Assembly: GCA_003609755.1 (NCBI GenBank)
Contig: AP017991.1
Coordinates: forward strand, 904,001 to 968,000
DNA from: Planktothrix agardhii NIES-204
Lineage (GTDB): Bacteria > Cyanobacteriota > Cyanobacteriia > Cyanobacteriales > Microcoleaceae
Direction: 5' to 3'
DNA length: 64,000 bases
In this document: piece by piece, positions 1 to 64,000 of the stretch
How the letters are laid out: every line of letters starts with the position of its first letter
Numbering within the stretch: the first letter of the stretch is position 1
Made by a program: the position numbers and the translations under genes
The notes under the pieces: model-generated
The model's database searches: none
What the model saw: only the letters and a program-made list of their open reading frames with translations
Told to the model about the DNA's origin: nothing

Positions 1-659
1 TCCGTCCAATTCGGAATCAACCCCTATTAGTTTATAGATTTGTTAATTATTTACGTCGTTCTCAACGGGGCGGATTAACCCAAGTTCCCGCCGGAGAATG
101 GATTAAACAATTATCCGATGAAATTCTATCCGATGAGACAGATGACACTATTAGTTTATTAGATAATCAAGCCATTTCTCAATACGAAGACGACCAATAT
201 TTTCAAACCCAACAAAACCAAAGGTTAAAAGTACAAGCAGAATTTGAAGACTATTTAATTAAAAATGTAGATTCAAAGGCGGCGGAATGGTTGCGACTGT
301 ATTTACAAGGATTATCCCAAGAAGCGATCGCTCAAAAGTTAAATTTACCGATTAAACAAATCTATCGACTCCGAGAAAAAGTTAGTTATCATGCAATTAA
401 AAACTTTACCTTAAAACAGAATCCAGAATTAGTTACCAGTTGGTTAGGAACCTCTTTATCCGAACATCGTTTAGGATTAAATTCCGAACAATGGGAACAA
501 TTTTGGCAAAGTTTAAACGATAACCAACGTCAAATCATTAAACGATTAAAAGCCGGAGAAACTTTAGAAACTATTGCTGAAACCCTAAACTTAAAACTCA
601 CCCAAATTCAACAGGAATGGACTACAATCTATTTAATGGCTCAAGATATTAGAAATTAA
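1..659 (+). CDS. HetZ-related protein, C-terminal part (5' end outside window)
   Basis: The frame is open from base 3 to the TAA at 657-659, giving about 218 residues with no start inside the window. A helix-turn-helix-like stretch, LSQEAIAQKLNLPIKQIYRL, lies about halfway along. A second, similar repeat near the C-terminus (ETLETIAETLNLKLTQIQQE) looks like another sigma-type HTH. Both, and the sequence between them, resemble the cyanobacterial HetZ-related proteins, a family of putative DNA-binding regulators named after the heterocyst factor HetZ but also present in species without heterocysts. The family call is from recall; the HTH character is visible. The stop directly abuts a Uma2 remnant on the other strand. 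Confidence 0.6.
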   Translation, partial: RPIRNQPLLVYRFVNYLRRSQRGGLTQVPAGEWIKQLSDEILSDETDDTISLLDNQAISQYEDDQYFQTQQNQRLKVQAEFEDYLIKNVDSKAAEWLRLYLQGLSQEAIAQKLNLPIKQIYRLREKVSYHAIKNFTLKQNPELVTSWLGTSLSEHRLGLNSEQWEQFWQSLNDNQRQIIKRLKAGETLETIAETLNLKLTQIQQEWTTIYLMAQDIRN

Positions 660-893
660 TTACGAATTACGAATTATGAATTGGGAAATATCTTCGTAAA
701 CAGCAGTCAGAGAACAAGAGAAATTAACACTGGTTAACTCTAGTTCTTGATTTCCTCGATAACTATAAAGCTCCCATCTTCCCTCTGTATTCCGTCGAAA
801 ACAATCAACACGCTGGCGGTTTTGACTAATTAATACATATTCTTGTAAGGTTTCTAACTGTATTTCTGTATTTTGAGTTTTGCTAGAATATCG
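660..893 (-). pseudogene. C-terminal remnant of a Uma2-family (DUF820) protein
   Basis: Read on the minus strand, this stretch encodes about 77 residues. They include ETLQEYVLISQNRQRVDCFR and GRWELYSYRGNQELEL, which is the C-terminal half of cyanobacterial Uma2-family putative endonucleases. An in-frame TAA (894-896 on the minus strand) precedes it and there is no N-terminal catalytic half, so it is a truncated leftover. Its final codons run into an ACGAATT-type repeat next to the end of the HetZ-related gene. A complete paralogue from the same family lies at 40947-41522. Confidence 0.65.
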
Positions 894-1029
894 TTAATCC
901 TAGATGTTGTAGGTTCATGGTACTGATTATATACTTTTGTTGTAGTCCCAATAACACAAATTGCGTTAAAATAAGATTGAACAATACAGCAACCTCCCAA
1001 AAATTCCCTATTTCCAGTTTTGAAAACCT

Positions 1030-4000
1030 ATGATTCCCCAAAAACTGACCCTAAAAAATTTCCTGAGTTATCGAGAAGCGACCCTAGATTTTAGTGGATT
1101 ACATACCGCTTGTATTTGCGGTTCCAACGGGTCAGGAAAGTCATCTTTATTAGAAGCAATGGCTTGGGCAATTTGGGGGGAAAGTCGGGCAGAATCGAAG
1201 GATGATATTATCTATATGGGAGAATTAGAAACCCAGGTCGATTTTATATTTATTAGTCAGGGAAACTTATATCGGGTGATTCGTAACCGCCGCCGTGGTC
1301 AATCGGGAACCTTAGAATTTCAAGTAGCAACCACCGTTTTACAAGAAATTGAAGATTTAGATCAAATTAAGTTTCGCACCCTTACAGAAAAGGGAATAGC
1401 CCCCACTCAACAGAAAATTATAGACTACTTAAAACTAGATTATGATACCTTTACTAATTCCGCCTATTTGCGTCAGGGAAAAGCCGATGAATTTATGATC
1501 AAACGTCCCGCCGAACGTAAAGAAATTCTGGCTAATTTATTAAAATTAGATCAATATGATGGCTTATCAGATAAAGCCAAAGACTTAGCCAAAAGTTATA
1601 AATCCCAAGCGGAAATTTTAGAACAAACCTTAACCAGTAATCAAGTCCAAATCGACCAAAAAGGTCAACTGGAACAGGATATTATTCAACTACAAAATAC
1701 CATTGATCAGCTTCAGGAAAAACAAGCCCAAGATCGAGATCAATATCAACAACTACAAGCCCAACAACATCATCGTCAATCTTGGGAAAAGTTATTAACA
1801 GGACAACAACAACAGCATCAAACCTTTGCTCAAGACTATCGCAGATTACAACAGGAATTAGTTACTACTCAACAGCAACGTCAAGAATTAGAAGCAGTAT
1901 TAAAACAAGAAACGGAAATTCAAACCGGATATAATAATTTTATCACCCTACAAACCACCGAAGAAACCCTATCGGTTCAATTTAAAATCTATCAAGATTC
2001 CCAACAACAACGCCAACAATTACAAGAACAACAACGCCAACATCTAAACACCTTACAACAGCAAATTCAAAGTCTACAAGCTCGTTTAGAAGCGTTAACC
2101 CAACAGGAACAAGATTACTTACAAATTTTAAGCCAAAAAACTGATATTGAAGCGGGATTAGAACAGTTACAAACCGCTCGTAATCGTTTGACTCAGTTTG
2201 ATCAATTACAATTAGAAGTTACTCCCATTTTACAACAGCGTCAACGCTTACAAACGGAATTAGATCGGGCTCAATCTCGTCAACAAGCACGGTTAGACGA
2301 ATTAAAAACCTCCGTCGGAAAATTGCAACGTACTATCAAACATCATCGCCCCCAATTAGAACAACAATCACAAACTATTGTTAATAAAATTATTGAACTG
2401 GATAAGAAAAAAGTTTATCAAATACGAGTTCGAGAAAAAGGACAGGAGCGCCATAATTTTATTGACCGTTTGAATACGGTTAAACGGGATTATGAAGAAA
2501 AATTAGTCGAACTAGATCAGAAGATCAAACTATTATCAAAATCGGAATCCGAGGAAACAGAAACCGCCGAATTACCGTTATTGCGATCGCAGTTTCCCCC
2601 TTGTCCTCTTTGCGATCGCCCCCTAGACGAACATCACTGGAATTTAGTTATTTCTAAACAGCAAAATCAACAACAGGAATTCAGAAATGAAATTTGGATG
2701 ATCCATGAACAGTTAGTAGTTGCGGATCGAGAAATTAAGATTTTACAGGAAGAATATCGACAAATTCAAGAGGATTTATTACCCTATGAAGAATTGCGAG
2801 AACACCGAGGAAAAATCCAAGCTCAGTTAGAAGGATTAGATCAAGATGAACAGCAATTACAACAATTAATTTTAGAAGAAAAAGCCGTTCAAAATATTTT
2901 AGATACGGGTAATTATGCAACGGATTTATATGCAGAATTACAGGATCTAGAGCATAAATTAAGCCAACTCAATTATAATGAACAAAGCCATGCGTTAGCT
3001 AGGAATGAAGAAAAACGGTGGCGTTGGGCGGAAATTAAATATAGTCAAATTCGAGATGCTCAAGACAAATTAACCAAAATTAATACTCAAAAACCAGAAT
3101 TAGAAACCAAAATTCAATCCTTAACCCAAAGTTTAACTGAAGAAAAAAACAACTCTAAAATTCAACAAAAAATTATAATTTTAGAGCAAAAAATTAACCA
3201 AATGGGTTATAATGTTGAGGAGCATAATCGCATCCGTACAGAATTGCGTCAAGCTCAAATTTGGTTAACTAGAACCGAACAATTAAACCAAGCCAAACAA
3301 CAATATCCTATCCTGCAAAAACGCCTTCAAGAGTTAGAAACCATCACCCAAGAACGGGTAAAAAACCTACAAGCAATCCAAGGACAAATTGAACTATTAC
3401 AAGAACAATTAAAAGAAACTCCCGACCCGACAGAATCATTAAAACAATTAGAGCAATTAATTCAACAACAACGACTAAAATTAGATCATTATTTAGGACA
3501 ATTTGGCAGTTTACAACAACAACAAACTCAATTAGATAATTTAAACGCTCAACAAATCGAAATTAAAACCCAATTAGATACCACCCGCCGTCAATATCGA
3601 GTTTACGATGAATTAGCAAAAGCCTTTGGTAAAAATGGAATTCAAGCCCTAATGATTGAGAATGTTTTACCCCAATTAGAAGCAGAAACCAATCAAATTT
3701 TATCTCGATTATCCTCAAATCAACTCCATGTTCAATTTGTTACCCAACGTACTAGCGGACGGGGTAGTAAATCCTCAAAAAATGCTCCTAAAATGATTGA
3801 AACCTTAGAAATTCTAATCGCAGATGCGCGGGGAACTCGCTCCTATGAAACCTATTCTGGAGGGGAAGCCTTTAGAATTAATTTTGCCATTCGGTTAGCC
3901 TTAGCAAAACTATTAGCACAACGGGCGGGAACTTCTCTACAAATGTTAATTATTGATGAGGGATTTGGAACTCAAGACGCTGAAGGTTGCGATCGTTTAA

Positions 4001-4140
4001 TTGCGGCTATTAATGCGATCGCTTCTGATTTTGCTTGTATTTTGACTGTCACCCATATTCCTAGTTTAAAAGAAGCTTTTCAAGCTAGAATTGAAGTTAA
4101 TAAAACTAGCCAAGGTTCTCAAATTTATCTCTCAATTTAA
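1030..4140 (+). CDS. sbcC: Exonuclease subunit SbcC (Rad50-like SMC ATPase)
   Basis: This 1036-residue protein is the SMC-type ATPase partner of the SbcD nuclease, which cleaves hairpins and processes DNA ends. The N-terminus carries LKNFLSYREA and the Walker A loop GSNGSGKSS (about residues 31-39). Glutamine-rich coiled coil then runs through the middle, split by a zinc-hook motif CPLC at about 524-527. The C-terminus has the ABC signature YSGGEAFRINFAIRLALAKL (about 940) and Walker B MLIIDEGFGTQD (about 971-982). Length and order match SbcC. No sbcD is adjacent. The start ATG has no strong Shine-Dalgarno sequence but sits directly before the conserved N-terminus. Confidence 0.93.
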   Translation: MIPQKLTLKNFLSYREATLDFSGLHTACICGSNGSGKSSLLEAMAWAIWGESRAESKDDIIYMGELETQVDFIFISQGNLYRVIRNRRRGQSGTLEFQVATTVLQEIEDLDQIKFRTLTEKGIAPTQQKIIDYLKLDYDTFTNSAYLRQGKADEFMIKRPAERKEILANLLKLDQYDGLSDKAKDLAKSYKSQAEILEQTLTSNQVQIDQKGQLEQDIIQLQNTIDQLQEKQAQDRDQYQQLQAQQHHRQSWEKLLTGQQQQHQTFAQDYRRLQQELVTTQQQRQELEAVLKQETEIQTGYNNFITLQTTEETLSVQFKIYQDSQQQRQQLQEQQRQHLNTLQQQIQSLQARLEALTQQEQDYLQILSQKTDIEAGLEQLQTARNRLTQFDQLQLEVTPILQQRQRLQTELDRAQSRQQARLDELKTSVGKLQRTIKHHRPQLEQQSQTIVNKIIELDKKKVYQIRVREKGQERHNFIDRLNTVKRDYEEKLVELDQKIKLLSKSESEETETAELPLLRSQFPPCPLCDRPLDEHHWNLVISKQQNQQQEFRNEIWMIHEQLVVADREIKILQEEYRQIQEDLLPYEELREHRGKIQAQLEGLDQDEQQLQQLILEEKAVQNILDTGNYATDLYAELQDLEHKLSQLNYNEQSHALARNEEKRWRWAEIKYSQIRDAQDKLTKINTQKPELETKIQSLTQSLTEEKNNSKIQQKIIILEQKINQMGYNVEEHNRIRTELRQAQIWLTRTEQLNQAKQQYPILQKRLQELETITQERVKNLQAIQGQIELLQEQLKETPDPTESLKQLEQLIQQQRLKLDHYLGQFGSLQQQQTQLDNLNAQQIEIKTQLDTTRRQYRVYDELAKAFGKNGIQALMIENVLPQLEAETNQILSRLSSNQLHVQFVTQRTSGRGSKSSKNAPKMIETLEILIADARGTRSYETYSGGEAFRINFAIRLALAKLLAQRAGTSLQMLIIDEGFGTQDAEGCDRLIAAINAIASDFACILTVTHIPSLKEAFQARIEVNKTSQGSQIYLSI

Positions 4141-4196
4141 TTACATAACTAGCAAATCCTGAAAAAAGTGCTTGGAAATTTAGGTCAAGAATATGC

Positions 4197-4219
4197 AATT
4201 AATTTTGTTTAGGTACTTA
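4197..4219. repeat. Solo copy of a MITE end sequence
   Basis: These 23 bases are the exact reverse complement of 12609-12631, the left end of the MITE-like element downstream of the acetyltransferase gene. Here only the end is present, just upstream of the GTPase gene, so it looks like a relic of the same repeat family. Confidence 0.6.
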
Positions 4220-4235
4220 ACAAAACGAGGTTTTT

Positions 4236-5648
4236 ATGACTTTGGATGACGAACTTAATACAACCCTACTCAGTTTCACTGACCTACAAGCGGAATTAAA
4301 TTTACGTCATGCTCAAGACGCCCTCCGCGATATTGTAGACCATCTTGACTTAACTCCCACGGAAAGAGAAGGTTTAGAACCTGATATTGGGGGTTTGCAA
4401 AGAATGATGGATAAATTAGACCGTACTTGTGTACAAATTGCGGTATTTGGAATGGTTGGAAGGGGAAAATCTTCGGTATTAAATGCTTTATTAGGTCAAG
4501 AAGTATTTATTTCTGGCCCAATTCATGGTGTTACCCAAACCACTCAAATTCAGCCCTGGGAAATGACCGATAACCAAATATCTAATATTCCTACGGTTTC
4601 CTATAGAATTTGTCAAATTGAACTGATTGATACCCCAGGAATTGACGAGGTAGATGGGGAAACCCGCGAAAAAATTGCTCGTCAGGTAGCGCAACAAGTT
4701 GATTTATTATTATTTGTTATTGCTGGAGATATTACCCAAGTTGAATATGATGCGCTTTCGCAATTACGAGAAGCGGGAAAACCGATGTTATTAGTATTTA
4801 ATAAAATTGATCAATATCCCGAAGCTGATCGACAGGCAATTTATGAAAAAATTAGAGATGAAAGAGTCAAAGAATTGTTGTCTCCCGATGAAATTGTGAT
4901 GGCGGCGGCTTCTCCTTTAATCGCTAAAGCTATTCGTCGTCCCGATGGAACTTTAATCGCCGAAATTACTCGAGGAGAACCTCAAATTGAGGAATTAAAG
5001 TTAAAAATTTTAGAGATTTTGGATCGGGAAGGGAAATCATTAGTCGCCTTAAATACGATGTTATATGCCGGGGATGTGAATGAAAAATTAGTCCGGCGAA
5101 AAATGGAAATTCGAGAAGCAAGTGCTAATCGAGTAATTTGGAATGGGGTGATGACTAAATCAATTGCGATCGCCTTAAACCCAATGATGATGATTGATTT
5201 ATTCAGTGGGGCGGTAATCGATGTGGCCTTAATATTGACCTTATCTAAACTTTATGGAATTTCCATGACTCAACAGGGGGCGGTAGAATTATTACAAAAA
5301 ATTGCCCTAAGTATGGGAGGAATTACTGCTAGTGAATTGGTCGCAAATTTTGGTTTAAGTTCTTTAAAAAGTATATTAGGATTAACGGCCACAGCTACCG
5401 GGGGATTATCATTAATTCCCTATCTATCTGTTGCTATTCCCCAAGCTGCGATCGCCGGGGTTTCTGGTTATGCGATTGGACAGGTAACAAAAGCCTATTT
5501 AGCCAATGGTGCATCCTGGGGAGAAGAAGGGCCAAAAGCTGTGGTTCAAAATATTTTAGAAACCTTAGATGAAACTTCAATTATGAACCGAATTAAACAG
5601 GAATTATGGAAAAAAATTAATCTTCAAAAAAAAATTAAGGAAATTTAA
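4236..5648 (+). CDS. GTP-binding protein with C-terminal DUF697 domain
   Basis: This is a 470-residue Era/dynamin-like GTPase. The G1 loop GMVGRGKSS lies near residues 73-81, G3 is IDTPGIDE (about 131-138) and G4 is NKID (about 189-192). The C-terminal 150 residues are hydrophobic and glycine/alanine-rich, with several potential membrane segments, as expected for DUF697. Such proteins are predicted to work at membranes; the precise role is unknown. A good ribosome site (GAGG, seven bases upstream) supports the ATG. The gene stands alone between sbcC and minC and is followed by a hairpin at 5686-5723. Confidence 0.85.
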   Translation: MTLDDELNTTLLSFTDLQAELNLRHAQDALRDIVDHLDLTPTEREGLEPDIGGLQRMMDKLDRTCVQIAVFGMVGRGKSSVLNALLGQEVFISGPIHGVTQTTQIQPWEMTDNQISNIPTVSYRICQIELIDTPGIDEVDGETREKIARQVAQQVDLLLFVIAGDITQVEYDALSQLREAGKPMLLVFNKIDQYPEADRQAIYEKIRDERVKELLSPDEIVMAAASPLIAKAIRRPDGTLIAEITRGEPQIEELKLKILEILDREGKSLVALNTMLYAGDVNEKLVRRKMEIREASANRVIWNGVMTKSIAIALNPMMMIDLFSGAVIDVALILTLSKLYGISMTQQGAVELLQKIALSMGGITASELVANFGLSSLKSILGLTATATGGLSLIPYLSVAIPQAAIAGVSGYAIGQVTKAYLANGASWGEEGPKAVVQNILETLDETSIMNRIKQELWKKINLQKKIKEI

Positions 5649-5685
5649 TTCTGTTGGGAATTAAAATTATATATTTTAGCATTTT

Positions 5686-5723
5686 CCCCAGTAGAGACTT
5701 TGCCTGTAACGTTTCTACTGGGG
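5686..5723 (+). terminator. Stem-loop after the GTPase gene
   Basis: CCCCAGTAGAGAC pairs with GTTTCTACTGGGG as 13 pairs, one of them G-U, around a 12-base loop. It lies 38 bases after the GTPase stop. There is no following T-run, so it may instead be one of the dispersed GTAGAGAC-type palindromes; another of this kind lies at 31373-31400. Confidence 0.45.
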
Positions 5724-5761
5724 GGTTAGGGATTGTCCCTGATCGCTTACAATAATTAAAG

Positions 5762-5827
5762 GATTACGCAGATTAACACAGATTAAAATCCGTGAAATCC
5801 GTGAAATCCTCTTAAATCCGTGATCCC
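5762..5827 (+). repeat. 66-bp dispersed repeat, copy 1
   Basis: This 66-base stretch, just upstream of minC, is identical to the reverse complement of 61002-61067, next to pyruvate kinase. It is made of degenerate ATCCGTGAA and GATTAA sub-repeats. It contains no open gene. Confidence 0.85.
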
Positions 5828-5841
5828 TATTCCCTTCTAAT

Positions 5842-6675
5842 ATGTCTTTGGATACTCCAATCTCTGAATCGATCATAACTAAATCCGAATCTCCTGTAAT
5901 TTCACCTGAGATTGATCCTAATTTACAAGTTCGGTTTAAAACCGAAGCCGGACGATTATTGTTATTTTTACCACCGGAAAACAACCGTGAAGATATCGAG
6001 ACCAATGCCAACCTTAATAATACCTGGACAGAACTCTGGCAACAGTTAAAACATCGCCTCAACGGGGGTGAACACGCAGAACAAGATTATACGGAAGTTT
6101 ATCTAATGGCAGAAAATCGGTTATTAGATGGGCGTCAACTCCAAGATATTGCTGAGGCGCTAACGGAAGTTCAACTGCAACTGAAACGGGTTAAAACCAG
6201 TCGCCGTCAAACCGCAGTAGCAGCAGCTATGGCGGGCTATAGCGTCGATCAGGATGTGGAACGGGAAACCTTGGCTCAACCAGTGTTAGAGACGACTACA
6301 GCCCCCTTAGCAGAACCGTTATATTTGAAAATGACCGTGCGCTCTGGTGTGGATATTCGTCACCCAGGAACCATTGTAATTGTCGGGGATGTGAACCCGG
6401 GTAGTTCGGTGATTGCCGATGGCGATATTATTATTTGGGGACGGTTGCGGGGAAATGCCCACGCCGGGGCTAAAGGAAATCCCAATAGTTTAATTATGGC
6501 TTTGCAAATGGAACCTAAGTTAATTCGGATTGCGGATCAGGTGGCGCGGGGGCCAGAAATCACCCCAGAACATTTTTACCCGGAAGTCGCCTATATCAAT
6601 ACCACCGGGATTCGGATTAGTCCGGCGAAGGAAGTGGCCAAGGCTAGAGTGTTGACCCTGGATATAAATGGGTAA
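5842..6675 (+). CDS. minC: Septum site-determining protein MinC
   Basis: MinC (277 residues) blocks FtsZ assembly away from mid-cell when recruited to the membrane by MinD. The C-terminal beta-helix domain is clear from about residue 155: RSGVDIRHPGTIVIVGDVNP and GRLRGNAHAGAKGN are family hallmarks. The N-terminal domain (about 30-125) is less conserved. It is the first gene of minCDE, with minD 86 bases downstream. The last codon and stop (GGG TAA) lie in a TGGGTAA/TGGGTGA heptamer run, so the very C-terminus may have been set by repeat spread. No convincing Shine-Dalgarno sequence is seen. Confidence 0.92.
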   Translation: MSLDTPISESIITKSESPVISPEIDPNLQVRFKTEAGRLLLFLPPENNREDIETNANLNNTWTELWQQLKHRLNGGEHAEQDYTEVYLMAENRLLDGRQLQDIAEALTEVQLQLKRVKTSRRQTAVAAAMAGYSVDQDVERETLAQPVLETTTAPLAEPLYLKMTVRSGVDIRHPGTIVIVGDVNPGSSVIADGDIIIWGRLRGNAHAGAKGNPNSLIMALQMEPKLIRIADQVARGPEITPEHFYPEVAYINTTGIRISPAKEVAKARVLTLDING

Positions 6676-6761
6676 TGGGTGATGGGTGATGCGCCAGGTG
6701 TCAATAAAATAGGTTATTCTGAACACCGGATCGATTATTGCTGAATACAAATTTTTAAAAT

Positions 6762-7568
6762 ATGAGTCGTGTTATTGTGATTACCTCTGGAAAAGGAGGG
6801 GTGGGAAAAACTACTTGTACCGCTAATGTGGGTATGAGTTTGGCAAAACGGGGCCACAGTGTTGTGGTAATTGATGCGGATTTTGGTCTGAGAAATTTAG
6901 ACTTACTCTTGGGTTTAGAAAATCGGATTGTTTATACAGCAATGGAGGTTTTATCGGGGGAATGTCGCCTGGAACAAGCCTTAGTGAAAGATAAACGAGA
7001 ATCCCGTTTAGTGTTATTACCTGCGGCTCAAAATCGGATGAAAGAGGCTGTTACCCCCGATCAAATGAAGCAATTAGTAGCGATGTTGGAAGGCAAATAT
7101 GATTATATTATCATTGATTGTCCGGCGGGAATTGAACAGGGATTTCAAAATGCGATCGCCCCGGCAAAAGAAGCAATTATTGTCACCACTCCCGAAGTTT
7201 CAGCCGTTAGAGATGCGGATCGAGTGATTGGTTTATTAGAGGCAAATTCGGTTAAAAAAATTCGGTTATTAATTAATCGGATTAAGCCTTTAATGGTGGA
7301 AGCCAACGATATGATGTCGGTACAGGATGTGGAAGAGATTCTAGCAATTCCTTTAATTGGGGTGGTTCCCGATGATGAAAATGTGATTGTTTCCACCAAT
7401 AAAGGAGAACCTTTAGTATTAGCAGAAAATCCTTCCCAAGCGGCGCAAGCGTTTACGAATGTGGTGCGTCGAATTGAAGGGGAAAAAGTCGCATTCCTTG
7501 ACCTTAACCCCCGTCCAGAAGGGTTTTTCGCTAAACTGCGTCGTTTGCTTTCATCTAAAGTTCGCTAA
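6762..7568 (+). CDS. minD: Septum site-determining ATPase MinD
   Basis: A 268-residue ParA/MinD-type ATPase that binds the membrane as an ATP dimer and carries MinC. The deviant Walker A GKGGVGKTT lies at residues 10-18, switch region DADFGLRNLDLLLG follows at about 40-53, and YIIIDCPAGIE gives Walker B. The C-terminal amphipathic membrane-targeting helix FFAKLRRLLSSKVR is intact. Second gene of minCDE. Confidence 0.96.
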   Translation: MSRVIVITSGKGGVGKTTCTANVGMSLAKRGHSVVVIDADFGLRNLDLLLGLENRIVYTAMEVLSGECRLEQALVKDKRESRLVLLPAAQNRMKEAVTPDQMKQLVAMLEGKYDYIIIDCPAGIEQGFQNAIAPAKEAIIVTTPEVSAVRDADRVIGLLEANSVKKIRLLINRIKPLMVEANDMMSVQDVEEILAIPLIGVVPDDENVIVSTNKGEPLVLAENPSQAAQAFTNVVRRIEGEKVAFLDLNPRPEGFFAKLRRLLSSKVR

Positions 7569-7624
7569 AAGTATATCTTGAAATTGTTGATCTGACTGCT
7601 TCTGTATTTATCCTCCAAACCCCC

Positions 7625-8074
7625 ATGAAAATTAATGAACTCATAGAAAGACTTTTTCCTCGAAATCATCAAACCAGTCGAGAGGAAGCTAAACAACGCT
7701 TGAAGTTGGTCTTAGCCCATGACCGGGCTGATCTATCGGCGGAAATGGTGGAAGCCATGCGAAAAGAAATCATGGAAGTGGTATCTCGTTATGTAGAAAT
7801 AGATACCGATGATTCAGAATTTAACTTAGAAAGTGATAACCGAGCTACCGCATTAGTGGCTAATTTATTAATTCGTCGGGTTAAACAAAGGGGATTATTC
7901 ATGGCTGAATCTCCTCCTCCAGAACTTAAAACTGAATCTCCTAAAGACGAGGAGACTGAGGAAACCTCACCCCAACCGTCCCCAACCCCAACCCCCAAAC
8001 CATCTACTTCACTTAAATCCGAGTTAAAAGCTCCTCCTCCTCCACCGGAGAAAAGCACAGAAAATCCAGATTGA
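7625..8074 (+). CDS. minE: Cell division topological specificity factor MinE, with proline-rich tail
   Basis: MinE stimulates MinD ATPase and drives Min oscillation. Residues 1 to about 92 form a normal MinE, with an N-terminal membrane/MinD-binding region (INELIERLF) followed by the dimerisation part. The remaining roughly 57 residues are a proline/serine/threonine/glutamate-rich tail (TSPQPSPTPTPKPSTSLK) not found in typical MinE of about 90-100 residues. The TGA stop lies inside a sequence shared with an IS200/IS605-like remnant at 28366-28390, so the tail or its end may derive from an insertion. The gene sits 56 bases after minD and converges on the CyaC-type gene. Confidence 0.93.
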   Translation: MKINELIERLFPRNHQTSREEAKQRLKLVLAHDRADLSAEMVEAMRKEIMEVVSRYVEIDTDDSEFNLESDNRATALVANLLIRRVKQRGLFMAESPPPELKTESPKDEETEETSPQPSPTPTPKPSTSLKSELKAPPPPPEKSTENPD

Positions 8075-8150
8075 CATCCACCCCACCGTAAAACGGGCAA
8101 CAACCCAGTTTTTGTAATAGGATAGCTTGTATTAGAGTCCTAAAGGACTC
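8071..8150. repeat. IS200/IS605-like end fragment and hairpin between convergent genes
   Basis: Bases 8071-8095 match 28366-28390 closely (TTGACATCCACCCC followed by CCGTAAA.CGG). A stem-loop follows, GAGTCCT paired with AGGACTC (8135-8141 and 8144-8150), of the kind seen at IS200/IS605 ends. It also sits where a bidirectional terminator for minE and the cyclase gene would be expected. Confidence 0.45.
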
Positions 8151-8157
8151 ACTACGG

Positions 8158-11100
8158 TTAATTAAGGGGGAGTTCGGGACTGACCATCAGGGTTAATACT
8201 TCGTCCCCAATGCCTTTTAATTTATGGAATTCTTGGCTGATAATTTCCCCCCGAGGGAGATAGTTAGCCACTTCCGTAGAGACTAAAATACTATTGGGAT
8301 GGGCAACCTCCTGTAACCTGGCCGCCATATTCACCGCCGGGCCAATGGCGGTATAATCGGAACGATCTTGAGATCCGAACATCCCGACAACCGCCGTCCC
8401 AATATGAATTCCGCACCGGAAACGCACGGGGACAACCCCATTTTCCCCGACAATGCCCTGTTCTCGCCAGTGTTGATTTAACTTATCAAGCGATCGCAAC
8501 ATTTGCCTCGCTGAATTCACCGCCTGTTTTACCTGTTTTTCGGCCGATAACTCCTCCGGGGCGCCATATAAAGCCATCACCGCATCCCCGACAAACTTAT
8601 CCACCGTCCCCCCATTAGCAAAAATCACCCGGGTCATCTCTGCTAAATACTCATTTAAAACCACTGCAATTCCCTGGGATTGTAACTGATTCGACATTTG
8701 GGTAAATCCGACAATATCACTAAATAAAATCGTAATTAACCGAGGTTCGGGACTCATATCCAAAGATAACTCCCCGGTTGCGGCTTTTTTAACCATGGTT
8801 TCGGGTAAAAATCGCTTCAATACTGACTCTGTTAAATATCTATTTAACTCAAATATACGCCTCTCATTCTCTTTTAAAGACTGTAAGTTTCTAACTTCTG
8901 CCAACAATTCCCGATCATTAAAGGGTTTTGATAAATAGGCATCTGCCCCCCGTTCCACCCCTTCTAAACGGGTATCTTCATCGGCTTTAGCCGTTAATAA
9001 AATCATCGGGGTTCCCTTCAATTGCGGGTTATTCCGAATTAACCGAATTAAATCTAACCCTGAGACTAAAGGCATCATTAAATCCGTAATAATCACTTCT
9101 GGGTGATATTTTTGGGCAATTTCAAACCCTTCCACCCCGTTACAAGCTACTACCACATTATAACCCGATTGACGCAGAATTTTGGAGACATAACGGCGTA
9201 AATCCGGGTTATCATCCACCACTAAAACTAAATTAGTCAGGGAACCATTTTCAGGTAAAATCATATTCTCCTGACGGGTTTCTTCCCCATCAAAATCATC
9301 TCCATCGGTTACATCCACATCAATATCGGCAAACTCCACCGATGCCCGACTTGAATTTAATTCAGCCTGAATTTCTAATATTTGTTCCCCTGGTAAATGG
9401 GAAGTTCCCTGTTGTAACCAAACCGTAAAAGTTGTGCCTCTCCCATACACGGATTCTACGGAAATTTGGCCTTTGTGCAGTTCGACTAATTCCTTAACTA
9501 AAGCCAACCCTAAACCCGAACCTTCATAGGAACGATTAGCCGAGCCTTCCGCTTGTCTAAACCGTTCAAATAAATAGGGAATTTGTTCCGGTTTAATCCC
9601 AATTCCAGTATCCGTAACCTGCAAACGACAATGATTTCCCATCGGTTCCACCCTGAGAGTAATTGTCCCTCCGGCGGGAGTAAACTTCATGGCATTAGAC
9701 AATAAATTATAGATAATTTTATCAAACCGTTCTAAATCCAAATACAACAACGGACAATGGTTTAAATTAGTTTCCAGATAAATTTCTTTCTTTTGACAAT
9801 AGAGTTGAAAAGACTCAACGGTACTATGACAAAAAGCAATCAAATCACAGGGACGAAAACTTGGCTGCATTCGTCCAGCATCAAATCGTTGTAAATCCAA
9901 TAATTGATTGACTAACCTCAATAGTCGTCGGGAATTTCTTAAAGCTATTTTTGCCTGTTCCTGGGGTAAATCCTGCTGTTGATTAATCGCCGATTCTAAC
10001 GGCCCAATCATTAAAGTTAAAGGAGTACGAAACTCATGGGAAATATTCTGGAAAAATTCCGTTTTCACCCGGTCGGCTTCTAACAATCGTTGCGCCTGTT
10101 GTCGAGTTTTTTGATATAAACGAGCCTGTTGTACCGCCAGAGCAGCTTGTACGGCCACTACTTGGACTAAATTAATTTCCGACTCCTGCCATTTACGAAT
10201 CCGATTATTTTGTCGCAGGGAAATACTACCAATAATCTGACCTTCTGACTGCAAAGGAACTAACATTAGGGCTTTAGAAGCAGAACGTAGGGGTAATTCA
10301 GCAATCTTACATTCCGGTTGCAGATCTAAGTTATCAATAACAACGGGTTGGCGGGTGCGTAAAAGTTTTTGTAATACTGGATTTTCTCGAATCGGAACGG
10401 CCGACTGAGGTAGGGTTTCTAGGGAGAGCTTAGGGGCGGGAGTAGACGCTTCCGATGACCATTCATCACTAACCATCGAAGCCTGTCGAGTTACATCATA
10501 CAACCCCACACACTGAACATATTCATCATCCCTTGTCCAGAGGGATAAGGCACAGCCATCCACCTGTAGGGCTTCTCCCAATTGTTGGGTAATGGCGCCG
10601 AAAATTGTGCGCGGATCGAGACTCGAACGAATGGCCGATGTAATGGTATTAACTAGGGCCTCCCGTTTCGCCAGTTCCCGCACCTGTTCATAGGCCCGAG
10701 CTTGGGAAAGGGCGAGAGCCGCTTGGTCAGAAACCGTAATCACTAACTGCACTTCGTGGTCAAGCCAGATATGGGGTTCTTGGCAGTGATGCAGGGCTAA
10801 AACGGCCATTAAGTCCAGTTTGTAGAATAGGGGGACGACTAAACTTGACCGAATTTGAGTTTGATCGTAGGCCTGTTGACGTTCTGTTACCGATAAAATC
10901 CGTTCATCCCTAACTGCATCCTGAATCACTTCGACGTCTGTGGTTTCCCAGACTAATAATTGTAATAAATTCTTGGAAGGCTTTTGACTATCGGGGGTTT
11001 CTGTGGCATCTAGCCGTCCCGACTGATACATAAACCATTCATCCACCATTTGCCCGTCTTGAAACGGCCGCAGCAGGCAATAGCGGGCTTCAAACATTTG

Positions 11101-11619
11101 GCCAACGGTTTCCACGATCCGTTGCAGCATTTCCCGATAGTTGGGGGCGGAGCGAATGGTATTGGTAACAGCGTAGAGGAGGGATTCTTGTTGGAGGGCG
11201 CGTCGTAATTCTTCGGTACGGGATTTGAGAACCCCATGGGTTTCTAAGGCCTGTTTAACGATGGCTTTGAGTTCTTCCGCATCCCAAGGTTTGGTAACGT
11301 ATTTAAAAACTTTACCGGAGTTAATTGCTTCGACTAAATCCTCGACGTCGGTATAACCGGTGAGGATAATTCTAATAATATCGGGATATTGGGCCGCGGT
11401 TAAACTCAGAAATTCCGTCCCGCTCATTTGCGGCATTCTTTGGTCGGAAATAATCACCGCCACGTCAGTCTCGGACGCTAAAATCTTTAGCGCCTCTGGC
11501 CCACCATCTGCTCGCAACACCCGGTATTCCCGATGAAAGGTGCGATACAGCAAATCTAGGTTATCGGGTTCGTCATCGACAACCAAGATCGTCGGCTTAG
11601 ATTTTTTCTGGGAACTCAT
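8158..11619 (-). CDS. cyaC: CyaC-type hybrid sensor kinase / adenylate cyclase
   Basis: A multidomain signalling protein of 1153 residues. In order: receiver REC1 (about 8-125, phospho-acceptor Asp59 in IISDQRMP); two GAF domains (about 155-310 and 330-505); HisKA with His near 528 (NISHEFRTPL); HATPase (about 630-745, including GSGLGLALVKELVELH); receiver REC2 (Asp near 845, VIITDLMMP); class III nucleotide cyclase (about 955-1140, metal Asp in FSDIVGFT and FVGDAVMALYG). This order matches CyaC of Anabaena and Arthrospira, which makes cAMP under phosphorelay control. The ATG at 11619 is preferred because AGGAG lies eight bases upstream; a longer TTG start at 11655 lacks this. It is divergent from the GNAT gene across a 240-bp promoter region. 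Confidence 0.87.
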   Translation of the reverse strand: MSSQKKSKPTILVVDDEPDNLDLLYRTFHREYRVLRADGGPEALKILASETDVAVIISDQRMPQMSGTEFLSLTAAQYPDIIRIILTGYTDVEDLVEAINSGKVFKYVTKPWDAEELKAIVKQALETHGVLKSRTEELRRALQQESLLYAVTNTIRSAPNYREMLQRIVETVGQMFEARYCLLRPFQDGQMVDEWFMYQSGRLDATETPDSQKPSKNLLQLLVWETTDVEVIQDAVRDERILSVTERQQAYDQTQIRSSLVVPLFYKLDLMAVLALHHCQEPHIWLDHEVQLVITVSDQAALALSQARAYEQVRELAKREALVNTITSAIRSSLDPRTIFGAITQQLGEALQVDGCALSLWTRDDEYVQCVGLYDVTRQASMVSDEWSSEASTPAPKLSLETLPQSAVPIRENPVLQKLLRTRQPVVIDNLDLQPECKIAELPLRSASKALMLVPLQSEGQIIGSISLRQNNRIRKWQESEINLVQVVAVQAALAVQQARLYQKTRQQAQRLLEADRVKTEFFQNISHEFRTPLTLMIGPLESAINQQQDLPQEQAKIALRNSRRLLRLVNQLLDLQRFDAGRMQPSFRPCDLIAFCHSTVESFQLYCQKKEIYLETNLNHCPLLYLDLERFDKIIYNLLSNAMKFTPAGGTITLRVEPMGNHCRLQVTDTGIGIKPEQIPYLFERFRQAEGSANRSYEGSGLGLALVKELVELHKGQISVESVYGRGTTFTVWLQQGTSHLPGEQILEIQAELNSSRASVEFADIDVDVTDGDDFDGEETRQENMILPENGSLTNLVLVVDDNPDLRRYVSKILRQSGYNVVVACNGVEGFEIAQKYHPEVIITDLMMPLVSGLDLIRLIRNNPQLKGTPMILLTAKADEDTRLEGVERGADAYLSKPFNDRELLAEVRNLQSLKENERRIFELNRYLTESVLKRFLPETMVKKAATGELSLDMSPEPRLITILFSDIVGFTQMSNQLQSQGIAVVLNEYLAEMTRVIFANGGTVDKFVGDAVMALYGAPEELSAEKQVKQAVNSARQMLRSLDKLNQHWREQGIVGENGVVPVRFRCGIHIGTAVVGMFGSQDRSDYTAIGPAVNMAARLQEVAHPNSILVSTEVANYLPRGEIISQEFHKLKGIGDEVLTLMVSPELPLN

Positions 11620-11859
11620 GCACCGGACTCCTGCTGCAAGGGATGTAGGGGGCAATGATCTGTAGAATTCACCAATTGGATGTTAACTCGGAGCCCCTAT
11701 CTAATACGGGTTAAACCACAATCAGGGTATTGATGCACAATATTTATTGTACCCCTATACTTCTGGGCGCGGAATTCCCGTATTCTTTCAGAAAGTATAA
11801 AACTGTCACGATTACCCAAAAAAGGGGGATCGGAATTAATATTGCACTATTGATAAACT

Positions 11860-12531
11860 GTGAATCAATTGTTTTCCACTTCGAGATCTAACACATTTTT
11901 CTGGGGTTACGGAAATGGCATGGGTTCAAAAAACCTGCCCGAACAGGAAAATTCGCTACAAAAAGGGAGTTCTGTGGATTTTTCTAGTTTACAAATTCGG
12001 CCAGCAACCTCTGAGGACTTAACGGGATTAACGGATGTTTTGGCCGAGAGTTTTCATTCCCAGGAGGGACTTTTGGGCTGGATTTATCCGATTTTACGGT
12101 TAGGAATTTATGAGGATTCCCGTTATCGTTTATTGGCAAATACAGATCAATATTTGTGTTTAGTAGCTGTGGTTTCAGGGGTCAGGTCGTCTCAACCTTC
12201 GATTTTAGGAACCATAGAAATCGGTTTGCGATCGCGTTATCCTTGGCAATTATCTTTAACCTCTCGCTATTTGTATATTTCTAATTTAGCCGTTCATCCC
12301 CAATATCGCAAGCTAGGAATTGCCCAAAAATTACTCGCAAGTTGTGAACAAACAGCCCAACATTGGGGATTTTCTAATATTTATCTTCATGTCTTAGAAA
12401 ATAATCATCAAGCCCGAGGTTTATATTATAAAATGGGTTATAGATTAATTGAGATTGATTCGGGTTGGAATTGCACATTATTAGGGCAGCCTCGACGTTT
12501 GTTTTTACAAAAACCGATTGGTAATGGGTAA
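11860..12531 (+). CDS. GNAT-family N-acetyltransferase
   Basis: An acetyl-CoA-dependent acetyltransferase of up to 223 residues; the substrate is unknown. The GNAT fold begins at LQIRPATSEDL (about residue 45). The acetyl-CoA loop is VHPQYRKLGIAQKLL (about 147-161) and NNHQARGLYYKMGYR is the usual last helix-strand. The first 40 residues are polar and poorly constrained. The GTG at 11860 gives the longest frame, but an ATG at 11918 is also possible. The stop codon (GGG TAA) lies in the heptamer array that begins at 12519. Confidence 0.82.
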   Translation: MNQLFSTSRSNTFFWGYGNGMGSKNLPEQENSLQKGSSVDFSSLQIRPATSEDLTGLTDVLAESFHSQEGLLGWIYPILRLGIYEDSRYRLLANTDQYLCLVAVVSGVRSSQPSILGTIEIGLRSRYPWQLSLTSRYLYISNLAVHPQYRKLGIAQKLLASCEQTAQHWGFSNIYLHVLENNHQARGLYYKMGYRLIEIDSGWNCTLLGQPRRLFLQKPIGNG

Positions 12532-12612
12532 TAGGTAATAGGTAATAGGTAATGGGTAATGGGGAATGGGGAATAGGTAATAGGTAATAGGTTTTGGGTT
12601 TTGGGTAATAAG
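12519..12612 (+). repeat. Heptamer tandem repeat array (GGTAATA / GGTAATG type)
   Basis: About 13 consecutive, slightly varied seven-base units (GGTAATA, GGTAATG, GGGAATG, GGTTTTG). This matches the short tandemly repeated repetitive (STRR) sequences common in filamentous cyanobacteria. The array overlaps the last codons of the acetyltransferase gene. Confidence 0.85.
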
Positions 12613-12742
12613 TACCTAAACAAAATTAATTACACATCTTCCACCCTGTTCCCTCCCCCCTAGCCCCCCGTACACGGGGGTTTGGGGGGCTGTTCCGGTG
12701 TTCCCTCTCTCAACTAGGTAATTTATTTTGTGTAACTACTTA
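12609..12742. mobile_element. MITE-like element with GC-rich hairpin core
   Basis: A 134-bp unit with imperfect terminal inverted repeats: left TAAGTACCTAAACAAAAT at 12609, right end the complement of TAAGTAGTTACACAAAAT ending at 12742. The core holds a strong hairpin, AGCCCCCC paired with GGGGGGCT (12662-12691), followed by GTTCCGGTGTTCCCT. This core is shared with the element at 37594-37752, and the left end with 4197-4219. No transposase is encoded, so mobility would have to be in trans. Confidence 0.55.
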
Positions 12743-12757
12743 ATAGGGAACCCTTGG

Positions 12758-13543
12758 TTAAGGCTCAATTTTGCGTTTTAAGCGTTCTCCTAATCTTAAA
12801 ATTTGACAGGCTAAAATTGCCGCCCCAAACCCATTATCAATATTCACCACTCCTACCCCGGTGGCGCAGGAATTCAACATGGTTAATAAGGGGGCTAACC
12901 CGTTAAAATTGGCTCCATAACCGACGCTGGTGGGAACTGCAATCACCGGACAATCGGCTAATCCTCCAACTACAGTCGGTAAGGCTCCTTCCATTCCAGC
13001 GACGGCAATTAACACATCCGCATCGGCAATCATCGGCCAATTACTTAGTAACCGATGAATTCCGGCAACTCCTACATCCGATAACCGTTTTACCTCAAAA
13101 CCAGATAAGGTAGCGGTGATGGCAGCTTCTTCGGCTACAGGTAAATCGGCGGTTCCGGCGGTTAAAATCGTGATTATTCCTGTAGAATTAGATCGGGGAA
13201 TTTCATCCGGGTGAATAGCACAAATTTTAGCGATTTCGTAATATCTTAAATCGGGGATTTGGGCTTGTAATTGTTGATAAACATGGGGTTCAATTCGAGT
13301 TGCCATCACCACCGGATTTCGCTGACGCATTACCTCGATAATCTTAATAATTTGTTCCGGGGTTTTATTTAATCCCCAAATTACTTCGGGAAATCCGGTT
13401 CTTAATTTTCGATGATGGTCAATGCGGGCAAAATCTCCGACGGGTTCAAAATCAAAGTATTTGATTTTATCTAAGGCATCAGTCGGGGTAATTTCACCGG
13501 ATGCAACGGATTCAAGTAACTGTTGTAATGCTTCAGGATTCAT
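12758..13543 (-). CDS. larB: LarB / CpmA-type carboxylase of nickel-pincer cofactor synthesis
   Basis: A 261-residue protein of the LarB family, related to PurE. LarB carboxylates and hydrolyses nicotinic acid adenine dinucleotide in synthesis of the nickel-pincer nucleotide. The cyanobacterial homologue CpmA was first described as a circadian phase modifier. Hallmarks are the N-terminal ARIDHHRKLRTGFPEVIWG and the PurE-like C-terminal domain with SDVGVAGIHRLL, AVAGMEGALPTVVGGL and VPTSVGYGANFNG. It begins 15 bases after the end of a family-5 substrate-binding lipoprotein gene on the same strand, so the two are probably co-transcribed. Neither larC nor larE is nearby. Confidence 0.9.
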   Translation of the reverse strand: MNPEALQQLLESVASGEITPTDALDKIKYFDFEPVGDFARIDHHRKLRTGFPEVIWGLNKTPEQIIKIIEVMRQRNPVVMATRIEPHVYQQLQAQIPDLRYYEIAKICAIHPDEIPRSNSTGIITILTAGTADLPVAEEAAITATLSGFEVKRLSDVGVAGIHRLLSNWPMIADADVLIAVAGMEGALPTVVGGLADCPVIAVPTSVGYGANFNGLAPLLTMLNSCATGVGVVNIDNGFGAAILACQILRLGERLKRKIEP

Positions 13544-13558
13544 CAGAATTTAAACAGA

Positions 13559-15325
13559 TTATTCAGCAATTTTGAGTTCATACAAATTCCAAAATCCTCC
13601 CCCTAATGGTGTGTATTCAACGCCTTCAACCCGATCTCGGATGGCTTCAAAGGCGAGGGGATTTACCATATATAATAGGGGCAGTTCTTCGGAAATAATT
13701 TTCTGCGCCTTTCCATAGAGTTCTTTCCGTTTTTTCGGATCAAATTCTTGGGAAGCTTTCACAAATAAATCATCTACTTGTTTTTCCCAATCGGAAACTT
13801 GCCAATCGGTAATCCCGGTTTCTCCGGGTTGGGGCCCCTGATTAAATGTGTGTAATCTTCCCTGCACTGACCAAATATTATAACCCCCGTGAGGTTCAAT
13901 TCCTCCTCCACTAAATCCACCTAAATAGGCATCCCAATTCCGAGAACTAGAAAGACGTTCTACTAGGGTATTGAAACTGAGAAATAATAAATCAACTTGA
14001 ATCCCAATTTTACCCAGATCTTGGTTAATTTGGGTAGCCATTTGTTCCCGAATTTTTTTCCCGGCACTTGTTAAGAGGGTAAAACGAACCTGATTACCTT
14101 CACTATCGAGTAATTGTCCCTGATTATTATACTTAAACCCCGCATCAATTAGCATTTGTCTGGCTTTTTCGGGATTGTGTGTATAGGTTTTTAATCCCGC
14201 TTCTGGGGATAAATAAAAGGGGCTTTGGACTGGCAGGGGAGAATGTTGCAGTTCTCCTAATCCTAAATAGAGATTATTTTTCATCACTTCCCGATTAATG
14301 GCATAATAAACCGCCTGTCGGAAGGCTTTATTATTAAACCATTTAGACTTAATTGGATCAACAAAGGGTTTCCCTTGAGCATTTTTTCCCCGATTCATAT
14401 TCAATGACATGAACACGGTTCCCATATCGGGGCCAGAATTATAAATAGTATATTTCCCTCGTTTTTCTTCGGGTTTTAATAAGGGAAATGTTTCCGTTTG
14501 TATGGTTAAAGTATCTAAGGAACCGGAACGAAAATCCAATAATTGAGTATCGGTACTTTCAATAATTTGCCAGACAATTTCTTCAATATAGGGTTGGGGA
14601 TTTCCCTGTTCGTCTTTTCGCCAATAATAGGGATTTCTTTCTAAAATTACCCGTTGATAAGGAGTATAACTTTTGATCCGATATTGACCATTTCCGACAA
14701 TATCTTGGGGGTTGGTATCGGTTCCCCAAGTAGTTAAAAATTTGGGGTTTCCCTCACTATCGGTTTCGGTAATTGAATCTTTTAAAATATGGGCGGGTAA
14801 AATACTTAATCCGGCTACATATTGTAAAAAAGGTGCAAAGGGTTCGGAAACAGAAAACTCCACCCGACGATTATCTAATTTTTTTACCGTGGGAAAGCTG
14901 CGACTTTTTCCTACTCGTAAAATATCTTTAAAACTGCTGGGAATTTTATCGTTTAAATAAATATCGTTATAGGTAAAAATAATATCGTCAACGGTTAAGG
15001 GTTTTCCATCTGACCACTTTAATCCGTCTTTTAAAGTAATAATAATTTTTTGTTTATCATCAGAAATCTGCCAAGATTCGGCTAACCCCGATTTCGGCAT
15101 TAATTCTCCGGTTACGGGGTCGTCCTGAATTAACGGGTCATACAAATAACCAAAGACGGTATAGGCCGATTGACTCAAGGGCGGATTAAAGGTGGCTGGG
15201 CCGCTGGGCGTGGCGACCACCAACCGAGACGGAATTTGGGATTGAGCGGTACTACAGGCACTCATAACCAGGGCTAAGAGGATGAATAAAGTCTTTTGGA
15301 ACCAATGTCTTTTGAATGGAATCAT
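13559..15325 (-). CDS. ABC transporter substrate-binding lipoprotein, family 5 (peptide/nickel type)
   Basis: A 588-residue extracytoplasmic solute receptor. The N-terminus is a lipoprotein signal: basic residues, a hydrophobic core and lipobox MSAC with Cys24. The body has the family SBP_bac_5 pattern: YLYDPLIQDDPVTGELMP, LAESWQISDDKQKIIITLKDGLKWSDGKPLT (in two parts), VGNGQYRIKSYTPYQRVILE, and the C-terminal EELPLLYMVNPL. The ligand cannot be read from sequence; oligopeptides, nickel and other small molecules are all known. No permease or ATPase genes are adjacent. larB follows after 15 bases. Confidence 0.88.
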   Translation of the reverse strand: MIPFKRHWFQKTLFILLALVMSACSTAQSQIPSRLVVATPSGPATFNPPLSQSAYTVFGYLYDPLIQDDPVTGELMPKSGLAESWQISDDKQKIIITLKDGLKWSDGKPLTVDDIIFTYNDIYLNDKIPSSFKDILRVGKSRSFPTVKKLDNRRVEFSVSEPFAPFLQYVAGLSILPAHILKDSITETDSEGNPKFLTTWGTDTNPQDIVGNGQYRIKSYTPYQRVILERNPYYWRKDEQGNPQPYIEEIVWQIIESTDTQLLDFRSGSLDTLTIQTETFPLLKPEEKRGKYTIYNSGPDMGTVFMSLNMNRGKNAQGKPFVDPIKSKWFNNKAFRQAVYYAINREVMKNNLYLGLGELQHSPLPVQSPFYLSPEAGLKTYTHNPEKARQMLIDAGFKYNNQGQLLDSEGNQVRFTLLTSAGKKIREQMATQINQDLGKIGIQVDLLFLSFNTLVERLSSSRNWDAYLGGFSGGGIEPHGGYNIWSVQGRLHTFNQGPQPGETGITDWQVSDWEKQVDDLFVKASQEFDPKKRKELYGKAQKIISEELPLLYMVNPLAFEAIRDRVEGVEYTPLGGGFWNLYELKIAE

Positions 15326-15356
15326 GTTACAAAAACTAGCTGATTGCTATAGTTAA

Positions 15357-15377
15357 TTATAGAACCCATTTGAGATC
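15357..15377. repeat. 21-bp inverted repeat, left copy
   Basis: This 21-base sequence (TTATAGAACCC, then ATTTGAGATC) is the exact reverse complement of 15905-15925. The pair brackets the antitoxin gene and the truncated toxin gene. Confidence 0.8.
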
Positions 15378-15453
15378 CTTTAATGATCGCCCGCTAGGAG
15401 AGAACCTAAGTTACAATTAGCTAAGGTTGGTTTTAGGATTGAGGGGAGGTTTT

Positions 15454-15699
15454 ATGACATTACAGGAAGTGCTAAAATCGGTCGATAATTTGTCCATCGC
15501 GGATCAGGTTTTGTTATTGGAGCAGCTTAAGAAACGGTTTGCTCAGATTGAGGAGTCTGATTCGGAAGTGATTAATCAAGCGCAAAAAGAAAAATGGGTT
15601 AAAGGTTTAAGAGGGATGGCTGCCAATTCTAGGCTGAGTAGTGAGGATTTTGCCCAACATAAACAAGCAGAAATTGATTGGGAGGATAGAAACCGATGA
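15454..15699 (+). CDS. Small antitoxin-like protein of a PIN-toxin pair
   Basis: An 81-residue, charged, mostly helical protein (MTLQEVLKSVDNLSIADQVL...). The strong Shine-Dalgarno GGGAGG six bases upstream picks the ATG at 15454 over an upstream TTG at 15427. Its stop overlaps the next start as ATGA, with a PIN-domain reading frame following. That arrangement, plus size and charge, is the basis for calling it an antitoxin; no specific DNA-binding fold is recognised. Confidence 0.6.
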   Translation: MTLQEVLKSVDNLSIADQVLLLEQLKKRFAQIEESDSEVINQAQKEKWVKGLRGMAANSRLSSEDFAQHKQAEIDWEDRNR

Positions 15700-15842
15700 A
15701 GGTTATCCTAGATGCTTGTGCTGTGATTTGTCTTATTAAGGATGAAATAGGGGCTGATATTGTCGAGCAATATTTATTAGGAGATGATGCTCAATGTATG
15801 ATTCATAGTGTTAATATTTGTTTTGAATATTTGTCAGATTAA
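15696..15842 (+). pseudogene. Truncated PIN-domain (VapC-like) toxin
   Basis: Only 48 codons. It starts MKVILDACAVICLIKDEIGADIVE, written here in two parts as MKVILDACAVIC and LIKDEIGADIVE, which holds the first PIN aspartate (Asp6) and the usual helix. It stops at a TAA where a normal PIN toxin continues for about 80 more residues. The other catalytic acids are therefore missing. A +1 frame continues briefly beyond the stop, so a frameshift or insertion is possible. Confidence 0.65.
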
Positions 15843-15904
15843 TTTTATTCGTTAATCGCCCGATTTTCTATGCGCTATATATATCGCAATTGCGTAAGTC
15901 ATGA

Positions 15905-15925
15905 GATCTCAAATGGGTTCTATAA
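15905..15925. repeat. 21-bp inverted repeat, right copy
   Basis: Perfect reverse complement of 15357-15377. Inside it lies a CGCAATTGCG palindrome and a TGCGTAAGTC-like sequence that resembles cyanobacterial IS ends. Confidence 0.8.
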
Positions 15926-15957
15926 AACACCGATTGATTCAATGGTCGCTCCTCATA

Positions 15958-16083
15958 TCACGGAGTCTGTGTATTCCGAATTTCTGTCTGAATTTGATCA
16001 AAAATTCCATTATCTTTAAAAAATTTGTCTTGAATATTATTCCATCCCCCCAAATCTTCAGCATTAAATAATTGCTTAAATTA
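15958..16083 (-). pseudogene. C-terminal remnant of a sulfate-binding protein (SbpA-like)
   Basis: The minus strand encodes about 41 residues, KQLFNAEDLGGWNNIQDKFF then KDNGIFDQIQTEIRNTQTP. This resembles the C-terminus of cyanobacterial sulfate ABC transporter substrate-binding proteins (GGW...Q...HFADGGIFDQI). It is preceded in frame by a stop and has no start codon. It lies just downstream of ispF on the same strand. Confidence 0.5.
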
Positions 16084-16115
16084 AAATTCCAGCCCAATAA
16101 AAATGCACAGGAATT

Positions 16116-16598
16116 TTAATTAATTTTTTCTAATAAAGCCACGGCATAGGCAGCAATTCCTTCTTCTCGACCCACGGGGCCTAATTTTTCGTTAGTGGTG
16201 GCTTTGACTCCAATTTGACCGCAATTGAGGTTTAAGGTGGTGGCAAGGCGATCGCACATTGCGCTAATATGGGGTTTTAATTTGGGACGTTCGGCGACAA
16301 TCACAGAGTCAATATTTCCGATTTTCCAACCCCGTTCTAAAATTAGTTGATTTACCTGTTTTAAGAGGACTAAACTATCCGCCCCCGCCCATTTTTCATC
16401 GGTTGGGGGGAAATAATGCCCAATATCTCCTAAACTTAATGCCCCTAACATTGCATCCATAATGGCATGGGTTAAGACATCCGCATCACTATGTCCTAAT
16501 AGTCCGAATTCATGATCAATTTTAATCCCACCTAAAATTAATGCCCGTCCGGGGACTAATTTATGAATATCATAACCATTACCAATGCGAATATTCAT
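16116..16598 (-). CDS. ispF: 2-C-methyl-D-erythritol 2,4-cyclodiphosphate synthase IspF
   Basis: IspF (160 residues) makes the cyclic diphosphate intermediate of the MEP isoprenoid pathway. The metal-binding motif is in GNGYDIHKL (Asp9 and His11), with [20 protein letters not shown] giving the third ligand and LGDIGHYFP following. The C-terminal [20 protein letters not shown] is also canonical. Length is normal and the gene appears monocistronic. Confidence 0.97.
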
Positions 16599-16648
16599 GG
16601 ATCTTTTTTCTAATTGAAATCAACACAGTTTTTTATTATAGGGTAAGT

Positions 16649-16846
16649 CTAAATAGATTTAACAAATTGAATAGACTTAACAGACTTAACAGAAGTACGC
16701 GGAGATTGGGAAGCCGCCACACAAAAGAAAGTAAATAAAATTAAAAATATACTAAGTACATAACCTAGACCCATCATGGCATAAGAATTAGTCGTACCAT
16801 TACGGAAATATTTGAACAGTAAGACATTAGGAAGCAAGGTTTTCAT
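16649..16846 (-). CDS. Small single-span membrane protein, unrecognised
   Basis: A 65-residue protein beginning MKTLLPNVLLFKYFRNGTTN, with one hydrophobic segment (GLGYVLSIFLILFTFFCVAA, about residues 28-47) and a basic, low-complexity tail (SVKSVKSIQFVKSI). The start is chosen from CTGGAGG, eight bases upstream of the ATG. A 79-residue version beginning upstream lacks a ribosome site. The tail is encoded by short AGACTTAAC-type direct repeats, so its sequence may be repeat-derived. I do not recognise a family. Confidence 0.5.
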   Translation of the reverse strand: MKTLLPNVLLFKYFRNGTTNSYAMMGLGYVLSIFLILFTFFCVAASQSPRTSVKSVKSIQFVKSI

Positions 16847-16945
16847 AATAGTAACCTCCAGGGGATTAACCTTAATAATAGTTGACACTCAAACCACGAG
16901 AATCTTAGCACGCTATTGACCTTATCAGGTGATTTTAGCGTTGTT

Positions 16946-17182
16946 TTAGTAGATGACTCTCTGGGATGATTTTAATTTTGATGGGAGTTCGTTTAGATTA
17001 AACGAAATGGAAGGAAAACAGTATTGATGACTACTGGTACTTTTCGAGTGTTGTTTTGTACCTATCGACGGTGAGCGAACTGGCACTGTAGAACTTACAA
17101 GACCATCATACCACAATAATCGTCTATTCACACCATCAAATCTGACAACCTCGATACGGGTAACTATATCTGTTCTATTCAT
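16946..17182 (-). CDS. Doubtful small ORF overlapping the end of the oxidoreductase gene
   Basis: The frame encodes 78 residues. Its ATG overlaps the stop of the upstream oxidoreductase (ATGAATAG), which would allow coupled translation. The protein has no recognisable motif and an unremarkable composition. It may be chance; it is listed because no other gene explains 16889-17174. Confidence 0.22.
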   Translation of the reverse strand: MNRTDIVTRIEVVRFDGVNRRLLWYDGLVSSTVPVRSPSIGTKQHSKSTSSHQYCFPSISFNLNELPSKLKSSQRVIY

Positions 17183-18293
17183 TCACCAAAAAGGATTCAA
17201 AATCCGGTACATTTACCCAAGTTCCAGTTGCATTGGATTCCTGGGTTAAATCCATTAAAAGTTGGGAATAAACCCCTTCTTTAAGCGAAGGTGTTAAACT
17301 TGTTCCCTGTTCAATTCCGGTTATCCATTGGTCAATCACTCGTAGCAAAGGAGCAATCCGGCCATCGGGATAAATTCGGGTAAATTCTAATACTTTGGGG
17401 ATAGGAATTTCGGTTAAAGGTTGCCCCTTTTGGCTTCCCCATAATCGAAATCCATGCACATAATCCTGTTGATTATCACTACCTAAAATTAATGTGCCTT
17501 CACTGCCATAAATTTCTAGCCAATGTCCCCGTCCTTGGTAAGTAACAGAACTTAAACAAACTTGACAGGGAGTGCCATCATTCAGTTCTAAAATTAGGGT
17601 ACAAATATCATCAGCATCAACAACTTTTAATTCTCCTCCAGCTTCCGGGTCTGGACGCAAGGAAATAGAAGTATTCAGTTGTCCACAGAGGCGTTTAATG
17701 GAACCAAATAACCAAGAAATATAATCAAAACTATGGGAGCCAATTGCCCCTAATACCCCGCCTCCTTTGTCTTTTTGAGCATACCAATTCCAGGGACGAG
17801 TTTCATCGGCACGGCTAGAAACTAACCAATCAATTTTGATTAATCTTTTTTGACCTACATAATTTTCTGCTAATAGTTGAGATAAATGTTGCCAAGCTGG
17901 AATAAACCGAAATTCAAAATCTAGGCTGGTAATACAGCCTTTAGATTGGGCGAGGTGATAGAGATATTTTGCTTCTTGAACTGTTAAGTTTGTGGGTTTT
18001 TCTAATAATAGATGTTTCCCGGCATTTAGGGCGATTTTAGCCATATCAAAATGCAAAAAAGGCGGGGTGGAAATGGCAACTCCTTGAACTTCAGGTAAAG
18101 CACAAATCTCCTCAATACTATTACAAGCATGGGGAATATTATGGCTGGAGGCGATCGCTTTGGCTTTGTCTAAATCTCGATGATAAACCGCAACTACTTG
18201 GGTTTTAGGATGGTCTTGAAAGGCAGGAATATGAACTTTTTTACCAAATCCTGTTCCAATTATGGCGATGCCAATTTTTTTGTCGGTTGTCAT
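17175..18293 (-). CDS. Gfo/Idh/MocA-family NAD(P)-dependent oxidoreductase
   Basis: A 372-residue sugar-type dehydrogenase. The N-terminal Rossmann motif is IIGTGFGKKVHIPAF (about 10-24). EKPTNLT (about 98-104) carries the catalytic Lys, and DFEFRFIPAWQ and GAIGSHSFDYISWLFG follow in the C-terminal domain, the latter holding the conserved His. The substrate is not predictable. A clear ribosome site (AGGAG, five bases upstream) fixes the start. No sugar-pathway genes are adjacent. Confidence 0.88.
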   Translation of the reverse strand: MTTDKKIGIAIIGTGFGKKVHIPAFQDHPKTQVVAVYHRDLDKAKAIASSHNIPHACNSIEEICALPEVQGVAISTPPFLHFDMAKIALNAGKHLLLEKPTNLTVQEAKYLYHLAQSKGCITSLDFEFRFIPAWQHLSQLLAENYVGQKRLIKIDWLVSSRADETRPWNWYAQKDKGGGVLGAIGSHSFDYISWLFGSIKRLCGQLNTSISLRPDPEAGGELKVVDADDICTLILELNDGTPCQVCLSSVTYQGRGHWLEIYGSEGTLILGSDNQQDYVHGFRLWGSQKGQPLTEIPIPKVLEFTRIYPDGRIAPLLRVIDQWITGIEQGTSLTPSLKEGVYSQLLMDLTQESNATGTWVNVPDFESFLVNE

Positions 18294-18378
18294 GGTTTCT
18301 CCTGATGAAAAAAGTTTTAGACCCGCGTTAAATGCAATTTTTGTCTACCTTAAATTAAAAATATTGAGATAATTCTAA

Positions 18379-18675
18379 CATAAAGAGGAATGGTTAATAG
18401 AAGTGGGAAATCGCCAGTGGGTTGTTTTAACCAAAGATGAAAAAATTGGTTATCGCACCTCTCAACTTTTGAGTATTGCTCAAGCAAATGTGAGGGTATT
18501 TGTTTTAGCTTCAACAAATTTGTCGGGAGATGCGATCGCTTTAACTTTTGTAAAAACCTTACCCAAAATGACAAAATTTGCTTTAAATAATCATCCTCCT
18601 TTTATTGCTAAAGTTTATCGATCCGGGCGAGTAATTTCTTGGAGAAATAATACAGAAATACTCCTAAGAATATAG
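18379..18675 (+). pseudogene. N-terminally truncated PIN-like (VapC45-type) protein
   Basis: The readable frame begins after an in-frame TAA (18376-18378) with EEWLIEVGNRQWVVLTKDEK and continues RVFVLASTNLSGDAIA and PPFIAKVYRSGRVISW. These are the C-terminal two thirds of PIN-like toxins of the VapC45 type. The first roughly 40-50 residues with the leading catalytic acids are absent. A GTG at 18403 could start a 90-residue protein, but it would lack part of the nuclease fold. Confidence 0.55.
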
Positions 18676-18692
18676 TTATAAATTAACTCAGA

Positions 18693-19667
18693 TTAAAAGC
18701 GGTTCGTGATTTTATTTTCTACCCATTCTATCACCTGTTTTCCTAAATAAACCCCATCCAATAAATCAATTTCTCGAATCCCCGTTGGACTGGTAACATT
18801 AACTTCTGTTAAATAACCTCCAATAATATCAATTCCCACAAAATATAAACCATCAGCAACTAATTTAGATGCTAATTTTTGACAAATCTCCCGTTCTCGA
18901 TCCGTAATTTCGGTTTTAGCAACCCGTCCACCCACAGCCATATTTCCTCTAAATTCCTGACCCGTAGGAATCCGATTAACCGCTCCAATCGGTTCACCAT
19001 TTAACACAATAATTCGTTTATCTCCGTCTTTTGCTTCTGGTAAAAAGGTCTGAATCATCACCGGATATATACCCTGTTGAGTGCTAATTTCAATTAGAGA
19101 ATTAAGATTGCGATCGCTCCCTTCCAAAAATAAAATGCCCTCTCCTGCTTTTCCACCTAAAGGTTTTAAAACCGCCGCTCCTTGACGTTCAACAAACTCC
19201 CTAATTACCTGTTTATCGCGGCTAACAATGGTTGTTGGAATGCAATCTTTAAATTGCAGGGCGTACATTTTTTCGTTCGCTGTTCTTAACCCGTGAGGAG
19301 AATTAACTACTAAAGTTTTTTCGGGATTAATATAGTCTAAAAGATAGGTAGCATACAGATAGGGAATCGTGACTGGTGGGTCAGTTCGCATGAACACCGA
19401 ATCCATATTTTCCAAGGGTTGAAGTATTGATTGACCCACCGAAAACCAGGGTTCCTCAACTCTCCATCTATCCTGATCTCTAATAATAGGAGTCAGATTA
19501 ACCGGGGTTAAAAGTGCCCAGGTTTGACCGTCAATTACATTTAATTGGTGAGCTTGTGTCACCCAAACTTCATGTCCTAAAAGTTGCGCTGCTTCCATTA
19601 AAGCAACACTGCTATCATGACTTGGATTTAATTTTTCGATGGGGTCAATAATGAAAGCAAATTTCAT
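18693..19667 (-). CDS. gshB: Glutathione synthetase
   Basis: GshB (324 residues) joins glycine to gamma-glutamylcysteine in an ATP-grasp reaction. Characteristic features are MKFAFIIDPIEKLNPSHDSS at the N-terminus, FMRTDPPVTIPYLYATYLLD (about 95-114), and the ATP-grasp core VLKPLGGKAGEGILFL and GDKRIIVLNGEPIGAVNRIP. The terminal FVGIDIIGGYLTEVNVTSPT supplies metal-binding residues. Glutaredoxin gene grxC lies 118 bases upstream on the same strand, a common cyanobacterial arrangement. Confidence 0.96.
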   Translation of the reverse strand: MKFAFIIDPIEKLNPSHDSSVALMEAAQLLGHEVWVTQAHQLNVIDGQTWALLTPVNLTPIIRDQDRWRVEEPWFSVGQSILQPLENMDSVFMRTDPPVTIPYLYATYLLDYINPEKTLVVNSPHGLRTANEKMYALQFKDCIPTTIVSRDKQVIREFVERQGAAVLKPLGGKAGEGILFLEGSDRNLNSLIEISTQQGIYPVMIQTFLPEAKDGDKRIIVLNGEPIGAVNRIPTGQEFRGNMAVGGRVAKTEITDREREICQKLASKLVADGLYFVGIDIIGGYLTEVNVTSPTGIREIDLLDGVYLGKQVIEWVENKITNRF

Positions 19668-19716
19668 CTTTATTTACAATTAACAGTTAACAAATCAAAC
19701 AAAATATGGTATAATA

Positions 19717-19775
19717 AATCCTGGCATTTAAAACCGACCGAGAATAAATTAGGAGTGTTTTATTTTGCCAGGATT
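19717..19775. repeat. 10-bp inverted repeat between grxC and gshB
   Basis: AATCCTGGCA at 19717-19726 pairs with TGCCAGGATT at 19766-19775 across a 39-base loop. It could be a weak attenuating structure or a small repeat remnant. Confidence 0.3.
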
Positions 19776-19785
19776 GAGACTAGAA

Positions 19786-20043
19786 TTAACCCAGTAAAGG
19801 ATTAAGTTTCCCTTGACTATCTAAGGCATGAAGATCATCACATCCCCCAATATATTGATCATCAATAAAAATTTGGGGAACTGAACGGTGACCATTAGCC
19901 CGTCGTGCCATTTGATCTCGTGCTACTTCATCCCCATCAATGCTATATTCGGTGAAGTCTACGCCTTTGCTTTTCAGCAATCCTTTAGCTCGGATACAGA
20001 AGGGACAGGTTCTCCAAGTGTAAATTTCAATGTTTGCTGCCAT
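19786..20043 (-). CDS. grxC: Glutaredoxin 3
   Basis: An 85-residue dithiol glutaredoxin that reduces disulfides with glutathione. The active site is CPFC at residues 13-16. SVPQIFIDDQYIGGCDDLHA provides the cis-Pro and glutathione-binding loop. It precedes gshB and is divergent from the protease gene at 20165. Confidence 0.95.
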   Translation of the reverse strand: MAANIEIYTWRTCPFCIRAKGLLKSKGVDFTEYSIDGDEVARDQMARRANGHRSVPQIFIDDQYIGGCDDLHALDSQGKLNPLLG

Positions 20044-20164
20044 AGAGGGTTGGTGGAAATTGAATCGTTTTTCCTTATGTTAATATAAAATCAAAAATTG
20101 ATCTATTTTATTCTGAATACTCAGACTAAACCCACCCAGACTGTCCTGATTTAAGTAAAGCAAA

Positions 20165-21604
20165 ATGTCAACTTATTTTTCTGTAATTGCGCCTCAACCT
20201 CGAATTGCTGTTCCCACTTCCGATCCTTATAATCCAGATTATATTGTACAACCCGGGACGGGTTTAGATGGTGTTGTTAAGATTCAAGATATTCATGGTA
20301 GAAGTTGTACAGGCTCATTATTAATTACGGGTAATCATATTTTAACCGCCGCCCATTGTGTCACCGATAAATTGGGGCAACCAGATTATTCTTCCCCCTC
20401 AGAATATACCGTTTATTTTAACTTACCATCGGGTCAAATAGCAATTCCGGTTTCTCAAATTTATATTTATCCCGATTGGAATCATGATTTTAATTTTAAC
20501 AATGATATTGCTATTTTAGAACTGGCTAAACCCGCACCCCAAGAGGCAAATCGCTATGAGATTTATACCAGGTTTGATGAGGTGGGTCAAGTGATGCAAA
20601 AAGTAGGTTATGGTGTTCCTGCGACGGGTAATTCAGGACAAAATAGCTATTCTGATCCGGTTCCAACTAAGCGTATAGGAAAAAATCGTTATGATGCTTT
20701 GGGGGAGTTATTTAATAGCACTCCTTACCATTATAATAATCAACCTGGCAAACAATTAGTTTATGATTTTGATAATGGTTTAGCCCAAAATGATGCCTTT
20801 GGAAAAGAATTTGGGATTAATGATTTAGGATTGGGAGCCGAAGAAATTAATATTAGTCCTGGAGATTCGGGAGGCCCAGGTTTTATTGATGGCAAAATTG
20901 CTAGTCTAACCTCCACGGGTTTTACCCCAGCGATGTCGGGTATTGATGTTACCAATAAATTAGATGAGAGCTTTGGGGAATATGCTTCCGATATCCGAGT
21001 TTCGGTTTATGCAGATTGGATTAATCAAATTATTAATCCTTTTCCCTATAATGGAAATGATAATATTATTGGCACAATTAATAACGATTTTCTCTATGGA
21101 TATCAAGGGGATGATACAATTAAAGGTTTAGAGGGAGATGATAATATTTTTGGGGGAAAAGGTTCTGATGATCTCTATGGAGATGAAGGTAATGATACCC
21201 TCTATGGAAATTTAGGATTTGATATTATTTGGGGTGGATTAGGGAATGATTTTTTAGCTGGAGGTCAGGATTATGATTATCTATATGGAGAAGCCGGAAA
21301 TGATACCTTAACGGGAGATTTAGGAACTGATTATTTAACCGGAGGAACAGGATCGGATCTATTTATTCTTTCCTTAGTAACCTCTGGTTCGGATGAACTT
21401 TTAGCAGATTCTATCATGGATTTTGAACCCGGTATTGATAAAATTGGTTTAACCCAAGGCTTGACCGAAGCAAATTTAATCTTGGAACCTTCAACCAGTT
21501 CCTCCTCTGACACAGTAATTCGTGTTGTGGGGTCAAATCAAGTTCTCGGAACAGTTTATGATATTTCCCCTCAACAACTTCGAGGTTATTTTATTTCCGT
21601 TTAA
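20165..21604 (+). CDS. Secreted trypsin-like serine protease with C-terminal RTX repeats
   Basis: A 479-residue protein joining two modules. Residues about 25-290 are an S1 (trypsin-like) peptidase with the full catalytic triad: His64 in TAAHC, Asp114 in NNDIAILEL and Ser235 in GDSGGP. Residues about 295-400 contain hemolysin-type calcium-binding repeats (GGKGSDDLY, GDEGNDTLY, GEAGNDTLT, GGTGSDLFI). There is no N-terminal signal peptide. This fits C-terminal type I secretion of RTX proteins, although no ABC exporter is adjacent. Calcium-dependent extracellular proteolysis is inferred. Confidence 0.87.
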   Translation: MSTYFSVIAPQPRIAVPTSDPYNPDYIVQPGTGLDGVVKIQDIHGRSCTGSLLITGNHILTAAHCVTDKLGQPDYSSPSEYTVYFNLPSGQIAIPVSQIYIYPDWNHDFNFNNDIAILELAKPAPQEANRYEIYTRFDEVGQVMQKVGYGVPATGNSGQNSYSDPVPTKRIGKNRYDALGELFNSTPYHYNNQPGKQLVYDFDNGLAQNDAFGKEFGINDLGLGAEEINISPGDSGGPGFIDGKIASLTSTGFTPAMSGIDVTNKLDESFGEYASDIRVSVYADWINQIINPFPYNGNDNIIGTINNDFLYGYQGDDTIKGLEGDDNIFGGKGSDDLYGDEGNDTLYGNLGFDIIWGGLGNDFLAGGQDYDYLYGEAGNDTLTGDLGTDYLTGGTGSDLFILSLVTSGSDELLADSIMDFEPGIDKIGLTQGLTEANLILEPSTSSSSDTVIRVVGSNQVLGTVYDISPQQLRGYFISV

Positions 21605-21661
21605 CTTGACCTCCCGTGCTAACCTTGCGGATGAAACTATATTTTTTAATGGATTACAACA

Positions 21662-22867
21662 ATGGAAGAAGTGAGTTCTGCGGTTAAACGACTTTATGAC
21701 ACCTATCCCTTTCCCCCTGACCCCCTACTGGATGAACCGCCCCCTGGATATAACTGGCGCTGGTCTTGGCCAGTAGCCTATAGTTTTTGTACGGGTCAGA
21801 AGCCCCAAAATCTTGATATCCGTATTTTAGATGCAGGTTGTGGTACGGGTTCGAGTACGGAGTATTTAATTCAACTTAACCCAGAAGCCTCGGTTCTTGG
21901 GATTGACCTGAGTGAAGGGGCGATTCAAACAGCAATAGAACGCTGTCGTCGGTCTGGAATTTCTACCCCCGGAACCCCCGCCCCGGAATTTGGCCGTTTA
22001 AGTCTTTATGATGTAGGACAGTTGGAGGGACAGTTTGATTTTATTAACTGTGTTGGGGTTTTACACCATTTACCCGATCCAATTCGAGGGATTCAAACCT
22101 TAGCATTAAAGTTAGCTCCTGGGGGGTTAATGCACATTTTTGTCTATGCTGAATTGGGACGCTGGGAAATTCAGTTAATGCAAAAAGCGATCGCCCTTTT
22201 ACAAGCAGAAAAACGGGGAGATTATCAGGACGGGGTGAAAATTGGTCGTCAGATTTTTGAAGCTCTACCGGAAAAAAATCGCCTAGTTACTTATGAATCT
22301 AAACGTTGGGGATTGGAAAATCAGCGAGACGAATGTTTTGCAGATATGTATGTTCATCCTCAAGAAATTGACTACAATATTGATAATTTATTTGAGTTAA
22401 TTGATGCTTCGGGGTTGGAATTTATTGGTTTTTCTAATCCTAATTATTGGAATTTAGAACGCTTAATTGGGAACTCACCGGAGTTGCTAGAACGGGCAAA
22501 TCAATTGAGCGATCGCCAGCGCTATCGTTTAGTTGAACTCCTTGATCCTGAAATCAGTCATTATGAATTTTTCCTGGGACGTTCCCCCTTACCCCTGAAT
22601 AAATGGTCAAATGATCAGGAATTATTAGCTGCTATTCCTGAACGTAGTCCTTGTATGAATGGCTGGCCGAGTCAAAATTTATTTGACTATAATTATCAAA
22701 TTGTGAGTTTATCCGATGCGGAATTTGAGTTTCTCAAAGCCTGTGATCAAAATTCCGAATCTCCTTTAACCGTTGGGGAAATTTTAACTCAAATCTCTTT
22801 TGATTTAGAGGGGGTGCGATCGCTTTTCAATCGACAGTTAATTCTATTATCAATCAAGCGGAATTAA
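21662..22867 (+). CDS. Class I SAM-dependent methyltransferase, 401 aa
   Basis: The SAM-binding motif I is LDAGCGTGSSTEYLI (about residues 57-71). GIDLSEGAIQTA forms the acidic loop, and INCVGVLHHLPDPIRGI is motif IV/post-motif. The fold begins after about 45 residues containing the sequence YDTYPFPPDP. The C-terminal 180 residues are an extra region of unknown fold. The substrate cannot be assigned. A second methyltransferase follows 124 bases downstream. Confidence 0.85.
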   Translation: MEEVSSAVKRLYDTYPFPPDPLLDEPPPGYNWRWSWPVAYSFCTGQKPQNLDIRILDAGCGTGSSTEYLIQLNPEASVLGIDLSEGAIQTAIERCRRSGISTPGTPAPEFGRLSLYDVGQLEGQFDFINCVGVLHHLPDPIRGIQTLALKLAPGGLMHIFVYAELGRWEIQLMQKAIALLQAEKRGDYQDGVKIGRQIFEALPEKNRLVTYESKRWGLENQRDECFADMYVHPQEIDYNIDNLFELIDASGLEFIGFSNPNYWNLERLIGNSPELLERANQLSDRQRYRLVELLDPEISHYEFFLGRSPLPLNKWSNDQELLAAIPERSPCMNGWPSQNLFDYNYQIVSLSDAEFEFLKACDQNSESPLTVGEILTQISFDLEGVRSLFNRQLILLSIKRN

Positions 22868-22894
22868 CCCGAAAGTCAACAGCGATTTAACAAC

Positions 22895-22931
22895 CGTTTC
22901 CAAACCTGATTTGATCTGGGGTTTGGAAACG
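22895..22931 (+). terminator. Perfect stem-loop between two methyltransferase genes
   Basis: CGTTTCCAAACC (22895-22906) pairs perfectly with GGTTTGGAAACG (22920-22931) around a 13-base loop, 27 bases after the first methyltransferase stop. There is no T-run. It is a terminator or RNA-stabilising hairpin. Confidence 0.5.
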
Positions 22932-22991
22932 AAACCACTCCTACAAAATAGGCATAGAAGCAGCCAGAGTACATTTATCTGAATAACAGTT

Positions 22992-23657
22992 ATGGAACGC
23001 ATACCAGAACCGGAAGTCATGGATAATTGGGAAGAAGCCAGGGAATATGATGCCATGGATTTTACCCAAGTGAATCAAGAATTTACAGAATTAGCGATAG
23101 AATTAGGGCCAGAAACCGGATTAATATTAGATGCGGGAACCGGGACAGCCCGAATTCCGATTTTAATTGCTCAAAGGCGATCGCAATGGCAAATTACCGG
23201 AATTGATTTATCGGCAAATATGCTATTCATCGGGAATCAAAATGTTGAACAAGCGGGGTTAGAGCAGCAAATTAAATTAGAACAAATCGACTCCAAGCAG
23301 TTACCCTATCCCGATGCTACCTTTGATATGGTGATTTCTAATAGTATTGTTCACCATTTAACCAATCCTCTGCTATTTTTTCAAGAGATTCAGCGATTAT
23401 TAAAACCTCAAGGGGGAATATTTCTGAGGGATTTAACTCGTCCGAGTTCTGAAACAGAACTTAATAGTTTAGTTGAACAATATGCACGAGATTGTAATGA
23501 ACATCAGCAAAAACTATTTAGAGATTCCTTAAATGCGGCTTATACTTTAGATGAAATTATTAATTTTATAGAATCTGTGGGTTTAGAAAATATGAGAATT
23601 TATCAATCTTCCGACCGCCATTGGACAGCAGAACGTTCCTATCGCCCTCCGAAATAG
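22992..23657 (+). CDS. Class I SAM-dependent methyltransferase, 221 aa
   Basis: A compact methyltransferase domain. Motif I is LILDAGTGTARIPILIA (about residues 45-61), followed by ITGIDLSANML and MVISNSIVHHLTNP (motif IV). It reads like the small-molecule or lipid methyltransferase group. It is unrelated in detail to the 401-residue methyltransferase upstream, so the pair is not a recent duplication. Confidence 0.85.
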   Translation: MERIPEPEVMDNWEEAREYDAMDFTQVNQEFTELAIELGPETGLILDAGTGTARIPILIAQRRSQWQITGIDLSANMLFIGNQNVEQAGLEQQIKLEQIDSKQLPYPDATFDMVISNSIVHHLTNPLLFFQEIQRLLKPQGGIFLRDLTRPSSETELNSLVEQYARDCNEHQQKLFRDSLNAAYTLDEIINFIESVGLENMRIYQSSDRHWTAERSYRPPK

Positions 23658-23769
23658 TAGTAATAGTATAATCCCAGAAACTCGAACCAACGAAGATGAA
23701 GTCCAACAAATTAGGGGATAGTGACTTACTGGTAAGCGAGATATTGGGAGGAGTTAAGGGATCTACCCT

Positions 23770-24366
23770 CTATTGAAACCGAACGGAAATAGCAGGAGGA
23801 ATCCCTAATTTGATATCAATAATGATATCTTTAAAGAGCGAAATATAAACGCTTTCAAGTTTATCATTACATTTTTTTGCTAATAAAATAGCATTGAGAA
23901 CAGCTACGAGGAGTTTATTATTATTGTTTTCTGACTTAATCTGCTCAATCATCTCATTTTTGATATTATCAATTGATCCCCGCAAAGAAGTTTTAATTTG
24001 TGGCAAGACTCCGGCTTCAATACTAAAACTATCTACTTTCAATCCTAATTGTTCTGCATAAGGGAGAAATTTTTGATATTCCTCAAGAATTAGATTAATT
24101 TTTTCTTGAGCGACAGCAGCCATTTCTGTCGTCTGTTCTTGAACCTGATCTATAACTTTGCCTTGAATTTGTAGGGCTTGTTCAGAGATATTTTGAACCG
24201 CTTTTACTTGATTTTTATTTAAAAAATAAACCAGTAAAACTAGAATGACTACAACCAAGAGAAATAGCCAGTTAGAGGAGATAGATGGTAAAGCATCTAA
24301 TTGACTTAAAACCGGGGGTAAATTAGCCACAGAGAAGATGGGCGAGAAAAATTCAATAGGTGTCAT
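23770..24366 (-). CDS. Membrane-anchored coiled-coil protein, unrecognised
   Basis: A 198-residue protein. One strongly hydrophobic segment (about 33-50, LFLLVVVILVLLVYFL) is followed by a heptad-rich helical part (QALQIQGKVIDQVQEQTTEM...) and then a mixed C-terminal domain ending IPPAISVRFQ. It may be a membrane-anchored coiled-coil scaffold. I do not recognise a family. Confidence 0.55.
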   Translation of the reverse strand: MTPIEFFSPIFSVANLPPVLSQLDALPSISSNWLFLLVVVILVLLVYFLNKNQVKAVQNISEQALQIQGKVIDQVQEQTTEMAAVAQEKINLILEEYQKFLPYAEQLGLKVDSFSIEAGVLPQIKTSLRGSIDNIKNEMIEQIKSENNNNKLLVAVLNAILLAKKCNDKLESVYISLFKDIIIDIKLGIPPAISVRFQ

Positions 24367-24500
24367 TGTCTTATCTTTAAAGTGCCTATGGTTTAAGGGT
24401 CTGATTTGCTAAAAATGTAATTTTAGCATATAATAAAAAAACGTCAACTGGGTTATTTACTGCTTGGCCGAGTTGATTCTTAATAAATCGTGACAGAGTT

Positions 24501-25445
24501 TTATGAGCCAAATAAAAACAACCATAGAGGTAAAGTTAATAATAATAGCGTAGAACCCATTGCTAAATTAGTAACGGCTAATTCTCGATCTAAATTAAAG
24601 GCTTCGGCTAATACCAAAGTTGCAAAAGCCGGAGGAGTTGCCATTTGTAAGACCAAAACTAATAAAGGAGATCCTTTTAATCCTAATAGTGTTAATCCAT
24701 AACCTAAAACTAAAGGCACAATTAACATTTTAATCGCTAAACTCACAGAAGCAGGTCGGAAATGATGCCAAGAATTAAGCTGACTTAAACGCATTCCCAT
24801 TAACACTAAAGTTAAGGCTACACTTCCCCAAGCAATGCCGCGTAAACCCTGTTCCATCGGATTTGGTAAAGGAATATTCCGCACCATTAAACCAATTACC
24901 ATACTAATTAAAGCCGGATTAGTTAATGACACCCCAACTAATTGCCAAGGATCTTGTCTTCCCATACCAAACCTAGCAGCTAAAGCCACCCCCAACCCAT
25001 AGGCTCCAATCACCGTTCCCAAGCCATCATAAAATATAGCCCAACCAAAATATTTCGGGCCGACTAATGCTAAACTTACAGGGAAACCAATATATCCCGT
25101 ATTTCCCACCATAGCCGCCAATAAAAAACTCCCTTGACCGGGGAGAGATTGGGGTAAAATATCCCATTTTGGAGTCCGGCTTTGCCAGTATAACCCTATC
25201 CCAGCTAACCCCGCACCGAGGAAAATAGCAGCCCAAGCCACTAAGGGAGCAATCCAAATTGAACCCGATAAATCAGCTTTTCTTAAAAAGGCAATAATGG
25301 CAATCGGAACCACACCCCAATATAAAATTTTACCTAAATAATAGGGAACAATTTCGGGTAATTTTCGACCCAAAATCCATCCGATTAAAATGCCCCCAAC
25401 CAGCCATTGATAAAGCGTTAAAAGTTGACTTATAGAATTAGACAT
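24501..25445 (-). CDS. AEC-family (auxin efflux carrier-like) transporter
   Basis: An integral membrane protein of 314 residues with about eight to ten hydrophobic segments. It shows the AEC pattern: GWILGRKLPEIVPYYLGKIL near the N-terminus, AAMVGNTGYIGFPVSLAL in the first half (conserved N-x-G-F-P loop), and MATPPAFATLVLAEAFNLD near the C-terminus. Family members export organic acids and other small anions; the substrate is unknown here. It is monocistronic and divergent from the M15 peptidase gene at 25546. Confidence 0.87.
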   Translation of the reverse strand: MSNSISQLLTLYQWLVGGILIGWILGRKLPEIVPYYLGKILYWGVVPIAIIAFLRKADLSGSIWIAPLVAWAAIFLGAGLAGIGLYWQSRTPKWDILPQSLPGQGSFLLAAMVGNTGYIGFPVSLALVGPKYFGWAIFYDGLGTVIGAYGLGVALAARFGMGRQDPWQLVGVSLTNPALISMVIGLMVRNIPLPNPMEQGLRGIAWGSVALTLVLMGMRLSQLNSWHHFRPASVSLAIKMLIVPLVLGYGLTLLGLKGSPLLVLVLQMATPPAFATLVLAEAFNLDRELAVTNLAMGSTLLLLTLPLWLFLFGS

Positions 25446-25545
25446 AAAGATTAAGTTAAAGTGTTGACCCTTGGCTGTTGACGGACAAGTGCTTGTGATG
25501 GATGACTAAATAGGGGATTATCTAATAAAATCGAGACTTTCATGG

Positions 25546-26418
25546 ATGTCAGGAGTCAAACCGTTGAAGAATTCTAGTCTGCCGAAACAGGCCCAAACCT
25601 TAGCCGATGGCGTAACAGAAGATATTCCAGAGGCGATACGAGATATTCCCTCGCTTCCGGTGGTTTCCTCTGGCTCCTCTGGGAAGCCGGGGCTATTCTG
25701 GAAAATGCTAGGGTTAGCCGTGGTAGCCTTCTGTACCGCCTTAGTTATGAATTATCAATTTGGAATTCTGGCTCCTCGGTCTGATATTCCCGTAGCCCAA
25801 ACCCCAATTTCTGTGGTTACGCCCTCACCTTCTGCGTCTTTGTCTTCAACTCCCCCGCCAACGAGTTCCCCAACCCCAACCCCAACTCTGACCCTTCCCG
25901 AGACTTTATTGGGTCATCTCCCCTATCAAGAAGCCCCGGAATCAGAGTTAAAAAGTATTACGGCCGATGGGGGGCATCGGTTACGCAAAGCTGCCGCCAA
26001 AGCCTATCAAGAAATGGAACAGGATGCCAGAGCTAGTGGGGTCAGTTTAGTTCCGATTTCAACCTTTCGCAGTGTTAAAGACCAGGAAACGATCTTTTTT
26101 GAAATCAAAGCCCAACGGGGACAAATGGCAACTAAACGGGCAGAGGTCAGTGCTCCTCCGGGTTATAGTGAACATCATACGGGTTATGCCATTGATATTG
26201 GAGATGGGGGCAGACCCTCTACGGATTTGAATGTCAGTTTTGAAGAAACCCCGGCGTTTCAATGGTTAAAAGATCATGCCGCTTTTCATAGTTTTGAGTT
26301 ATCCTTTCCTAAAGACAATCCCCAAGGAGTGAGTTATGAACCTTGGCATTGGCGTTTTGTGGGCGATCGCGATAGTTTGGAAACTTTTTACAAAGCCAGA
26401 AACCGGAAGGAAAATTGA
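25546..26418 (+). CDS. D-alanyl-D-alanine carboxypeptidase, M15/VanY type
   Basis: A 290-residue zinc peptidase that trims peptidoglycan stem peptides. One transmembrane segment lies near residues 50-67 and is followed by a Pro/Thr/Ser-rich linker (about 85-115), which places the catalytic domain in the periplasm. The zinc motif is SEHHTGYAIDIGD (about 207-219) and EPWHWRFVGDR (about 265-275) gives the catalytic Glu and third ligand. The next gene, an M41-like peptidase, starts within its stop codon (TGATG), so the two are translationally coupled. Confidence 0.88.
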   Translation: MSGVKPLKNSSLPKQAQTLADGVTEDIPEAIRDIPSLPVVSSGSSGKPGLFWKMLGLAVVAFCTALVMNYQFGILAPRSDIPVAQTPISVVTPSPSASLSSTPPPTSSPTPTPTLTLPETLLGHLPYQEAPESELKSITADGGHRLRKAAAKAYQEMEQDARASGVSLVPISTFRSVKDQETIFFEIKAQRGQMATKRAEVSAPPGYSEHHTGYAIDIGDGGRPSTDLNVSFEETPAFQWLKDHAAFHSFELSFPKDNPQGVSYEPWHWRFVGDRDSLETFYKARNRKEN

Positions 26419-27098
26419 TGAGAACTACCAGTTTAAATCTAATTGCCATTAGTGTTTTCTGTATGACTCTATCGGTGTTATTAAGTCCGGTATTAAATAT
26501 TTCGCCCTTGATTCCGGCGGGGATTACTTTTTTTTTATTGGGGGTTGCCACTTTAGATGTTTTTCAGTTTCAAGGTCAGGGGGCGAGTTTATTAATAGAT
26601 GGGTTAGCAGGAACTTCCGCATCAACTCAGGAGCGAATTTTACACCATGAAGCGGGACATTTTTTGGTAGCCTATTTGATGGAAATTCCTATTCAGGGAT
26701 ATGCCTTAAATGGCTGGGAAGCCTTTAAACAAGGATTTAAAGCTCAAGGGGGGGTGCAGTTTGCTGATCAACTTTTATGGGAACAATTGCAACAGGGTCA
26801 GATTTCTGCTCAGGTTTTAGATCGTTATTGTGCAGTTTGGATGGCGGGAATTGCCGCAGAAACTTTAATATTTAAAAAAGCCGAAGGAGGACGGGAAGAT
26901 CGAAATAAAATTATAGCAATTTGGACTCAGCTACAACGCCCTTTAAGTGAAGCTAAAATTAAGGAGCGTTGGGCAATATTACAGGCTAAAACATTAATTG
27001 AAACTCACAAAGTGGCTTATTTGGGTTTAGTGGAAGCGATGAGAAATCGGGCTTCTGTAGAAGATTGTTGTCTAGGAATAGAACAGCAAAAGCAATAA
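26418..27098 (+). CDS. FtsH-like M41 peptidase domain protein without AAA module
   Basis: A 226-residue protein with two hydrophobic segments at the N-terminus and an HEAGH zinc motif (about residues 76-80), followed by YLMEIPIQGYALNGWEA. This resembles the peptidase M41 part of FtsH, but the whole AAA ATPase is absent. Stand-alone forms of this kind occur in cyanobacteria and plastids as ATP-dependent Zn protease-like proteins. GGAAGG, seven bases upstream, supports the ATG at 26418 over the preceding TTG. It forms an operon with the M15 peptidase. Confidence 0.8.
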   Translation: MRTTSLNLIAISVFCMTLSVLLSPVLNISPLIPAGITFFLLGVATLDVFQFQGQGASLLIDGLAGTSASTQERILHHEAGHFLVAYLMEIPIQGYALNGWEAFKQGFKAQGGVQFADQLLWEQLQQGQISAQVLDRYCAVWMAGIAAETLIFKKAEGGREDRNKIIAIWTQLQRPLSEAKIKERWAILQAKTLIETHKVAYLGLVEAMRNRASVEDCCLGIEQQKQ

Positions 27099-27155
27099 TA
27101 TAGAAAATAGTTCGACGGGATAACTGCCGATTATTCAAGCAAAAGGGAAAATTCT

Positions 27156-27518
27156 ATGACCTTTGAACAAATCTATCAATTTTTCCAAGAACCGCCACCT
27201 ATCTATCTTAATAAAGAACTGGCGGTTTGCTATATTTTATCTGTATTTCTCCAAAGGGACTCCTATGGAACTGAACTAATTGAACAACTGGAGCAGGAAT
27301 ATTCTAACTATAGATTATCCGATACTGTTCTTTACAGCGCCCTCAAGTTTTTGGAAAAACAAGGAACAATTACGGGATACTGGCAAAAGGTTGAAGGTCG
27401 GGGACGACCTCGCCGGATGTATCAAATTCTGCCGGAACATCAACCCCAAGCCCAAGAATTAGCCGGACTTTGGTACGAATACACTTCTAGCCAAGGTAAA
27501 CTACAAATCAATGAATAA
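27156..27518 (+). CDS. PadR-family transcriptional regulator
   Basis: A 120-residue winged-helix regulator. ELAVCYILSVFLQRDSYGTE is the first helix pair, and LSDTVLYSALKFLEKQGTIT plus EGRGRPRRMYQILPE give the recognition helix and wing typical of PadR. The inducer and target are unknown. The gene lies between the peptidase pair and the CCB-type gene with short gaps of 57 and 29 bases, so it could belong to that transcript. Confidence 0.85.
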   Translation: MTFEQIYQFFQEPPPIYLNKELAVCYILSVFLQRDSYGTELIEQLEQEYSNYRLSDTVLYSALKFLEKQGTITGYWQKVEGRGRPRRMYQILPEHQPQAQELAGLWYEYTSSQGKLQINE

Positions 27519-27547
27519 CCTTTAAAACTAGACTGACTTCATTTCCT

Positions 27548-28078
27548 ATGACTCCCGTAATCCCTTCTACTTTTGTGTTGACTCTGTTAATGGTTATTGG
27601 CTTATTCTTTTTTGTTCGAGCTTCAACTAAAGATCGGATAGAACAGGAAAAACTGATTGCCGAACAGGAAGCAGACTCCTTGCTCACACAAATCCAGCAG
27701 CATTTTGCCTCCCGAGCCTATCGGATTACGGCGTTAAATCGGGAAGCCAATCAAATCACCTTTGAGGGGTTAGTCCGTCCCAGTTGGTTTTTAGCTATCT
27801 TCCTCACCCTATTAACCGCCGTGGGACTGTTATGTTTGGGGTTAGTCCTATCTATGGCTATGCCCAACCTAGGCAAACTGTTTTGGGGACTGGTGTTACT
27901 TTCGCCCCTGGCCGGTTGGTTCTATTGGAAAGGCTCCGGGCGTCCAGAACAGGTCTATCTCAAGCTAGATGCCGTCATTGATCAGGGTGAACAAACTCAA
28001 AGTTTGATTACCGTAACTGCCCACCGAGACGAACTGGCGACGCTCAAACAAGCCCTTAACCTAAAACCCTGCGAATAA
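27548..28078 (+). CDS. Cofactor assembly of complex C subunit B-like protein (CCB type)
   Basis: A 176-residue membrane protein. One N-terminal segment (TFVLTLLMVIGLFFFV) and two central segments (WFLAIFLTLLTAVGLLCLGL and LFWGLVLLSPLAGWFYW) are visible. The segment order and the sequence ITFEGLVRPSWF match the cyanobacterial proteins annotated as complex C cofactor assembly, CCB2/CCB4 related. These attach haem c-i to cytochrome b6. The assignment is from recall of family sequences. Confidence 0.65.
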   Translation: MTPVIPSTFVLTLLMVIGLFFFVRASTKDRIEQEKLIAEQEADSLLTQIQQHFASRAYRITALNREANQITFEGLVRPSWFLAIFLTLLTAVGLLCLGLVLSMAMPNLGKLFWGLVLLSPLAGWFYWKGSGRPEQVYLKLDAVIDQGEQTQSLITVTAHRDELATLKQALNLKPCE

Positions 28079-28284
28079 TTTTAGTTACCATCAGGTTCAA
28101 AACCGCAAACACGACAAGGATGCCAACGGTCTTGAATCTTTATTCAGGATATAATTGCCAAAATTAGAACAATTTTGATTCGTGGCACTGGGGTTGGGAG
28201 TAATTCCACCTTGCCAGTAAGAATAAAGAGAAATTCATCCCAACCAGCACCCAGAATCAACTGACTAATTTTTTTCCCTCGCGC
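28079..28284. other. Non-coding stretch, no confident feature
   Basis: First part of the 604-base gap before the DUF3155 gene. On the minus strand a short frame near 28088-28147 reads DRWHPCRVCGFEPDGN. This looks like a cysteine-pair C-terminus but is too short to identify. Nothing else is supported. Confidence 0.4.
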
Positions 28285-28625
28285 CTGCCTTATCAGAGTT
28301 AAGGAGTGAAGCTCATGTTAATCATGGCTCTCATCAGGTGTCACGGCTCAAGAAAAGTTCTGGATTTGACATCCACCCCGCCGTAAACGGAAGGGGATTA
28401 CTCACCACGCCACCTTTTCAGGATGGTCGCTGAATGGGGTTGACGCTTCGCAGACTGTTGCTACCTTGGCGGTAGTCTTACACGGTCTCCACGTCCGTTT
28501 TAAGTCTCGGAATGCCCTCCCGCGACTTAAGTTTAACCTCGTTCACTAAGTTAAACTTTTTGTTCGATTTGTTAATTAATGCGTTCAAGGAAAGTCGTCC
28601 TAGAAGGACGAGGTTTTAAACCCAT
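28285..28625 (+). mobile_element. IS200/IS605-type right-end remnant
   Basis: This GC-richer stretch contains TTGACATCCACCCCGCCG (28366), a structured segment, then TTCAAGGAAAG followed by the hairpin TCGTCCT-AGA-AGGACGA at 28595-28611. Such end hairpins are recognised by the Y1 transposase of IS200/IS605 elements. The same region normally includes the TnpB guide (omega) RNA 3' part. No intact tnpA or tnpB is present. The first motif recurs at the end of minE. Confidence 0.5.
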
Positions 28626-28682
28626 TTTTCTGATAAAACCCTTTCACTAAGAAGATGGGATGTTGCAGACAACATCTCGATT

Positions 28683-29006
28683 TCAAACCCCCTTAGCTGG
28701 GGAAGCAGAGGAAACCAATGTGGCCTTCTCCACAAGCTGTTTTAAACTGGGGAATAAAAAGTGATTCTCCTCAACGTACTGGGCTCCAAATAGACCCTTT
28801 TCAGCCCAGAAGTATCGATCCGTGGTATGCTCATTTCGTTTTACAAGAAGCAAAGCCGGAGGAATAATTCCTTCAGCATGGATAAACTTACGAGCGGCCG
28901 TTACGGGTTTATCTTCGCCACTTGAAATGCTATATTGAGGCACACATTCTAAAATCCTACGTCCTTCTTGTCTGCGACGGCTTTTACGCTTACGTCTTCT
29001 AGCCAA
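28683..29006 (-). CDS. DUF3155 protein (cyanobacterial conserved, basic)
   Basis: A 107-residue protein found throughout cyanobacteria, of unknown function. It opens with a very basic stretch, MARRRKRKSRRRQEGRRILE, and then has PVTAARKFIHAEGIIPPALL and RYFWAEKGLFGAQYVEENHF, which are near-invariant in the family. The start codon is TTG, fixed by a perfect AAGGAGG nine bases upstream and by the conserved MARRRKRK start. The basic N-terminus suggests nucleic acid binding, which is inference. Confidence 0.88.
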   Translation of the reverse strand: MARRRKRKSRRRQEGRRILECVPQYSISSGEDKPVTAARKFIHAEGIIPPALLLVKRNEHTTDRYFWAEKGLFGAQYVEENHFLFPSLKQLVEKATLVSSASPAKGV

Positions 29007-29193
29007 CTTGTTGACCTCCTTTTTAAGCAGGCGGGTTGTAAATATAGCTACAAAATCCGAGGGAATTATATCTGTTCTAGTTCAAAATATCAAGCTATTT
29101 TAATAGATTGACACAAATTGATAAAGAAGGGGATCAGGAGTAGGGGATCGGGAGGCAGGGGAGGCAGGGGGAGCAGGGGAGGTAAACCCTTTT

Positions 29194-29222
29194 TATTACC
29201 CATTACCAATTACCAATTACCT
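29194..29222 (+). repeat. Short heptamer repeat run (TTACCAA / TTACCCA)
   Basis: Four TTACCxA units directly upstream of the histidine kinase gene, the complement of the GGTAATA-type units at 12519-12612. A purine-rich GGGGAGGCA run precedes it at about 29148-29183. Confidence 0.6.
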
Positions 29223-29232
29223 GTTGAATTCC

Positions 29233-30621
29233 ATGCTCACAGCCAGTGCTGAATTTGTCCAACTGTGCCGCACCCAACTGTCGTTAACCGCGAGTTTGGG
29301 CGCTTCCTTGAGTGTAGTCTATTTAGCTGAGGCGTGGGTAGATGAAGAACATAAAAAATTGATTCCCATTGCCACCTATCCTGAAACATCCCCGGATGAT
29401 TTGGATATTCCGGGTTTGATGGGTCTGCCCGAAACCTTAACCCCTATTTCACCCATGCTATTAACCACGGAAGTCACCGGGAAAACAAAAGTCTTAATGC
29501 CTGCGGTGGAAATGGATGATTTTTCGGAAACAGAAGTGGAAGCAGAAGCTCCTTGGCAACAACGGAGTCAAAAGGTTTTAGCATTAATTCAAGAGGATGT
29601 GGTTTTGGGATTTTTGGTGACTGGACGCAATGACCGACCCTGGAGCCCGGAGGAATATGCTCAACTCCAAGCGATTGCCCATACCTTAGCCCTTGGCTGT
29701 ATTTTAGATCAACGCGCCCAATGGTTCCAGCAACAAATAGACCGACAACAACAACTGCAAGGGCAGCAAGCCGATACACTGCATAATATATTCCATCAAC
29801 TTAAAAGCCCTTTAACGGCTGTTCGTACCTTTGGTAAATTATTATTAAAGCGACTATTACCCGAAGATAAAAATTATCCTATTGCTAATAGTATTTTAAG
29901 GGAGAGCGATCGGATTCAAGAATTATTAGCACAGGCGGATCAAACCTTAGAACAGACCCAAAGCTTCTTGAGTTTGCCTCTAACGGTGGAAGTTGCCACA
30001 TCCACGGCCGAAACTTCCCTATTCTCGAATTCAGTCTTACCCTTGTTACCTGCTTGTGATCAACTTGAACCCCTATTATTGTCGGAGGTATTATCCCCTT
30101 TAATTGTATCGTCTGAGGCGATCGCCCAGGAACGACAATTGGAACTTGAAGTTGACATACCTGAAAACCTGCCCCCCATAAAAGGGAATGCTAAAGCTCT
30201 GCGGGAAGTTCTGAGTAATCTTCTCGATAATGCCTTAAAATATACTCCTGCTGGGGGAAAACTCTATATTCGAGTTCAACTGGCTTCTCCTTCCCCAGTC
30301 GGAGGAAAAACCCTAAACTCTCAAGTGGGTATTGGTATTAGTGATACTGGCCCAGGAATTCCCCCAGAAGATTTGGAGCATCTGTTTGAACGTCACTATC
30401 GCGGTGTTCAGGTTAATTCTGAAATTCCGGGGACGGGTTTGGGGTTAGCGATCGCTAAAGCCTTTGTACAACAGATGCAAGGAGAAATTCAAGTCTTCTC
30501 TCCTGTCCATCCGGCTTGGGTATCCGAGGATAGGGCTTGTACTGATAATACTTCGCCTGGAACGACATTTATAGTTTGGGTGCGGGTGGCAATCCCGGAT
30601 CAAGAATTGAACTTAATTTGA
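29233..30621 (+). CDS. GAF-domain sensor histidine kinase (Hik2-like)
   Basis: A 462-residue soluble kinase. Residues about 5-165 form a GAF-like sensor domain (GASLSVVYLAEAWVDEEHKK). HisKA follows with phospho-acceptor His188 in FHQLKSPLTAV. The HATPase has an N-box at NLLDNALKYTPAGG, a G1 box at SDTGPGIPP and a G2 box at GTGLGLAIAKAF. No transmembrane segment is present. Size, the single GAF domain and the His position are like Synechocystis Hik2, the cyanobacterial relative of chloroplast sensor kinase, but this is not certain. The ATG at 29233 is preferred over a TTG nine bases upstream. No response regulator is adjacent. Confidence 0.82.
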   Translation: MLTASAEFVQLCRTQLSLTASLGASLSVVYLAEAWVDEEHKKLIPIATYPETSPDDLDIPGLMGLPETLTPISPMLLTTEVTGKTKVLMPAVEMDDFSETEVEAEAPWQQRSQKVLALIQEDVVLGFLVTGRNDRPWSPEEYAQLQAIAHTLALGCILDQRAQWFQQQIDRQQQLQGQQADTLHNIFHQLKSPLTAVRTFGKLLLKRLLPEDKNYPIANSILRESDRIQELLAQADQTLEQTQSFLSLPLTVEVATSTAETSLFSNSVLPLLPACDQLEPLLLSEVLSPLIVSSEAIAQERQLELEVDIPENLPPIKGNAKALREVLSNLLDNALKYTPAGGKLYIRVQLASPSPVGGKTLNSQVGIGISDTGPGIPPEDLEHLFERHYRGVQVNSEIPGTGLGLAIAKAFVQQMQGEIQVFSPVHPAWVSEDRACTDNTSPGTTFIVWVRVAIPDQELNLI

Positions 30622-30696
30622 TAGAATCGTTCTTTCTCAACCAATCTTTCCCTCATCCCAAGGGATATTCAAACCTAGAGGGTAAAATCTTTTTTC

Positions 30697-30729
30697 CCCA
30701 TTACCCATTACCCATTACCCATTACCTAT
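30697..30729 (+). repeat. Heptamer repeat run (CCATTAC)
   Basis: Four perfect CCATTAC units plus one variant, just upstream of the SLATT gene and part of its 5' leader. Confidence 0.8.
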
Positions 30730-30747
30730 TCCTCGCTATAAAAAAAC

Positions 30748-31359
30748 ATGACTTCATCCAGTAGCCCTGATAATAGTATTGATCAACCCATGACTCCCTC
30801 CACTGGATCAGAGGATAGTTTAAATAAGCCTATCCCTTATATTGTTCAGAAAGATATAACTGATCGTGCTATTGAGCGAAAAATCCTTTGTCGGGTGTTG
30901 AGTCAAGCCCATATTGATGTTTCAATTCGTTGGTCAACCGCCCATCTTTATATCGGGATTCCCAGTACAATTTTAGCTGCCATTGCTAGTGTACAAGCTA
31001 TTAATAGTTTAGGGGGAGAGTATCAATTATTATCTGTAGTGATTGCGGTTTTAGTGGCAATTCTTGCCCCCTTATTGACTTTTTTAGATCCTAATGGTAG
31101 GGCTAATAATCATTTGAATGCTTCTAGGATTTATGAACAAATGGCAGATCAATATGACTCTTTTATTCTCAAATGTCGATTAGAACCCCGCTCTATTAAA
31201 GAAGAATTTGATGATTTAACTCAGCTTAATTTTACTTATAGTGAAAGTAAAAAGAACCTGCCTGCTTGTCCAGAATGGGCCTATCAAAAAGCGATAAATA
31301 CTAATAATTCAGTACAAAAACTTATGCCAGGTGCTATAAAAAAAATTGAAAAGCAGTAA
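30748..31359 (+). CDS. SLATT-domain two-TM protein
   Basis: A 203-residue protein. After about 45 polar residues and a helical stretch come two adjacent membrane helices: LYIGIPSTILAAIASVQAI and LLSVVIAVLVAILAPLLTFL (about 72-118). The cytoplasmic part after them contains DPNGRANNHLNASRIYEQMA. This pattern matches SLATT domains, which are predicted pore-forming effectors in nucleotide-signalled conflict systems. No SMODS, SLOG or TIR gene is adjacent. The next gene encodes another two-TM protein on the same strand, 77 bases downstream. Confidence 0.65.
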   Translation: MTSSSSPDNSIDQPMTPSTGSEDSLNKPIPYIVQKDITDRAIERKILCRVLSQAHIDVSIRWSTAHLYIGIPSTILAAIASVQAINSLGGEYQLLSVVIAVLVAILAPLLTFLDPNGRANNHLNASRIYEQMADQYDSFILKCRLEPRSIKEEFDDLTQLNFTYSESKKNLPACPEWAYQKAINTNNSVQKLMPGAIKKIEKQ

Positions 31360-31372
31360 AAACAGTTATTCA

Positions 31373-31400
31373 GTAGAGACGTGCCATGGCAAGTCTCTAC
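31373..31400. repeat. 28-bp GTAGAGAC palindrome
   Basis: GTAGAGACGTGCCA and its near-complement TGGCAAGTCTCTAC pair at 13 of 14 positions. It lies between the two membrane-protein genes and may act as a terminator. It is a member of a repeated palindrome family; a related hairpin is at 5686-5723. Confidence 0.65.
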
Positions 31401-31436
31401 AAGTCTATAAACTTTTTAACTGATAACTGATAACTG

Positions 31437-32069
31437 ATGACTGATTTAGATGGATTAGAAATTACCCCAGGAGAACTGAAACATTGGAGTGGGATTAACG
31501 AAAATTTGCTGTATAGACCAGGGACAGCTAAAAAACTTATTGGGGAAGGATTAAAAACCTTAGTCATTGCTGGATTATTATTAATTAGTTATTGGATTTG
31601 GAGTTTAATTTTTCCAGAACTTGCCTTAATTTTCATTATAATTTACTTAATCCTGATCATTTTATTAGTTCTTGAGGATATGATTAAAATTTGGCTAACC
31701 TTAAATCGTCCTCAGTGTGTTAAACTATTGAATCAAGTAGATAATTATAATAGTATTGTTAAAGCCTTAAACATTTATCATCAAATCGAAGCAACGGAAC
31801 ATCCCCAAGCAAAATTAGATAATCAAGATGCTATTATTCACGCTTTAAAATTAATTAGAATAGAATTAATCCGAGGATTAAAAATAGAACGAATCTTAAA
31901 AAAAAATAAAAAATTTATCGAGAAAAATCCAGAACTTTTTGATCTAAATTTCACATCCTTAACCGTATTACAAACTGAAAAACCGACAACAGAACAAGGA
32001 AGACTCCTGTATCAAGCCTTTGAAATAGCCTCCGAAGTTCATCAACTGTTAAAACAACTTCAGGATTAA
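31437..32069 (+). CDS. Two-TM protein downstream of the SLATT gene, unrecognised
   Basis: A 210-residue protein with a polar N-terminus (about 1-38), two adjoining hydrophobic helices (about 40-58 and 62-82) and a long charged helical C-terminus rich in Lys, Glu and Leu. I do not recognise a family. The topology mirrors the SLATT protein upstream, but no clear sequence similarity is seen. The ATG lies within an AACTGAT heptamer run and lacks a Shine-Dalgarno sequence. Confidence 0.6.
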   Translation: MTDLDGLEITPGELKHWSGINENLLYRPGTAKKLIGEGLKTLVIAGLLLISYWIWSLIFPELALIFIIIYLILIILLVLEDMIKIWLTLNRPQCVKLLNQVDNYNSIVKALNIYHQIEATEHPQAKLDNQDAIIHALKLIRIELIRGLKIERILKKNKKFIEKNPELFDLNFTSLTVLQTEKPTTEQGRLLYQAFEIASEVHQLLKQLQD

Positions 32070-32134
32070 CAAAATTCCTATTAAGTGCTAGGCTTTTTTT
32101 AACATAGTCTTAACAAATTTTTATAGGAACTCCA

Positions 32135-33457
32135 ATGCGACCTAAAATTATTGTTCTCGATGATGACCCCACAGGTTCTCAAACCGTCCATAGTTGCTTA
32201 CTTCTGACCCAGTGGGATGTCGATACCCTGCGAACTGGACTGGCTGACCAATCTCCGATTTTCTTTATTCTAACCAATACCAGAGCCCTAACCCCAGACC
32301 AAGCCACCGCCGTCACCCGTGAAGTCACCCAAAATCTGAAACTAGCCCTCGCCGCCGAGTCCATCACCGACTTTCTGGTGGTCAGTCGTTCCGATTCTAC
32401 CCTGCGAGGTCACTATCCCGTAGAAACCGATGTAATTGCGGATGAACTTGGCCCCTTTGATGCCCATTTTCTAGTTCCGGCTTTTTTTGAAGGCGGAAGA
32501 ATTACCCGCAATAGTATTCATTATTTAATTATTGATGGTGTAGAAACCCCGGTTCATTTAACCGAATTTGCTAAGGATTCTGTTTTCGCTTATCAACATA
32601 GTTATTTACCCGATTATGTCACCGAAAAAACCAAAGGTTTGATTCCTTCGGAAAAAGTAGAACAATTTTTGTTATCGGATATGCGGGTAGGAACTTTACC
32701 TCGGTTAATGGATTTAACCGGGAATCAATGTGTGGTGGTTGATGGGGAAAATCAAGGAGATTTTGATCAATTTGCCTCGGATATTATTACCGCAGCTAGT
32801 CAGGGAAAACGCTTTTTGTTCCGCAGTGCGGCGAGTATTTTAACCTCTTTAGCTGCTTTAGGAAAGCAACCGATTCCCGCCGAAGAAATGGCAAAATATA
32901 CCCGAAATGGTAAACCGGGTGTGGTGATTATGGGTTCCTATGTTAAGAAATCTACCCAACAATTAGAACAACTATTACAAGCACCTGGAATAGTCGGAAT
33001 TGAGGTAGATGTTTCCCATTTATTAGAAGAAAGTGAGACTCAAAGACAGGAATTATTACAACAAATTTTAGACCAAATTTATGCTATTCATAATGCAGGT
33101 CAAACCCCGGTTATTTATACCAGTCGTCAAGAATTACAATTTGATACGGTAGAAATTAGGTTAGCCTTTGGGAGTAAAGTTTCAGACTTACTGATGGATA
33201 TTGTCAGAGGTTTACCGCCGGATATTGGATTTTTAATTAGTAAAGGTGGAATTACTTCTAATGATGTTTTGAGTAAAGGATTATCATTAAAAACAGCCCG
33301 ATTATTGGGTCAAGTATTAGCAGGATGTTCAATGGTTAAAACCGCTTCTAATCATCCCCTCTATCCTAATTTACCTGTGGTTTTATTCCCTGGAAATGTT
33401 GGAGATGCTAAGGGTTTAGCCACGGTTTATCAGCGATTAAGTCAACCTCAAACCTAA
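32135..33457 (+). CDS. Four-carbon acid sugar kinase family protein (DUF1537)
   Basis: A 440-residue protein of the DUF1537 kinase family, whose studied members phosphorylate four-carbon acid sugars such as erythronate and threonate. The N-terminal domain has VLDDDPTGSQTVHSC and FFILTNTRALT, with SRSDSTLRGHYPVETDVI. The C-terminal domain has FLISKGGITSNDVLSKGL and VVLFPGNVGDAKGLATVY, which bind nucleotide. Length is typical. An AGGA site six bases upstream supports the start. No pathway partners are adjacent. Confidence 0.9.
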   Translation: MRPKIIVLDDDPTGSQTVHSCLLLTQWDVDTLRTGLADQSPIFFILTNTRALTPDQATAVTREVTQNLKLALAAESITDFLVVSRSDSTLRGHYPVETDVIADELGPFDAHFLVPAFFEGGRITRNSIHYLIIDGVETPVHLTEFAKDSVFAYQHSYLPDYVTEKTKGLIPSEKVEQFLLSDMRVGTLPRLMDLTGNQCVVVDGENQGDFDQFASDIITAASQGKRFLFRSAASILTSLAALGKQPIPAEEMAKYTRNGKPGVVIMGSYVKKSTQQLEQLLQAPGIVGIEVDVSHLLEESETQRQELLQQILDQIYAIHNAGQTPVIYTSRQELQFDTVEIRLAFGSKVSDLLMDIVRGLPPDIGFLISKGGITSNDVLSKGLSLKTARLLGQVLAGCSMVKTASNHPLYPNLPVVLFPGNVGDAKGLATVYQRLSQPQT

Positions 33458-33510
33458 TATGAAATCCTGAAATATTTACGATATATCCGTCCTTTTCGAT
33501 AGATTTAGGG

Positions 33511-33543
33511 GGATATATATAGCTCATAATTGTATATATATCC
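33511..33543 (+). terminator. AT-rich stem-loop after the sugar kinase gene
   Basis: GGATATATATA pairs perfectly with TATATATATCC around an 11-base loop, 53 bases after the stop codon. It could end the upstream transcript or be part of a decayed repeat: a GGAGTGCGTAAGTAC sequence resembling IS ends follows at about 33570. Confidence 0.4.
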
Positions 33544-33611
33544 TATTCCCTTAAATTATGTGCTTTCGATGGAGTGCGTAAGTACCAACACAGGAACCCC
33601 AGAAACTTTAG

Positions 33612-33641
33612 TTGAGTAGAGCGTAAAGTTTATGTTATAAT
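33612..33641 (+). promoter_or_regulatory. Sigma70-type promoter for the restriction-modification gene
   Basis: TTGAGT (33612-33617) and TATAAT (33636-33641) are separated by 18 bases and lie 36 bases upstream of the ATG. The -10 is a perfect consensus match. Confidence 0.5.
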
Positions 33642-33677
33642 CACTAGAGATAATAATATTTATATATTCTTGATTTT

Positions 33678-36600
33678 ATGTTTGAACAATTCCAAGTAAA
33701 ATTTTTTGAAATTTTTACAGGTTCTAATTTTTATCAAGAGAAAACTTACCTAGAATATATTGCTAATCCTCAGCAAAATGATGAAGATAATATTGTTGAT
33801 TCCAAAATTATTGAACCTTTACTTATACAAGCATTAGGTTTTGAGTTGGGGAATATTTCTAAAAACCAAACAAATCGTGAGAGTAAAGATAATACACGCC
33901 CTGATTTTCAAGTTGAATTATCTCAAGGTAACATTCGATGTTTTTTAGTAGAAGACAAAAATACTGCTTATAATTTAAGTAAACCAGAACCCCTAAAACA
34001 GTTATCTGACTATGCTCGGAGTCGAGGTTATCAATTAGGATTAGTTTGTAATGGACGTTTATTATTAGGGTGGGATTTATCAAATCCTAATTCTCCTAAT
34101 CCTATTTTACATTTAGATATTCAAGAAATTGTAGAAACTTATTCTGAATCTAAAACGGGGATTGAAGCTTTAAATACTCATCAAATTCAATCCTTAAAAG
34201 GTTTATTTCGTCGGTTTCATCGAAGCAATTTTGAAGGGATTGAAAAACTAATTCAAGATATTTCTAAACCTGAATCTGAATGGAAGTTATCAGCTTATTC
34301 TCAAGATAGAAATGAAAATTTTGATGAATTACTAATTAATGATTTACGAGAATCGATCAATCTTTTAGAAGAAGATGTTTTATATCAACTTGATTTATGG
34401 TTTGAAGAATATGATGAATTTTGCCAAGCTAAATATTTACCCAATGGTAATGGAAATGGTTCTAGTGATGCCGATGAGTTGGAAACAGCACCCAAAATAG
34501 TAATTAAATTAAGAAAAGAAATTTTGAATTATTTTAGAGCTTCTGGTGCGGGTTTATTAGAATTAGATGATTATTCATGGGCAGAAGAAAAGTTAATAGA
34601 ATTTGCAGATAATCCGCGCGGTTCAATTCAACAATTAGGGGATAAATTTTTACAGCGTCTCAAAAAAGCAGAGACTAAACAACAAGCTAGAAAATCCCAA
34701 AAAAATCAAAACGCAGAAATTTATGAACAGTTAGATTTACTTTCTCCCTTGTCAGAAGTTAAACAACAAGAGTTAGGAATTAAAATTACTCCCCAAGCTA
34801 AAATTACTAAACTTGATCCTAAATTAGTCGAAAAGTTAAAAGATTATGATCGTTTAGTCTTAGACTGGAAAGCATGGGAAGCTCAACAACGTTTAAATTA
34901 TGATCATGCTATTAAAACCCATCAATATTATACAACCTGGAAAAATTTAATTACAAAAACCGTACTTCAAGGATCTGATGAAGCAAAATTAAAAAGTGAA
35001 TTTGCACGTCAAACCGCTTATGTTTATGTCATTCGTTTATTAATTGTTAGAATCTGTGAAGATAAGGGATTAATTAACCGTAAATTTTCCAATGGTGGGT
35101 TTAAAAATTGGAGAGAAAACGTTATTCCACAATATTTAGACTTAGCAGAAGGTGCGGGGATGGATTATTTATTAGAAATGTCTTATCGGTCTGCACAAAA
35201 TATTTATGCTCATTTTTTCAGTCAAGAAGATTTATTTAATTGGTATCGCCTCAGTCAAAATACCCTAATTAAAATTTTACATATTCTTAATCGGTTTAAT
35301 TTGGCAGAAATTGATAGTGACATTATTGGTATGGTTTATGGTCGATATGTGATGGAAGGTAAACATGAGCAAGGGAGATATTTTACCCCTAAAAATGTTG
35401 TTGAATATATGTTAGATACTCTGGGTTATACTTCTAATAATCCTGAGATTAGAGATAAAACTTTATTAGATTTAGCGGGGGGTTCAGGAAGTTTTTTAGT
35501 TCATGCTGCCCGAAGATTAATTAATTCCTATCGCAATAAACAGGAAAAAATCCCGATTGAAAATATACCTTTAATTATTCAACAGGTCAAAAATTCTCTA
35601 TTTTGTATGGATATTAACCCTTTTGCTTGCTATTTAGCAGAAACAAACTTATTAATTCAGGTGATCGATTTGTTAAAACAAGCGAAAGATCAGGGAAGAT
35701 TGCCCGACTGCACAATTGATCGATTTAATGTTTATAATACCGATTCTTTATTACTTCCTAAGCGGGAGAATATTCGGACTCCTTTGTTAAATCCTATTCT
35801 CAATTTAGAACTTTTAATAGTAGATAAAATTAAAACTAAATCTGAAGAATTTTCAGAAGGGTTTGATTTTGTTGTGGGAAATCCCCCCTATGTGCGTGCA
35901 GATGAACCCGGTATGGAAAATTACCGTCGAGAAATTGAACAAACAGGCAGATTTGCAACACTACATGAAAAATGGGATTTATTTGTTCCCTTTGTTGAAC
36001 TTTCTTGTAAGTTAACTAAGAATAATGGAAAAATCGGTTTAATTGTTTCTAGGGCAATTCAAACGAATAATTATGCCGAACTTTTGAGAAACTTTATGGC
36101 AGAAAATCTTAAAATTATTCAAGTTGACTTTTTTAATAATGTTCGCTTATTTACCGATGCTATGGTCAATAATACAATTTTCTTTTTGGAAAATGTGAAA
36201 CCTGAATCTTTAACCCAAGTCAAACGAGTTTTACACTCTAACACATTAGAACAGATTGAACCATTAGAACCTTTATCTCAACAAAACTATCAAGGTCAAG
36301 TGTTTAGACAGTTTATAAATACTCAAAATTTAGAAAATGTTATAGATTTAGAGAAAATTTGTTATTGTACTAAAGCAATGGTTTTGCATTCTGAATCAGG
36401 ATTATTTAAGAAAGATGATCTGTTATCTCTTAGTTCGTCAAAAGAACACACAAAGAAATATATAGATGGTGAAAATATTATTAGAAACTTTGCTATTGAT
36501 AAAATTAGATACTTAGAATGGGGAACAGAAAGAGTGCCAAGTCAAGTGAGCAGAGCTACTATTCCTGAACTTTACGATTATCCTAAAATTCTGTTTGGTA

Positions 36601-37532
36601 TGACTTCTTATCCAACTTATGATAGAGGTCTTAGTCACGGCGATGGTTTTTATGTTCCCGATAGCGTGAGATTTTGTATTAAGTGGGATACAGTTTTTAA
36701 AATTAAACGTTTAGCAAATGAACCGCGACAAATGTATGAATTTTCCAAAAAGCAGCAACGAATTTTAGGAGAGGGTAAAGGAAAAAAAGTTAAAATTTAT
36801 GAGTATGCTCAACAACAAGCCAATTTTTCTAAAAACTTTGATCTCAGATATATTGTTGCTATCCTTGCTTCTGATTTTGGGAAACGGTTATTACTAGAAA
36901 ATAATCGAGATGAAAATATTATGAGAGCAGGTAGTGATGAAAAACCTGCAAAAAGTAGAATTTATCCCGATGATTTAAAGGAATTTCCGATTAAAAATAT
37001 TCCTTTTAAACAGCAAAAACCTTTAATTAATTGTGTTGATATTCTAGTTGAGGGTAACTGGGAAATTTATCAATATTGTCAAGAAGGACATCAAATCAAG
37101 TTTGATTATGACCCAAAAGAACCTCAAATAAAAATTAATTTTTTGCGTGTATTTGAACAGTTAAATCTTCCGACATGGAGTTTTTTAAATGCAGAACCTC
37201 AGCGAGTTGAAGTGATTGGCGATCGCCATCAACCCATCACTAAAGTTAAAGTTAATGGCGATCAGTTATATTTAGGAAAAATGCCCTTGCTGCGTTCAGA
37301 TAGTCCCCTAGTTTTAGAATATCTTAAATCCTATCTTCCCCAATTTGAACAACAAGGATTAACTTGGACTGATTTGCTATCGTCTGGGAAAATCCCCAAA
37401 GAAGATGCAGGAATAGAAGCTATTTTTGCAGAGTGTGATCGTCTTAGAGAAACGATTAACCGGAAAATAGAAACTCTCCGCCAAACCTATCAAGAACTTA
37501 ATCAAAAGGTTAATCAACTTTACCTAGTATGA
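33678..37532 (+). CDS. Single-chain restriction-modification enzyme (type IIG/Eco57I-like)
   Basis: A 1284-residue protein. The N-terminus carries a PD-(D/E)xK-type nuclease motif: PD at 75-76 and EDK at 92-94. An N6-adenine methyltransferase core follows, with SAM motif LLDLAGGSGSFLVHAARRL near 595-613 and catalytic NPPY near 735-738. The C-terminal third contains a TaqI-like target-recognition region and ends in a coiled coil (LRETINRKIETLRQTYQEL). This is the layout of enzymes that cut and methylate with one chain. No separate restriction, methylase or specificity gene is adjacent. The recognition sequence is unknown. Confidence 0.85.
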   Translation: MFEQFQVKFFEIFTGSNFYQEKTYLEYIANPQQNDEDNIVDSKIIEPLLIQALGFELGNISKNQTNRESKDNTRPDFQVELSQGNIRCFLVEDKNTAYNLSKPEPLKQLSDYARSRGYQLGLVCNGRLLLGWDLSNPNSPNPILHLDIQEIVETYSESKTGIEALNTHQIQSLKGLFRRFHRSNFEGIEKLIQDISKPESEWKLSAYSQDRNENFDELLINDLRESINLLEEDVLYQLDLWFEEYDEFCQAKYLPNGNGNGSSDADELETAPKIVIKLRKEILNYFRASGAGLLELDDYSWAEEKLIEFADNPRGSIQQLGDKFLQRLKKAETKQQARKSQKNQNAEIYEQLDLLSPLSEVKQQELGIKITPQAKITKLDPKLVEKLKDYDRLVLDWKAWEAQQRLNYDHAIKTHQYYTTWKNLITKTVLQGSDEAKLKSEFARQTAYVYVIRLLIVRICEDKGLINRKFSNGGFKNWRENVIPQYLDLAEGAGMDYLLEMSYRSAQNIYAHFFSQEDLFNWYRLSQNTLIKILHILNRFNLAEIDSDIIGMVYGRYVMEGKHEQGRYFTPKNVVEYMLDTLGYTSNNPEIRDKTLLDLAGGSGSFLVHAARRLINSYRNKQEKIPIENIPLIIQQVKNSLFCMDINPFACYLAETNLLIQVIDLLKQAKDQGRLPDCTIDRFNVYNTDSLLLPKRENIRTPLLNPILNLELLIVDKIKTKSEEFSEGFDFVVGNPPYVRADEPGMENYRREIEQTGRFATLHEKWDLFVPFVELSCKLTKNNGKIGLIVSRAIQTNNYAELLRNFMAENLKIIQVDFFNNVRLFTDAMVNNTIFFLENVKPESLTQVKRVLHSNTLEQIEPLEPLSQQNYQGQVFRQFINTQNLENVIDLEKICYCTKAMVLHSESGLFKKDDLLSLSSSKEHTKKYIDGENIIRNFAIDKIRYLEWGTERVPSQVSRATIPELYDYPKILFGMTSYPTYDRGLSHGDGFYVPDSVRFCIKWDTVFKIKRLANEPRQMYEFSKKQQRILGEGKGKKVKIYEYAQQQANFSKNFDLRYIVAILASDFGKRLLLENNRDENIMRAGSDEKPAKSRIYPDDLKEFPIKNIPFKQQKPLINCVDILVEGNWEIYQYCQEGHQIKFDYDPKEPQIKINFLRVFEQLNLPTWSFLNAEPQRVEVIGDRHQPITKVKVNGDQLYLGKMPLLRSDSPLVLEYLKSYLPQFEQQGLTWTDLLSSGKIPKEDAGIEAIFAECDRLRETINRKIETLRQTYQELNQKVNQLYLV

Positions 37533-37593
37533 ACAGAAGAATTAACAACCTATTAGGAATCAACCTTGTAAACGGATGGGTTTTGTTCCTCCA

Positions 37594-37752
37594 ATATAGC
37601 AATCCTAAATAGGTTGTAACATTTCAATACTGATATGAAACGGCCAGAAGTATTACCCCAGATCTCTCCCCCCCAAGCCCCCTTGGGGGGGCTGTTCCGG
37701 TGTTCCCTTTTGATCAGGGATTTTAAACACAACTCAAATAGGATTGCTATAT
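37594..37752. mobile_element. MITE-like element with 14-bp terminal inverted repeats
   Basis: Perfect ends ATATAGCAATCCTA (37594-37607) and TAGGATTGCTATAT (37739-37752) enclose 131 bases. The interior carries AAGCCCCCTTGGGGGGGCT, a strong hairpin, and then GTTCCGGTGTTCCCT, the same core as in the element at 12609-12742. No coding capacity. Confidence 0.65.
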
Positions 37753-37775
37753 AAGCTTTTTATCAAGGTAAAGTT

Positions 37776-39248
37776 TTAAAAATCAAAATAAATATATGGT
37801 AAACCCCCTGCGGGTGCTAATAACCAAACGGTGAAGAAACTCAAGGGAACTAAAGCTAATTTTACTGTCCAATTTAATTCTAATTTTAACCCTCGATTTA
37901 ATAGATTTGTAATTGCCATTAATCCAAAAACAGAGGATAATAAAATCACTAGATGGTGTCTTTCTAAACCCAAGGCTTCAACATAAACTTTATGGGCAAA
38001 CTGGACATCGGCGGTATGACCCCATAACCGATTGATGACTAACCAAGAATCTTGTAAATTAGGGAGTCGGAAAAAAATCCAAGTCGTAAATACCATCAAT
38101 TGAGTGATTAACCAAGCGATTAAAATTCCGGGTAAACTATTCCAAATCCAAGTAATTGATAATTGTTTAGATAGCACTTCGGTGAGACGATTAACTACTA
38201 ATGCTAATCCATGTAATCCCCCCCAAATTATAAATCCCCAGGCGGCACCGTGCCAAATTCCTGCGATTAACATAACTAGAATTAAATTCAAACAGGTGCG
38301 GAATAATCCCACCCGAGAACCCCCCAAAGGAAAATATAAATAATTGCGTAACCAATCCCCTAATGTGATGTGCCAACGACGCCAAAAATCTCCGATACTG
38401 GTGCTAAAATAGGGGGAATCAAAGTTAATTGGTAAAGTCAATCCTAACAGTAATGCTGTGCCTCTTGCTAGGTCTACATAACCGCTAAAATCCAGGTATA
38501 ATTGCAAGCCATAGGCGAAAATTGCTAACCATAAATCCCCACTCCCAGCCCGTTGTAAATTACTGAAACTTAAATCTACTAAAATTCCAATATTATCGGC
38601 AAAAAGCCCTTTTTTGATGGCACCTCTGGCTAGTAACCAAAGTCCATCTGCAATTTGTTCGGGAATGGGGAATTTTAGGGTTTTAAACTGATTATTTAAG
38701 TGATGATAACGGGTAATTGGCCCTGATATTAGTTTGGCAAAAAATAATTTATAGGCGGTAAATTCTAGTAGGGAAGTTGCTGCGGGCGCGCCTCGATAAA
38801 CATCGACTAAATAGGCGATTAATTCAAAGCAGAAAAAACTTAATCCTAATGGGGCAATAACATATTGATCGATCCAACTTCCGGTATTAATAATAATAGG
38901 AATATTCCAGAGTGTTCCTAGAGTATTGAAAATAAAAGGTAAATATTTGAACCCAACTAGAATTAAGATATTAATGATAATTCCTAATATGAGTAAAAAA
39001 GTGCGACGACGATTCCAAGAAATATGGGGGATTTCCCATTCTTGAGGTTCGACAATTGTTAAGGCTAAACCAAAATTAAAGACTGTCCAAAGTAGGAGTA
39101 AGGGGATATATTGAATTTGTAAGGTAGAATAGAAAAGCAAACTTGAGATTAATAGGATAAAAAGTCGCCAAGATTTCCAAGGAATAATCCAATATAACCC
39201 CAATAAAATCAATAAAAATATTCCGTAGGTAACTGAAATAAAGGTCAT
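37776..39248 (-). CDS. MBOAT-family O-acyltransferase (AlgI-like)
   Basis: A 490-residue membrane protein with about ten hydrophobic segments. The MBOAT signature is clear: FDSPYFSTSIGDFWRRWHIT with LGDWLRNYLYFPLGGSR, and the catalytic His in MLIAGIWHGAAWGFIIWGGL. AlgI-like members move acetyl groups across the membrane onto exported polysaccharides. The usual AlgJ/SGNH partner is not seen. The start ATG overlaps the TGA of a 40-codon ORF upstream (ATGA). Confidence 0.92.
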   Translation of the reverse strand: MTFISVTYGIFLLILLGLYWIIPWKSWRLFILLISSLLFYSTLQIQYIPLLLLWTVFNFGLALTIVEPQEWEIPHISWNRRRTFLLILGIIINILILVGFKYLPFIFNTLGTLWNIPIIINTGSWIDQYVIAPLGLSFFCFELIAYLVDVYRGAPAATSLLEFTAYKLFFAKLISGPITRYHHLNNQFKTLKFPIPEQIADGLWLLARGAIKKGLFADNIGILVDLSFSNLQRAGSGDLWLAIFAYGLQLYLDFSGYVDLARGTALLLGLTLPINFDSPYFSTSIGDFWRRWHITLGDWLRNYLYFPLGGSRVGLFRTCLNLILVMLIAGIWHGAAWGFIIWGGLHGLALVVNRLTEVLSKQLSITWIWNSLPGILIAWLITQLMVFTTWIFFRLPNLQDSWLVINRLWGHTADVQFAHKVYVEALGLERHHLVILLSSVFGLMAITNLLNRGLKLELNWTVKLALVPLSFFTVWLLAPAGGLPYIYFDF

Positions 39249-39367
39249 AAATAAGGAATTAAAATCAAAATCTCGATAAAAACTAAACTCAAAAATACCC
39301 AGATTGCAATGTTTAGAGAAAGACGGGCATTAAAAAGTTTAAAAAATAATTTTAGTTGTTCAGACAT
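39245..39367 (-). CDS. 40-residue single-span membrane peptide coupled to MBOAT gene
   Basis: A small frame, MSEQLKLFFKLFNARLSLNI followed by a hydrophobic helix (AIWVFLSLVFIEILILIPYL). GGAGTG lies upstream of its ATG and its stop overlaps the MBOAT start as ATGA, so it is probably translated. The sequence resembles the first membrane helix of larger cyanobacterial sensor or cyclase proteins (a pattern like LSRRIVFWVF...IEVIIL). It could therefore be the stub of a truncated gene now serving as leader. Which is correct is not decided by sequence alone. Confidence 0.5.
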   Translation of the reverse strand: MSEQLKLFFKLFNARLSLNIAIWVFLSLVFIEILILIPYL

Positions 39368-39650
39368 CAATGGATCACTCCTACAAATATCTTTTTTTAG
39401 ATCAATAATCATTCAAGTCCCCTCTCCCTCAATCCAGAATCTCATCTCAGGTAATTCGTAAAATAGATAAAATTGCTATATTATTAAGACCTGTATATTT
39501 AAAAGTGTAGAACCTATGCACTCTTAGTGGATATTTTATCTAAAAAACTCATGTTTGGGAACCCTAAACTAATGTTAAACTAGATTCAGCTAAAATTAGG
39601 ATAACTTTAATTAAAATAATTCTCAGGCTGAATACAACAGAGGTTAACTG

Positions 39651-40937
39651 ATGACCATAGAGCCAAATTCATCCCCATCTCAAGGACTGGAGCATATCCC
39701 CGAAACCCTTAATGGTGCGACGCATAAACCCACCCTTGAGCCTTCAGAAGCGGAAACCCCAACGCAGGCGATCCAACTCTCCCCCGTGGACTCTTGGGAA
39801 ATCGAAACTGAAAACTCGACTTTGAACGATCGACCGAATCAGGTATCGGGTTCGGTCGTGGTGCTATCGGCGATGGCATTGATGATTTTAGGGTTAGGAA
39901 TTGATAATATTGTATTAGGATATGCAAGTGCTTTCGCCACATTAGCCTTATCTTTGCGGTTAGTTTGGTCGAATTGGGGAAAAGTTTGGGAAACATTAAT
40001 TCCCCCGAGTTGGCGCAACTTAATTATTGCTTGTGTTGGGATTTTAGGCTCCTTAATTGGCTTAGTTATTTTTAGTAATGCGAATACTCCCAATGAAGTA
40101 AGTAATATTACAATTAATTGGGATGCTATTGGTGCTTTGGGGGATTTAGGTGGAGCATTAGGTCAAATTTTAATTGCTATTATTGCCGTTTATGTGGCTT
40201 GGAGACAGTATATTATTTCTCGGGATTTAACTATTCAACAAAACCGAATTACTCAACAACAAACCATTGATGCTTATTTTCAAGGAGTTTCTGATTTAGC
40301 TTTAGGAGAACAGGGATTATTAGAAGATTGGCCGCAGGAAAGAGTGATTGCAGAAGGACGAACCTCAGCGATTGTTAAAAGTGTGGATGCGGAAGGGAAA
40401 GCTAAAATTCTCCGGTTTTTATCTCAAGCTAGATTAATTACTCCTTTACAACGCGATCGCCATCTAGGACGTCCGATGTTAGATGGTAATGGAAATTATG
40501 CCGAAGATCGCGCCCATGGGGTGCGGGTGATTGATTTGGGGGCGATGTTAGCGGGAGCAGATTTATCTGAAACTGACCTGCGACGGACGGATTTAACGGA
40601 TACTAATTTAGTCAAAGCTAATTTAACTGGATGTAATTTAGTCCGCGCTAATTTAGCCCGTTCTATTCTTTATGAAGCCGATTTATCCCGGACAAATTTA
40701 CGTTCTATTAAACTATTTTATGGCCCTGTAGAAACAGCTTCCCCTCGCAGTCGCACATTAATTCCTAATTTTGAAACCGGAGAATATACGGGGGCTGTGG
40801 TAGAAAATGCTGACTTTACTGGCGTTGATAATTTATCAGAAGAAAATCGTTATTATTGTTGTGCATGGTGCGGTTCTAAATCTCGAAAAACTATCCCCGG
40901 AGGGTGCGAAGGTATTCCTAATAAGTTAGATCGTTGA
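39651..40937 (+). CDS. Membrane-anchored pentapeptide-repeat protein
   Basis: A 428-residue protein. Residues about 1-65 are acidic and polar. Several hydrophobic segments follow (about 68-165). About ten A(D/N)LxX pentapeptides then lie between about 300 and 355 (ADLSETDLRRTDLTDTNLVK). The C-terminus has a CCAWC cysteine cluster. Pentapeptide repeats fold into a right-handed beta helix; the function here is unknown. GAGG seven bases upstream supports the ATG. Confidence 0.82.
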   Translation: MTIEPNSSPSQGLEHIPETLNGATHKPTLEPSEAETPTQAIQLSPVDSWEIETENSTLNDRPNQVSGSVVVLSAMALMILGLGIDNIVLGYASAFATLALSLRLVWSNWGKVWETLIPPSWRNLIIACVGILGSLIGLVIFSNANTPNEVSNITINWDAIGALGDLGGALGQILIAIIAVYVAWRQYIISRDLTIQQNRITQQQTIDAYFQGVSDLALGEQGLLEDWPQERVIAEGRTSAIVKSVDAEGKAKILRFLSQARLITPLQRDRHLGRPMLDGNGNYAEDRAHGVRVIDLGAMLAGADLSETDLRRTDLTDTNLVKANLTGCNLVRANLARSILYEADLSRTNLRSIKLFYGPVETASPRSRTLIPNFETGEYTGAVVENADFTGVDNLSEENRYYCCAWCGSKSRKTIPGGCEGIPNKLDR

Positions 40938-40946
40938 TTTTTTTAT

Positions 40947-41522
40947 TTATTCTGCCATAAAAATTTGCTCCACTGTCAAATTGAGATCGGGAAATAGTTG
41001 AGAAATAATCCTTTGTTGACCTGTAAAAATAGTATTCTGGTAACTTCCATTCATCAGAAAATTGATCATAACTTGTTCTATTAAAGGATCAATAATCCAA
41101 TATTCAGCAATCCCAAATTCCTCATATTCAGTCATCTTTTTAACATAATCTCGGTTTTCGTTATCTTCCCCTGGACTCACAACTTCTACCACTAATAAAG
41201 CCGGAACTTCGAGAATCGCTGATTTTTTAAACTGTCGTAACCGTCGCCAATCTTCTGCTTGAATAATAGCAATATCCGGTTGTCGGGAGCGACTTAATCT
41301 AGTTCGTATCCCCACATCTCCCTGTTTCACTTTCCAATCTAACCCTAGTCTTTTAATTTCCGCTTTGAAACTATCATAAAGCAATTCGATAATATCAGAA
41401 TGAATGGGACTCGCAGGTGTCATCGGAATTAACACCCCATCTTCAAGTTCATAACGATTATCTGTTCCGTCATCGTAGGTTAGATACTCCTCAAACGTTA
41501 ACTTTACAGGGGTTTGTGTCAT
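40947..41522 (-). CDS. Uma2-family putative endonuclease (DUF820)
   Basis: A complete 191-residue member of a family that is greatly expanded in cyanobacteria and has a PD-(D/E)xK fold. The putative active site is spread over RQPDIAIIQAEDW (Asp), LLVVEVVSPGEDNENRD (E-x-x-S) and KMTEYEEFGIAEYWIIDP. A cellular role has not been established. It is convergent with the pentapeptide gene, 9 bases apart. Confidence 0.87.
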   Translation of the reverse strand: MTQTPVKLTFEEYLTYDDGTDNRYELEDGVLIPMTPASPIHSDIIELLYDSFKAEIKRLGLDWKVKQGDVGIRTRLSRSRQPDIAIIQAEDWRRLRQFKKSAILEVPALLVVEVVSPGEDNENRDYVKKMTEYEEFGIAEYWIIDPLIEQVMINFLMNGSYQNTIFTGQQRIISQLFPDLNLTVEQIFMAE

Positions 41523-41632
41523 GTTGTCACCTCAACTTTACAATAGCCCTATTAATTATTAAGTATAACGTTGTTGGGCTTCAGCCCCTAAGTGCTGAGA
41601 GTGCTAAAGCACAACAACAAACTATCTTTTGA

Positions 41633-44542
41633 TTAATTTTTTACCCTTCTTTCTCCATAGCGTAATAACATATTAATACTCGCCAAACGATTTCCCCAAC
41701 TAGAGACTTGATAGGGACGTTCTAAGGCTTGTAAACGCATAGAAATTTGGAATTGTTTTTGGAAAGTTGCTAACTTTTCTTGAGCGATTCCTAAAGTTTG
41801 AGTAGAAGGATTATCCTCTAACTGTTTTAGGGTTTGTGCTAACTCCTCCGCTTGAATACTCAAAGATTTTAATTCCTCATCTCGTATCCAAAGTTGTTCA
41901 TTTCCTAACAGAAAACTCCATTCCCTTTTTAATGCTAAATAGCGATCATGCGCCGCAGCAAAGGGCTGGCGATAGGGAATGGGAGGTTGAGTTTTCGAGG
42001 AATTATTTTGAGTTCTATGCAAATAGTTTTGGAGATTATTACCAATACTTTCAGCAGCAAAAATTGAATATCCTCCTGTTGGTAAATCCCGTAAGGATTG
42101 TAATTGATCAATCGCCACAATTTCAGGTAGATTTAGTAACTTAATTGATGGACTAATTAACGCCGACCCTAACCGTTGTTCCCGGGTTAAGGGCTGAGTA
42201 ATTCGTTGTAAACGGTTGGTATCCATTGCATAGGTCATCGGAACAATTAAATCCACATAACCGTTTTTCGCCCAAACTTCCCATTGTTGTTGAATTTTCA
42301 TAATCCTTTCCTGTTCAGGATTAGAAAACACCGCCACTGATAAAATTACATTAGGTTTTTGTTGCTTCAAAAATTGCGAAACTTCTGCAACGAAGGAGGT
42401 TATTTGTTCGGTTTTAAATTGCTTCCATTGATTCCATAATTGATTGTTTTTGGGAGTAATATTAACCGGATCAACTCCTGTTAATTGTTGAAATTGTTCC
42501 CGTCCCGCTTTCCCATATCCATAGGTGTAACTTCCGCTTGGATCTTGGAACGGATAGCGAATATAATCTAATTGCAACCCATCGACATTATAGGCAGTAA
42601 TTTCATTAATTAAACGCATTAAATACGCCCTAGCTTCCCGGTTGGCGGGATCAAGATAAACTTTGCGATCGCGGGTATTTCTTAACTCTCCATAATTATT
42701 AATATTGATCCAATCAGGATGGGCTTGAATTACCGGACTTAAAAAACTACTGGGTTGTCCTAACAGTTCATTATGACGATCATTTCCTACCGCAAATACC
42801 CAGATCCAAGCGTGTAATTCCATACCCCGTTGGTGAGCTAATTTCACCGCCGCTTCTAATGGGTTCCAACCTTGTATTAATGGGTTTTGCGCGGGCGCAA
42901 TTCGACTGGGATAAATCGGATAACCTGCATTAATTGTTTCAAAATAAACCGTATTAATTCCCGCCGAAGCTAACCGATCAAAAACCTGCGCCAGTCCCGC
43001 TTCATTTTTGGCTTTAACAATAGTTCCTCGGTCTAACCAAACTGCCCGAATTTCCGCCCCTAATCGTTCTCCTTCCGTGGGATAATGTTGCCATAATTGT
43101 TGACGAATTTCTAACCATTGCTGGCGAGCTTCTGACCAATTTTGCTGTGCGACTAATTCGGGAAAATTCTTAATTACTTCTCTAGCTTTAGTAATAATTT
43201 GATCGGATTGTTTAAAATTAGCACTGGCTAGACTTCCTCCAGTTCCTGCTGTTAATTGAGTGGAAGCAACCTGTAAATTAATCGGAATATTACCGGAATT
43301 TGAGGCAATTAAAGCATTTTCAAAACGTCCTAATAAATCTACTAATTCCTGACGCATTGCAATGGCAGTTAATTCCTCAATAGGTTGATTTCCGTGCTGC
43401 ACTTCTAAACCCGCCGGGGCAATTTGTTCGGAAGGGTCAATAAAACCACTCGGAACCGTCGGAGTATTGGGTAATGTCCGAGTTGCCGTTAGGCTGGTGG
43501 CGGGGGGCGTAGTTGAACGCGGGGGGGAAACCGGAGTCTGGGGAAGTATCGCAGGTGTCACCGGACGTGGAGATGGGACAGTAGCCGTTGGTTGTACCCT
43601 TGGTGTCGTGGGCAGGGGTACAGGAATGGGGTTAGCTGGACGAGTGGCTGTTACTGGGGCTATAAAAGCCGGAAGGGTGGCCGTTACTGGGGGCGGTGTA
43701 GGGGCCGGACGGGTGGCCGTTACTGGGGCTGTAAAAGCCGGAAGGGTGGCCGTTGCTGGGGACGGTGTAGGGGCTGGGACGGGGATGGTCACGGTGGCGA
43801 CGGGAGTTGTTGTCGGGTTTCCAGCCAAACCATGACGACTGAGCGCCGCTTGTAACCAAGCAATATCAACCTCCACCGAGGATTGATTTCCCCAGCGCCA
43901 GCCTAAATAGGTGGCTTTTTGAGTAGTAATAACGGCGGGAGAACTACCACTAGCTTCCCAAATTCCGGCGGTATAACTTTCTAAGGTAGTGGGAATTAAA
44001 ACCCCCCCGTCAACGGCGTTAGCATTGGCTTGAATTGGCCCCCAAGTTGTTAGGGAAGCGCAGAGGGGATCTTGAGTTCGACAGCGATTTTTTGCAATTT
44101 GGGGTTTAGCGGGAACTGTGAGGGGAAAAGCCCAATAGGAACCTAAAATTGATCGCAACAATTGACGAACTAACGGGGTAGATTTTTCTCCGACTGGGCC
44201 GCTGGCAATTACCTGTCCGCCTTGTTTTGCCCACTCTTGCAGAACCTTGGCTTGTTCGGTTTTAATAACAGTTATATTAGGGATAAATAAAATTCTAATT
44301 CCCTGAAGATCAGTGAGGCTTTTGATATTGTTTAAATCCAGGGTTTGATAGGATATTCGACTGGCTTTTAAGCGTTGTTCAATGCTATTCCAGTCCGTGG
44401 TTTGTTCAGAATCACGAATTACCCCTAATGGGGCATTTATTTGGCTTAAGGAAGTTAGGGGAATTGATAATTGTAAGATTGTACTGGCAAGAGTTCCAAG
44501 GATAATCTGTTGGAAAAATGTTTGCGATCGCCGTTGCACCAT
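41633..44542 (-). CDS. Family-10-like glycosyl hydrolase (GHL10/DUF187), secreted
   Basis: A 969-residue protein with an N-terminal signal-like hydrophobic segment (IILGTLASTILQLSIPLTSL). An N-terminal domain (about 40-240) is followed by a Pro/Thr/Ala-rich linker (about 245-365), then a GHL10 TIM barrel (about 497-830). The barrel shows IRAVWLDRGTIV, NTVYFETINAGYPIYPS, GMELHAWIWVFAVGN, DGLQLDYIRYPF and VDLIVPMTYAMD. These enzymes are thought to act on cell-wall or extracellular glycans. The linker is encoded by a 69-bp DNA tandem repeat, so its length is likely variable between strains. Confidence 0.87.
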   Translation of the reverse strand: MVQRRSQTFFQQIILGTLASTILQLSIPLTSLSQINAPLGVIRDSEQTTDWNSIEQRLKASRISYQTLDLNNIKSLTDLQGIRILFIPNITVIKTEQAKVLQEWAKQGGQVIASGPVGEKSTPLVRQLLRSILGSYWAFPLTVPAKPQIAKNRCRTQDPLCASLTTWGPIQANANAVDGGVLIPTTLESYTAGIWEASGSSPAVITTQKATYLGWRWGNQSSVEVDIAWLQAALSRHGLAGNPTTTPVATVTIPVPAPTPSPATATLPAFTAPVTATRPAPTPPPVTATLPAFIAPVTATRPANPIPVPLPTTPRVQPTATVPSPRPVTPAILPQTPVSPPRSTTPPATSLTATRTLPNTPTVPSGFIDPSEQIAPAGLEVQHGNQPIEELTAIAMRQELVDLLGRFENALIASNSGNIPINLQVASTQLTAGTGGSLASANFKQSDQIITKAREVIKNFPELVAQQNWSEARQQWLEIRQQLWQHYPTEGERLGAEIRAVWLDRGTIVKAKNEAGLAQVFDRLASAGINTVYFETINAGYPIYPSRIAPAQNPLIQGWNPLEAAVKLAHQRGMELHAWIWVFAVGNDRHNELLGQPSSFLSPVIQAHPDWININNYGELRNTRDRKVYLDPANREARAYLMRLINEITAYNVDGLQLDYIRYPFQDPSGSYTYGYGKAGREQFQQLTGVDPVNITPKNNQLWNQWKQFKTEQITSFVAEVSQFLKQQKPNVILSVAVFSNPEQERIMKIQQQWEVWAKNGYVDLIVPMTYAMDTNRLQRITQPLTREQRLGSALISPSIKLLNLPEIVAIDQLQSLRDLPTGGYSIFAAESIGNNLQNYLHRTQNNSSKTQPPIPYRQPFAAAHDRYLALKREWSFLLGNEQLWIRDEELKSLSIQAEELAQTLKQLEDNPSTQTLGIAQEKLATFQKQFQISMRLQALERPYQVSSWGNRLASINMLLRYGERRVKN
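43641..43778. repeat. 69-bp tandem duplication inside the glycosyl hydrolase linker
   Basis: Two adjacent 69-base units (43641-43709, 43710-43778), each made of two related sub-units beginning GGGTGGCCGTTACTGGG. The period is 23 codons, so the reading frame is kept. Confidence 0.75.
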
Positions 44543-44709
44543 TGGTTTATATTAGTTTTTTAATGATAAAATTAATTCAGGTGAGTTAGCATAAATAGAG
44601 GGAATTGTCAAGTCTTTTTTTAGGCTAAACCTAAAATTCTGCCAAATTCTCTGTCTTTTCAACTCCACACCCCTAAAATTGGACGAGGAGCATATAAATC
44701 CTAACTATT

Positions 44710-45008
44710 CTACCATCGATTTCCTCCAATTTCTCCCATCCGCCATAAATCCCCTAAGCTATAATTTTCTAGCCATTTTTTCAACTTTTTAGGTTCTAAT
44801 CGTCTCATTCGGCTTCCTCTTTCATCTCGTTCACAGACGAGAATAGATTCGGGAATTTCACTTAAAGCGGATATCAAAGCTTTGATTTTCCCACACCATT
44901 TGTGCCAATGATGACATTTAGGGGCTGTAAATCAATTATTTCTTCTGATGAACCATAGGAGAGAAGGTTCTGAATTGTTAGCGAATTAATAAATTTATAG
45001 CCTTCCAT
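44710..45008 (-). pseudogene. AAA-family ATPase with large internal deletion and frameshift
   Basis: The 5' part reads MEGYKFINSLTIQNLLSYGS and VIIGTNGVGKSK (Walker A), then hits TGA. One base out of frame, the sequence continues ALISALSEIPESILVCERDE and LEPKKLKKWLENYSLGDLWR to a TAG. These are the normal first and last parts of the cyanobacterial AAA ATPases that begin with LTIQNLLSYG. About 250-300 central codons are missing. The deletion junction is near 44880. Confidence 0.75.
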
Positions 45009-45040
45009 AGAGAAAGTTTTGAATACTCCTTAAAGTTTAT

Positions 45041-45226
45041 TTAATATAACTGTAAGACGCAATATTGTACCCCAACATCAAAAATACGAGTCCCTCCCCC
45101 TTCAGCAATGGTTTGTCGTAATGCGTCTGCATCGGTAATAGCCACCCCAGCCAAATAGTTAATCCCCATATCCGCTAACTCTGATAGCCAGGGAGTCGTA
45201 GACCCCATTAACACCAGTGTGAGCAT
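45041..45226 (-). pseudogene. C-terminal fragment of a DUF364-type (Rossmann-like) protein
   Basis: The frame encodes about 61 residues, LVLMGSTTPWLSELADMGIN and then LAGVAITDADALRQTIAEGG. This resembles the C-terminus of DUF364 putative metal-chelation proteins. A TGA lies just upstream in frame and no N-terminal part is present. It sits between the ATPase pseudogene and the GMC oxidoreductase gene. Confidence 0.5.
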
Positions 45227-45269
45227 CCTCGCTCACTAGGGTAATAAGGTTTAAATGCGTAACAGCTTA

Positions 45270-46781
45270 TTACTGCAACCGCTCAATTAAACGATCGCCC
45301 ACTCGCAGCGCATTAGCAATAATTGTCAAAGCCGGACTAACCCCAGCATTAGATGGGAAGAAACTACCATCTACCACATAGAGATTATCGAGATCGTGAG
45401 CGCGACAGTTGGGGTCTAATACCGAAGTTTGAGGATCATCGCCAAAACAACAAGTACCACACTGATTGGCCATCACCTGAATCGGCACTTCACCACGGGG
45501 ATGTAATACCCCCTGTTGAAAGCCTTCCAGTTGTTTTTCAATAGTTTTTAAAACTTCAGTCCAGCGATAAATTAAGCGATCATGTGCCTCGTTGTTGTTG
45601 GCACTATAGTCAATAAATAGTTTTCCCCCTTCAAACCGGACTCGGTTATTGGGATCGGGTAAATCTTCCGTTTGCGCCCACCAACCAATAGAATGGGTTG
45701 CCAACTGCTTTAATCCAAAACCGGGCATAAATTTTGCCAGCAGGGAAAACATCGGTGGAGCTTCGGCGAAAATTATATCGGTCAGCAGTCCTCCGGAGTT
45801 TTGAATATGCCCCATCGGATAAGGGAAATCGTCATCGCCCCAATAGAAATCATTCACACAGACTGTCTTTTGAAACGCTCCAGAATTGGGTTTGGTACTC
45901 AGTTGTACTACTACGGTCATCAGGCTTTTCATTAAATTCCGCCCCACCAGACCCGAACTATTGGCCAAACCGTTGGGATGGCGATCGCTCACCGAACGCA
46001 ACAACAACGCCGCCGAGTTCACCGCACCGCAGGCCAACACCACAATATCCCCTAGAAACAGATGGGATTGTCCATCGATCTCAGCTTGCACCCCTTTCAC
46101 CACCCGACCCGATGGATTTATGTGCAGACGAACCACCTTCGCCCCGGTTTTCAGGGTAACATTAGGATGGGTTAAGGCGGGAGCAATGCCACTAACTTCC
46201 GAATCGTTGGTAGGATCGTCATCCTGGCGGGTAAGAGCTAAAGGCAAAGGAGCAGGATGAAGACCAAGTTTAGCGATCGCTTTATAGATTTGGGCAACTT
46301 GGGGTTCGGTAGCCACTGCTGGGAAGGGATAATCGCCACTACGGGGAGGTTCGGTCGGATCGTCATTTGCCTGACCATGAACCTTATACAGCGTTTCAGC
46401 TTCTGTATAGTAGGGTTCAAAATCTGAGTATTTCAAACACCATTCTGGGGAAATTCCCCCCTGATGTTGGACAGTTTCAAAATCCCCTTCCCGAAATCGG
46501 AGTAAGGCGGCGCCATAGATTTTAGTATTACCACCAACTGCATAATTCATTTGGGGCGAAAACGGTTCTCCGGCGCTGTCATACCAATGTTCCGGGGCAT
46601 GATAGCGTTCCCGCTTGAAGATATCGACATTACTGCGATTCTGTTCTTCCAGGGGCATAAAATCCCCCCGCTCCAAAATCAAGATTTTCTTCCCTGTCGA
46701 GGCTAACTTATAGGCGAGAGTTCCTCCCCCCGCGCCTGTACCAATAATAATTAGATCGTAGTTTTGATCGTCAATAATCAT
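45270..46781 (-). CDS. GMC-family FAD-dependent oxidoreductase
   Basis: A 503-residue flavoprotein. The N-terminal FAD motif is IIGTGAGGGTLAYKLASTGK (about 12-31), with AVGGNTKIYGAALLRFREGD next. The C-terminus has CGTCCFGDDPQTSVLDPNCR and VVDGSFFPSNAGVSPALTII, which form the GMC substrate and FAD pocket. It resembles gluconate/choline dehydrogenase-like members that pass electrons to quinones. It is the last gene of the ARTO oxidase operon, 70 bases after ctaE, which suggests that it may feed the quinone pool used by that oxidase. The substrate is unknown. Confidence 0.87.
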   Translation of the reverse strand: MIIDDQNYDLIIIGTGAGGGTLAYKLASTGKKILILERGDFMPLEEQNRSNVDIFKRERYHAPEHWYDSAGEPFSPQMNYAVGGNTKIYGAALLRFREGDFETVQHQGGISPEWCLKYSDFEPYYTEAETLYKVHGQANDDPTEPPRSGDYPFPAVATEPQVAQIYKAIAKLGLHPAPLPLALTRQDDDPTNDSEVSGIAPALTHPNVTLKTGAKVVRLHINPSGRVVKGVQAEIDGQSHLFLGDIVVLACGAVNSAALLLRSVSDRHPNGLANSSGLVGRNLMKSLMTVVVQLSTKPNSGAFQKTVCVNDFYWGDDDFPYPMGHIQNSGGLLTDIIFAEAPPMFSLLAKFMPGFGLKQLATHSIGWWAQTEDLPDPNNRVRFEGGKLFIDYSANNNEAHDRLIYRWTEVLKTIEKQLEGFQQGVLHPRGEVPIQVMANQCGTCCFGDDPQTSVLDPNCRAHDLDNLYVVDGSFFPSNAGVSPALTIIANALRVGDRLIERLQ

Positions 46782-46851
46782 GATATTTACAGTAGTTAGG
46801 TTCTTACACTGATAACTAATAATGCGGATATGTCAAAAACAGAAATAACCA

Positions 46852-47478
46852 TCACTGCCAAACGTAAATCAGGATAAACAAAATAATCCAGATCACATCA
46901 ACAAAGTGCCAAAAAATGGAGGTTGCTGCCACCCCAAATTCGCCTTTGTCGTAATTCCCAGGAATAAAAGATCGCCCCAACATAATTGTCTGTAATAGCA
47001 CTCCTGTGAACACATGAAGACCATGAAATCCGGTCAGCAAATAAAAACTGCCCCCAAATACACCATCGGTAAAACCAAAGGAGAGACTACGCCATTCCAC
47101 CGCCTGACCATACAAGAAATAACTGCCCATGATCATTGTCAACAGCCAGAATGCTCGAAAACCCCAGAGATTCTTAACGTGCAGAAAACGTTCAGCGATA
47201 TAGATCACAAAACTACTAGAAACCAACACCACTGTATTAATAGCTGGTTCGCGGATTTCTAGCCCAGTAAAACCCATAGGCAACCACTCTAAAGCGGTAG
47301 TTTTGTAAACAATATATCCCGTAAAAAAGCTAAGAAAAATTACAGTTTCCGATAGCAAAAATACGATAAAGCCAAACATACTATTACCCACTTCATCGTG
47401 GGTATGGGCGACTGTTCCATGCCCTTCTAAGGCATGACTTGAGACTACATTGAGAGCATCAATATCAGTGGGATTCAT
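46852..47478 (-). CDS. ctaE: ARTO-type terminal oxidase subunit III
   Basis: Haem-copper oxidase subunit III, 208 residues with five to seven membrane helices. Family motifs include VFLLSETVIFLSFFTGYIVY, SFYLLTGFHGLHVFTGVLLQ and WHFVDVIWIILFILIYVW. The start at 47478 is chosen from GGAGG seven bases upstream; a longer frame from 47547 would run deep into ctaD. The gene overlaps the end of ctaD by 14 bases. Confidence 0.93.
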   Translation of the reverse strand: MNPTDIDALNVVSSHALEGHGTVAHTHDEVGNSMFGFIVFLLSETVIFLSFFTGYIVYKTTALEWLPMGFTGLEIREPAINTVVLVSSSFVIYIAERFLHVKNLWGFRAFWLLTMIMGSYFLYGQAVEWRSLSFGFTDGVFGGSFYLLTGFHGLHVFTGVLLQTIMLGRSFIPGNYDKGEFGVAATSIFWHFVDVIWIILFILIYVWQ

Positions 47479-49147
47479 GGGCAACCTCCAGCGCATCAGG
47501 GTTAGCAACCAACGGTTCTGATTTCCCGTAACCATAGGGTTCAGCAATTACAATTGGCAATTCTTCAAAGTTTTCTGCTGTTGGAGGTGATGATAGTAAC
47601 CATTCCAACCCAATAGCTCGCCAGGGATTTTTCGACGCTTTTTCCCCCTGCACCCAAGATCCAATCATGTTGAGGAGAAACGGCAATGTAGACATCCCCA
47701 ACAAAAACCCCCCCAGACTGGCAATTACGTTCCAGAAGGCAAATTCGGGGTCGTAGGAGGCAACGCGGCGGGGCATTCCCTCTAATCCCATCGGGTGCAT
47801 CGGGAAAAAGCAGATGTTAGTACCCAGGAAAGTTAGGGCAAAATGCAATTTACCCAAACCTTCGGAATACATTCGCCCGGTCATTTTCGGAAACCAGTGA
47901 TATAGGGCGGCGTACATTCCCATGACCACAGCACCATAAATCACATAGTGGAAATGTCCGACCACAAAATAGGTATTGTTGACATGAATATCAATGGGGA
48001 CTGCTGCCAACATAATCCCGGTGATCCCGGCAAACACAAACATCACCAAACCACCCAAGGCAAATAACATGGGGGTATTTAGGCGCAATTTTCCACCCCA
48101 AACCGTTGCCACCCAAGCAAAAACCTTAATTCCAGTGGGAACTGAAATCAACATCGTAGTTGCCATAAATACCATCCGCATCCAACCAGGAGTGCCACTG
48201 GCAAACATATGATGCACCCAAACAATACCGCTCAAACCTGTAATTACTAGCGAGGAGATAGCAACAACCTTGTAGCCAAATAATGGTTTGCGGGCATAGA
48301 CGGGGAAAATCTCGGAGAAAATGCCAAAAATTGGCAAAATTATCACATAAACTGCCGGGTGAGAATAGAACCAGAAGAAGTGTTGGAATAGAATGGGATC
48401 GCCCCCCTTCGCTGGGTCAAAAAAGCTACTCCCAACGGTAAGATCGAGTAACAACATCACCGCCCCGGCGGTTAGGGCAGGTAGGCCAAATAGTTGAATA
48501 ATTTGGGCTGCTAATACCGTCCAGACAAATACGGGCATCCGAAACCAGGTCATTCCCGGGGCGCGCATCTTAAAAATGGTGGTGACAAAATTTACCGCCC
48601 CCATGATCGAGGACACACCGGATATCGCCACCGCCAATATCCACAAAACTTGGCCGTTAATCAGGTTCCCGGTAGGATTTTGGAGACTCACCGGAGGATA
48701 GGCCCACCAACCCGATTGGGAGGGGCCGCCGGGAACAAAGAAGCTGGCCATGAGGATCACCCCAAATACCGGAACCATCCAAAAGGCCACGGCATTCAAG
48801 CGGGGAAAGGCCATATCCCTGGCCCCAATCATCAAGGGGACGAGATAGTTGGATAATCCTACCAAGGAGGGGAATGTCCACAGGAATAACATAATAGTCC
48901 CGTGCATGGTGAACATGGCGTTGTAAACGGCACGGTCAAGCAAATCGGCTTCCGGGGTGATCAGTTCACCACGAATAATCATGGCCAGAATACCGCCAAT
49001 TAAGAAGAAAAAGAAGGATGTTACTAGATATTGAATCCCGATCACTTTATGGTCGGTACTGAAACCGAAAAATCTCCGCCAATTTTCAGGACTTTCGTCC
49101 ATGGGTTGTTGGATATCCGCGATCGCATCAACAGAAATATTTGTCAT
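47465..49147 (-). CDS. ctaD: ARTO-type terminal oxidase subunit I
   Basis: Haem-copper oxidase catalytic subunit, 560 residues and about 12 membrane helices. The haem and CuB ligands are present: MHGTIMLFLW, FFWFYSHPAVYVIILP (His-Tyr cross-link pair), VWVHHMFASG and VGHFHYVIYGAVVMG. It reduces oxygen to water. Together with a CuA-less subunit II it forms the alternative respiratory terminal oxidase (ARTO) rather than a cytochrome c oxidase. Confidence 0.95.
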   Translation of the reverse strand: MTNISVDAIADIQQPMDESPENWRRFFGFSTDHKVIGIQYLVTSFFFFLIGGILAMIIRGELITPEADLLDRAVYNAMFTMHGTIMLFLWTFPSLVGLSNYLVPLMIGARDMAFPRLNAVAFWMVPVFGVILMASFFVPGGPSQSGWWAYPPVSLQNPTGNLINGQVLWILAVAISGVSSIMGAVNFVTTIFKMRAPGMTWFRMPVFVWTVLAAQIIQLFGLPALTAGAVMLLLDLTVGSSFFDPAKGGDPILFQHFFWFYSHPAVYVIILPIFGIFSEIFPVYARKPLFGYKVVAISSLVITGLSGIVWVHHMFASGTPGWMRMVFMATTMLISVPTGIKVFAWVATVWGGKLRLNTPMLFALGGLVMFVFAGITGIMLAAVPIDIHVNNTYFVVGHFHYVIYGAVVMGMYAALYHWFPKMTGRMYSEGLGKLHFALTFLGTNICFFPMHPMGLEGMPRRVASYDPEFAFWNVIASLGGFLLGMSTLPFLLNMIGSWVQGEKASKNPWRAIGLEWLLSSPPTAENFEELPIVIAEPYGYGKSEPLVANPDALEVAHESH

Positions 49148-49286
49148 GGTTTATAAGTAATCGTTGTTTAGTTAGGCTGTTTTAATTTGATGTAGGATCT
49201 TGATATACAAGCCTTATTTTGAATGGATTTGAAAATCAAACCTCTCTAACATGATTTGAATGATATTTTTGTGATTGAATTTGGCA

Positions 49287-50180
49287 TTATTCGATCCCAG
49301 AATTGGAATAATTGACTACGGGAGGAAGGGCTGGCTCAACGATTTTCCAGCGATCGCTATTATTTCTTTTGCTATATTCAGTAAAAGCGCGATTGTAAGC
49401 CGTTATAGGCTTTTGGGTTGCCGTATTTGCTAACCATTGTTGATAAGCGTCGGCAGACTCCACCACCACATCGGTTTGCATCGCCGCAAAATAAGTTCCG
49501 CTATATTGGGAATCCCGCAACCGATACCGTCCTTCCCGAATGGGCGTGAACTCAAAATCAATCACCCGACCCGGAATAATATCTTGTTTGACGCGAAAGG
49601 CAGGTACATAAAAGCCATGTAGCACATCCTCCGATGCTAGTGTCAGGCGCGCCCGTTCGTTGTTAGGTAAATGCAATTCCGTACTGGTAATATTTTGGTC
49701 GGGATAGTAAAATTCCCATACCCATTGACGGGCACGGACTTCGATGGGATGTATCGGTGTTGCCAAAGAAGCATCTAAGGGGGCTGCGATCGCCATTGAC
49801 CCATGAATATGTTCCATCGGCCCCAAAATTGACATTTGGTCATAAATCTGGTAGCTGTAGGCTGCAATCGAGACCACTAGCACAAAGGGAATTGCCGTCC
49901 AGACTATTTCCAATGGCACATTCCCTTCGATGTGGGGGCCATCGCTGGTATCGTATTTGCCGGCCTGTTGAAACAACACTGAGTAGGTCAGTGTCCCCAC
50001 CACTCCCAGAAAAATAAACGTCCCCAGCGTCACCAGAAAGCTGAATAACTGATCAATCAATTGGGCTTCTGCTGAGGCTTGGGGGGGAAACCAAGAATAG
50101 GATTGCTGTCCCATCCACAGGCTGATCAGGGCAAGGGCGATCGCAATGACGCCTAAAATTAAAATGGTACGAATTTTCAT
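49287..50180 (-). CDS. ctaC: ARTO-type terminal oxidase subunit II, CuA site lost
   Basis: A 297-residue subunit II with an N-terminal membrane helix and a second one (about 91-112), then a periplasmic cupredoxin domain. The first His is kept in LHGFYVPAFRVKQD (His188). The CuA loop that should read CxExCGxxHxxM is instead DSQYSGTYFAAM (Asp223, Ser227, Phe231; only Met234 remains). A CuA centre cannot form, so cytochrome c cannot be the donor. This is the known signature of cyanobacterial ARTO, related to quinol oxidases. AGGGG before the ATG supports the start. Confidence 0.93.
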   Translation of the reverse strand: MKIRTILILGVIAIALALISLWMGQQSYSWFPPQASAEAQLIDQLFSFLVTLGTFIFLGVVGTLTYSVLFQQAGKYDTSDGPHIEGNVPLEIVWTAIPFVLVVSIAAYSYQIYDQMSILGPMEHIHGSMAIAAPLDASLATPIHPIEVRARQWVWEFYYPDQNITSTELHLPNNERARLTLASEDVLHGFYVPAFRVKQDIIPGRVIDFEFTPIREGRYRLRDSQYSGTYFAAMQTDVVVESADAYQQWLANTATQKPITAYNRAFTEYSKRNNSDRWKIVEPALPPVVNYSNSGIE

Positions 50181-50188
50181 GTTTTCCC

Positions 50189-50794
50189 CTAGTTCAACAG
50201 CAAATTGGGATTTTCTCCGATCCGCAACAGCCGATCAGCAGTAATATGCACGCCAAACTCGGCTGCCAATTGCGCTCCCAGGGTTCCGTGAACGAACATC
50301 AAAGCGAAAATACCCAATCCGGCTGCGAGGTAGAGCCACTGTACTTGCTGTGCTTGATCTTTACGCCATAGAAAGCGCTGAAACCCTCGCCATACAGTCA
50401 TTGCCACGATTAACAGCAATAATACAACCCCACCGACTCCGTGCCAAAGCATGGTTTCCATCGCTTGTAAGCCCCAGGCGCTTTTGACATCTGCCTCTGG
50501 TGATGCTAACATGATTTCGTAGAAACCTGCTGCTACGGTAAAGAAGGTGATGATGGCGGCGGCGAGCATATTATACCAACCGACATCGAAGAAATTTGAC
50601 CGGGTGGCGGGAATTGCTAAAAATTTGAAGATGGGTTTTTCCAGGGGAAATAGTACACCTACGATATCAAAGGCGATCGCCACAATAAACAATCCCAGGG
50701 TCAGATGCACTAGGTTAGGATGAATGGGCAGGGCGTAAGGTAAGCCATTAGCACCCAATTGTCCCTGGAGTTGGTCGATTAAATCATTATTCAT
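50189..50794 (-). CDS. DUF2231 membrane protein, second of a pair
   Basis: A 201-residue protein with about four to five membrane helices and His residues in or near them (LPYALPIHPNLVHLTLGLFI, AMETMLWHGVGGVVLL, FVHGTLGAQLAAEFGVHI). Such His patterns could bind haem, which is inference. Its ATG shares a base with the stop of the preceding DUF2231 gene (TAATG). It ends 8 bases before ctaC. Confidence 0.83.
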   Translation of the reverse strand: MNNDLIDQLQGQLGANGLPYALPIHPNLVHLTLGLFIVAIAFDIVGVLFPLEKPIFKFLAIPATRSNFFDVGWYNMLAAAIITFFTVAAGFYEIMLASPEADVKSAWGLQAMETMLWHGVGGVVLLLLIVAMTVWRGFQRFLWRKDQAQQVQWLYLAAGLGIFALMFVHGTLGAQLAAEFGVHITADRLLRIGENPNLLLN

Positions 50795-51291
50795 TACAAC
50801 AAGCCCTCCCGCACGGCTTCAACAACTCGAACTGTATGTAGTCCATAAACCCACACCAGCACATCTCCTAAATAAACTTGGAAAAATACTATTCCAGTTA
50901 ACAGTATATTTACTCCTAAAAACGAGGGGGGCAAGGTTTTGGGATCGCGCGATCGCAATACATAGCGCCAGGCGGTAATTGCTGCAATAATCCCAGATAA
51001 TGACCATCCTAGTATTGTATGCAGGTTCAAGGTTGATTCTGCTGCTGAGTATGGTTCGGCTAATCCCGCTTCAATCTGTCCAAAAATAATAGCAATGAAG
51101 ATGGAAATTGTCGCAAAAAACAAATTCCACCAACTGACTTCATACAGTCTAGGATTGCGGGTGACATAGCCAATTACATCACATAAAACCGCAAACAACA
51201 CCATAGCAATCACAAAATGCACTACGATTGGGTGCATCGTGTCAGGATAGGGCAAATTATGGTCGTTAAGTGGGGGAAGATACTCGAACAT
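50794..51291 (-). CDS. DUF2231 membrane protein, first of a pair
   Basis: A 165-residue protein with four membrane helices and the same His-rich opening as its neighbour (HNLPYPDTMHPIVVHFVIAM). His also occurs in LNLHTILGWSLSGII and VWVYGLHTVRV. It is the first gene of the ARTO operon and its promoter must lie in 51292-51970. The two proteins share a fold and may form a heterodimer or quinone-linked partner for the oxidase; this is not shown by sequence. Confidence 0.83.
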   Translation of the reverse strand: MFEYLPPLNDHNLPYPDTMHPIVVHFVIAMVLFAVLCDVIGYVTRNPRLYEVSWWNLFFATISIFIAIIFGQIEAGLAEPYSAAESTLNLHTILGWSLSGIIAAITAWRYVLRSRDPKTLPPSFLGVNILLTGIVFFQVYLGDVLVWVYGLHTVRVVEAVREGLL

Positions 51292-51970
51292 GATATTTTT
51301 AATCTTGTAACTAAACCTAAAAATCCAGAATAAATTGCATCAAACCACTTAAAATAAATCAACCTGTCCGGTTGACAGCAGTTCTATAAAAGTTACTATG
51401 ATCAGAAGTACCAATTCAGATCACAAAAAATTGCTTTGTCTTTAGGTCATATAATTTTAGCCTCATCCTCCTTTCTCGTTTTTAGTCAATTAATAATACA
51501 TCATTTTGAGATAACTTGATTGAATTGAGTATATCAGCAATTTTGAAGCTGTATATCTTGTTCAATAAGTTTGACGAGTTGTCTTTTTCTAAATGCAGGA
51601 TTTTGGGCAAAAATCAAGTGCTATAGCTACCCAATATACCGATTAAATATTGGCGATTTATAACATTTGACCCTGACCTACTTTGCCCAAAATACAGTCA
51701 GGATGGTAGATATTTTTGTAACAAGCTATACATTATATCCGATGATACCGGAATATCTTCCTTTTCATCGGATAAATAGAACAAAATCCAGACAAAATTG
51801 TTCTATTTTTCCCTATTTTAAATATTAATTTAATTTTTAAAACCTTTGTAGTGCGAGGGTGATTGTTCCCTAGGTTGTATGTTTTAAATGCTGAACAGCT
51901 TATTGCGTACAGAAATATAAAATTGAGGTACAATCATAGAATATTTATCAATTGTACATCAACAAAACCG
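51292..51970. other. Divergent intergenic region between ARTO operon and metal-sensor gene
   Basis: 679 AT-rich bases without a supported gene. It holds CTGTC-N5-GACAG (51364-51378), a candidate operator for the ARTO operon. A 9-bp stem-loop ATCCGATGA / TCATCGGAT lies at 51737-51745 and 51765-51773. A minus-strand frame near 51530-51615 reads LIFAQNPAFRKRQLVKLIEQ and may be the end of a lost gene, but I cannot identify it. Confidence 0.4.
51928..51957 (+). promoter_or_regulatory. Inverted repeat upstream of the InrS/CsoR-like gene
   Basis: GTACAAT (51928-51934) and ATTGTAC (51951-51957) form a perfect inverted repeat with 16 bases between, ending 13 bases before the ATG. It overlaps the likely promoter and is a candidate site for autoregulation. 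Confidence 0.3.
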
Positions 51971-52321
51971 ATGAATGAATTAGAACCGACGGTAGAAGAA
52001 CTCAAGGATTTACTGGAACATCATGATCATGAACATTCTAGTCATCCCCATATTCATAGTCAAGAATCTTTGCGGAAAATAGTCAATCGTCTATCACGCC
52101 TAGAGGGACATATTCGAGGTGTCAAAACAATGGTACAGGAAAATCGTCCCTGTCCTGATGTCTTAATCCAAATTGCCGCGATTAGGGGAGCTTTAGATCG
52201 GGTAGCTAGAATTATTTTAGATGAACATTTGAGTGAATGTGTCGCCCGGGCTGCTAAAGAAGGAAATATTGATGTTGAAATTGAAGCATTAAAAGCGGCA
52301 TTAGATAGATTTTTACCATAA
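51971..52321 (+). CDS. InrS/CsoR-like metal-sensing transcriptional repressor
   Basis: A 116-residue all-helical repressor of the DUF156 family. The metal-site residues are Cys61, His86 and Cys90, with the same spacing as Cys53, His78 and Cys82 of Synechocystis InrS (nickel) and as the Cys-His-Cys set of CsoR (copper). A His-rich N-terminal stretch (LEHHDHEHSSHPHIHS, residues 15-30) is also as in InrS. Metal specificity is not decided by these residues alone. The ATG at 51971 begins the family domain; an upstream TTG frame from 51863 is rejected. The membrane protein at 52379 follows. Confidence 0.85.
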   Translation: MNELEPTVEELKDLLEHHDHEHSSHPHIHSQESLRKIVNRLSRLEGHIRGVKTMVQENRPCPDVLIQIAAIRGALDRVARIILDEHLSECVARAAKEGNIDVEIEALKAALDRFLP

Positions 52322-52378
52322 ATCAGTCATCAGTTTATTACGAATTACGAATTACGAATTATTACCCTAAGTTTAATT

Positions 52379-53023
52379 ATGAAAAACAAGATCATTTTTG
52401 GTTTAATTTGGCTAGGATTTATTCTGTATGCGTTTATTTTTGCACCGCCGGATCAACCTGAAACTTTGGATTTAATCAAAAATCTATCAATGGGAAACTG
52501 GACAGGAATTAATCCGTTAATTATTGCCCTATTTAATATTATGGGAATTTGGCCGTTAATTTATAGTTGTGTTCTATTTATTGATGGACATGGACAAAAA
52601 ACTCCGGCTTGGTTGTTTGCAACTTTATCTTTTGGGGTGGGTGCTTTTGCGATTTTACCTTACCTAGCTTTGCGCCAACCCAACCCTCAATTTTCAGGAA
52701 AAAAATCATGGTTTATAAAAATATTAGATTCTCGAATTACGGGACTATTATTAACATTAGGAACAATTATACTGGTGATTTATGGTTTAACCCAAGGCAA
52801 TTGGGAAGATTTTATTCAACAGTGGCAAACTAGCCGTTTTATTCACGTTATGAGTCTGGACTTTTTATTGTTAAGTCTTCTGTTTCCGGTTTTATTAACA
52901 GATGATCGAGCTAGAAGAGGAATGGAAAAATCTGTAATATTGGAGTGGATTAGCTTAATTCCTTTGTTTGGGGCACTATTTTATTTAACAACAAGAGTAC
53001 CTTTAAATGATCAAACTGAGTGA
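52379..53023 (+). CDS. Multi-span membrane protein, unrecognised
   Basis: A 214-residue protein with about six hydrophobic segments (first at 3-22, last near 190-205). The motif SLDFLLLSLLFPVLLTDDRARRG in the second half looks conserved in cyanobacterial and plastid membrane proteins of unknown function. An ACGAATT heptamer run (about 52338-52362) separates it from the metal-sensor gene. Co-transcription with the sensor is possible. Confidence 0.65.
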   Translation: MKNKIIFGLIWLGFILYAFIFAPPDQPETLDLIKNLSMGNWTGINPLIIALFNIMGIWPLIYSCVLFIDGHGQKTPAWLFATLSFGVGAFAILPYLALRQPNPQFSGKKSWFIKILDSRITGLLLTLGTIILVIYGLTQGNWEDFIQQWQTSRFIHVMSLDFLLLSLLFPVLLTDDRARRGMEKSVILEWISLIPLFGALFYLTTRVPLNDQTE

Positions 53024-53127
53024 TAAGAATTATTTTGCTGATCCCAAAATCATCAAAACATCATCTATAATAAACTTCCAATATTCTCAATTGAGTCTAT
53101 TCTCCGTTTCCCGTTTTCGACAAAACC

Positions 53128-54765
53128 ATGAACAAGCGTCTAGCATCTTGGAATTCCTATTTTCCTCTCATCCTAACTAGCTTTCTGATGAGTGCTTGTG
53201 GAGGTGAACCCCAAGCGGCGGCTCCTCCACCCGTCACGGTCAGGTTAGCAACCGTAGGCATGAGTAATGTTAGAGATACCAGCGAATTTAATGCCAGGGT
53301 CGAAGGAATTGAGAATGCGGTGATTCAACCCCGTGTTAATGGCTTAGTGAAACAGGTTTTTGTCCGCTTAGGCGATCGCATTTCCCAAAATACTCCCTTA
53401 ATTGCAATTGACGGACAACAACAACAGGCGAATTATGAGGGTCAATTAGCCACTGTGAGCTCCAGAATCGCCCAACTCAATAGTGCTAGGGCTAATTTGG
53501 ATGCCCAACGAGCAGAATTACAGCGAATACAGGCTCAACTGACCTATCAATCCCAAGAAGCGGATTTACAAGATGCTCAACAAAGCCTCGCCGCCGAAAA
53601 AAATGAAAAACAGCGATTAGAGTACGAATTAGAATATACCTCCGTTGCCGATGAGCTAAAAACCGCCCAAGAGAATGTACAGGTGGGAATCAAGGAACGC
53701 GATCGCCGACGGGCGATTATGGATGAACGAAAAAGAGCTTATGATCGTTATAAAGAACTGTATGACCAAGGGGTCGTATCCTCAGAAATCTACGATCAAA
53801 AATTGCGCGACTATCAAGCAACGGAATCGGATTTTGCCGCTCAAGAACGGGAGATTATGTCCCTCCAGGCGCGGGTAAGAACGGCCCAACAAAACCTAGA
53901 ACGTCAAATTTCCACCTTAAATACCCAAATTGAGACGCAACAAAGACGGATCGATGCTTCTGGAGCCAAAGTTGAAAGTGCCTCGCAGAATTATAATCGT
54001 CAAGTCTCAACCCTGAGCGCTCAAATCGCCAGTCAAGAAAAGGTGATTGTGGCTCAAGAATCTGAGGTACAAAGACTCCAGCGCGATATTGACCAAGCTC
54101 GGTCAACCGCAACGGCTGGACAAATCCAATTGGGATATTATCAAATCAATGCCCCGATTGATGGGATAGTCGGGGAGGTAATGGTCAAAGCTGGAGATTT
54201 TGTCGATAGTCAAACTACAATTACCACCATTCGACAAAATGATTTATTAGAAGTTCAAATTAATATTCCCATTGAACGCCTTTCCCAAATTAGATCAGGA
54301 ACTTTAGTCGAGCTTAGATCTCAAGAAACCGGAGCATTAATCGGAACCTCCCAGGTGTCCTATATTTCCCCCAGTGCGGGGACAGGAACCCAAACTATTT
54401 TAGTTAAAGCGATTTATGATAACCGTAATAATAGACTCCGAACCGATCAAATTGTCCGTGCTAAGGTAATCTGGGAACAACAATCGGGAATCACCGTTCC
54501 CGTAACTTCGATTAGTCGAGTTGGCGATCAAAGTTTTGTCTTTGTCGCCCAAGAACAAACTCAGGACGGGAACACTCGATTAATCGCTAAACAAAGACCC
54601 GTGCAGTTAGGCAGTATTCAAGATCAGAGCTTTGAAGTTCGCTCGGGTTTAAAAACCGGAGAAAAAGTGGTTATAGATGGCGTGGTCAAGTTACGAGATG
54701 GCACACCCATTACGGATAAAAAACAGCAACGCACCACCGATGCCCCCTCACCAGGAAAACAATAA
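53128..54765 (+). CDS. RND efflux periplasmic adaptor (HlyD/AcrA family), lipoprotein
   Basis: A 545-residue membrane-fusion protein with a lipobox MSAC (Cys24). The lipoyl halves are VIQPRVNGLVKQVFVRLGDR (about 70) and YYQINAPIDGIVGEVMVKAG (about 340). Between them is an unusually long coiled-coil hairpin of about 230 residues. Beta-barrel and membrane-proximal domains follow (VEVQINIPIERLSQIRSG-like, then KTGEKVVIDGVVKLRDGTPI). It connects the inner-membrane pump encoded next to an outer-membrane channel, for which no gene is present here. Confidence 0.9.
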   Translation: MNKRLASWNSYFPLILTSFLMSACGGEPQAAAPPPVTVRLATVGMSNVRDTSEFNARVEGIENAVIQPRVNGLVKQVFVRLGDRISQNTPLIAIDGQQQQANYEGQLATVSSRIAQLNSARANLDAQRAELQRIQAQLTYQSQEADLQDAQQSLAAEKNEKQRLEYELEYTSVADELKTAQENVQVGIKERDRRRAIMDERKRAYDRYKELYDQGVVSSEIYDQKLRDYQATESDFAAQEREIMSLQARVRTAQQNLERQISTLNTQIETQQRRIDASGAKVESASQNYNRQVSTLSAQIASQEKVIVAQESEVQRLQRDIDQARSTATAGQIQLGYYQINAPIDGIVGEVMVKAGDFVDSQTTITTIRQNDLLEVQINIPIERLSQIRSGTLVELRSQETGALIGTSQVSYISPSAGTGTQTILVKAIYDNRNNRLRTDQIVRAKVIWEQQSGITVPVTSISRVGDQSFVFVAQEQTQDGNTRLIAKQRPVQLGSIQDQSFEVRSGLKTGEKVVIDGVVKLRDGTPITDKKQQRTTDAPSPGKQ

Positions 54766-54820
54766 ATTACCTGGTTAATTGCCGACCCCCCACTAACTGC
54801 CAACCCCTGAGAAGATTGCT

Positions 54821-57800
54821 ATGCTTCTGTTTGTTCAAACCTTTATTAAACGACCTGTCCTAACGACAGTCTGTAGTATCCTGATTATTTTGGTGGGTGC
54901 TATCTCGATTCCCCTGCTGCCGATTACTCAACTTCCTAACCTGGCGAATACCCAAATTAGTATTGTTGGGGTCAACACTGGGGCGGATGCGGAAACAACG
55001 GAAACCACCGTGACCACGATCATCGAGAGGGAAATTAACGGGGTGGAGGGGATGAAATATCTTTCCTCCAGTACGGGAAATAACGGCATCAGTAATATTT
55101 CCGTGTTTTTTCCCAATGATGTTGATCGGAATATTGCCCAAGTTAACGTTCAAAACCGAGTCGCTCAGGCTGAGTCTAATTTACCTGATGTTGTCAGGCA
55201 AATTGGGCTTTCGGTGCAGGCGTCATCCCCTAGTATTCTATTGGTGATCGGTTTTTATTCTGATACAGACGAAAGCGGAAAACCGATATATGACACCACA
55301 TTTATTAGTAATTATATTGATCTTTTTATTGTTGACCAATTGAGCCGGGTTCCTGGGGTGGGTCAGGTGACAATCTTTGGAGAGCGCAAATATGCCATGC
55401 GGCTATGGCTTGATCCATCTCGAATGGCCGCCAGGGGATTAACGGCCCAGGATGTGGCCTCAGCATTAAGAACACAAAACGTCCAGGTAGGGGCCGGAAA
55501 AATCGGTCAACAACCCACACCCGCCGATCAACTCTTTGAAATTCCCCTACAGGCTGCTAGTCGCCTCCGCACCGTCGAGGAATTTGAACAAATGGTACTC
55601 AAAACCACCGACAGTGGAGAGTTAATCACCATTAAGGACGTGGGCCGAGCCGAGTTAGGGGCAGAAAATTATGATTTGGAATCGACCTATAATGGCAAAC
55701 CGGCAGTGGGTTTGGGGATTTATCAACTTCCGGGTAGTAATGCCCTAGAAACCGCCGCCCAACTTAAAGCCACAATGGCGGAACTGAGTAAAAATTTCCC
55801 ACCGGGCGTTAACAGCCAGATTGCCTATGACACCACCCTATTTATTAATGTGTCTCTGAGGGAAGTGGCAATTACCCTGATTATGGCTATTGCCCTAGTG
55901 GTGCTGGTGATTTTTGTATTTTTGCAGGATTGGCGAGCCACCTTAATTCCTGCCGTTGCTATTCCCGTGGCTCTGATTGGGGCGATGGCTGGGTTGAAAG
56001 CCCTGGGCCTGGAACTAAATACTTTAACCCTATTTGCTTGTACCTTAGCCGCAGGTTTAGTCGTGGACGATGCCATCGTGGTTGTCGAAGCGGTGATGAT
56101 CAAAATTGAACAAGGGATGAAACCTCTGCAAGCCGCCCTAGATGCCATGTCAGAACTGACCGGGGCGATCATTGCCACCTCGATTGTTTTGCTGGCGGTG
56201 TTTGTTCCGGTCTTGTTTTTCCCAGGAACAACGGGGGTAATTTATAAACAATTTGCGGTGACAATTATTTTTGCGGTGGTGTTTTCTACCTTTAATGCCC
56301 TTTCCTTTTCTCCTAGTATGGCAGGGCTATTGTTACGTCGCCAAAAGAAAACCGGGGGGCCTTTGGGGTGGTTTTTTGACCAATTTAACCGAGGTTTTGG
56401 GTGGGTACAGGAAAAATATGCTGGAGTTGTTACCTTTCTCACCAAGATTAATGCTTTGGTGATGATTATATTTGTGGCCGGGTTAGCAGCAACGGTATTT
56501 GTTTATCAACAAGTGCCATCGGGGTTTGTCCCAGAAGAAGATCAGGGCTATTTAATCGTGATCTTTCGGACTCCTGATGGGGTGTCCCTCAACTATACCG
56601 CTAGGGCTGCTGAACAAATTGTGGATCGGACTTTGGCAATTCCTGAAATTGAAAGTGTGTTTGCGATTCCTGGGTTTGGTTTTGAGGGACAGAATCCCAG
56701 TCAGGGGATTGCTTTTGTGTTACTCAAACCTTGGGATCAGCGACCGGATGCCTCTCAATCGGTGTTTGGGGTTCTAAGACGATTAAATGGGTCGTTACAA
56801 TCTATTCCTGAAGTTCAAGCCTTTGCGGTGAATGCTCCCCCGGTGCAGGGTTTGAGTACCACCGGAGGCTTTGAATTTCAGTTATTAGATACAACCGGAA
56901 ATTTACCGATTCAATCCTTAGTGGAAAATGGCAATCGTTTAATTGGAGCGGCTAATGCTAATCCGACTTTTGCCGGGGTATTTAGTCAGTTTTCTGCTAG
57001 TAAGGCTCAGAAAAGGGTTGAGGTATTGCGCGATCGCGCTAATGCTTTGAATGTGGATGTGAACCAAATCTTTAGTACCTTACAAACCTATTTGGGGTCA
57101 TCATATATTAATGACTTTGTTTTAGGTCAACGTCAATATCGGGTTGTGGCTCAAGCGGAAAAACAATTCCGCGCCCGACCGGAGGATATTACTCAATTAT
57201 ATGTGCGTTCCCGGGATGGAGAGATGATTTCCCTGAGTAATTTGGTGAAACTCACGGATTTTGTCGGGCCAGAAACTATTAACCATTTTAATATCTTCCG
57301 TTCCATGCTAATTCAAGGAAACCCGGCTCCTGGATTTAGTACGGGTCAAGCGATCGCTGTTATGGAAAAATTAGCCTCTGAGGTCTTAGACCCCGGTTTT
57401 GATTATGCTTGGCAGGGTAGCGCCTTGGAAGAAAAGTCTTCTGGGGGGGCGGCGATTTTAATTTTCGGATTAGCATTTATTATGGCTTTTCTGGTGCTAT
57501 CAGCCCAGTACGAAAGTTATATTGATCCGATGATTATTATGTTATCGGTGCCTCTGGCGGTCTTGGGAGCGATGGCCGCGGTTTGGTTCCGGTCGAATGT
57601 TCTCTTGCAAGGGACGGTCTGGCCCCTGATTACTAATGATGTTTATGTGCAGGTGGCCTTGGTGATGTTGATTGGTTTGGCTTCTAAAAACTCGATTCTG
57701 ATTGTGGAGTTTGCCAACCAACTGCGGGACAAGGGTTTAAGTATTACCCAAGCCGCAATTCAAGCGGGGGAACAACGGTTCCGACCGATTCAAATGACTG

Positions 57801-58135
57801 CTATTTCTAGTTTGATCGGGTTCTGGCCGTTAGTTATTGCTTCTGGTGCGGGTTCTAGTAGTCGTTGGTCATTGGGTACGGCTATTTTTGGGGGTTTATT
57901 AGCAGGAACCCTATTAAGTTTGTTAATTACTCCAAACCTTTATATTACGGTTAAAACCCTAGAAGAACGTTTTCTGAAAGGGAAAAAATCCGATAAATCT
58001 AATAACAATAAATCGGATAAAAATCAACCTCCCTCTCCACCGGAAGATCCCCATTCTCCGGGTAAAACTTCTGAGACTTTAGCCACCTCGGATAATGGTT
58101 CTATTCAACCAGATAGCAGTTTAAGTAAACCCTAA
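54821..58135 (+). CDS. RND efflux permease (AcrB/HAE1 family)
   Basis: A 1104-residue proton-driven multidrug pump with twelve membrane helices. Family motifs include FIKRPVLTTVCSILIILVGA at the N-terminus, the relay helix TLFACTLAAGLVVDDAIVVV with two Asp residues, and GLASKNSILIVEFANQLRDK in the second half. The C-terminal 50 residues are a charged Ser/Pro/Lys-rich tail (KSDKSNNNKSDKNQPPSPPE) longer than in AcrB. It follows the adaptor by 55 bases. Substrates are unknown. Confidence 0.95.
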   Translation: MLLFVQTFIKRPVLTTVCSILIILVGAISIPLLPITQLPNLANTQISIVGVNTGADAETTETTVTTIIEREINGVEGMKYLSSSTGNNGISNISVFFPNDVDRNIAQVNVQNRVAQAESNLPDVVRQIGLSVQASSPSILLVIGFYSDTDESGKPIYDTTFISNYIDLFIVDQLSRVPGVGQVTIFGERKYAMRLWLDPSRMAARGLTAQDVASALRTQNVQVGAGKIGQQPTPADQLFEIPLQAASRLRTVEEFEQMVLKTTDSGELITIKDVGRAELGAENYDLESTYNGKPAVGLGIYQLPGSNALETAAQLKATMAELSKNFPPGVNSQIAYDTTLFINVSLREVAITLIMAIALVVLVIFVFLQDWRATLIPAVAIPVALIGAMAGLKALGLELNTLTLFACTLAAGLVVDDAIVVVEAVMIKIEQGMKPLQAALDAMSELTGAIIATSIVLLAVFVPVLFFPGTTGVIYKQFAVTIIFAVVFSTFNALSFSPSMAGLLLRRQKKTGGPLGWFFDQFNRGFGWVQEKYAGVVTFLTKINALVMIIFVAGLAATVFVYQQVPSGFVPEEDQGYLIVIFRTPDGVSLNYTARAAEQIVDRTLAIPEIESVFAIPGFGFEGQNPSQGIAFVLLKPWDQRPDASQSVFGVLRRLNGSLQSIPEVQAFAVNAPPVQGLSTTGGFEFQLLDTTGNLPIQSLVENGNRLIGAANANPTFAGVFSQFSASKAQKRVEVLRDRANALNVDVNQIFSTLQTYLGSSYINDFVLGQRQYRVVAQAEKQFRARPEDITQLYVRSRDGEMISLSNLVKLTDFVGPETINHFNIFRSMLIQGNPAPGFSTGQAIAVMEKLASEVLDPGFDYAWQGSALEEKSSGGAAILIFGLAFIMAFLVLSAQYESYIDPMIIMLSVPLAVLGAMAAVWFRSNVLLQGTVWPLITNDVYVQVALVMLIGLASKNSILIVEFANQLRDKGLSITQAAIQAGEQRFRPIQMTAISSLIGFWPLVIASGAGSSSRWSLGTAIFGGLLAGTLLSLLITPNLYITVKTLEERFLKGKKSDKSNNNKSDKNQPPSPPEDPHSPGKTSETLATSDNGSIQPDSSLSKP

Positions 58136-58196
58136 ATTGTTACCGATCAATCATGATAGACTCAAGTTAACCCGGTTAGGAGGACTAGCATCCACA

Positions 58197-59147
58197 ATGG
58201 CTAAAGATGTTTTCCATCAACAGGTTAGAAATGCTTTAATTAAAGATGGATGGGTGCGATTCGTTTAACCAAAAATAAGCTGAAAAGATTATGGGACGGT
58301 TAACCCAGTTGTTAAGACTGGTGATAACTGATTACATTTATGGGTGAGCCACCATGCGGCAAGTCCCATCCCTCAAGTGCTGAGGTGAAAGCATAACCCC
58401 TAGTTTGTTTGGGTAGCATCCATCAGGCTAAAGCGGGGTTAAAAGGTAGAACTACTAGAAGCCAAATCCAGTAACTATCGAGCAAGAAGTCTATGCGTAG
58501 CGAAAGCAAAGATGTGTCTGAACCATCGTAATTTTAAATGGTGCAATGGCTAAATCAAGATTAAACCCGTTAAAAATACGGTAAAAGACTGATTAGCACC
58601 AAGCCAAAAGGCAAGGATAGGGCATAAGCGGTTCCATTCTCCGACTTATAAGCACCGCCCAATAAACCCGGTGGATAGCATCACGCTAAAGATTTCAAAC
58701 AAATGTGTAATCGGAACGAAGTAATCCCCATATATCTCTGGAGAGGTAGAAATCCAGTAAGTAGCTAACGAACGATATATGGGGAAGGGATGGTATCAAA
58801 AGCGAATGCTTTTTCGCATTAGCGAATCCATAAAATTACAAATTGATTTGGCGGCAGAAAGTGCGATCGGTGCAGAAAAAGATTCCGAAAAAATTGCTGT
58901 AGAAATTAAAAGCTTTATTGGAGACTCTGATATTAGCTCTTTTCACACTGCCTTGGGACAATATCTTAACTATTGTCAAGCCCTGGAAGAAAAAGAACCG
59001 GAGCGCATTGTTTATTTAGCAATTCCTTCTGAAACTTATAAGGATTTTTTTCAACTTTCTTTCATCCAACGTGCTTTGAGACGTTACCAAGTCAAGCTAA
59101 TAATTTATGATCCAAAATTAGAGGAGATTAAGCAATGGATAAAGTAG
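58197..59147 (+). pseudogene. xisH: xisH, interrupted by a 540-bp insertion
   Basis: The first 19 codons (58197-58253) read MAKDVFHQQVRNALIKDGW, the XisH N-terminus, then run into the insertion and stop at 58266-58268. From 58794 the frame resumes as YQKRMLFRISESIKLQIDLA and AEKDSEKIAVEIKSFIGDSD through to the normal C-terminus EEIKQWIK. Removing 58254-58793 rebuilds a full-length protein with the expected seven residues between GW and RIS. XisH has a PD-(D/E)xK-like core (E-x-K in VEIKSF) and was first linked to fdxN-element excision. AGGAGG at 58179-58184 supports the start. Without splicing the gene is inactive. Confidence 0.83.
58254..58793 (+). mobile_element. Group II intron-like insertion (5' domains) in xisH
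   Basis: The insertion begins GTGCGATTCG, the 5' consensus of group II introns, exactly after codon 19. It is dense in paired segments and has intron-like runs such as GGGCATAAGCGGTTCC and GGTGAAAGCATAACCCC, plus a terminal stem CCCCATATAT / ATATATGGGG (58726-58784). No reverse transcriptase is encoded and I cannot find a domain V/VI sequence. GGATGG occurs at both boundaries (58248-58253, 58788-58793). It is best read as a 3'-truncated ORF-less intron; a different element with a 6-bp target duplication is the alternative. Confidence 0.55.
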
Positions 59148-59470
59148 AACATTATCGACAATTGATTAAACAAATTCTGACCGAACACGCCGAGATCGCA
59201 ACGACTGAGGATACGGTGAAGGCAGAGTTAATCTTTGATAGTGAACATGACCATTATCAACTCGCTTATGTGGGTTGGCAAGGAGATAAGCGGGTATTTG
59301 GCCCGGTGATACACTTTGATATTCAAGAGGGCAAAATTTGGATTCAGTATAATGGGACTGAAGACTCTGTTGCCCAGAGATTGGTGGATATGGGCGTACC
59401 AACTTCAGATATTATTCTGGGTTTTCATTCCCCTTTCAAACGCCAATTTACGGGTTATGCAATGGGCTAG
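59135..59470 (+). CDS. xisI: XisI-like protein
   Basis: An intact 111-residue XisI. VEHYRQLIKQILTEHAEIAT, ELIFDSEHDHYQLAYVGWQG, HFDIQEGKIWIQYNGTEDSV and the C-terminal GFHSPFKRQFTGYAMG are family hallmarks. It overlaps the end of xisH by 13 bases, the usual coupled arrangement. The xisH/xisI pair is widespread in cyanobacteria outside the fdxN context and has been proposed to behave like a toxin-antitoxin unit. Confidence 0.93.
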   Translation: MDKVEHYRQLIKQILTEHAEIATTEDTVKAELIFDSEHDHYQLAYVGWQGDKRVFGPVIHFDIQEGKIWIQYNGTEDSVAQRLVDMGVPTSDIILGFHSPFKRQFTGYAMG

Positions 59471-59569
59471 TTTAGTTGTATAAATGATAAAAAAACTGGG
59501 CCGAAGTTAACAGGTATTATGATGGCTATGGTTAGTCGTAAACTTTCAATCATCAATCCTCTATAAAAT

Positions 59570-60157
59570 ATGTCAAACGCATCGCAACAACCCAAACAGT
59601 CTAAACCTCAATCTCAACCTTTGAGTTTAGATGCTTTATTAGAACGAGTTGAACGCTTAGAACAGAAGTTAGATAAAGCGTTATTATTATTAACGGATGT
59701 ATACCGATACCAAAAATTACGGGATTTTTTAGAAGCTGGAAATTGGAAAGAAGCAGATCAAGAAACCACAAGAATTATGTTAGAAATCATGAATAAAAAT
59801 AGCCTAGACGATATTATTCCTGATGAGATTATGATTTTTCCCTGTAGTGCATTAAGTCTACTTGATCAACTATGGATGAGTTACAGTAAAGATCGTTTTG
59901 GCTTTAGTGTTCAACAACAAATTTATACCCGGTTGGGAGGAAATGATGATATTTCTGATATTGATATGAAAGTTTTACAGGCGATGGAGGCTGAATTTGG
60001 ATGGAGCGTGAATAATAAGTTATTAGATTATGAAGATCTTGATTTTAGTTCAGAAGCTCCTGTGGGGTGTCATCCTTCTGGATGGTGGCGATCGCCATAC
60101 GGGGGAAAAATGGCGGTTTATTTTATTGCTCGTTTAATTAGTTGCGGTGTTGATTGA
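59570..60157 (+). CDS. GUN4-domain protein
   Basis: A 195-residue protein. The N-terminal 45 residues form a coiled coil (LDALLERVERLEQKLDKALL). The GUN4 domain follows: LRDFLEAGNWKEADQETTRI, WSVNNKLLDYEDLDF and GCHPSGWWRSPYGGKMAVYF. GUN4 binds tetrapyrroles; true Gun4 assists Mg-chelatase, but cyanobacteria carry many other GUN4-domain proteins with unknown roles. This one lacks the N-terminal helical bundle of Gun4. A small gene follows after 12 bases. Confidence 0.88.
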   Translation: MSNASQQPKQSKPQSQPLSLDALLERVERLEQKLDKALLLLTDVYRYQKLRDFLEAGNWKEADQETTRIMLEIMNKNSLDDIIPDEIMIFPCSALSLLDQLWMSYSKDRFGFSVQQQIYTRLGGNDDISDIDMKVLQAMEAEFGWSVNNKLLDYEDLDFSSEAPVGCHPSGWWRSPYGGKMAVYFIARLISCGVD

Positions 60158-60169
60158 TCTGGAGAATTT

Positions 60170-60466
60170 ATGAATTTCAATGGATTTAATCACTGGTTGA
60201 GTCAAAGACAAATTCAACTCTTAGAATCCGCTTATCAAAGCGCCCAAGAAATTAAAGCCCTAGAAGATAAATATTTTCAGGGATGGGAAGTTTTATTAGA
60301 AGGTGCGATCGCTCATTTTGGACTCCCAGAAAGTAGAGTAGCGGTGAATGCTTTTATTGCAACGGTTCCCGTGATTATTGATTCTTGTATCAAATTCTGG
60401 ATTTTTAGCTATCTCACCCGTTATTCTCCGGCCGCTTCTGCTATTTACGAACGCATGAATACCTAA
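60170..60466 (+). CDS. Small helical protein downstream of the GUN4 gene, unrecognised
   Basis: A 98-residue protein predicted mostly helical, beginning MNFNGFNHWLSQRQIQLLES, with a moderately hydrophobic stretch (VNAFIATVPVIIDSCIKFWI). GGAGA before the ATG and the 12-base gap to the GUN4 gene suggest one transcript. I do not recognise a family. Confidence 0.6.
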   Translation: MNFNGFNHWLSQRQIQLLESAYQSAQEIKALEDKYFQGWEVLLEGAIAHFGLPESRVAVNAFIATVPVIIDSCIKFWIFSYLTRYSPAASAIYERMNT

Positions 60467-60604
60467 TCTATATATAATTTGTAGTCTGCTGATTAATAGT
60501 TCCCATAAAAACTTATATTTTCAGTATGTCAGTTGAATATATCAGTATTTTATACTAACAAGGAAAGCCCCCATTTATCAAAGATTAAGCCTCTAAAATT
60601 CTAC

Positions 60605-60624
60605 AAGTTGCATCAACTTTTTTT
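60605..60624 (+). terminator. Possible rho-independent terminator
   Basis: AAGTTG-CAT-CAACTT followed by a T-run. The stem is only six pairs long and AT-rich. It lies about 140 bases after the small helical protein gene. Confidence 0.35.
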
Positions 60625-60740
60625 AATTTTTGTAAACAAGATTAAAAATATAGTTGAAAAACTGAAAAATAGAGCTACTTTTAGAATATAAGGCTATGAT
60701 TGCAAAAAATTATATTTAGGGTTATCCAAGGCAGGTCATT

Positions 60741-60992
60741 ATGAATATGCGACTGGTAATTTTTTCTGGAATGATGATGATGATAGTAGGTACAATTGCC
60801 GGACTAGGTGCTTCTAAATACAGCGAGAAACACTATCAATGCTGTAATATCGGCCCCGCCTTGGACTTAGGTTATAGTCAGTCAAGGGCTCCCCGGACTT
60901 ATGCTATAGCAGGGGCGGCAATGGGTTTCATTTTTGGTTCTACCCTAGAGTTAGTCAGACAATCTACACCTCAAGAAGCGAAAAAGCGATAA
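60741..60992 (+). CDS. Small two-TM protein, unrecognised
   Basis: An 83-residue protein with an N-terminal hydrophobic helix (LVIFSGMMMMIVGTIAGLGA), a middle loop with an adjacent Cys pair (HYQCCNIG), a second hydrophobic part (TYAIAGAAMGFIFGSTLELV) and a basic tail. No family is recognised. An AGG-containing site upstream weakly supports the ATG. Confidence 0.55.
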   Translation: MNMRLVIFSGMMMMIVGTIAGLGASKYSEKHYQCCNIGPALDLGYSQSRAPRTYAIAGAAMGFIFGSTLELVRQSTPQEAKKR

Positions 60993-61001
60993 TAGGGAAT
61001 G

Positions 61002-61067
61002 GGGATCACGGATTTAAGAGGATTTCACGGATTTCACGGATTTTAATCTGTGTTAATCTGCGTAATC
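61002..61067 (-). repeat. 66-bp dispersed repeat, copy 2 (inverted)
   Basis: Identical to the reverse complement of 5762-5827. It lies between the small two-TM gene and the end of pyk. Confidence 0.85.
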
Positions 61068-61102
61068 ATCTTCAATCCGTACTTTTCGGTTTTGTTAATA
61101 GC

Positions 61103-62530
61103 TTAATCGGCAATTGTGTGAATCTTCAAGAAATTTGTGCCTTTTGCTTTCTTGGTTGGAACACCTCCAATAATTAATATTTTATCCCCAATTTGAGCTA
61201 ATAGCCCTTCTAATAATTTAGTTTGGGCGAGATCAATTAATCCTTCAAAAGAGTCCACTTGATGTTCTAATAAAATCGGTTTAACGCCCCAAACTAAGTT
61301 TAAACGGTGATAAACCTTTAGATTGGGAGTTAGGGCGATAACGGGAACTTTAGGTCGTTCTCCTGCTGCTAAAATAGCCGTATATCCTGTGCTGGTATAA
61401 GCAACAATACAATGCAAATTCAAGACTTTATCAATCGTATTTAAAGCTTCACTTAAAGCATGAGTTTCATCGGACATCACCGGAGGATAATTTTTAAACT
61501 CGATTTCCGGTTCGACATCACTGGCAATTCTGGATAACATTTGTACTGCTTTCACTGGGAATTTACCAACAGCAGATTCTCCAGATAACATGACCGCATC
61601 CGTACCATCAATGATTGCATTCGCAACATCACTTGCTTCTGCACGGGTGGGACGTGCACTGTGAATCATACTATCTAACATTTGGGTAGCAGTAATCACT
61701 GGAATCCCTTTTTGATTACACATCCGAATGATTTGTTTTTGCAATAATGGCACTTTCTCAGGACTCATTTCTACCCCTAAATCCCCCCGTGCTACCATTA
61801 AACCATCACATTCATTAATAATAGATTCTAAATTGGCGATCGCTTGAGGTTTTTCAATTTTTGCCATGACCGGAATATCCGATGCGCCCTTTTCAATTAA
61901 TAATGCTTTTAAGGCTTGAACATCCTCCGCACGGCGAACAAAACTCAAAGAAACCCAGTCTACACCCTGGGAAATTCCAAAATCTAAATCCTGTTGATCT
62001 TTTTCCGTTAAGGAGGGAAGACGCAAAATTAGACTCGGTAAATTAACTCCTTTTCGACTTTTTAGGATTCCCCCTTCAATCACCCTACATATAACGGCAT
62101 TTCCCTGAATTTCTTCTATTTTTAATTCTAATAATCCATCATCTAGTAAAACTTGCGCTCCGAGGTCGGCTTCTTCTGCTAAATAGGAATAATCAATGGG
62201 GGCTGTATTCGGTTGATTGTCAAAATTATCTAAGGGAACTAAGGTTAATAATTCTCCTTGAACTAATTCTATTTCTTCCGATGGTAGCTTACCAATTCTA
62301 ATTTTTGGGCCTTGTAAATCTTGTAATAAAGTAATCGGGGCATTGCATTCTTTGGAAACTTGCCGCAACAATCCTACCATTTCCGCATGATCTTCATAAC
62401 TACCATGGGAAAAATTTAATCGGGCGACATTCATTCCCGCATTCACCATTTGACGGATGATCTCTGGGGATTTACTAGCAGGGCCAATAGTCGCAACAAT
62501 TTTTGTTCTGTGGTGTAAAGGTTTGATCAT
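61103..62530 (-). CDS. pyk: Pyruvate kinase
   Basis: Pyruvate kinase (475 residues) converts phosphoenolpyruvate and ADP to pyruvate and ATP. Conserved parts include [30 protein letters not shown], the catalytic-lysine region [22 protein letters not shown] and [14 protein letters not shown]. The C-terminal allosteric domain is complete. There is no extra C-terminal PEP-utiliser domain, unlike the longer (about 590-residue) cyanobacterial paralogues. Confidence 0.97.
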
Positions 62531-62715
62531 TTTCTCTCCTCAATTAACAGTTGTAAACAGGGGACTATATTCAGCAATATCTGCGATTAATCTGATTGAT
62601 CAAATAACAATCTAGGATTAATTATAGCAAATTTAGCAATTTAATTCAACAATTATATTGATTATTTTTTTGAATTGACCAATCCATGTTTAATTTAATG
62701 ACATTTAACATTTTC

Positions 62716-63528
62716 TTAACCTTTTATTGATTGAATTAGGCGATCAAAATAGCGATTTAATAAGGGAAATAACAAACTATGGAAATAATTTAAAAATTTC
62801 ATTTCTAATCCCGGAGCGATCGCAAATTTATTTTTATTAATTCCTCGAATAATTTCTTGAGCAATATCTTCTGCTTCCCAAGGTTTAACAGTTCCCGTAA
62901 TTGCTTTTGTTTCTAAAGGTTTTGTTCTATTTTCACTAATTAATTGCGGGGTATTTGTATCAGGAGGATAAACAATAGAAACTTGTATTCCCAAGGGTTT
63001 TAATTCCCCGCGCAAGGATTCTGCTAACCCTCTTAAAGCAAATTTAGTTGGACTATAGGTTGTATAACCATAAATCCCAATTAATCCCGCTCCCGATGAA
63101 ATTATAATAATTTTACCATATTTTTGCTCGATCATTTTAGGTAAAATCTCTCGAATACAATACAGAGATCCCCAATAATTAACAGCCATTGTTTGTTCAA
63201 ATATTTCAATAGGAAGTTCTTGAAAATAACCAGGATATGCCATACCCGCCGAGAGAATTAAAATATCCACACTCCCCAAAAGATTAATTACTGTTTCTAT
63301 TATATTTTCCACTTCTTCCCGTACAGAAACATCCGCCGAAAGGGTAAAAACCTTCTGATTTTGAGATAATTTTACTGCTTCAATTTCTATTTTAGCTTGG
63401 TCGAGAGTTTTTTGATTTCTAGCAATAATTGTTAAATTTGCACCTAAACTTGCTAATAATTGAGCCGTTGCTTTACCAATTCCACTCGAACCACCGGTAA
63501 TAATAATATTTTTTTGATTAAAATTCAT
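62716..63528 (-). CDS. Short-chain dehydrogenase, 3-ketosphinganine reductase-like
   Basis: A 270-residue NAD(P)-dependent short-chain dehydrogenase. The cofactor motif is IITGGSSGIGKATA (about 8-21), ILSAGMAYPGY is the NAG-like element, and the catalytic Ser and YSPTK (Tyr-x-x-x-Lys) follow. The stretch VSIVYPPDTNTPQL resembles 3-ketodihydrosphingosine reductase (KDSR/FVT1), but the substrate is not certain. The ATG at 63528 starts the Rossmann fold; a frame to 63588 would overlap cobM by four bases and lacks family support. Confidence 0.8.
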   Translation of the reverse strand: MNFNQKNIIITGGSSGIGKATAQLLASLGANLTIIARNQKTLDQAKIEIEAVKLSQNQKVFTLSADVSVREEVENIIETVINLLGSVDILILSAGMAYPGYFQELPIEIFEQTMAVNYWGSLYCIREILPKMIEQKYGKIIIISSGAGLIGIYGYTTYSPTKFALRGLAESLRGELKPLGIQVSIVYPPDTNTPQLISENRTKPLETKAITGTVKPWEAEDIAQEIIRGINKNKFAIAPGLEMKFLNYFHSLLFPLLNRYFDRLIQSIKG

Positions 63529-63584
63529 AAACACACAATAGATAGAACTTGTAGAGGCAAAGTCTTTTTTTATCAGAGAATAAA

Positions 63585-64000
63585 TCAAGATAAAGGACGG
63601 AATAAATGGGAATGTTCCGGGTTATATAATTTAGATCTTAAAGTTGAAGTATGGGGAGTTTTTGCTAACGCAGGACTAATAACATATAATGTAGTTCTAA
63701 TTAAGTTTTCTTCCTGGGTCACTTGTGCCATTTTTTCTAAGGGAACTACCCGTATTTTCTCATCAGGCCATCCTAAACGATAACAAATAGCAATCGGCAT
63801 TTCTGGGGGATAATATTTGATTAACTTTTGCTGAGTTTCTTCCACATAACGCGCACTCAAATATAAACATAAGCTGGCTTTATGAGCCGCTAAACTTTCT
63901 AATTCCTCATCCGCAGGAACACCAGTTGCTCTCCCACTCACCCTGGTTAAAATAATCGTTTGGACTAATTCTGGGATAGTTAATTCTATTTTTAATTTGG
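63585..64000 (-). CDS. cobM: Precorrin-4 C11-methyltransferase CobM, C-terminal part (5' end outside window)
   Basis: About 138 codons of a corrin-ring methyltransferase. LTIPELVQTIILTRVSGRAT, LAAHKASLCLYLSARYVEET and YRLGWPDEKIRVVPLEKMA are typical of CobM/CbiF. The gene enters from the right edge. CobM methylates C-11 of precorrin-4 in cobalamin synthesis. The dehydrogenase gene follows 56 bases downstream on the same strand. Confidence 0.9.
   Translation of the reverse strand, partial: KLKIELTIPELVQTIILTRVSGRATGVPADEELESLAAHKASLCLYLSARYVEETQQKLIKYYPPEMPIAICYRLGWPDEKIRVVPLEKMAQVTQEENLIRTTLYVISPALAKTPHTSTLRSKLYNPEHSHLFRPLS

Follow-up and report, generated by a model that had tools for sequence, protein, structure and literature searches.

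In cyanobacteria, xisH and xisI are known as fdxN-element excision controlling factors, and an excerpt of PMC2674450 describes their role in non-heterocystous strains as still to be disclosed. For group II introns, a passage in PMC4424553 says of the bacterial copies that most are truncated or inactivated. The locus described here lies in a window of 64,000 nt, the whole stretch of Planktothrix agardhii NIES-204 contig AP017991.1 that was analysed. It resembles the known xisH/xisI pairs in having Pfam XisH and XisI matches in overlapping genes, and it differs from them in that its xisH is broken. We put the probability at roughly 0.93 that this xisH carries a dead group II intron relic, which would have arisen by insertion followed by a deletion that included exon sequence. 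The features of the locus are as follows.

58197..58253, plus strand: 5' exon of xisH, codons 1-19, with IBS2 and IBS1 at its 3' end
58254..58812, plus strand: 559-nt 5' group II intron remnant, covering domains I-III plus the very beginning of domain IV, recognised through copies in the same genome
58532..58536, plus strand: EBS2, pairing with exon -9 to -13 (covariation over copies, pairing score)
58634..58639, plus strand: EBS1, pairing with exon -1 to -6 (covariation over copies, pairing score)
58788..58793, plus strand: second GGATGG, intron sequence and not a border (25 of 28 readable sister copies)
58812..58813, no strand: deletion junction, lacking the remainder of the intron and 25 nt of xisH
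58813..59147, plus strand: remaining xisH in the same register as the start codon (open frame; Pfam XisH 32-133 of 134)
59135..59470, plus strand: xisI, intact (Pfam XisI 1-110 of 110)

The ATG of xisH is at 58197, and codon 19 (Trp) finishes at 58253 with GTGCG next to it, exactly where the sequence-only reading had placed the split (58253/58254). Read through in place, the frame meets a stop four codons past the GTGCG start of the insert. The 5' exon matches positions 3-21 of the XisH profile at 22.5 bits, under the family cut-off of 25, while the C-terminal piece matches positions 32-133 of 134 with an E-value of 2.5e-40. XisH (PF08814) is present as these two pieces and not as one continuous protein, and the downstream open reading frame, with an intron-derived start at 58779, is 122 aa long. 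XisI (PF08869) was found as a full domain within one ORF (E 7.2e-47, 1-110 of 110). Its start at 59135 overlaps the end of xisH at 59147, so the earlier description of xisI as intact and still overlapping its neighbour (59135-59147) is correct. At this locus, xisH is a pseudogene.

The insert begins with GTGCG at 58254 and agrees with GUGYG, the motif at the 5' end of group II introns. A similarity search of the same genome (5.08 Mb, 5 contigs) recovered four further copies of the intron, three of which span the whole shared 5' 556 nt at 82-89% identity. These three are full-length and lie at the following places.

G000:C1 near 802503, 3176444 and 2459818: full-length own-genome copies

Each of them has an ORF of ~590 aa and a match to RF00029, which we take to be the domain V/VI model, at 63.6-65.5 bits (gathering score 40). 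The ORF that was scanned, in one copy, matched RVT_N, RVT_1, GIIM, and HNH. The reference copy, L007, is 2499 nt long, and the fourth own-genome copy is 5'-only (~315 nt, G000:C1:1551464-1551779) and begins with GTACG. The full-length introns share the GTGCG start and the EBS positions with the xisH remnant, but they keep the ~590-aa ORF and domain V/VI, which the remnant has lost. The full-length homologues, together with EBS/IBS pairing, confirm that the insert corresponds to the domain I-III region of a group II intron, as had been proposed; the individual domain names are inferred from position within the full-length copies. It had also been proposed that the insert lacks domain V/VI and a reverse transcriptase, and both are indeed absent at the locus and present in the sister copies, where the reverse transcriptase/maturase ORF is intron-encoded. 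Such ORFs are dispensable in some group II introns. Without domain V/VI, a 3' splice site, or an intact 3' exon, the insert is not a functional group II intron.

A covariance-model search had been suggested as a check on this identity. Rfam gave no group II family at gathering score in the whole window, and no group II model in 58000-59300 at E-values up to 10. Two matches on the minus strand within 58000-59300, cyano_het_sRNA (E 3.4) and U2 (E 4.1), were far under their cut-offs and were taken as chance. The full-length sister copies matched Intron_gpII only, plus a plastid group II D5 model in one of them, and no D1-D4 model. The missing match at the locus is therefore uninformative about domains I-III and does not refute the intron.

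The targeting elements of the intron were located by covariation over 38 copies, namely the window copy, the four own-genome copies, and 33 of 35 fetched loci (L183 and L187 were left out here, as well as from the EBS scoring and the GGATGG counts below). For each exon position, we looked for intron columns that pair with it more often than expected. All twelve top-ranking exon-column pairs fall into two groups, exon positions -1 to -6 against 58634-58640 (EBS1) and exon positions -9 to -14 against 58530-58536 (EBS2). A loop near 58420, picked by eye as EBS1, was dropped when covariation placed EBS1 at 58634-58639. With EBS positions fixed after viewing the copies and G-U pairs allowed, 23 of 35 distinct copies were scored; the other 12 did not fit the EBS1 or EBS2 pattern and were left out. 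The 23 copies form 8 to 11 of 11 pairs with their own exons (mean 10.0), compared with a mean of 4.6 of 11 with the exons of other copies (506 swaps, two of which reach 11). The xisH copy forms all 11 pairs with its own 5' exon, two of them G-U, and this is reached by only 3 of the 127,974 13-mers on both strands of the window, its own site counted. A full fit of EBS1 and EBS2 to the xisH 5' exon points to normal group II intron targeting at this site.

One full-length sister copy, in L006 (G000:C1:799000-806500, minus strand), lies in a ribonucleotide reductase small-chain gene, with Ribonuc_red_sm (Pfam) in pieces after the intron and a 92-aa piece without a match before it; the same gene also holds two group I introns and a LAGLIDADG ORF. 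In L172, from another species, the 14 exon bases ahead of the copy are identical to those of L006. In L180 (G006:C61:27700-31284), a sister intron retains 5' positions 1-511 as well as the domain V/VI end; the ~340 bp between these two parts is other sequence. It has no full ORF and is perhaps an ORF-less form. Among plasmid records, 32 match some part of 58100-59500 and none reaches 80% coverage; two Planktothrix agardhii plasmids match the intron part, at 85.9%.

The empty site that the sequence-only reading had looked to in related strains exists. An uninterrupted xisH was found at the locus in a genome of the same species (G059) and in genus genomes G001, G003, and G005, and the G059 locus is identical over 600 bases to Planktothrix rubescens PCC7821. 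Genomes G002, G004, G006, G007, and G008 gave weak matches only to the xisH-xisI stretch, with no empty site to compare. The 5' insertion junction occurs in one of ten genus genomes, the window's own. In the empty sites, 25 nt separate the Trp19 codon from TTCGCATTAGC. The window lacks those 25 nt, and intron sequence there runs straight into TTCGCATTAGC at 58813. On the intron side, similarity to the sister introns extends to 58809, or to 58812 with the variant L168, through which the last 3 nt of the remnant were assigned; the junction ends GAATGCTTT, as in L168, which then continues differently. Beyond the junction, ~1.9 kb of intron is missing as measured on the reference copy, comprising the ORF, domains V and VI, and the 3' end.

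We also kept the best 80 of 114 xisH relatives from other genomes, and 69 of these 80 gave an uninterrupted match, defined as one starting at residue 4 or earlier and ending at residue 130 or later. The remaining 11 were partial or in pieces, and Rfam gave no match on five of them. By BLAST, the remnant was absent from all of the best 80 xisH loci and from the same-species locus. A full-length intron in xisH, the intermediate, was not found in any genome searched, which tells against the history proposed below. In Argonema antarcticum (L132, 1336-3017), a different point of xisH carries an interruption of ~1.7 kb, which has inverted ends and an ORF that is presumably transposase-like.

The sequence-only reading had further held that two GGATGG copies (58248-58253 and 58788-58793) mark the borders of the insert and that its exact removal rebuilds XisH with the right spacing. 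The comparison contradicts both. Of the 38 copies, 29, among them the window's, were readable across the stretch with the second GGATGG, and nine were not. GGATGG is at that position in 26 of the 29 (25 of 28 sisters), despite differing exons, while as a 5' exon end it occurs in the xisH copy only. The second GGATGG is thus conserved intron sequence, and similarity to the sisters runs past it. Cutting there gives 136 residues instead of 138 and leaves intron-encoded YQKRMLF where relatives have NITHDPLTI. The rest of xisH does resume in frame, as claimed, but not through a 540-bp excision with the right spacing, since the real junction is 58812/58813. The net difference of 559 - 25 = 534 nt is a multiple of 3, and the frame is therefore kept misleadingly. 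Resumption in frame, together with a short repeat that belongs to conserved intron sequence, can look like a clean splice border; comparison with empty sites and sister copies exposes such false borders.

A plausible history begins with a mobile intron encoding an RT-maturase-HNH protein, which would have inserted into xisH after codon 19 through EBS1 and EBS2. A later deletion would then have removed everything from the start of domain IV through the intron 3' end, plus the first 25 nt of the 3' exon. The loss itself shows in the comparison with sister copies and empty sites; that it was a single deletion event is what we infer. With no domain V/VI and no 3' splice site, the remnant should not splice. 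Within the own genome, the intron 3' end is confined to the full-length copies and one 72-nt relic at 76% identity (C1:293948), and an RF00029 search there gave four places. The lone domain V/VI relic, L155 (G000:C1:293942-294019, minus strand), scores 55.2 bits; by eye, there is no reverse transcriptase-like frame >150 aa near it on the relic strand. A search for the first 23 of the 25 lost exon nt with up to three mismatches gave no match in the assembly. By these searches, the locus is not one half of a split, trans-spliced group II intron: apart from the 72-nt relic, the assembly yielded no unassigned 3' part of this intron, and no second part with the remaining exon.

We weighed three other explanations. 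Three full-length copies in the genome could in principle lend domain V/VI and maturase in trans to a remnant that still splices, and a part of PMC4424553 says that excision of Euglena group III introns, which have no domain V, is thought to involve trans-acting help. We consider this scarcely credible here, since the locus lacks the 3' splice site as well as 25 nt of exon, a search of the assembly did not recover the lost exon stretch at any other place, and the most that splicing could achieve is to link the 5' exon to a foreign one. On the assembled sequence, restoration of XisH by splicing is impossible, because the exon stretch is missing and help in trans cannot supply it. Of the two outcomes originally left open, splicing with outside help accordingly fails to restore XisH, and a dead intron beside a retained XisI without its partner is supported. 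It is also very unlikely that the remnant is an assembly artefact in which a full-length intron collapsed through similar copies elsewhere. Several copies of 82-89% identity are present in the genome, but the other copies were assembled in full, the contig is 4.78 Mb long in a 5-contig assembly, and the loss of 25 nt of unique exon is not what a collapse should produce.

The third explanation, improbable though less so than the others, is that a shortened XisH is made from the ATG at 58779 or 58806, with the intron remnant as its leader. The frame from 58779 is open for 122 aa, and neither another stop nor a frameshift occurs in the retained xisH part. Against G059, L060, and L062, synonymous/nonsynonymous differences number 8/1, 7/2, and 6/3 for retained xisH and 1/3, 3/4, and 7/8 for xisI. 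These small counts do not reveal relaxed constraint on xisH, and the low amino-acid divergence and open frame would also fit a shortened protein in use, which counts against a dead relic. Such a protein, however, would be without both the first 19 residues and NITHDPLTI, parts that uninterrupted relatives conserve well, and most of the divergence from the relatives may be older than the breakage, in which case the counts say little. Either the breakage of xisH is probably recent, or, as seems unlikely, a shortened protein is still made. If it were, it would act with XisI, and a host protein would owe its new N-terminus to a dead retroelement.

Under the dead-relic reading, xisI may be served by XisH encoded elsewhere, or may not yet have been lost. 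The genome holds three other full-length XisH matches plus a fragment at C1:1894811, and four other XisI matches. This is a case of xisI surviving, for some time at least, next to a broken xisH where the genome has further XisH copies. Relatives with solved structures were found for the intact XisH protein and for XisI (2inb, 2okf, 3d7q, and 2nlv among others). On the earlier suggestion that the two genes form a toxin-antitoxin-like pair, the analysis speaks neither for nor against; neither XisH nor XisI matched PADLOC-DB at E 0.01.

Beyond the locus, this adds little: a further decayed group II intron copy and a broken xisH. Like other truncated bacterial group II introns, the xisH remnant is a fragment left in place without the parts for mobility or splicing, and what sets it apart is that its 3' end was lost together with exon. 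Incomplete reverse transcription would cost an intron its 5' end, so a deletion after insertion fits better here. A decayed retroelement copy in a dispensable gene is of a known and common kind, and with most bacterial copies truncated or inactivated, as the passage in PMC4424553 has it, the xisH case is an ordinary one.
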